Of a stretch of 24,007 bases of DNA, positions 1 to 24,007 are shown one piece after another. The notes beneath the pieces were generated by a model. It was given only the letters and a program-made list of their open reading frames with translations. It had not been told where the DNA came from and searched no databases. How positions within the stretch are numbered: the first letter of the stretch is position 1; the number at the start of each line of letters is the position of its first letter. Origin of the DNA: a virus; the IMG/VR virus record IMGVR_UViG_3300024518_000388, positions 1 to 24,007 of that record. One strand, 5' to 3'. Made by a program: the position numbers and the translations under genes.

Positions 1-137
1 ACGCTAAACGTGGCGCCATGAAAGTGGCGAGCGGTGGCGGCACCCAGTCGGGTGCTGTCGTGTCGGAGGGTTCTGAGGGGAAACCGTCTTCGTTGAGGGA
101 AGCCTTCGCTCTCGCTAAAAAACAACTCGGCACCTAA
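1..137 (+). CDS. C-terminal end of a probable scaffolding protein (partial)
   Basis: An open frame enters from the left edge (first full codon at 3) and stops with TAA at 135-137, giving the last 44 residues of a protein that starts outside the window. The piece is rich in Gly, Ser and Ala and ends in a basic amphipathic helix (REAFALAKKQLG). The position directly before the capsid gene and the charged helical C-terminus fit a capsid scaffold, whose C-terminus normally contacts the coat protein. This is an inference from place and composition; no family motif is visible. An ATG at 18 lies in the same frame, but the frame is open before it, so the true start is probably upstream. Confidence 0.5.
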   Translation, partial: AKRGAMKVASGGGTQSGAVVSEGSEGKPSSLREAFALAKKQLGT

Positions 138-157
138 ACCTTTAAGGGGGTTTTATC

Positions 158-1126
158 ATGGCAGCAGGAAACGCTAACTTTGACGAGATTCTCTCTACCA
201 CGCTTAAGAACTACATCCCGAAGCTGACAGACAACATCTTCAGCGCACGGCCGTTGTTCTACGCTTTGACGAATGGTCAGACCATTCGTCGGATCAGTGG
301 TGGAGCGAACATCGTCGTTCCGATTATTTACGGGACAAACTCAACCGCTGGTTCATACAGTGGAACCGACACTATTGACATTACTGCTCAGACAGGCATT
401 TCGGCCGCTGAGTGGTCTTGGAAGCAGTACGCGGCCACTGTAACAATCAATGGTATTGAGGAAGCCAAGAACAACGGTGAAGCACAGATCATTGATCTGC
501 TGGAAGGCAAGATTTTCCAGACGCAGGAAACCATTATCGAGAACATGAACACCATGTTGTTCGGTAACGGTACTGGCAACGGTGGCAAGGACTGGATGGG
601 CCTCGCGGCTCTGGTCGGTCTAGGCAACGATGCTGGTGGTTCGTCACTCGGCGGCATTGATGCCACCGATGCGGACAACTCCTGGTGGCGTTCACAGGTG
701 ACCAATCAGGGTGCTGCGGCACTCACGGTCGCCTCGATGGCAACCTTGTACAACAACTGTTCGGTTGGTAACGATCAGCCGACAATCATCATCACGGGCC
801 AGGCCCAGTACGAAGCCTACGAGGCTTTGCTGGACCAGAACATCCGTTACACGGATACTGACATGGCTGACGGTGGCTTCCAGAACCTTCTGTTCAAGGG
901 CGCACCCGTAACCTTCGATGGTGTTCTCGCTGGTGAAGGCAAGCTTTACATGCTTAACACCAAGTACCTCCAGTTGGTGGCCCATAGCGATGTCTGGTTC
1001 AAGCCGACACCGTTCGTGCGCCCAACCAACCAGGATGCGGTATTCTCGCAGCTGCTCTGCTACGGCGAGCTGACTACAAGCAACCGTGCCCGCCAGGGCT
1101 ACATGTACGGCATCCTGCCGGCCTAG
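158..1126 (+). CDS. Major capsid protein
   Basis: A 322-aa protein, the usual size for an HK97-fold coat subunit, that would form the icosahedral shell. It starts at the ATG at 158 behind AAGGGGG, the strongest ribosome site in the structural arm, as expected for the most abundant virion protein. The N-terminus (LKNYIPKLTDNIFSARPL) resembles the N-arm of many marine and actinobacterial phage coat proteins. It is followed by a beta-rich stretch, a central helix (residues about 115-135) leading into a Gly/Asn-rich loop (GNGTGNGG), and a C-terminal part with the motif YLQLVAH. The flanking genes (scaffold-like tail upstream, connector downstream) support the call. No delta domain or protease is seen, so any maturation protease would be to the left. 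Confidence 0.85.
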   Translation: MAAGNANFDEILSTTLKNYIPKLTDNIFSARPLFYALTNGQTIRRISGGANIVVPIIYGTNSTAGSYSGTDTIDITAQTGISAAEWSWKQYAATVTINGIEEAKNNGEAQIIDLLEGKIFQTQETIIENMNTMLFGNGTGNGGKDWMGLAALVGLGNDAGGSSLGGIDATDADNSWWRSQVTNQGAAALTVASMATLYNNCSVGNDQPTIIITGQAQYEAYEALLDQNIRYTDTDMADGGFQNLLFKGAPVTFDGVLAGEGKLYMLNTKYLQLVAHSDVWFKPTPFVRPTNQDAVFSQLLCYGELTTSNRARQGYMYGILPA

Positions 1127-1130
1127 TAGT

Positions 1131-1391
1131 ATGGGACGAGAGTTCGCTTACGCTTACAAGTCGGGTGCCCGTGCATACGGGGAACCGGCTGGCGACCATT
1201 TTCGGGATTCTTCTCCACGGCCTCAAACCGTTGGATTGTCACGAAGTATCGCTCGGGTGAACCCGATGAGTAGCGGACCTGTCGTCCCAGAACCTGTCAA
1301 GTGCAGTTCTCTGACCCGTGATGGGGCGCCCTGCAAGGGGCGTCCTATCACAGGCAGCGAGCTGTGCGTCTTTCATCAGCCTAAGGAGTAG
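1131..1391 (+). CDS. Small Cys/His (zinc-knuckle-like) protein
   Basis: An 86-aa protein starting at the ATG 5 nt after the capsid stop. An in-frame upstream ATG at 1086 lies inside the capsid gene and is less likely. The N-terminal half is polar and low in complexity. The C-terminal third carries Cys58, Cys68, Cys79 and His82 in the pattern C-x9-C-x10-C-x2-H, with TRDGAPCKG between the first two cysteines. This spacing is common in short phage proteins and in domains that hold one zinc ion, so metal binding is likely though not proven. Its role is unknown. Its place between capsid and adaptor suggests a minor capsid, decoration or assembly protein. There is no strong ribosome site, so translation may be coupled to the capsid gene. 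Confidence 0.65.
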   Translation: MGREFAYAYKSGARAYGEPAGDHFRDSSPRPQTVGLSRSIARVNPMSSGPVVPEPVKCSSLTRDGAPCKGRPITGSELCVFHQPKE

Positions 1392-1393
1392 GC

Positions 1394-2101
1394 GTGGACA
1401 TTTCGACCATGCGGTCGTATGTCCGCTCGGTGGTGGACATTGATACGTCGGATATTTCCGACGATGTAATGAATCGTTTTCTCGGCGAAGCTTACGATGT
1501 GATTGTCTATTCGGAGAAGCGGTGGCCTTTCTTCGAGGCCACGACTTCGTTTGAAACCGTGGGGGCACAGAAGGATTACACGGTTGCTGTCGTTGGGGCA
1601 GCACTCACGAATGGGTTGCGTGAAATAGCGTCGCTCAGGACCGGCAACCAGGTTCTTGAATACATTGGTCGTGACGACGGTGATGTCATTTACCCGTTGG
1701 ATTCAAACACGACGGGGAACCCGTGGTACTGGTCTTTCTGGGCTGATTCGATTCGCCTCTACCCGACTCCTGGGTCTGGCGACACTGTTTATGTTCGGGG
1801 TTACAAGGCTCCTGCAGCGTTTGGTGCCGGCGTGTCAGACAGCACTGAGCCGTCGGATCTACCAACCCCGTTTCACATGGTTCTTGCTACTTACGGGATT
1901 GCCCGTGCATACGAGCAGCAGGAAGATCCGACAATGTCGGCGCAATACTTTTCGATCTTCAACCAGGAGCTAGATAACCTTCGTGCCCGTTACGAAGACA
2001 TGCCTGCGGCACAACCTGTGAGGATCAATAGCCGGTCGGCTTCACGATGGATGTCCCAGTCGTATCTGCCTAGACGGTTGCGGTACGGCTGGGAGCTGTA
2101 G
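1394..2101 (+). CDS. Head-tail adaptor / tail-tubular-A-like protein
   Basis: A 235-aa protein with a GTG start at 1394; the ribosome site AAGGAG overlaps the end of the preceding gene. The N-terminal 50 residues are helical and begin MDISTMRSYVRSVVDID. A beta-rich middle contains RLYPTP and YVRGYKAP. Near residue 155 there is the segment PTPFHMVLATYGIARAYEQQ followed by EDP, a helix typical of phage connector proteins that pack on the portal ring (T7 gp11/P22 gp4-type role). The basic C-terminus (RRLRYGWEL) suits contact with DNA or portal. The stop at 2099-2101 directly abuts the GTG of the next gene. The family name is inferred from this pattern and gene order. Confidence 0.65.
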   Translation: MDISTMRSYVRSVVDIDTSDISDDVMNRFLGEAYDVIVYSEKRWPFFEATTSFETVGAQKDYTVAVVGAALTNGLREIASLRTGNQVLEYIGRDDGDVIYPLDSNTTGNPWYWSFWADSIRLYPTPGSGDTVYVRGYKAPAAFGAGVSDSTEPSDLPTPFHMVLATYGIARAYEQQEDPTMSAQYFSIFNQELDNLRARYEDMPAAQPVRINSRSASRWMSQSYLPRRLRYGWEL

Positions 2102-3676
2102 GTGGCTTCACCCTCTTGGAATCTTGAAGCTCTTGAACTTTTCACGGGTGGCTTGAATCTTCGTTCCGACCAGTTCAACCTGGGGGAGAACGAATCCCCT
2201 GATCTTCTCAATGTTCTTGTTGATCCGCGTGGCGGGATCCGCCAACGCGATGGTGTGGATCGTAGGAACCCGACGGCGTTGAGTGCCGATATTCAAGGCA
2301 TTTGGGCGTTGCATACTGATAGTGGCACGAATCATGTGATGGTCAACTATGACACGAAGGTTGCCTACAGTTCGACCGCCAACTTTACTGATTTGACAGG
2401 GATCACGGCCCGTACAGCAGGGTCGCGCGTGTACGGCGTGACGATGAACAATGTCGCTTACGGTGTGTCTTACGACAAGGTGTGTTTCAGGTGGGATGGT
2501 TCCACCGCAGCGGATCTGGGGGTGACGTTCGGGTCGAGCGGCAACATGCCGCAAGCGCAGTACATCACTGCATGGAATAACTTTACTTGGGTGGCGAACA
2601 CTTACGAATCGGGGACAGGACACAAGTACCGTTTGAGGTGGTCGAACGCTAACGATCCTGAAACGTGGACGGCAACCGACTATGTCGACATCGACAAGGG
2701 CGACCATGGTGATTACATCACGGGGTTGTGCCCGATGGGTGACCGCTTGTTGGTGTTCAAGTCGAACAGTGTGCATGCCGTGTTTGGTTTCGATTCTGAT
2801 TCTTTCCAGGTTGTGACGTTGAGCAACGATGTCGGATCGGTTCCGTTGTCGTCGCCGGTGGCGACACCGTTCGGAGTGTTTTTCTGGTACGCCGATCAGG
2901 GCGTCTACATGTATAACCGTGAAGGTTTTGTCTGGGTGTTCGACAAGATGTCGCCGGCTGTGGATGATGGACGCATTTCGTTCGGAACGAATCCGCAGCT
3001 CGGGTGGGGAAACAACAAGCTGTACGTTTCGGTCGACTGGACTGAGGGCGGTGTCACGACTCGTCGGACACTGATTTATGATCCGACGGTTGCTGGCGGC
3101 GCCTGGATAACTACCGATATTGATACTGCAGCACTGTATGCGTATCGGCCGCCGAATGATTCTTCAACGGTTTACGGGGCGTGTGTCGCCAACACGGGGG
3201 TGTTGGTCGATGTTGAGGATGAACAGAACCGTTCTACGGACAGGTATGCGTCTTCTGCGGAAACACACATTTCGTCGTATTTCGTGACACGGTGGGTGTC
3301 GGGTAAGAACCCGATTTTGAAGAAGCGATGGGGTCGACCTCGTTTGGTGACTTCAGCGGAGTCAACGATTGTGTTGCCTGTCTCGATTTACAAGGATTAT
3401 GACAAGTCGGCTGCCACTGGCAGCTTCAACCTGAGTATCACGGGGAAAACATCGACTTCGCTGTGGGACACCGCCAAATGGGATGATGCTGATGACACGT
3501 CGCCTTATTGGGCGGCGTGGGATGCGATCTCGCGCGATCTCACTGCCGTGGTGCTGAATATGCCCACACTTGGGACAGCAAAGAGTGTAAGTGTGAAAGT
3601 AAGCGGCCCATCTACCAACAACCATTGGGAAATGAACGCTTTGGCTTTCGTATACACGCCTAGGAGGCTCAGATAA
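2102..3676 (+). CDS. Tail-tubular-B / packaged-DNA stabilisation-like protein
   Basis: A 524-aa beta-rich protein with a GTG start abutting the previous stop. The first 60 residues contain FTGGLNLRSDQF and SPDLLNVLVDPRGGIRQRDG, the typical opening of phage nozzle/stabilisation proteins (P22 gp10-like, T7 gp12-like). There, Asn and Gly-rich turns lead into a beta-propeller. Repeating units of the type VYGVTMNNVAYGVS, TWVANTYESGTG, GDRLLVFKSNSVHAVFG and VFFWYADQGVYMYNREG follow, consistent with propeller blades. It would form the lower tail tube or nozzle that closes the head after packaging. It is longer than P22 gp10 and shorter than T7 gp12, so assignment to either family is only structural. 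Confidence 0.65.
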   Translation: MASPSWNLEALELFTGGLNLRSDQFNLGENESPDLLNVLVDPRGGIRQRDGVDRRNPTALSADIQGIWALHTDSGTNHVMVNYDTKVAYSSTANFTDLTGITARTAGSRVYGVTMNNVAYGVSYDKVCFRWDGSTAADLGVTFGSSGNMPQAQYITAWNNFTWVANTYESGTGHKYRLRWSNANDPETWTATDYVDIDKGDHGDYITGLCPMGDRLLVFKSNSVHAVFGFDSDSFQVVTLSNDVGSVPLSSPVATPFGVFFWYADQGVYMYNREGFVWVFDKMSPAVDDGRISFGTNPQLGWGNNKLYVSVDWTEGGVTTRRTLIYDPTVAGGAWITTDIDTAALYAYRPPNDSSTVYGACVANTGVLVDVEDEQNRSTDRYASSAETHISSYFVTRWVSGKNPILKKRWGRPRLVTSAESTIVLPVSIYKDYDKSAATGSFNLSITGKTSTSLWDTAKWDDADDTSPYWAAWDAISRDLTAVVLNMPTLGTAKSVSVKVSGPSTNNHWEMNALAFVYTPRRLR

Positions 3677-4756
3677 ATGGCAACACTGGCCGTTACTAAC
3701 TCATTCTCCGCTGGGACGACCATCGTCGCAGCGGACATGAACCAGAACTTTGATGATGTCGAAGCGTTTGTCAACACCACACCTGGTGTTGTTCAGAACG
3801 ACATCGTTGACGCTAAGGGTGATCTGGTCGCCGCTACCGCAGCGGATGCCGTTTCTCGCCTGGCTGTAGGCACCGATACTTATGTGTTGACTGCTGATTC
3901 GACGGAGGCGACGGGTCTCAAGTGGGCGGCACCGACAACTGGCGACATCACGGGCCTCACTGCCGGCGACCTGGTTGACATTACGGCAGCTAGTGGTCCT
4001 GTTCCTACGGTCAATGTTGATCTGTCTGAGGCAGCTACTTCCACCTCGGATGCTGACGGCGACTACTTCCTAGTTACTGACGCTGCTGCAGCCCAGTACA
4101 AGTTGACGAAGGCAAACATTGCCTTGTCGGGGATGAATAACGATTCGGGGTGGACAACCAATGTAGGCGACATAACGGCCGTGACTGCGGGAACGAACAT
4201 CTCGGGTGGTGGAACCTCTGGAGCGGTCACGGTAAATCTTGCCATTGACGCTGCCGTTGACTTTGGTTCTGACGGTTCGGGTGTGGACGTTTCGTTCCAT
4301 TCGGCGACGGCCGGCGATCTCATGTTCTGGGATGCCTCTGAGGAGAAGTTGACCATCACGGGTACTGATGGTCAGACGGCGCTTGATGTTGCTGACGGCA
4401 ACGTCACTATCACCGACACTCTCACCGTGTCTGGTGGCCTGGTCGCCCCGCTGGCGATCAACGCACAGACTGGCACGACCTACACGTTCGTCCTGGCTGA
4501 TGCTGGGAAGTTTGTTTCCTCATCGAATGGTTCAGCGCAGACGTTCACCGTGCCACCCAACTCGTCGGTGGCCTACGCCGTCGGTACGCAGATCATTGTT
4601 CAGAACATTGGTTCGGCTAACTGTACGTTGGCTCAGGGTTCTGGTGTGACGATCAACTCCAAGGATTCCAACAAGGAGATCGACGGTCAGTTTGCGGCTG
4701 CGACGTTGATAAAGACGGCGACGGATGCTTGGTCGCTGATTGGTGCTTTGGCCTAA
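3677..4756 (+). CDS. Modular tail fibre protein
   Basis: A 359-aa fibre-type protein with the ribosome site TAGGAGG before the ATG at 3677. Residues 1-85 match a widespread phage fibre N-terminus: an ADMNQNFDDVEAF helix, then VDAKGDLVAATAADAVSRLA and STEATGLKWAAP. Residues about 94-190 hold two copies of a GDIT-x-(V/L)TAG unit, the second with NISGGGTSGAVTVNL. Residues about 260-359 form a common fibre C-terminal domain (TYTFVLADAGKFV, AQTFTVPPNSS, GTQIIVQNIG, TLIKTATDAWSLIG), a beta module seen at the tips of many fibres. The composition is Ala, Thr, Asp and Gly-rich with very few basic residues. The gene is coupled to the next by a TAATG junction. It is likely a trimeric host-contact fibre. 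Confidence 0.75.
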   Translation: MATLAVTNSFSAGTTIVAADMNQNFDDVEAFVNTTPGVVQNDIVDAKGDLVAATAADAVSRLAVGTDTYVLTADSTEATGLKWAAPTTGDITGLTAGDLVDITAASGPVPTVNVDLSEAATSTSDADGDYFLVTDAAAAQYKLTKANIALSGMNNDSGWTTNVGDITAVTAGTNISGGGTSGAVTVNLAIDAAVDFGSDGSGVDVSFHSATAGDLMFWDASEEKLTITGTDGQTALDVADGNVTITDTLTVSGGLVAPLAINAQTGTTYTFVLADAGKFVSSSNGSAQTFTVPPNSSVAYAVGTQIIVQNIGSANCTLAQGSGVTINSKDSNKEIDGQFAAATLIKTATDAWSLIGALA

Positions 4757-5688
4757 TGGTGATCCGTCCAGTCGATCACGGGATCTTTGCTGGTAGTGCA
4801 GGCGGTGGTGGTGGCTTTTCCTACGTCACGGGCGGCGTCGATTATCCCTCCTACGCCACGCTGGACACGATCCAGAAATACAACCATTCCGACGACGTGC
4901 GTAGCACTCTGGTTGCGACTCTTAGCGCCGCGAACCAAAATGCCTGCGGAGCGGGTAACGCTGGGGTCGCTGGCTATACGATGTGCGGTGCAGCGGGTGG
5001 CGGCAACACGGATGACATCGACAAGATCGACTTCACTAACGACACCACCTCTGAACTTGTGGCAGTTGCTGGCTCAAATCGCTACTCATTGGCGGGATTT
5101 TCTAATAGTGGTGTGGCGGGTTACGCAGCGGGTGGCAATGCCTACCCTGCTGTAGCCGAAGTGGACAAACTGACGTACAGTAGCGAAACGGTGGCGGCCT
5201 TGGGGACGGGACTCTCGGCAGCCAACTACGGCGGGAGGGGGTTTGCCGACAATAGTGTCGCAGGTTACGTCTGTGGTGGTGGCGGGTCAGTCACAACGGT
5301 AGACAAGTTCGCGTTCCCTGGCGACAGTCGCACGACGTTGGCCTCTGGCCTCAACCCTGGCCGCCATAGCATGTCGGCTTTCGCTGACAGCGGTGTCGGT
5401 GGTTACATCGCTGGCGGGCCAGCCAGCATCTTGACGATCCAGAAGTTCAGTTTCCCAAGCGATTCGACAGCCAACATTGCAGCCTCACTCTCACAGCAGC
5501 AGTACAACTCTGAGGGGTGTGCCGCCTCGGGCACGTCGGGCTATATCGTGGCAGGCGACAATACGAGCAGTGCTATTGCTAACGTGAATAAGATCGCTTT
5601 CCCCGCCGAAACACTTTCGGCGACGACAGCCATGCAGGTTGCCATAGACAAGACGACAGCAGTTTCCAACGAACTGACTCTCGCATGA
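4756..5688 (+). CDS. Kelch-like six-blade beta-propeller tail protein
   Basis: A 310-aa protein starting at the ATG in a TAATG overlap with the fibre gene. An in-frame ATG at 4729 lies inside that gene and is less likely. It is built of six repeats of about 45-50 residues with the pattern SGVAGY-x2-GG-x(6-10)-(I/V)(D/Q)K(I/F/L)-x-F-x2-(D/E)T-x3-L-x3-LS. Copies of the GY..GG core are seen as YVTGG, GYTMCG, GYAAGG, GYVCGG, GYIAGG and GYIVAG. The K-[FIL]-x-[FY] strand is seen as IQKYNH, IDKIDF, VDKLTY, VDKFAF, IQKFSF and VNKIAF. This is the layout of a kelch-type propeller. Position after the fibre points to receptor binding or a baseplate ornament; the ligand is unknown. The last residues (TTAVSNELTLA) may close the ring or anchor it. 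Confidence 0.65.
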   Translation: MVIRPVDHGIFAGSAGGGGGFSYVTGGVDYPSYATLDTIQKYNHSDDVRSTLVATLSAANQNACGAGNAGVAGYTMCGAAGGGNTDDIDKIDFTNDTTSELVAVAGSNRYSLAGFSNSGVAGYAAGGNAYPAVAEVDKLTYSSETVAALGTGLSAANYGGRGFADNSVAGYVCGGGGSVTTVDKFAFPGDSRTTLASGLNPGRHSMSAFADSGVGGYIAGGPASILTIQKFSFPSDSTANIAASLSQQQYNSEGCAASGTSGYIVAGDNTSSAIANVNKIAFPAETLSATTAMQVAIDKTTAVSNELTLA

Positions 5689-6215
5689 ACATCGCTGAGG
5701 CCATAGAAGAAATCCAGCAGCCCCGCTCCCGCTTCCAGTTGATCCACTTCGTCCTCGGCCAGCACGACACCCCTGAGATGAGGTTCTACCAACTGTGTCT
5801 GGAACTACAGAGCGTCGGTCACAACTTGCGGCTTGCCCAGTTGTCGGTTCGTAGGACCAAGATTGAGATTGCCCGCCTGCTGGCAACGGGCGACGAGATT
5901 GATGCCATTACTGCTGAGGAAAAGCAGGTCGGCCTTGAACATCACCTTGTGGTGATGCGTGGCGCTGAACGCGAACTGGCGGTACTCACCGATTTGTTCG
6001 ATGAGTCGCAGAAATACACCCGTGACGAGATTGAACACGCCCAACCTGAATACTGGGAGAAGCGACTGACCCGTCAAACAAACCTTCAGATCATGTCTGG
6101 GAGTGTTGGTTGGGCGCAGTTGGATTCGATGCGGCAGATCGGTTTATTGGACGAAATGGTTTCTGATCGGGAACAGATGTTGACTGAGCAAGCGAGAGCG
6201 GAGTTGACCCGATGA
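5685..6215 (+). CDS. Helical protein of unknown function, fibre-linked
   Basis: A 176-aa protein starting in an ATGA overlap with the propeller gene. It is predicted almost wholly helical and strongly charged: an N-terminal acidic amphipathic helix (MNIAEAIEEIQ), a long helix pair around residues 45-120 rich in Leu, Arg and Glu (RRTKIEIARLLATGDEIDAI), and a segment IEHAQPEYWEKRLTRQ near residue 125. The C-terminal helix ends in basic and acidic heptads. It has no signal peptide or membrane segment. I do not recognise the family. Strict coupling to the propeller and fibre genes suggests a tail-assembly factor or fibre chaperone, but it could equally be a structural subunit. Confidence 0.6.
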   Translation: MNIAEAIEEIQQPRSRFQLIHFVLGQHDTPEMRFYQLCLELQSVGHNLRLAQLSVRRTKIEIARLLATGDEIDAITAEEKQVGLEHHLVVMRGAERELAVLTDLFDESQKYTRDEIEHAQPEYWEKRLTRQTNLQIMSGSVGWAQLDSMRQIGLLDEMVSDREQMLTEQARAELTR

Positions 6216-6499
6216 TCTACCTAAAGTGGGAACTGTCGGATACTGGCGTGTCGGGTACTGGCCCTGAGGAAACGATTGCTAATCGTGGTGGCAGGGCTGA
6301 AGCAGGGTGGGCTGTGGACACCGACGGTTACCGCATCGGTTACCTGACTACGACTGCCGACCTGACAGGTTTGGAAACGTGGGATGTCACGACTCAGACG
6401 GAAGCGCAGGCACTCACGTTCTGTCAGGCATTGTGGGCGGGTGCCACAGTGGATAGTGACGGTTTCATCACATCCCCTCCACCACCCGACGATGAGTAA
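6212..6499 (+). CDS. Small hypothetical protein
   Basis: A 95-aa acidic protein with an ATGA overlap on the gene before and a TAATG overlap on the gene after. It starts MIYLKWELSDTG and contains DTDGYRIGYLTTTADLTG and a Cys-containing helix (EAQALTFCQALWAGA), then ends in a Pro/Asp tail (PPPPDDE). The pattern suggests a small beta sheet followed by one helix. Function is unknown. Translation is tied to the tail-protein genes on either side, so it is probably a virion or tail-assembly component. Confidence 0.55.
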   Translation: MIYLKWELSDTGVSGTGPEETIANRGGRAEAGWAVDTDGYRIGYLTTTADLTGLETWDVTTQTEAQALTFCQALWAGATVDSDGFITSPPPPDDE

Positions 6500-6846
6500 T
6501 GAGCGAACCGACCGATATTCGACAGGTAAAGATACCGACCATCGCGGTCGGACTCATCCTGTCCGTAGCGGTCATCGCGGGAACAATCACCTGGTCGTCA
6601 GCACGCACTGTGGCACGCATCGACCGCCTCGAAGAGTCGGTTGAATCCATTGAAGATTCGATGGATATGCACTCTTATGCGCGGGTGGAAGACGTTTCGG
6701 AAGACATCAGGGATTTAGAAGCACGGTTGGCAGCGATGGAAGACTTGTGTAGCCGTGTAGACGCGATGGAGGAACTGGTCGCTGGGGTGGCTTCCTCTGT
6801 GAGCGCCTTGTTGATGCAGGACGAGCAATCTCACTGGGAGGACTGA
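6499..6846 (+). CDS. Single-pass membrane protein with coiled coil
   Basis: A 115-aa protein starting in a TAATG junction. A polar N-terminus of about 12 residues is followed by one clear transmembrane helix (residues about 13-34: PTIAVGLILSVAVIAGTITW). A long acidic coiled coil then runs from residue 38 to about 105, with heptads such as RIDRLEESVESIEDS and DIRDLEARLAAMEDL. One Cys lies in the coil. The topology (short N-terminus inside, coil outside the membrane) resembles accessory lysis or spanin-like proteins, but the gene sits among tail genes, far from the lysin. It could also be a membrane-contacting ejection factor. No family recognised. Confidence 0.55.
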   Translation: MSEPTDIRQVKIPTIAVGLILSVAVIAGTITWSSARTVARIDRLEESVESIEDSMDMHSYARVEDVSEDIRDLEARLAAMEDLCSRVDAMEELVAGVASSVSALLMQDEQSHWED

Positions 6847-6977
6847 TGCCTACAGTCGTGTACAAGCCGACTCACAGGTTTGTGGGACCAAACTCCCTAT
6901 CTATTGAGTATGAACTTCGCAAAATCCAAGAGAAGCTCGATGACCTCGAAACACGCGTAACGGCCCTGGAGCCGTAG
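6846..6977 (+). CDS. 43-aa protein with C-terminal coiled-coil helix
   Basis: A short gene with its ATG in a TGATG overlap with the membrane-protein gene and TAG at 6975-6977. The product begins MPTVVYKPTHRFVGPNSL and then forms one amphipathic heptad helix (YELRKIQEKLDDLETRVTAL). The helix could pair with the coiled coil of the upstream membrane protein, which has similar heptad composition; that partnership is a guess. The overlap start, the ribosome site for the next gene just after it (AGGAG at 6976-6980) and a clean helical design argue for a real gene despite its size. Confidence 0.5.
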   Translation: MPTVVYKPTHRFVGPNSLSIEYELRKIQEKLDDLETRVTALEP

Positions 6978-6984
6978 GAGAGAC

Positions 6985-7275
6985 ATGGCTATTAGACGAG
7001 CAGCCTCAGAAATGGGGAGAAAACTAGGTGACGAGTCGTTGGTTGTCGCTGGGACAGCAATCGGGTTGGCGTCTATCGCCACGAATGCTGTTGCGGCAAT
7101 GATCACGAACGGTGCTGAACCGATTCGGGTGAGGTGGGGTACCCCCACATCATCTGTTGGGCATTATTTGAATCCCTACAGCACGCTGGAGCTGGTGAAT
7201 GACGACTTGAGTGTTGTCAAGTTCATTCGTATTAGTTCTAGTTCCACCATTTTCGTAACCTACTTCGGAGCATAG
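6985..7275 (+). CDS. Small hypothetical virion-type protein
   Basis: A 96-aa protein with a good AGGAG ribosome site 5 nt before the ATG. The N-terminal half is Ala-rich and moderately hydrophobic (VAGTAIGLASIATNAVAAM), possibly a buried or membrane-contacting helix. The C-terminal half is beta-like, with RVRWGTPTSSVGHY, LELVNDDLSVVKFIRIS and a final TIFVTYFGA. The sheet part resembles small head or tail decoration modules that report position along a surface, but I recognise no family. It lies in the coupled run of small genes between the fibres and the large ejection proteins. Confidence 0.5.
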   Translation: MAIRRAASEMGRKLGDESLVVAGTAIGLASIATNAVAAMITNGAEPIRVRWGTPTSSVGHYLNPYSTLELVNDDLSVVKFIRISSSSTIFVTYFGA

Positions 7276-7277
7276 GC

Positions 7278-7526
7278 ATGGGACTTAATCGGATTGCACA
7301 GAGGGTTGTGGATCAGGTTTCGACTGGTGACATAACTGATGTGGTTGCAGGGTCGGGGCTGGAGGGTGGCGGCAGCACTGGCGCTGTGACCCTCACTCTT
7401 GATGCGAGTAATCTGACGGCTCTGGGTGCGACGGTCGCTGTGACCGATTATGTCGTGATCTATGACACTGATGGGACTGCAACTAAGAAGGTTTTGGTTT
7501 CTAACATGCCTGGGTTGTGGGCGTAA
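7278..7526 (+). CDS. Small fibre-module protein
   Basis: An 82-aa protein starting 3 nt after the previous stop. Residues 17-42 (GDITDVVAGSGLEGGG, then STGAVTLTLD) closely match residues 164-188 of the fibre encoded at 3677-4756 (GDITAVTAGTNISGGG, then TSGAVTVNL). The remaining part, VAVTDYVVIYDTDGTATKKV, is the kind of short beta module that links fibre domains. It looks like a stand-alone fibre building block, either an extra tail-tip subunit or a remnant of a longer fibre gene. The end of the gene forms a TAATG junction with the next. Confidence 0.55.
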   Translation: MGLNRIAQRVVDQVSTGDITDVVAGSGLEGGGSTGAVTLTLDASNLTALGATVAVTDYVVIYDTDGTATKKVLVSNMPGLWA

Positions 7527-7918
7527 TGGCTTACAACATTCCTGATTTGCCGTTCAAGGACATGGGCCGGCAGGGGCCGGCGGGAGCTGGCAACGTGCCT
7601 TACTTTGATCGGATAAAGCGACTGTTGCCAGGGGGGCAGATACCTCCCGAGTTGCTGCAAATGTTGATGGCGCAGCTCATGGGCGGTCAGGGCGGTGGTG
7701 GCCCTCAGCGGCCACCGATGGGTGGCGGCAGGCCACCTCAGAGGCCACCGATGGGTGGCGGCAGGCCACCGATGGGCCGTCCACCGATGGGTGGTTTGGG
7801 TGGTGGCGGTAGACCACCTGTAGTGAAGATCGAAGACCTTGTACGGGCCTTAAGCAGTGGCGGCGGCCAACGACCGGCGCCACAGGCAAACATGGCTGTT
7901 CCTCAAGCACGCAGGTAG
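7526..7918 (+). CDS. Pro/Gly/Met-repeat protein
   Basis: A 130-aa protein starting at the ATG in a TAATG overlap; an in-frame ATG at 7517 is less likely. The N-terminal 55 residues are ordered (MAYNIPDLPFKDMGRQG, then an amphipathic helix PPELLQMLMAQLMGG). Residues about 58-98 are a low-complexity array of RPPMGGG units. The C-terminus has one short helix (VKIEDLVRALSSGG) and a basic tail. The middle is probably disordered. Arrays of this kind occur in virion proteins that act as flexible linkers, but no function can be assigned. The motif DLPFKD also occurs near 16037 in the 1561-aa protein. Confidence 0.5.
   Translation: MAYNIPDLPFKDMGRQGPAGAGNVPYFDRIKRLLPGGQIPPELLQMLMAQLMGGQGGGGPQRPPMGGGRPPQRPPMGGGRPPMGRPPMGGLGGGGRPPVVKIEDLVRALSSGGGQRPAPQANMAVPQARR
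7711..7770 (+). repeat. 27-bp direct repeat coding RPPMGGG units
   Basis: An identical 27-bp stretch occurs at 7711-7737 and 7744-7770, offset by 33 bp (11 codons). A third, shorter piece of the unit (CCACCGATGGGTGG) follows at 7781-7794. The repeats keep the reading frame, so copy-number change would lengthen or shorten the linker without breaking the gene. Confidence 0.8.
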
Positions 7919-7921
7919 CAA

Positions 7922-8446
7922 ATGGCAGTCAACTATGCGGTAACGGGGCGCGCTGACGACCCGTATCCGACGCGTGCCAACACGATGTCTGCCACTTATG
8001 GTGGTCTGGCTGGTAAGGCTGCACCGACTTTCACGAATACTGCACCGACGACGTTTGGTGGGGGCACCAGTGGTCAGCGTTTCGCTGATTTGCAGTCTGC
8101 TTTGGGTGGTGTGGGTTATCAGCGAAGCGGTGTTCAACGCCAGAGGGCTATGTCGTTGGATGATTTGGCGCGTCAGTTTGCTGACATGCGGCGGGGTATC
8201 CCTGGGCAGTTGAATCGTAGGGGGATGCTTGATTCGGGGCAGTTTCAGCGGGCGTTGGGGCGTTCTTACGCCGATGAGTTGCGTAACGCTGGGCGTACTG
8301 AGTTGAGTATGCAGGATGCGTTGAATCAGTTGGCGATGCAGCAGTTTGGGGCGGAAAGCCAGTTTGCTCAGAGTGGTTTGAATAATGCGTTGTCTAGTGC
8401 GGAGCGTCGGGCGCAGTTGGCTTCGCAGATTCGGGAGACTTTCTGA
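7922..8446 (+). CDS. Small putative internal virion protein
   Basis: A 174-aa protein. The first 70 residues are low in complexity (Ala, Thr, Gly, Pro). From about residue 75 the protein is helical, rich in Gln, Arg and Ala (SLDDLARQFADMRRGIPG, RALGRSYADELRNAGR, LNQLAMQQFGAESQFAQ) and ends in RRAQLASQIRETF. Gln/Ala-rich amphipathic helices of this sort are typical of podovirus ejection proteins such as T7 gp14. The gene is the first of three of rising size, as in gp14-gp15-gp16, and its stop overlaps the start of the next (TGATG). The analogy rests on order and composition, not on a recognised motif. Confidence 0.5.
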   Translation: MAVNYAVTGRADDPYPTRANTMSATYGGLAGKAAPTFTNTAPTTFGGGTSGQRFADLQSALGGVGYQRSGVQRQRAMSLDDLARQFADMRRGIPGQLNRRGMLDSGQFQRALGRSYADELRNAGRTELSMQDALNQLAMQQFGAESQFAQSGLNNALSSAERRAQLASQIRETF

Positions 8447-11400
8447 TGGGTTCTCTTGACTATCTCGACTTCTACGGCGGAGTCGCTGGCGACGCATGGG
8501 ATGCCGTCAAGGGTGTGGCTACGAAGGCCGGCTACGGGGCCGATACACCGGCACCAGCATCCGTTGCAGCTACTCCAGCGGGCGTGACCGCTGATCCCAA
8601 TACTTGGCCTGATGATTGGTGGCCTAACCCATCTAACGCTGAGACTTGGCCTGACGACTGGTGGCCTCAAGCTCCTGCGCCGGCACCAGGCGGGTTCGGG
8701 CCAGGTGCGACGGGTCCGCTGAGTGGATTCGCCCCGCCATCAGGTGGATACGGGTATGGGCCAGGTGCCGGTGGGGCGTTGAGCGGATTCGACCCGACGG
8801 GTGGGCGCTCAGGCCCGACCCAGGATGAGTTGGCTGCCATGATGGCAGGCTTGCAAGCCGAGCAGGAATACAGTTGGTACAACCCGATGGGTTGGATAGA
8901 TGCTATCCCTGGGGTGCAGAACGAACCTGGTGAGGAAGACTGGTTCGGCGACTTCTTCGGTGAGGGCGGCACGGCACGCAACATTCTTAGTGGCGTCGAA
9001 GACGGCGCACGCTGGCTGGCTGATCCCTCCTATCAGGCGATTCAGGAACTTCTCCAGGGTGACCTCAGTGGAGCCATCGGCGACTTCGCTGGGGGGACCG
9101 CCAACCAGTTGGCGCCTGCGGCCGGCTATCTGGCGCAGGAGGGCTTGGATGTCCTCGGCAATCTCGGCGACAACATTTACAACAACTGGGGTCTACGGTC
9201 GGGACTCAACCAGCTTGGGGCGGACATCACTGGTATCCCAGGTCAGGTGGGCAACCTGAGCATGGATGCCCTGCGGTATCTTGGCGATCAGGCTGGCAAT
9301 CTGGGTCAGGCAGCCCTAGGTCAGGCTGGCGAATGGGGTCAGGCTGGGCTGGGTCAGTTGGGGGACTTGCAGGACTATCTGAGGGCACAGGGCGAGAACG
9401 TCGCCAAGTGGGGTGGCAACCAGCTCCTGAACCTTGGCAGCGAGGTCGGGGATCTCTTCACCGAGCAGGTTCTCCCGTGGGCGCAGCAGCAGGTCTATGA
9501 CCCTGCGATGGGGTACCTCCAAGAGGACTTCCTGGAGGACATAACGAATCTCGGACAGGGCGCTTGGGGGCAACTGGACGCTCTTGGGAACCAGGTGGTG
9601 GACTTCACCACCGATCAGGCCATTCCGTATTTCCAGCAGGACTTTGTCGGCGATGTTCAGAACCTTTACGGCGACGTCAAGGACTGGGCTGTTGATGATG
9701 CTTGGGGTGAAGCTATTCAGCCGTTCTACGAGAACGTGCTGAAGCCTGCCGGTCTCGATGTTGCTGACTGGGCTGTCGATGACGTTTACAAGGACATCAT
9801 TACTCCGTTGTATGAGAACTATTTGAAGCCGGCAGGTTTGGAGATCGCCGATTTCACCAGCCAGGAGGCGTGGCCGTATATTCGTGACAATCTGCGTCAC
9901 GACATCAGCAATGTTCTTGAGGCTGTCCCAGCGTTTGTCCGCAATGTGGCCCCTGAGGGGTCAAGGGTCGACAACTGGCTGGAAGCAGGTGTAGGCGGTG
10001 CTGGTGCAGCAATGGACTGGGCGCAAGGCGTTCCAGGCCAGGTTGGGGAGTTTGGTGGCCGCGTCACCGATTACTTGTTTGATCCGTCAAAGCCGGCATG
10101 GAGCCAAGGTGGCGATGGCGGCGGTACTGATGCAGCAGTGGCACAAGCTGTCGCTGACATGACTCAAGGTGGTGGCGCCCCAGGTGCCCCAGGTGGTGCC
10201 CTAGGCGGCGGTGGGGTCACATACCCAGGGGGGGTAGGTGCCACTAGTGCGCCGGCATCCGCCCAGAATGTAGCCGACCAGATTTACGCATCGAGCCAAG
10301 GCGGTGCCGGTGGCGGTCTGGCAGATTTGTATTCGCAGATGTTTGATTCGCAGCGCACATGGGCGCAGGACGCTTACGGCGCGGAGATGCGGGGTGCTGA
10401 GGCTGCCAGCCAGGCTTCTCAGGATTATGCGGCATCGATCTTGCAGCAGGGTCAGCAGGCCGCTGCTCAGGCTGAGGCCGCCGCCAGCCAGTATTACGTC
10501 GAGGGGGCGAACGCTGCGGCGACGGCTTATAACGAGACCGTCGGGGCGTTGAATAGCCGTGAGCAGGGACTCATACAGAAGCATTCGGAGCTGGCAGCCA
10601 TGGAGGCTGCCGGCATTGGTGACACGTCGGCGGAGCAGCGACGTATCGGCTCCGAGCTGGAGGCGTTGCAGACGCAGCGCACATCGTTGCGTCACAGTTT
10701 GGTCATGGCAGGTTTGACTGGGGAGGAAACTCGTCAGACGGCGCGGCTTGACGAGTTTAAGACGACTGGTGAGAGCCGGTTGGCTGCCGATGAGGCTGCG
10801 TTGATCGAGATGATCACTGGTCTTGAGGGTGGCCGTGTCGGCCAGGAGCAGGCAATGGCGGAGCAGGTGGCTAACCGTTTCGCTGGGGCACGGTCAGGGA
10901 TGCAGGGCCGTTTGGAGGCTGCTGAGGCGGCGTTGCGGGCGCAGGGCATTGAACCGGCTGCCTACACGTCGGGGCCTGGGGCTGAAACGCAGGCTTTGCT
11001 TACCTCGCAGGAACTGTCGATGGAAACATTGCAGAACCGTTTGCGGGATGCTTCAGCGGCGCAGGCCATTGATCGGCAGATGCGAGGTAGTGAGATTTAT
11101 TCGGTGGCTGGGAGGGCGTTGGAGGACAATCTGTTCTCGATGCGTTCCCAGTTGGAGGAGAGCATTGCTCAACGTAAGAGCACCGCTGATCTGGATACGT
11201 TTGACCGTCAGGCCGACATTGATATTACTGGTGCTGCGGAGCGTGGCGAAATCAACTTGCAGGAGTTGGCTGCGTTGCAGGCGTCGAAGGAAACCATGTT
11301 TGGGCGGAAGACGGATCTGTTTGCTGAGAGTGAACTGAATCGGATTTACACTCGCACTGATTACAACGCTGCGTTGCAGGCGGAGCGGGCTGCCCGTCAG

Positions 11401-11868
11401 CGGGCCATGGAGCGGGCGCAGGAGCAGCGGATTATTGCTCAGGCGGCTGCGTCGCAGCAGGCGTTCACTGGGGAGCAGAACCGGTTGCAGCGTGAGCATG
11501 AGGCGGCGATGCGCCTGAAGGGGACTTCGGGCGATATTGCTGGGTCGGAGTTGTCGACTGAGATTTCTCGGGCTGAGGGTGCTGCTTCTGAGGCGCAGCG
11601 CATGTCTGAGGATTACATCATGGTCAATGTGGATGGTGTTGATGTGCCTGTGGACAGGGATTGGTACATCGAGGAGCATCTGATTGGACCTGGCGCCTCT
11701 GGCGGTGGGTCGGATGTGAATCTGGTCGAGATGGTTGATAATGCGGGCAACTCGTTCTATGTGGATGTGGGCGGTGTCGATGAGTTTGGTACCCCGTATT
11801 TGACTTCGTCTGCGGCTACGAATCCTCTTATCACGGGAGACATTCTTACACCCGCATGGGCTGAGTAG
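8446..11868 (+). CDS. Large putative internal virion (ejection) protein, 1140 aa
   Basis: Starts in a TGATG overlap. Residues 1-125 are Pro/Gly-rich and hold two copies of TWPDDWWP (about residues 53 and 67) and two copies of a GPGA-x6-SGF unit. Residues about 270-480 contain Gly-Gln and Trp/Asp-rich imperfect repeats, including a clear 28-residue tandem pair from residue 413 (DWAVDD, then YEN-x-LKPAGL). After a Gly-rich linker (about 550-620), residues about 640-1050 form a long Ala/Gln/Glu/Arg-rich coiled coil. The last 80 residues are beta-like (YIMVNVDGVDVPVDRDWY). No membrane segment is obvious. Size, coil content and place before a still larger protein suggest an ejection-channel subunit (T7 gp15-like role). 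A tape measure is the main alternative, but no tail-tube genes or chaperone frameshift are present. Confidence 0.5.
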   Translation: MGSLDYLDFYGGVAGDAWDAVKGVATKAGYGADTPAPASVAATPAGVTADPNTWPDDWWPNPSNAETWPDDWWPQAPAPAPGGFGPGATGPLSGFAPPSGGYGYGPGAGGALSGFDPTGGRSGPTQDELAAMMAGLQAEQEYSWYNPMGWIDAIPGVQNEPGEEDWFGDFFGEGGTARNILSGVEDGARWLADPSYQAIQELLQGDLSGAIGDFAGGTANQLAPAAGYLAQEGLDVLGNLGDNIYNNWGLRSGLNQLGADITGIPGQVGNLSMDALRYLGDQAGNLGQAALGQAGEWGQAGLGQLGDLQDYLRAQGENVAKWGGNQLLNLGSEVGDLFTEQVLPWAQQQVYDPAMGYLQEDFLEDITNLGQGAWGQLDALGNQVVDFTTDQAIPYFQQDFVGDVQNLYGDVKDWAVDDAWGEAIQPFYENVLKPAGLDVADWAVDDVYKDIITPLYENYLKPAGLEIADFTSQEAWPYIRDNLRHDISNVLEAVPAFVRNVAPEGSRVDNWLEAGVGGAGAAMDWAQGVPGQVGEFGGRVTDYLFDPSKPAWSQGGDGGGTDAAVAQAVADMTQGGGAPGAPGGALGGGGVTYPGGVGATSAPASAQNVADQIYASSQGGAGGGLADLYSQMFDSQRTWAQDAYGAEMRGAEAASQASQDYAASILQQGQQAAAQAEAAASQYYVEGANAAATAYNETVGALNSREQGLIQKHSELAAMEAAGIGDTSAEQRRIGSELEALQTQRTSLRHSLVMAGLTGEETRQTARLDEFKTTGESRLAADEAALIEMITGLEGGRVGQEQAMAEQVANRFAGARSGMQGRLEAAEAALRAQGIEPAAYTSGPGAETQALLTSQELSMETLQNRLRDASAAQAIDRQMRGSEIYSVAGRALEDNLFSMRSQLEESIAQRKSTADLDTFDRQADIDITGAAERGEINLQELAALQASKETMFGRKTDLFAESELNRIYTRTDYNAALQAERAARQRAMERAQEQRIIAQAAASQQAFTGEQNRLQREHEAAMRLKGTSGDIAGSELSTEISRAEGAASEAQRMSEDYIMVNVDGVDVPVDRDWYIEEHLIGPGASGGGSDVNLVEMVDNAGNSFYVDVGGVDEFGTPYLTSSAATNPLITGDILTPAWAE
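8599..8829 (+). repeat. Trp-rich and Gly/Pro-rich coding repeats
   Basis: Within the 1140-aa gene, the octapeptide TWPDDWWP is encoded twice, 42 bp apart. It is followed by two copies of a Gly/Pro unit sharing GPGA and LSGF (GPGATGPLSGF, GPGAGGALSGF). Synonymous differences between the copies show that the protein sequence, not only the DNA, is kept. Confidence 0.65.
9682..9849 (+). repeat. 28-residue tandem repeat pair
   Basis: Two adjacent 84-bp units in frame with the 1140-aa gene encode DWAVDDAWGEAIQPFYEN, then VLKPAGLDVA, and DWAVDDVYKDIITPLYEN, then YLKPAGLEIA. Weaker copies lie before (DFTTDQAIPYFQQDF) and after (DFTSQEAWPYIRDNL). The unit ends in Pro-Ala-Gly and probably folds as a short helical hairpin. 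Confidence 0.7.
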
Positions 11869-11870
11869 CT

Positions 11871-14800
11871 GTGGCGGAGTCAGACCGCAGACGCATCCTT
11901 GACGCTATTCAGGGTGGTGCTGTTACACCAGGGTCGTTTGGGCGTGTAACACCGCAGTCGTTTGTTCAGTCGGAACCGATCAAGCATCAGACGCGTACTA
12001 CGCCGACTATCGGCGGGACGCCAATTACACGGTTTGCGAAGCCTGAGAAGAAGGATGGCGGGTTCAAGGGGGTATTCGGGAAACTGATTGATGTTCTCGA
12101 TTTCGGTGGCGCAATGGCCCGTTCAGGCGTCAAGGAAGTTATCGATTACAACACCCAGCTCCTTAAGGGGAAGAACCCGTTTGAGGGGTTCTTCACGGGC
12201 GGCAAGGGCGGTGCCTCTCCCGTGGATTGGTGGCAGCAAACCAACGATCACATGCTCATGTCTGAGGTGCTGCGTGAAACAGGTATCTCCGACAAGTTGG
12301 GTATTGAGCCTGGAAGCAAAACGGAGATGGCGTTGGGTCTCGGCCTGGACATTGCCTTCGATCCGATTGTGTACGCCACTGGCGGTTGGGGTGCTGTTCC
12401 TCGGGCGTTGAAGGGCATGGGCAAGGTTGACGATGTCGTTAAGGCGTTGACGAAAGCGTCTGGTCTGGCTGCGTCACCGGCGAAGGCCGCCGAGTTGACG
12501 GCTGCCGCTGCACGGGTCAGTAAAAGCAAGTCGATTCTGTCCGCTGGTAAAGCTTTGGAAGACATCGGGATTAAAACAGGGTTGACGTTTACGATTCCTG
12601 GGACGGGCCGGTTGGGTCGGCACGTCGTGGAGAAGCCGTTGAGTTTCGCCACGGGTGGTGCTGTAGGCAAGGCTGCTCGAGCGCAGCGAGCCAAGTATGT
12701 TCCTTCGTTTATTCTGCCCGACAAGGCGTTTGATGTTCAGAAGTATGCGCCGCAGATTGCTGATTCGATGAAGCTGTTGAAGAAGGGCGAGACCGCTGTC
12801 GCTGACATGCTGCTGAAGGGTGGCATTCCGAAGGCGTTGCATAATGACATCATGCAGGCTGCGGCGTTTGGTCGCCGCTTGCCGATCACGTTGCCGTTCA
12901 CGTTGCCGTGGTCGACACCGCTGTTGAAGGCGGTGGCGCCACTGCCAGGGTTTGCGTTCCGTTTGGCGGCACAGCAGAAGGTCGCTAAGGGTTTCGATAA
13001 TGCGTTGAATGCGCGTGCCCCGATTCGGGCCATGAAGTGGGCTGACAATCCTGATGATGCGTTGGCTGGGGTCTACATGGAAGAGGTCGCCAACAATGCG
13101 GCGATCACAGCGGGGACGTTCAAGAGGCGCCTGCTGGGTGCCCCAGGCAAGCCGCCTATCGGGTACAGGGCCGCTGTGAAGGCTGCTGGTGTCCCTGAGG
13201 AGGGGTCTGGGGCCATGCGGCTTGTGGAGGAGGCTAAGAAGTTGGGCATTTCGGGGGAAGACATGATGAGGGCTTCTGACAGGCCCACATTGGTGAATGG
13301 GTTACTGAACCCTGAGTTGCCTGATTCGTTTCGACGGTTGGGTGCGCGGGGCACCAAGTTCCATGAGGAGCTGTTGGGATGGTGGGATGATGCACGCCGG
13401 TTGACGAACGAGCAGTTGGCGGGGACACCGCTGGCGGGGTTCGCTGATGATTTGTATGCGGCTCGTTACCTGTCGTCGGCCGGCAAGGAGATCCTTGGCG
13501 GTGATGGTGTCAGGTTCGCTGGACGTGGCGGTCTCGGGGGGACGCCGTGGCAGGCCAGGGAGTACATCACGCCGTCGCAGTACACGAAGATGGTTGCCCT
13601 GCATGGTGAGGAGGTGGCTGCTAAACGGTTTTCGCAAACGTGGATGGGTGAGCAGTTGCAGAACGTGACTGGTCCTGGGGCGACCGGCAAGTCTGTTCGT
13701 GACCAGATGGACGAGATTGGCGAGCTGGTTCTCGGCAAGAACGAATACAAGCAGATTTTCTCCAACGACTTCCATGAGGTTGTGCAGAAATACATCAAGG
13801 ACATGGCACAGGGGGTTGATGTCCAGAATGTGTTGCGGGGCATGGAGAACATCGGTCTGATTGCGAGGACGGATGCCCATGGGGCTATCCGCATGGATCT
13901 TGCTAGCCGGTTCAGGGGTATTGCTGGTGACGGTGGGACGATCAAACAGTTTGAGGGCAAGATTGATGCGAGTCGTGTCGGTGCGGCTCGGTTGAGGCAG
14001 GTTGATGAGGCTGCTGCTGGGGTTGGTGGTGTGGGTGGCGTGAAGGCTGCTTCGTTGCCTGTGGATTTGGCGCCTGAACTGGGGCGTCGTGTCAACGCTG
14101 CGATGCGTTCTGTCGAGGGTCTCACCTCGGGGAAGGCAACATGGTTGCCGAAGGAACTTCAGGCAGCAATCAAGAGTCTCGATTCGTTGACGCCGCTGCC
14201 CACTGAGGGGTGGGCGCGGGTCATGGAGCAGTACGGCGGGTTCGCCGACGAGATCGGTGCCGAGGTGATGCGTCTACGCCAGCTCGTTGCTGGTGTGGAT
14301 GCTGCGGCGAAGCAGGCCGGCACCAGGGGTTACGCAGAGTTGAAGGCCGTGAACCGCAACATCACGGTCATGGAGTCTGCGTTGGCTCAGATGAATGGTT
14401 TGATGGGTCGGGCAGCGTTGAACGACAGAACTGTCAGGGCTGGCCGTCAGCTCGTCAAGACGTTGGAGACTGGGACGATTCCATCTTCGATTCTTCCTGA
14501 GATGAAGGTGTGGGCCAAGAAGTATTCGGAGTGGGTTGATCTCGACAACCTGACGGGGTCGACGGCGTATCTGCATGCCGCCGATGATGACTTTCTGCGG
14601 GCGGTCAACGCCCAGATCGCTGCGGGGGATCTGCCTGATCTGGTTTACATTGCTGAGAAGGTCGCTACGGCGGAGGCAGGCACCCTGGGTCACGCCCGCC
14701 TGTACGGCGAGGCGTTGGAGGAAGCCAAGGCGGCAGCGGAGAAGTGGCAGGGCATTGCACCCGATCTGGAGCGTGGGCTGGAAGAGGCCCGTCTGATCGC

Positions 14801-16556
14801 TCAGAAGGACATACTGACCCCTGACGATTTGTTCAACCAGCAGAAGTACCTACAGTCCGCCAAAGAGCAGGCGATGGAACTCGAGTTGGAGATGAGCCGT
14901 GCCCGACGGTCAACGGAGCTTGGCCGGCGCATCTCCGCAGCCGACAGCCAGGAGGATGCGTTGCGTGCCCTGAATCAGGAACGCAACATGCAGGGTTTTC
15001 AGCATGCGTACAACGAGGCGTTGTCGAACCAGTTGACGGGGCCGTGGTTGAAGGGCTATTCGGCGGTCAACATGAAGGAGTCCGCTGACCTGTTTGCTGC
15101 GGCGACTCTGGCTGCTGCGAAACTCAATAGTGCCAGTGCGATGGCTGACTGGTCGAAGGGGTATCGGTCGTTGTTGAACTATTGGAAGGCTCAGGCGGTG
15201 GCTACTCCTGGGTTTGTGATTCGTAACATCATGGGTGCCACTTGGATCAACTCTCAGATTCTGGGTGTTGAGATGGGTCAGCATGCGAAGACTTCAGCGA
15301 TGCGGCGCATGGCGATGAAGTCGTCCATTGATGCCGCTAAGGACAAGAAGTACCTCCAGCATCTTGAGGATCTGGCGGAGAGGACGGGGAGGGTTATTGA
15401 CCGGCCGGTGGCCGGCCACCTCGGATCAGGTAGCGCCTATCTGGCATGGAAGACGGTTGAGACAGGCCAGCCGATCAGGCTCGCTGGGGTACGAGGCGTG
15501 TTTCGTAACGCCACTGATCGGGATTGGCGAATCTTCAATGAGATAGAGCGGTCGGGGATCGCTGGTGGTGGTCAGGCCGCTATCGAGGTGGCGGAGAAGT
15601 CCGCCATGTCTTCGATGGGAACCTGGAATCCGTTGCGGGCGCATTTCTGGCCGTTCAAGGCGGTGCGGGCAGCGAACACTGAAGCCGAGTTCATGGTGCG
15701 TATGACGGCAGGGCGTCACATCATGGAGGGTGGAGGCACTCTTGATGAGGCGTGGAAGGCGATCCGTAAATACCATTTCGATTACAGCGAGCTGACACCG
15801 ACCGAAGCCAAGATCAAAATGGTGATTCCTTTCTGGAAATGGCAGAAAAATATTCTGCCTGTGTTGGTTGAATCGGTCGGGAACCGGCCGGCAGCGTGGT
15901 CCAGGTTGCGCCAGATCAAGGGTGAACTGGAGTACGCCAGTGAGGCTGAAGGGGTTGTCCCCGATTATTTCATGGAGAACCTTGGTATTCGTTTGCCGTG
16001 GAGGATGGACGGATCACAGCTCTACGTTCTGCCCGACTTGCCGTTCAAAGATTTGAATCGTTGGATGCGGTCAGATGACCGACCGATCACGGGTATCAAG
16101 CCGTTGGACATGGTGACCAGGATGGTTGCCGAATCGGCGTTCCCGTATGCGAAGCTGCCCATCGAGTTGTGGGCCGGCAAACAGTTCTTCGCTGACCTGC
16201 CGTTGAAGGGTCGCTTCCAGAATGTGCCACCGTCGTATGCGAACATTCCTGGTTTGATGCCGATCCTCGGCGGGTTGGGGAAAGCTGAGAAGAACCGTAA
16301 GGGCGAATGGAAGATGACTGATTCCGATCTGTACATCTTGGATCAGATGATGCCATTCATGGGGCGGCTGCGTCGCCTCATGCCTGGCGAAGAGAAGTAT
16401 GAGAAGCGTTGGATGACGACGTTCATGTCGACCATGTTTGGTGGCGGGCTGCGGGCGAACACGCCTGAGGAGCAACGCAACCAGTTGATCCGCATGCAGC
16501 GTGACTTGACTGACGACATGAAACGCATGATCGATATTGAGGTCCGCAACGTCTAG
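11871..16556 (+). CDS. Giant putative internal virion (ejection) protein, 1561 aa
   Basis: A GTG start at 11871, 2 nt after the previous stop. The product is mostly helical and is the largest protein in the window. Near residues 155-180 there is LGLGLDIAFDPIVYATGGWG, a hydrophobic segment that may insert in a membrane. The middle is long mixed helices with coiled coil (about 860-1060). From residue 1303 comes FDYSELTPTEAKIKMVIPFW, followed by KWQKNILPVLVESVGNRPAA, a block I associate with very large virion proteins of marine and actinobacterial phages. Arg/Lys-rich helices and a conserved-looking DLPFKDLNRWM follow. No lytic transglycosylase catalytic motif was recognised, unlike T7 gp16. Order (last of three growing genes before the lysin) and size fit the core of a DNA-ejection conduit. 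The function remains inferred. Confidence 0.5.
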   Translation: MAESDRRRILDAIQGGAVTPGSFGRVTPQSFVQSEPIKHQTRTTPTIGGTPITRFAKPEKKDGGFKGVFGKLIDVLDFGGAMARSGVKEVIDYNTQLLKGKNPFEGFFTGGKGGASPVDWWQQTNDHMLMSEVLRETGISDKLGIEPGSKTEMALGLGLDIAFDPIVYATGGWGAVPRALKGMGKVDDVVKALTKASGLAASPAKAAELTAAAARVSKSKSILSAGKALEDIGIKTGLTFTIPGTGRLGRHVVEKPLSFATGGAVGKAARAQRAKYVPSFILPDKAFDVQKYAPQIADSMKLLKKGETAVADMLLKGGIPKALHNDIMQAAAFGRRLPITLPFTLPWSTPLLKAVAPLPGFAFRLAAQQKVAKGFDNALNARAPIRAMKWADNPDDALAGVYMEEVANNAAITAGTFKRRLLGAPGKPPIGYRAAVKAAGVPEEGSGAMRLVEEAKKLGISGEDMMRASDRPTLVNGLLNPELPDSFRRLGARGTKFHEELLGWWDDARRLTNEQLAGTPLAGFADDLYAARYLSSAGKEILGGDGVRFAGRGGLGGTPWQAREYITPSQYTKMVALHGEEVAAKRFSQTWMGEQLQNVTGPGATGKSVRDQMDEIGELVLGKNEYKQIFSNDFHEVVQKYIKDMAQGVDVQNVLRGMENIGLIARTDAHGAIRMDLASRFRGIAGDGGTIKQFEGKIDASRVGAARLRQVDEAAAGVGGVGGVKAASLPVDLAPELGRRVNAAMRSVEGLTSGKATWLPKELQAAIKSLDSLTPLPTEGWARVMEQYGGFADEIGAEVMRLRQLVAGVDAAAKQAGTRGYAELKAVNRNITVMESALAQMNGLMGRAALNDRTVRAGRQLVKTLETGTIPSSILPEMKVWAKKYSEWVDLDNLTGSTAYLHAADDDFLRAVNAQIAAGDLPDLVYIAEKVATAEAGTLGHARLYGEALEEAKAAAEKWQGIAPDLERGLEEARLIAQKDILTPDDLFNQQKYLQSAKEQAMELELEMSRARRSTELGRRISAADSQEDALRALNQERNMQGFQHAYNEALSNQLTGPWLKGYSAVNMKESADLFAAATLAAAKLNSASAMADWSKGYRSLLNYWKAQAVATPGFVIRNIMGATWINSQILGVEMGQHAKTSAMRRMAMKSSIDAAKDKKYLQHLEDLAERTGRVIDRPVAGHLGSGSAYLAWKTVETGQPIRLAGVRGVFRNATDRDWRIFNEIERSGIAGGGQAAIEVAEKSAMSSMGTWNPLRAHFWPFKAVRAANTEAEFMVRMTAGRHIMEGGGTLDEAWKAIRKYHFDYSELTPTEAKIKMVIPFWKWQKNILPVLVESVGNRPAAWSRLRQIKGELEYASEAEGVVPDYFMENLGIRLPWRMDGSQLYVLPDLPFKDLNRWMRSDDRPITGIKPLDMVTRMVAESAFPYAKLPIELWAGKQFFADLPLKGRFQNVPPSYANIPGLMPILGGLGKAEKNRKGEWKMTDSDLYILDQMMPFMGRLRRLMPGEEKYEKRWMTTFMSTMFGGGLRANTPEEQRNQLIRMQRDLTDDMKRMIDIEVRNV

Positions 16557-16585
16557 ACTCGCTGGGACGGAAGCGGGTTAGGTTG

Positions 16586-17350
16586 ATGGACTTTATCTCA
16601 CGCACTGATTGGCATGCTAGGCCACCGAAGCGGTCGTTTTCACGGCTGCGTTCTTCCCGTGTGGTGGGAATAGTCGTTCATCACTCTGGCGTCGCGAATC
16701 CACCTGATGGCGTGGCCGCAGTCCGAGCCTATGAGCGGTACCACATGGACACTCGAGGTTGGAATGCGATTGCCTACAACTGGCTCGTTGACGAACGCGG
16801 AGTGATTTACGAGGGGCGCGGCCCAGGGATCGTTTCTGGCGCCACCAAGCATTACAACTTTAAAACAGAGAGCATCTGTTACACAGGCTATGGGGGCAAG
16901 AAGCTCCCTGAGGTCGCCCTCATAAGTATCACTGAAGTCATTGAAGATATTCAGGCCCGCTACGGGGGGAGATTGTGGTTGAAAGGGCATCAGGATTTGG
17001 CGGCGACGACCTGCCCTGGTTCGGAGCTGTACGCATGGTTGAAGAACGGGTGTGTCATCTATGATGGCAACCCGTCGACTATAGATTTTGAAGGTATTGC
17101 ACGGTATCTGCGTGCTTTGGGTGCCGGCTTGGATGATGCGCCGTTGTCGAGGCGTCGCCGTTCCAGGGGCCAGTTGGTGCAGTTGGCGCAGAGCCGGTTG
17201 AAGGATCGTGGTCATGACCCTGGCGGCATCGATGGCGTGTTCGGGGCGAAAACGAAGGCTGCGGTGAAAAGTTTTCAGCGGGCGTTGGGGTTTCTGCGAC
17301 CTGATGGGGCTGTTGATGGTTCGACATGGGACGCTCTGTTCCTCTTGTAG
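16586..17350 (+). CDS. Endolysin: N-acetylmuramoyl-L-alanine amidase with PG-binding domain
   Basis: A 254-aa lysin that cuts the bond between N-acetylmuramic acid and L-alanine of peptidoglycan. The ATG at 16586 is preferred over the TTG one codon before it. Residues 1-150 are an Amidase_2/PGRP domain: VVHHSG gives the zinc ligand His32 (with His33 next to it), the AYNWLVDERGVIYEGRG strand contains the usual Tyr, and KGHQDLAATTCPG supplies His135 and Cys143, the other two zinc ligands. A basic linker (SRRRRSRGQ) leads to residues about 190-254, a PG_binding_1 domain (VQLAQSRLKDRGHDPGGIDG, AKTKAAVKSFQRALG). No signal peptide is present, so release should depend on a holin, and a holin-like gene lies 0.5 kb downstream. 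Confidence 0.92.
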   Translation: MDFISRTDWHARPPKRSFSRLRSSRVVGIVVHHSGVANPPDGVAAVRAYERYHMDTRGWNAIAYNWLVDERGVIYEGRGPGIVSGATKHYNFKTESICYTGYGGKKLPEVALISITEVIEDIQARYGGRLWLKGHQDLAATTCPGSELYAWLKNGCVIYDGNPSTIDFEGIARYLRALGAGLDDAPLSRRRRSRGQLVQLAQSRLKDRGHDPGGIDGVFGAKTKAAVKSFQRALGFLRPDGAVDGSTWDALFLL

Positions 17351-17363
17351 GAGGTGCTTTCAT

Positions 17364-17549
17364 ATGCCCAAAGGCGAAGGTTACGGTACATTCGAGGAAA
17401 CATTCGGGTCGCAGGACGAACAGCTCTACGATTCAACGTCTTCGTTCAACATGTGGGACATGTCGCAGAAGGCGAAGATGGCTGCCTCCTATTTGCGTTC
17501 CACCAGTCTCGGCAACGCTAACAGCGGTGGCCGACCGTTCGGGAAGTAG
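17364..17549 (+). CDS. 61-aa hypothetical protein in lysis region
   Basis: Starts at the ATG at 17364 behind a near-perfect ribosome site (TAGGAGG), which rules out the longer in-frame start at 17304 inside the lysin gene. The product is polar: MPKGEGYGTFEETFGSQ, then an aromatic patch FNMWDMSQKAKM, a short helix, and a Gly-rich basic end (NSGGRPFGK). It has no membrane segment or known motif. The strong ribosome site suggests high expression, so it could be a small structural protein rather than a lysis factor. Confidence 0.65.
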   Translation: MPKGEGYGTFEETFGSQDEQLYDSTSSFNMWDMSQKAKMAASYLRSTSLGNANSGGRPFGK

Positions 17550-17555
17550 GACACT

Positions 17556-17687
17556 ATGAGAGATGGTTCAACTCCGAAGGCCGTGAAGGCTGCCGCTGTG
17601 CTAGTCACTGAGACTACGAGCGGATCCATTTTCCGACCGCCTGCCGGTCCTTCCAGAGAGTCGGCACGCAAGGCCCTGCGGGACTGA
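17556..17687 (+). CDS. 43-aa basic hypothetical protein
   Basis: ATG at 17556, TGA at 17685-17687. The product starts MRDGSTPKAVKAAAVLVTET, then a Ser/Pro/Gly stretch, and ends SRESARKALRD. It is basic with one short Ala-rich helix. I know of no family. It is supported by the tight packing of starts and stops in this part of the operon and by the absence of any competing frame. The ribosome site is weak (GGGAAGTAGG). Confidence 0.45.
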   Translation: MRDGSTPKAVKAAAVLVTETTSGSIFRPPAGPSRESARKALRD

Positions 17688-17689
17688 CG

Positions 17690-17731
17690 GTGGGTGCGAA
17701 GGGTAAGAAACGCCCGAAGCCTCGTTACTGA
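17690..17731 (+). CDS. Possible 13-aa basic peptide
   Basis: GTG at 17690 to TGA at 17729-17731 encodes a very basic peptide (MGAKGKKRPKPRY). It fills the only gap between two better-supported small genes, starting 2 nt after the previous stop and ending 2 nt before the next start. It may be a real micropeptide or a re-initiation relay. Its length makes coding status uncertain. Confidence 0.25.
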   Translation: MGAKGKKRPKPRY

Positions 17732-17733
17732 CA

Positions 17734-17868
17734 GTGCCTCTTAAGGGAGGGTCTGATCGTGCGACTGTGTCGCACAACATCGGTAAACTTATCGGTGAGG
17801 GTTACCCGAAAGATCAAGCAGCGGCTATCGCCTATTCACAGGCTGGTCGCGGAAAGAAGGGTAAGTGA
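17734..17868 (+). CDS. 44-aa small phage protein (PLKxGS-type)
   Basis: GTG at 17734 to TGA at 17866-17868. The product reads MPLKGGSDRATVSHNIGKLI and then GEGYPKDQAAAIAYSQAGRG with a Lys-rich end. The pattern PLK-x-GS-x4-(T/I)(V/I)S-x-NI-x(4-8)-G-(Y/K)P-x-x-QA-x-AIA-x-x-x-AG is common in tiny proteins of many tailed phages, usually unannotated, and their role is not known. Its stop overlaps the GTG of the holin gene (GTGA), so the two are probably co-translated. Confidence 0.65.
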   Translation: MPLKGGSDRATVSHNIGKLIGEGYPKDQAAAIAYSQAGRGKKGK

Positions 17869-18050
17869 CTACTGCATCAAAGTTTTCTTGGGGAACATGG
17901 GGTGAGCGTGCAGCGTGGACAGCAGTCCAGGCTTTCGCTGCCGTTCTCGTTATCGGTGATTTGTCAACGATTCGTACTGCCGTGATTGCGGCAGCTTCAG
18001 CGTTGCTGTCAGCGGTGAAGACGCTGGCTAAGGAACGACTCGGGTCGTGA
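17865..18050 (+). CDS. Holin, r1t-like
   Basis: A 61-aa membrane protein starting in a GTGA overlap. A polar N-terminus (TTASKFSWGTWGERAAW) precedes a first hydrophobic helix (about residues 18-32, TAVQAFAAVLVIGDL). A short turn with Thr-Ile-Arg then leads to a second helix (about 37-50, TAVIAAASALLSAV) and a basic end (KTLAKERLGS). The size, the Trp/Glu/Arg-rich start and the two short helices match the small holins of the phage r1t group found in actinobacterial and lactococcal phages. It would open the membrane so the cytoplasmic amidase reaches the wall. Its 3' end overlaps the next gene by GTGA. Confidence 0.7.
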   Translation: MTTASKFSWGTWGERAAWTAVQAFAAVLVIGDLSTIRTAVIAAASALLSAVKTLAKERLGS

Positions 18051-18382
18051 GCGAAAAAGTCCCGCTCGATTTCGAGTCGGCGTGGACTTCATGGTTCGCT
18101 AGTTCTGTCAGGCATGACCTGCAGGAGGGTATCGCCACGGAGCTGGAGCGGACCAGCGGCATCTTCGATGTTCAGGACGGCACCCACGCTAAATGGAACG
18201 GTAAACGCCTCGGGGTGTTGACAGTGTTCGACACTGACGAGGTGATCGCTTTGTTGTGCGCCTGGGAAGAAGCCGAGAATGGCAACTGGTTGGCTCAGAA
18301 AGAAGTGCTGATCTGGTTGGAGAAATGGATGCAGTTTGTTACTTGCTGCGTGGAAGCAACACCGCCTGATCCTCTGGACTAA
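18047..18382 (+). CDS. Hypothetical acidic protein, last gene of the late arm
   Basis: A 111-aa acidic protein with a GTG start in a GTGA overlap with the holin gene. It holds aromatic helices (FESAWTSWFASSVRHDLQ), a central strand (KRLGVLTVFDTDEVIALLCA) and a Trp-rich helix (WLAQKEVLIWLEKWMQFVT) followed by two adjacent cysteines. No signal peptide or convincing membrane helix. Function unknown; coupling to the holin suggests a lysis-timing or late role. The final 44 bp overlap, tail to tail, the end of the sigma-like gene on the other strand. Confidence 0.6.
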   Translation: MSEKVPLDFESAWTSWFASSVRHDLQEGIATELERTSGIFDVQDGTHAKWNGKRLGVLTVFDTDEVIALLCAWEEAENGNWLAQKEVLIWLEKWMQFVTCCVEATPPDPLD

Positions 18383-18770
18383 ACCACCACTGACCTAATC
18401 GTTCTCGGACGACGGGGTCGTCGTTGAGGATGTCTCTAAGGTTCGCGATGATTTTGTCGCGTCTTCTTGCCACAGTTGTTTTAGGCATTCCAATAACGCG
18501 GCCAACAAAACGCAGAGACAACCTAACAACAATAAGCATGTCGAAAAGCCAGCGGTCATCTTCCTCCAGGGTGTCGAGTGCGTCGGCTAAAGCTTCGCGT
18601 AGAGCCAACTGTTCTATAACTGATTCTTCGGGGTCGTCGGGTGGGGCGCAGCCCATGAGTGCTTCTGTGGGTGAGAATGACCGACCGAATGCGGAAACTT
18701 GTCGTCGTCCACCGATGGGGGGGATCAGTGGGTCGTATAATGCTTCTTTGCGGCGGCCATCACTCGTCAC
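18339..18770 (-). CDS. Sigma-factor region-4-like / HTH transcription regulator
   Basis: A 143-aa protein read leftwards. The GTG at 18770 is chosen because GGAG lies 8 nt upstream and it overlaps the end of the previous gene by 11 nt; a longer frame to 18851 would intrude on that gene. Residues about 1-50 are polar. Residues about 55-115 look like sigma-70 region 4: LREALADALDTLEEDDRWLF (the first helices), then FVGRVIGMPKTTVARRRDKI as a helix-turn-helix with basic recognition helix, and ANLRDIL. Region 2 is absent, so it would act as a partial sigma, an anti-sigma partner or a DNA-binding activator. As the last gene of the replication arm it may time the switch to late genes; that is inference. 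Confidence 0.6.
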   Translation of the reverse strand: MTSDGRRKEALYDPLIPPIGGRRQVSAFGRSFSPTEALMGCAPPDDPEESVIEQLALREALADALDTLEEDDRWLFDMLIVVRLSLRFVGRVIGMPKTTVARRRDKIIANLRDILNDDPVVRERLGQWWFSPEDQAVLLPRSK

Positions 18771-19203
18771 TACCGTTGCTCCAAGGGAAGAGGGACGGCT
18801 TGAAGCCGTAGTATGCTTTACCCTCTCGGAACGACCCTGGGGTCGCGTCACCCTTGTCGATGAGCTTCATGATTGTCTTTAATGGAATGAATGCGTATTC
18901 TTGTTTCGGTGTTGACCAGATCCACAACCAGACGGGCATTTGCCCGTCCCACATGGTTAACGCTGACAGTTTTTCTTGTTTCAGTTTGAGACCGTTTTTG
19001 CCGCAACCCATTACTTCAATGAGTGTGTTGACGGTGACGTAGTCGGGGGTGTACCGCAGGAACAGCGGCAATGTTTGTATCGAGAAGGGTGGCTTGTTGA
19101 ATCCCAGGCGTGCCCAGCCGTCGGTGCGTTCCTCGAATGCGCCTTCGGCTTCGTCACCCATGGCGCCGTACCGTTGGTCCCATGACAGGTCGGCGAAACT
19201 CAC
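18760..19203 (-). CDS. PD-(D/E)XK-like nuclease
   Basis: A 147-aa protein, GTG start at 19203 in a GTGA overlap with the resolvase gene. Its core follows the phage PD-(D/E)XK pattern: an acidic N-terminal helix (GDEAEGAFEE, residues 16-25), RYTPDYV with Pro53-Asp54, then IEVMGCGKNG with Glu63, KLKQEKLSAL with Lys73 and Lys75, and a strand VWLWIWSTP. In the usual order D-x(n)-E-x-K, the third residue of the active site is Met65 rather than Lys; one of the nearby lysines may take over. It lies in the recombination block beside RusA, which supports a role in DNA cutting or end trimming. It could also be an inactive member. Confidence 0.55.
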   Translation of the reverse strand: MSFADLSWDQRYGAMGDEAEGAFEERTDGWARLGFNKPPFSIQTLPLFLRYTPDYVTVNTLIEVMGCGKNGLKLKQEKLSALTMWDGQMPVWLWIWSTPKQEYAFIPLKTIMKLIDKGDATPGSFREGKAYYGFKPSLFPWSNGSDE

Positions 19204-19535
19204 CGTGGAATCTTTTTGATTAGAAGCATTTGGATCAGCCTGTCGTCGGGGTAGGCGACACCGTTGAGTGCGTCCTCGACTAGTTTACACAGATTGGATG
19301 CGTCGGCGGTGAGGGGTGACACTGCTTCATCAAGTGGAGTGATGGTGACATCAGTCCAGTCGGGATGGAATGTCATTGTGACTGAGACTGGTTCTTCGTA
19401 GTAGGGGCCGTCGTATAGTTCAGCTATACGTTTCTCGGCGTCAAGGGTTTTCTTATCGGTGTATGCACGGCCTTTGGCGAACCGTGGCCGGCTCTTGGAT
19501 TTGGGTCGTCCAGGGATCCTGAACCCGTAGGTCAT
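19200..19535 (-). CDS. rusA: RusA-family Holliday junction resolvase
   Basis: A 111-aa protein, close to the 120 aa of E. coli RusA, starting with ATG at 19535 in an ATGA overlap with the primase gene. RusA enzymes cut four-way junctions so that phage DNA can be resolved before packaging. Visible landmarks are the N-terminal PGRPKSKSRPRF strand, the central TADASNLCKLVEDALNGVAY (residues 76-95) and PDDRLI (96-101). Compared with E. coli D70-x-D72-N-x2-K76...D91, the window has Asp78, Ser80, Asn81, Lys84 and Asp97/Asp98. The second Asp of the D-x-D-N motif is therefore replaced by Ser. The fold assignment is firm; full activity is less certain. Confidence 0.8.
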   Translation of the reverse strand: MTYGFRIPGRPKSKSRPRFAKGRAYTDKKTLDAEKRIAELYDGPYYEEPVSVTMTFHPDWTDVTITPLDEAVSPLTADASNLCKLVEDALNGVAYPDDRLIQMLLIKKIPR

Positions 19536-20482
19536 CGACCCATTTTGCTGCCGGCGTCATCAACGAGTTTGCGTAACTGTTGTTCGCCGCTCGCTCCACG
19601 GGCTGCGAACTTCTGCCCCCATTTCAGGTCGCATTGACGGGTCCATTCGAGGACAGCGTCAGGTGAGTAGAGCTGACGGAACAGGGAGCAGGCGAACGAG
19701 AACAAGGCGAGGCTGCGATCATTGTGGGTTGGGCCTTGGTCCCAGATGTCTCTGGCAACGAACTTGAAGTCTGCGTCGACGCGTCGTTGCGTGAACTTGG
19801 GGGTGATGATTGGTCGTGTCGATGGTGGCGGCTGGTAAAGGGACGCTATTTTGACGATCTGTTGGCGTGTCGTCATCGAATCGGATGCTAAAGCAGTGAA
19901 CTCTTCCAGGGACAGGTTGCCCTCAGACCGCCGTAGAGCCTCCTGACGGCCCTGCGGGCGTCCTAACGCATATGGGAGGCGTATTCCGTTACCGAAGCCC
20001 TTGGCGGGCATCGTGACCTGTTTCGGGTACACCTCTTTAGTAGGGGAGTCAACTATCTGGCATGCAGCAAACATGGCGTTGCGACCGAGTTGTGCAGGAA
20101 TGTCTTCTTGAAGGAATACCCACAGGTGGTACCCCTTTGACCGTGATGCTTCAACCCACGACACGACACCCATCTCGGCGAGTAGTTCCCTGACGTTGAC
20201 TGCGTGAACGAGAGAAATGTCGCCTTCGTCCCAGTCGACAGCCAACCATCCGACGTTGCAGCTCGGTGAGCCTTCAACCTCCATGAGCGGGTACACGCCG
20301 AGGTGAAGCTGGCCCCACAGGTGATCAAGGATCGCTTCCTGAAAGAATGCCCCGTTCGCTCGGAACGGTGTGCCGTCCTCGTCACGCCACGGTCGGAAAC
20401 CACCATCGGCTGTTTCTTTCGCCAGGGCGTTGCCTCGGAACAGGTGACAGAACTTTTCGACCAGGGCAACGTCGTAACTCAC
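19532..20482 (-). CDS. Archaeo-eukaryotic-type primase (AEP/PrimPol-like)
   Basis: A 316-aa protein with a GTG start at 20482 in a GTGA overlap with the helicase gene. Residues about 75-175 carry the AEP core: VGWLAVDWDEGD with Asp83 and Asp85 as the metal-binding D-x-D, EASRSKGYHLWVFL with the Lys116-Gly-x-His119 nucleotide-binding motif, and, further on, KGFGNGIRLPYALGRP, the third conserved strand. The C-terminal 130 residues are helical and may be a helicase-contact domain. It would make primers for phage replication, next to the DnaB-like helicase, in place of a DnaG-type primase. There is no zinc-finger N-terminus. Relation to TOTE-type or PrimPol AEP families is likely, but the subfamily was not resolved. 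Confidence 0.75.
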   Translation of the reverse strand: MSYDVALVEKFCHLFRGNALAKETADGGFRPWRDEDGTPFRANGAFFQEAILDHLWGQLHLGVYPLMEVEGSPSCNVGWLAVDWDEGDISLVHAVNVRELLAEMGVVSWVEASRSKGYHLWVFLQEDIPAQLGRNAMFAACQIVDSPTKEVYPKQVTMPAKGFGNGIRLPYALGRPQGRQEALRRSEGNLSLEEFTALASDSMTTRQQIVKIASLYQPPPSTRPIITPKFTQRRVDADFKFVARDIWDQGPTHNDRSLALFSFACSLFRQLYSPDAVLEWTRQCDLKWGQKFAARGASGEQQLRKLVDDAGSKMGR

Positions 20483-21453
20483 CGCATGTACCTGTCATCG
20501 GGTGGGATATCGTCGTCACGGTAGGCACGAATCTGACCGGTATGCGGGCACAGAAAGTATTCAAAGTCACCAAGCTTGTTGGGTGGCCTCTTGTTTTTCG
20601 TGATCCGAATGTTGACCGACACCGAGTGGTAGCACTTCTCCAGGTAGGAGAGAGTCGGGTCGTCACGACGGCGGTACACACCGAGTACCGCTAGAGCTTC
20701 CTGCTCACCACCGTACTTGCCGGCAGTGATCGCTGCCGGCTTGTGCCTGTCACCTGACCCTCGGCCAGCCTGATGCACGACCGCTAACGGGATCGAAGCC
20801 TCTTTGCTCCACCGCTTCAACCCCTGCGCCTTAGCAACCACACCTGTGTGGTCTGATTCTCCAGGCTGAAGTTCAAGGTAGTCAACCATGGCGAAGTCAG
20901 GGTGCCGCCCCCAGTAGTCCTGCGCTTCTTTCAAAGCGTTCGACATTTCAGTGAAAGTCAATGCACCATCGTTGATGAGGATCCTGTCGAACAGTGTGTG
21001 CGACGCTGAACGAACCTCTTCCAGCACCGCTTCGTCACCAGCTTTGATTTGCTCTTCTAGTTCCTGGCCGTTGCGGCCGAAAGCAATGCAATGCAGTTTC
21101 TGCGCCACCAGTTCCCGTGGTTCATCAGGGGAGAACAGCAGGACGTGACCGTTGGTGTTGAGTAGTGCGTTGACTATCGAGTTGTACAACACCTGAGATT
21201 TGCCGTTGTGCGAATGGCCTACAACGAGAAGCATTTCGCCACGGGCAAGACCACGCATGCATAGGTCAACTTCGGGGAAGCCAAGCAGGAAACGACCGTC
21301 ATCGTTGCGGACGTAATCCACGAACGAGTCGAACGCTGTAGCGGTCGGTTCAATGTACTTGTAGTTGGGGGCGCCCTCGGTGTGATCCGAGGACGCCCCC
21401 TCCAGTCGGGCGACTATCTCCGCTGGGGAGAGAGGCGCCGGCAGGTCAGACAT
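20479..21453 (-). CDS. DnaB-like replicative helicase (RecA-fold ATPase)
   Basis: A 324-aa protein starting at ATG 21453, directly after the stop of the preceding gene. Walker A is VVGHSHNGKS (residues 77-86, Lys85 at its heart). SPDEP holds the catalytic Glu111. Walker B is FAMVDYLEL with Asp191. VVHQAGR (residues 226-231) is the DnaB motif-3 region, and KNKRPPNK near 286-293 matches the arginine/lysine-finger zone. The N-terminal domain is only about 55 residues, much shorter than in bacterial DnaB (about 460 aa in all), so the collar for a DnaG primase is missing. This fits its partner being the AEP-type primase encoded next, with which the gene overlaps. It would unwind phage DNA as a hexamer. 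Confidence 0.8.
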   Translation of the reverse strand: MSDLPAPLSPAEIVARLEGASSDHTEGAPNYKYIEPTATAFDSFVDYVRNDDGRFLLGFPEVDLCMRGLARGEMLLVVGHSHNGKSQVLYNSIVNALLNTNGHVLLFSPDEPRELVAQKLHCIAFGRNGQELEEQIKAGDEAVLEEVRSASHTLFDRILINDGALTFTEMSNALKEAQDYWGRHPDFAMVDYLELQPGESDHTGVVAKAQGLKRWSKEASIPLAVVHQAGRGSGDRHKPAAITAGKYGGEQEALAVLGVYRRRDDPTLSYLEKCYHSVSVNIRITKNKRPPNKLGDFEYFLCPHTGQIRAYRDDDIPPDDRYMR

Positions 21454-22131
21454 TTAGCCACCGCAGCGTGTGTGCATGTCGGCAGCGTTGAACGGAACAA
21501 TGGAACCGTCCCCCGCCTGGATGCTGGTCGGTGCATCCGACAGCCACAAACCGATCCGCTTCGCACCGAGACCGTACAGTGTGGCACCAGCCTCGGAAAT
21601 GTTGAAGTCGGCAGCGTTGGCTTTCCACTCGCCTGATTCTTTCTTGCGCTTGTTGTCGAAGACGACAACCTTGCCGTCATCAGTTTTCTGACCAGCGCAC
21701 AGGAACGCCACGTTCCATGCGGCCTGTCGACCATCGGTGACGAACCCGTTGCCGTCGAGCTGCATCTTCTTGCGGGCACCCGCAGCCGGCTTCGCTGCCG
21801 CTGGTGCAGGGAACGGCATCGCTGCTGGTGCCATCACATCGCCACCAGGGGCGGCAACAATGGCGGCACCTGGGAACGCTGCCTGTACCTGAGCGGCAGG
21901 TGGTGCCGCAGCAGCCATGACTGGTGGTGCTGGTATTCCCTGCACCGCTGGTGCGACGGCAGCAGGCGGTGTCGCCGCACCGACTTCGCCGGCATGTTCA
22001 AGGATGTCGTTGAAGACCATCTCCGAGCAGGCCAGGTACTCGTTGAGACCCGCCATGCCTTTGCCGTGGCACAGCTCCCCTGCCACCTTCGCTGATGTTT
22101 GGGCGATGATGGCCCTATCTCTGTTACTCAT
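21454..22131 (-). CDS. Two-domain protein with Ala/Pro linker, replication-linked
   Basis: A 225-aa protein. The ATG at 22131 is preferred because GGGGAGAAG lies just before it; a longer frame to 22188 would overlap the nuclease gene. Residues 1-50 are helical (RDRAIIAQTSAKVAGELCHG, then SEMVFNDILEHA). Residues about 55-120 are an Ala/Pro/Gly/Val linker. Residues about 123-225 form a beta-rich domain (GKVVVFDNKRKKESGEWKAN, TLYGLGAKRIGLWLSD). The strong ribosome site points to high expression. Place between a RecB-like nuclease and the helicase, with a linker joining two small domains, would suit an ssDNA-binding or recombination-mediator protein. I see no SSB signature, so this is a guess from context. 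Confidence 0.55.
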   Translation of the reverse strand: MSNRDRAIIAQTSAKVAGELCHGKGMAGLNEYLACSEMVFNDILEHAGEVGAATPPAAVAPAVQGIPAPPVMAAAAPPAAQVQAAFPGAAIVAAPGGDVMAPAAMPFPAPAAAKPAAGARKKMQLDGNGFVTDGRQAAWNVAFLCAGQKTDDGKVVVFDNKRKKESGEWKANAADFNISEAGATLYGLGAKRIGLWLSDAPTSIQAGDGSIVPFNAADMHTRCGG

Positions 22132-22159
22132 TTTCTTCTCCCCTTTCGGGATTGGTTGG

Positions 22160-22957
22160 TTACCAGTTCGCCGGCTTGGAGCCGACACCTAGATATTTTC
22201 CTCGACAGTTGGCCCAGTTGGGACACCAGTCGTCGCTGCATTTCCAGCCATCATAGCGCATCGGCCATGACGGAAGTTTCGCCTCGATTGTGTCAGCGAT
22301 GCTGTTGCACAACGGGACCAGTGCAGCCCAGTCCTGAGGGGTGCGGGTCACGTCGATGATCTCAACCTCACCGTTGGTCAGGTAGCAGTACCTGAACGGT
22401 TGCGGTGACTCCAGGTCGCCACGCTCATGGGCGCGAGCCAGCGTGTAGATCATTGACTGCAAGTCGTTGCGTCGGATCAGATACTCGCGGTCATGCTGGC
22501 CTGTCTTCCAATCCCATGTCAGGTCTGCTTCATCAAGGTCGCGGGTACCAGTCAGGGTGATGCGTCGGGCCTCATTCTCGAAGAGAACAAACTCGAAGTA
22601 CTGTTCGACACCTACAGGAGCCAGGTACGGGAACACTTCCTGGTACCACACGTTGACCATGGTTTCGCCCATCGGGATGGTTGTCTCAGGAGTGGTGGCC
22701 TCCTTGTTCCACTTGCCGATGGTGCCGACGAGGCTGTCCCACGACCAGTGGAAAGCCTCGATGAGGGTGTCGACGGTCAGCTCCTGACCGGCCATGCGGG
22801 CTAACAGCGCCGTTTCGATGGCGGCGTGCACGGCGGTGCCGCGCACTGCCTTGCTGCCGGCCACGTCGATGGCGGTCCCGTTGCGGATAGTGCGGGCCTG
22901 TTCAGGGCACGCTAGGAAAGTGTTCAACCATGACTGTCGGAATCTGTGTTCGATCAT
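22160..22957 (-). CDS. Cas4/RecB-like PD-(D/E)XK exonuclease with Fe-S cysteines
   Basis: A 265-aa protein. ATG at 22957 is chosen over the in-frame GTG at 22963 because AAGG lies 7 nt before it. It follows the RecB/Cas4 nuclease plan: SWLNTFLACPEQ with Cys17, GTAVHAAIE with the motif-I His44, TGTRDLDEADLTWDWKTGQ with Asp140 and the Asp149-x-Lys151 catalytic pair, and RRNDLQSMIYTLA with Gln167 (motif QxxxY). The C-terminus has Cys240, Cys245 and Cys251 (KCSDDWCPNWANC). With Cys17 these make the four-cysteine set that binds a 4Fe-4S cluster in Cas4 and AddB. It probably processes DNA ends for recombination or degrades host DNA. No cas1 or CRISPR is near, so it is not a CRISPR protein here. Confidence 0.8.
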   Translation of the reverse strand: MIEHRFRQSWLNTFLACPEQARTIRNGTAIDVAGSKAVRGTAVHAAIETALLARMAGQELTVDTLIEAFHWSWDSLVGTIGKWNKEATTPETTIPMGETMVNVWYQEVFPYLAPVGVEQYFEFVLFENEARRITLTGTRDLDEADLTWDWKTGQHDREYLIRRNDLQSMIYTLARAHERGDLESPQPFRYCYLTNGEVEIIDVTRTPQDWAALVPLCNSIADTIEAKLPSWPMRYDGWKCSDDWCPNWANCRGKYLGVGSKPANW

Positions 22958-23000
22958 GCCCACACCTTAGATGAGGGGTGTGACAGTCAGTGACAATCCG

Positions 23001-23059
23001 TATCTGATATCAGATATCAGAAGATGGCCCCAGGGGGCCATCATCAGATATATCAGATA
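23001..23059. promoter_or_regulatory. ATCAGATA octamer cluster, candidate operator
   Basis: Exact ATCAGATA copies lie at 23009-23016, 23043-23050 and 23052-23059. The reverse form TATCTGAT is at 23001-23008 and a partial copy (ATCAGAAG) at 23016-23023. The first two form a perfect 16-bp palindrome (23001-23016), and the outer ends (23001-23010 with 23050-23059) are again complementary around a GC hairpin. The cluster sits between the HTH gene and the nuclease gene and includes the HTH stop codon. Repeated dyads beside an HTH gene suggest a binding site for that protein or a host regulator. Confidence 0.5.
23023..23042 (-). terminator. GC-rich hairpin, possible terminator
   Basis: Nine-bp perfect arms (GATGGCCCC and GGGGCCATC) are separated by 2 nt, so a practical hairpin has 8 pairs and a 4-nt loop. 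It begins 11 nt after the stop of the HTH gene in the direction of transcription. No U-run follows, so it is not a classical intrinsic terminator; GC-rich hairpins without U-runs are reported as terminators in actinobacteria. It could alternatively stabilise the mRNA end. Confidence 0.4.
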
Positions 23060-23337
23060 GAACCACCATCGCGCAACCTCTTCTCCCGTGCCCGCAGAAT
23101 CTTTGCGACACGGGACCGGCTCACGCCGGCCCAGCGCCCCACCTCAGCCTGACTGTGCGTGCCACTGTTCACAAGCCCTGCAATGTCATCCTCGCGGGCA
23201 TCAGACAGCTTCGACCGCAGTGCTTGTAGGTCGCGTTCCAACATGGTTCGCATCCGCATACGATCCCTGGGTTTCAACGACACCAGGGTGGATTGCAGCT
23301 CCGCGAAGCCAGGTAGAAAGAGGTGACCTTCGCTCAT
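23053..23337 (-). CDS. Small HTH DNA-binding protein
   Basis: A 94-aa protein starting at ATG 23337. The N-terminal 55 residues are helical and basic with Met/Arg runs (KPRDRMRMRTMLERDLQALR), suited to dimer formation. Residues about 61-82 form a helix-turn-helix (HSQAEVGRWAGVSRSRVAKI), in which AGVS is the usual turn and SRSRVAKIL the recognition helix. A basic tail (RAREKRLRDGGSI) follows. It is likely a regulator of the replication arm. The octamer cluster directly downstream of it is a candidate target. Its small size and fold resemble phage excisionase-like or Cro-like regulators, but no exact family was recognised. Its start overlaps the stop of the gene before it (TAATG). Confidence 0.6.
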   Translation of the reverse strand: MSEGHLFLPGFAELQSTLVSLKPRDRMRMRTMLERDLQALRSKLSDAREDDIAGLVNSGTHSQAEVGRWAGVSRSRVAKILRAREKRLRDGGSI

Positions 23338-23507
23338 TATTCCCCATCTCGGTGCTCTTGCTGTTCTTGAATGTTGTGTGCCCGTAGAAGCGCTGCGTCA
23401 CGGTCGCTGGCCCATCCGACCTGAACGCCGGCATCCCACACGATCCAGCCTGTGCTTTTCAAACCTGCCCCGAGGTACACGGTCTGCTTCTCAATGGTGA
23501 CAGCCAT
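23337..23507 (-). CDS. 56-aa hypothetical protein
   Basis: ATG at 23507 is preferred over the in-frame GTG at 23528 because a G-rich ribosome site (AGGGGGCAGGG) lies just before it. The product has a beta-type start (MAVTIEKQTVYLGAGLK), the strands STGWIVWDAGVQVGWASDRD, a short helix (DAALLRAHNIQEQ) and an acidic end. It may be a compact beta-alpha fold. I do not recognise it. Its stop TAA overlaps the ATG of the HTH gene, so the two are likely made together. Confidence 0.5.
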   Translation of the reverse strand: MAVTIEKQTVYLGAGLKSTGWIVWDAGVQVGWASDRDAALLRAHNIQEQQEHRDGE

Positions 23508-23537
23508 GTCACCCTGCCCCCTGTTCACGGTACGGTG

Positions 23538-23726
23538 TCACTGGGAGTCGTCTGGCTCGCCGTGGAGTTCATCAGACCACGCTACGAACAGTCGTTCAAA
23601 CTGCTGGGACAGCAGCTCAAACAGGCGGCTGATCTCAAACAGCGAATCAGTCATACGCGCACGCGGCGCCCCATCTACCTCTGTCAGCACTCGTAGCTGG
23701 GGACGGTGGTGGTGGTCATCAATCAT
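23538..23726 (-). CDS. 62-aa hypothetical protein under a structured leader
   Basis: ATG at 23726, TGA at 23540-23538, with the ribosome site GAAAGGG 7 nt upstream. The product has a His-rich start (MIDDHHHRPQLRVL), then a long amphipathic helix (DSLFEISRLFELLSQQFERL) and an acidic tail (SDELHGEPDDSQ). The His run could bind metal but is short. No family known. The gene is notable for its leader, which can fold into a hairpin whose loop is complementary to the ribosome site, suggesting controlled translation. Coding status rests on the ribosome site and helix pattern. Confidence 0.45.
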   Translation of the reverse strand: MIDDHHHRPQLRVLTEVDGAPRARMTDSLFEISRLFELLSQQFERLFVAWSDELHGEPDDSQ

Positions 23727-23733
23727 AGTTGTG

Positions 23734-23792
23734 CCCTTTCATTAGAGTTCCCCCGCCCGCCTGAAAGGGTAGTAAAAGGCGGACGAGGGAAC
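23734..23792 (-). promoter_or_regulatory. Leader hairpin with anti-Shine-Dalgarno loop
   Basis: In the minus-strand transcript, 23792-23778 (GTTCCCTCGTCCGCC) pairs with 23761-23747 (GGCGGGCGGGGGAAC) over 15 bp with no mismatch, two pairs being G-U. The 16-nt loop ends in CCCTTTCA (23769-23762), the exact complement of TGAAAGGG (23741-23734), which is the ribosome site of the gene starting at 23726. Loop-SD pairing would hide that site. A plain terminator for the gene ending at 23851 is the main alternative, though no U-run follows. Confidence 0.45.
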
Positions 23793-23798
23793 AGTCGA

Positions 23799-23804
23799 AT
23801 CATA
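23799..23804 (-). promoter_or_regulatory. Possible -10 box before the leader hairpin
   Basis: On the minus strand TATGAT (5 of 6 to TATAAT) lies 6 nt before the base of the leader hairpin, so a transcript from it would begin almost exactly with the hairpin. No convincing -35 box at 16-18 nt is seen; a TTGAAG is present but only 13 nt upstream. Confidence 0.25.
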
Positions 23805-23850
23805 ACAGGTCTCATTACTTCAACAGGTACGCTGTCCCACTAACAGCATA

Positions 23851-24007
23851 CTACCGCTGCGTTACCTTGCGTAGGTCTTTAATCATGGCAGGCCAGGACT
23901 GCCAATACTTGTTGAGGGCAATCCTCTTGCGTCTGGAGGGTGGACGATACGCCATGATGTCTCGAACGAGCCAACCAATGACAGCTCCGTACACGATGGC
24001 TAGCAGC
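23851..24007 (-). CDS. C-terminal part of a small membrane protein (partial)
   Basis: An open frame enters from the right edge and stops at TAG (23853-23851), giving 51 residues. It begins with a hydrophobic segment (LLAIVYGAVIGWLVRDIM), probably a transmembrane helix, followed by a strongly basic stretch (RPPSRRKRIALNK) and an aromatic-basic helix (YWQSWPAMIKDLRKVTQR). The positive-inside rule puts the C-terminus in the cytoplasm. Function unknown; the start lies beyond the window. Confidence 0.55.
   Translation of the reverse strand, partial: LLAIVYGAVIGWLVRDIMAYRPPSRRKRIALNKYWQSWPAMIKDLRKVTQR

Follow-up and report, generated by a model that had tools for sequence, protein, structure and literature searches.

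An early-gene leader RNA on the minus strand of a viral DNA fragment carries a hairpin whose loop is complementary to the Shine–Dalgarno (SD) sequence of the gene that follows. The stem is under selection as RNA structure, with strong covariation among relatives, and the loop looks like an anti-SD sequence. The best reading is that the leader is a structured RNA absent from Rfam and represents a new family of phage leader RNAs with an anti-SD loop. Its most likely role is to cover the SD of the first gene behind it through a pseudoknot formed in cis, a reading of moderate confidence. Control of translation by an anti-SD loop among phage early genes can be put to a direct test with this leader.

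Genomic Setting and Predicted Promoter of the Leader

The analysed stretch, termed the window, is a 24,007-base fragment of a virus. Its structural genes lie on the plus strand, and the minus strand carries the replication genes, including an exonuclease, a DnaB-like helicase, a primase, and RusA. Features of the leader and of two early genes are collected in Table 1. The leader is adjoined by small phage proteins that lack known function. Structure prediction for the 225-aa protein was of unusable quality (pLDDT 45.6). Between 18339 and 21453 on the minus strand, the helicase, primase, RusA, and other early genes lack a visible SD, and their starts coincide with or overlap the preceding stop. 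These genes may rely on translational coupling to upstream genes that bear an SD.

Table 1. Positions in the window of the leader, its predicted promoter, and the two early genes.
Feature	Position	Strand	Remarks
Upstream promoter element GGGACAGC	23831..23838	(-)	Conserved; 26-27 nt before the -10 box wherever both are present in relatives
-10 box TATGAT	23799..23804	(-)	6-8 nt gap to the stem base
Stem S1, 5' arm	23777..23792	(-)	16 nt, GTTCCCTCGTCCGCCT
Invariant loop CTACCCTTTC	23763..23772	(-)	Final 7 nt complementary to SD GAAAGGG
Stem S1, 3' arm	23747..23762	(-)	AGGCGGGCGGGGGAAC
Stem-to-SD linker TCTAAT	23741..23746	(-)	5-9 nt in relatives
SD GAAAGGG of the first gene	23734..23740	(-)	Exact complement of the loop
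First gene behind the leader	23538..23726	(-)	62 aa, function unknown; same place in relatives; 31% identity in L081 (most distant)
225-aa early gene	21454-22131	(-)	Second GAAAGGG at 22141..22147 is its SD

A search of 50,697 deposited phage records gave no DNA match to the window and no close relative. The sole protein match to a known phage is that of the helicase (31%, Manatee Spring virus), and no relative of the helicase was found in genome contigs. The most distant contig with the leader, L081, carries a gene for a WhiB-family regulator (L081:8057-8335; Pfam E 6e-21), which suggests that the host of these uncultured phages is probably actinobacterial.

A -10-like hexamer lies 6–8 nt from the stem base in 16 of 16 leaders in which the region is present. 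This hexamer is TATGAT, replaced once by TACGAT and once by TACAAT, and the gap is maintained despite varying stem length. If transcription begins at the usual distance from the -10 box, the transcript is predicted to start no more than two bases from the base of the stem. The putative promoter is unusual in the window and about 19 relatives, with GGGACAGC at a fixed spacing from TATGAT and no recognisable -35 box. The GGGACAGC element is part of a short, imperfect inverted repeat, which in the window reads GCTGTtagtgggACAGC.

The Hairpin and Its Relatives

Read as minus-strand RNA, positions 23792–23747 form a hairpin of 15 perfect pairs, two of them U-G wobbles, exactly where and as the first-pass annotation of this DNA had placed it. 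An extra U-A pair on the loop side brings the stem to 16 bp and the loop to 14 nt. The minimum free energy of the hairpin is -31.2 kcal/mol (z = -4.3), and none of 200 shuffled sequences was equally stable. A generous yardstick for chance was set as a stem of at least 12 bp, one mismatch allowed, with any 7-nt loop complement within 16 nt. Shuffled sequence totalling 4.0 Mb contained this pattern 15 times, and the hairpin together with its loop/SD complementarity is beyond chance.

Homologous leaders are present in about 20 related viral contigs. A search with the downstream exonuclease protein led to 42 viral contigs, and the leader was found in every one that includes the region upstream of the 62-aa gene. 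The parts recovered in relatives are a TATGAT-like box, the stem, the loop, and a GAAAGGG-like SD. The much more distant L081, added by a pattern scan, has the same gene order, and its exonuclease is 57% identical. A scan that required only the promoter, and not the loop, gave 19 clade contigs, with CTACCCTTTC in 19 of 19, followed by GAAAGGG or, in four, by GAAAAGGG.

About 20 further promoter-only matches had no leader, and most of these read as coding sequence. The promoter pattern TGGGACAGC(A/G)TN24TATGAT also recurs within a coding sequence (WDSIPE...RYIMIRA) that is conserved in many other phages (L260–L279; for example, L263:3971), where it is a trap for pattern searches. A scan of viral contigs for the loop/SD pattern gave 48 stretches, in which the stem was confined to clade members and L081 and the remainder were chance. 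No new leader appeared among the listed matches of a scan for the -10 box and loop, and a distant search via the helix-turn-helix protein gained no leader with an altered loop. The single match of a pattern scan of genome contigs, in Aeribacillus, pairs CCCTTTCTCC with GGAGAAAGGG in a different hairpin and was judged to be chance. Across the 4227 Rfam families, including riboswitches and C4, the leader had no match at the gathering threshold and nothing meaningful at permissive thresholds.

Covariation of the Stem

The stem was assessed in a gap-free structural alignment of 13 distinct sequences. MAFFT had misaligned the second stem family, and one extra loop C was taken out of five rows (L026/L032, L027/L028, L034, L035, and L037). 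Among the 16 stem pairs, 11 are changed on both sides and four on one side, and only one never varies. Standard pairs fill 206 of the 208 cells (99%), and 36 cells are doubly changed. None of 500 shuffles reached any of five covariation measures. As a control, shifting the pairing partner by 1–3 positions lowered pairing to 49–58%. The stem is 16–18 bp long across all leaders, and in L034 and L081 it is almost wholly rewritten while the loop is unchanged.

The direction of the wobble pairs identifies the strand. The 13 stems hold 25 U-G and one G-U wobble, 26 altogether, and no A-C or C-A. An asymmetry of 26:0 is expected of a minus-strand RNA but not of a plus-strand RNA or of an element that acts as DNA. 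The earlier proposal that a strand bias reflects selection on the minus-strand transcript is thus borne out by comparison among relatives.

The Loop and the Ribosome Site

The window loop ends in CCCUUUCA, which is complementary to UGAAAGGG at 23741–23734, the SD region of the 62-aa gene starting at 23726. The 8-nt match that had been annotated here (CCCTTTCA / TGAAAGGG) is present, with a joiner of 5 nt, or of 6 nt when counted to GAAAGGG. Its eighth nucleotide is restricted to the window, L001, and L012, however, and only seven (CCCTTTC/GAAAGGG) are conserved. Loop–SD complementarity is found in all members, over 7 nt in most and over 6 nt in the one sub-lineage in which the downstream site GAAAGGG is the variant GAAAAGGG. 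The contigs of this sub-lineage (L016, L019, L020, and L241/L259, which are nearly identical) keep six loop–SD pairs. The loop CUACCCUUUC is invariant, including in leaders that were found by a neighbouring protein or by the promoter instead of the loop.

Compensatory changes, present in the stem, are not visible in the 7–8-nt helix between loop and SD. This helix has no covariation support because the pair hardly varies: the loop never changes, and the SD changes in one sub-lineage only. The case for it is indirect. Around the loop the stems have been rewritten while the loop has not, and its last seven bases still complement the SD. Calculated duplex energies for the SD of the window are -9.9 kcal/mol with the loop and -8.4 kcal/mol with 16S rRNA. 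The last G of GAAAGGG forms a G-C pair with the loop but only a G-U pair with the usual 16S tail. The SD could also be conserved independently of the loop, since the 225-aa gene has the same 7-mer as its SD and no hairpin of the leader kind beside it.

Predicted Pseudoknot at the First Gene

The proposed mechanism begins with an early-operon mRNA that would start at or beside the hairpin base, making the leader 5'-terminal. The very stable stem of 16–18 bp would present the loop CUACCCUUUC, and its CCCUUUC segment would pair with GAAAGGG of the first gene while the stem is closed or lacks 0–2 basal pairs. The result would be an H-type pseudoknot. By competing with 16S rRNA, the pseudoknot would presumably be repressive, lowering or gating translation of the first gene, and some trigger may release it.

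Whether the pseudoknot can form depends on the linker between the stem and the SD. In A-form geometry, a stem of 15–16 bp needs about 7 linker nt (6 if fully stretched), and the leaders have 5–9. The length is borderline for crossing the first helix, and 0–2 basal pairs must fray. The joiner had at first been judged too short for a pseudoknot, which holds for the complete stem but not once those basal pairs open. A hand-made model with nearest-neighbour stacks, a fixed penalty of 9.6 kcal/mol, and steric clash ignored places the pseudoknot 1.8–8.3 kcal/mol below the bare hairpin with 0–2 basal pairs open. The straight-line estimate for the linker, which is at its geometric limit, likewise leaves out steric clash with the backbone. 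An H-type pseudoknot with 0–2 frayed basal pairs is feasible and is favoured in this rough model.

GAAAGGG Sites of Other Early Genes

The SD that matches the loop recurs at other early genes. It is the SD of the 225-aa gene, 1.6 kb downstream, in 25 of 25 distinct relatives, and further early genes in relatives are also preceded by it. GAAAGGG occurs in 52 distinct contexts on the early strand of the clade, many of them orthologous, and 44 of these have a start codon at SD distance behind it; for GAAAGGA the count is 4 of 11. Late genes on the plus strand have AGGAG-type sites. At three start sites (L100:119, L104:4679, and L105:79), the sequence GAAAGGGTAG complements every one of the ten invariant loop bases, and calculated duplexes with the loop reach -15.5 to -16.0 kcal/mol versus -8.5 to -10.1 kcal/mol with the usual 16S tail. 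Other early start sites carry GAAAGGGTAA, GAAAGGGTGA, or GAAAGGGTTA. When the 256 possible 4-nt extensions of GAAAGG were ranked, GTAG, the complement of loop CUAC, was the best fit to other early SDs, in a set that includes some first-gene and spurious clusters and in which several sites share one leader. The GTAG extension is suggestive of a loop-complement signal.

The same loop could act on other early genes too, since GAAAGGG is the SD common to them. One loop may, as a tentative proposal, be the master complement of a phage-specific early ribosome-site code, GAAAGGG(UAG), acting on its own gene in cis and on a group of early genes in trans. If the loop does act on other GAAAGGG genes, the private SD and its matching complement would constitute an early-gene regulon with RNA-only timing of expression.

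A more doubtful reading gives the main role to action in trans, or at long range within the operon. The leader mRNA or a processed 5' fragment would serve as an antisense RNA, its 10-nt loop covering the GAAAGGG(UAG) sites of a set of early genes. The loop is complementary to ribosome sites of other phage genes over 7–10 nt, as expected of a C4-like antisense RNA that acts in trans. The recurrence of GAAAGGG at the 225-aa gene and several other early genes, the rank of GTAG, and the strong duplexes at three different start sites with GAAAGGGUAG, which complements the invariant loop over its full length, all point in this direction. Action in trans would also account for the invariance of loop CUA, which is unpaired in cis. 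However, the independent target genes are few, and several of the sites belong to a single homologous 5' leader. With no terminator of its own, a hairpin that begins an mRNA would have to be processed to give a free small RNA, and the far-upstream operon is beyond the window, where the contig ends at 24007. Were action in trans true, specific repression would be expected at GAAAGGGUAG and GAAAGGGGAG sites, in contrast to AGGAGG.

The early regions contain other elements. The SD of the 225-aa gene has CCC before it in the 25 relatives (CCCGAAAGGG or CCCTGAAAGGG), and the two could fold into a tiny hairpin that has a GAAA loop and covers the gene's own SD. A second conserved early leader lies 2–3 kb upstream (L021:1260-1430, L019:940-1110, L241:1030-1200, L027:1720-1890, and L258) and consists of GTGTCAGC..TGTC repeats followed by GTCAACRTCTACGAAAGGGT immediately 5' of differing first genes. 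Another strong hairpin (CGACCACGCCTAGAG / CTCTAGGCGTGGTCG; L027:1700-1740 and L021 at about 1255) has on its loop side CTACCCTCTA, which resembles the loop motif, and is perhaps a terminator.

Other Readings of the Hairpin

The invariant part of the loop, at ten nucleotides, exceeds the seven that pair with the SD in cis, and proteins of the small phage type noted above adjoin the leader. Both observations would suit a loop that is the recognition site of a protein, either a phage repressor or a ribosomal protein, with SD complementarity secondary as in autogenous translational operators. This reading is unlikely, as protein binding alone leaves the exact SD complementarity unaccounted for and at the 225-aa gene the SD occurs with no such loop.

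The first-pass annotation had described the leader as a bistable riboregulator, in which a closed hairpin with a free SD alternates with an opened hairpin and an SD-sequestering stem. An early-leader RNA that is selected on the minus strand and has an SD-complementary loop survives from that description, but the mutually exclusive two-state switch does not. Both helices can be drawn, and they share no nucleotides. The nested fold, with the loop–SD helix formed and the hairpin open, is 10.6–21.0 kcal/mol less stable than the hairpin in every leader (17.4 kcal/mol in the window), which makes the switch unlikely and places it among the least likely RNA models. The stem is also transcribed first and is the first to form, and loop pairing does not require the whole stem to be opened. 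The switch is quite improbable on these grounds.

Very improbable, too, is a 5' hairpin that stabilises the mRNA and matches the SD by accident. The stem does lie at the predicted 5' end and is long in all leaders, but a stabiliser has no need for an invariant 10-nt loop complementary to the SD of several early genes. A DNA element (an origin hairpin or protein site) or a terminator, to which an inverted repeat in intergenic space might belong, has an almost negligible chance, given the one-strand wobble asymmetry, the -10 box upstream, the SD downstream, and a hairpin that lacks the form of an intrinsic terminator, with no U-tract on its 3' side and no terminator called there.

Comparison with Known Systems

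The leader has precedents by mechanism. In the SAM-II and preQ1-II riboswitches, an H-type pseudoknot arises when the first hairpin's loop base-pairs to the SD, the arrangement predicted here. The present leader differs in that it has no Rfam match, no metabolic gene downstream, and a stem far longer than an aptamer needs.

The C4 RNA of phages P1 and P7 sits in the leader of its own target transcript. This antisense RNA base-pairs with the ant mRNA around its ribosome-binding site and thereby blocks translation, with the complementary sequences probably in RNA loops (PMC12197685). The likeness is that of a phage antisense sequence pairing at a ribosome-binding site; the present leader, however, has one long stem and one loop, probably an actinobacterial host, and no Rfam match to C4. 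Conserved unpaired C-rich sequences of Staphylococcus aureus RsaA and RNAIII pair with the SD of target mRNAs (PMC3961350), as is predicted for the loop. These are separate small RNAs with bipartite target contacts, whereas the loop described here heads an mRNA and its action in trans is hypothetical.

In the rpsO (S15) leader of E. coli and mycobacteria, hairpin and pseudoknot forms of the 5'UTR at the ribosome-binding region control initiation (PMC8470358). The present leader shares a 5'UTR with hairpin and predicted pseudoknot forms at that region, but it has no ribosomal protein gene downstream and its stem is much longer. Plasmid and toxin leader pseudoknots control initiation through pairing between structured leader segments (Asano and Mizobuchi 1998 in PMC10724649; PMC11295053). 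The leader is assigned to none of the C4, rpsO, plasmid/toxin, or staphylococcal C-rich RNAs. In the plasmid and toxin leaders, the pseudoknot activates translation, whereas here the loop would cover the SD itself and repression is predicted.
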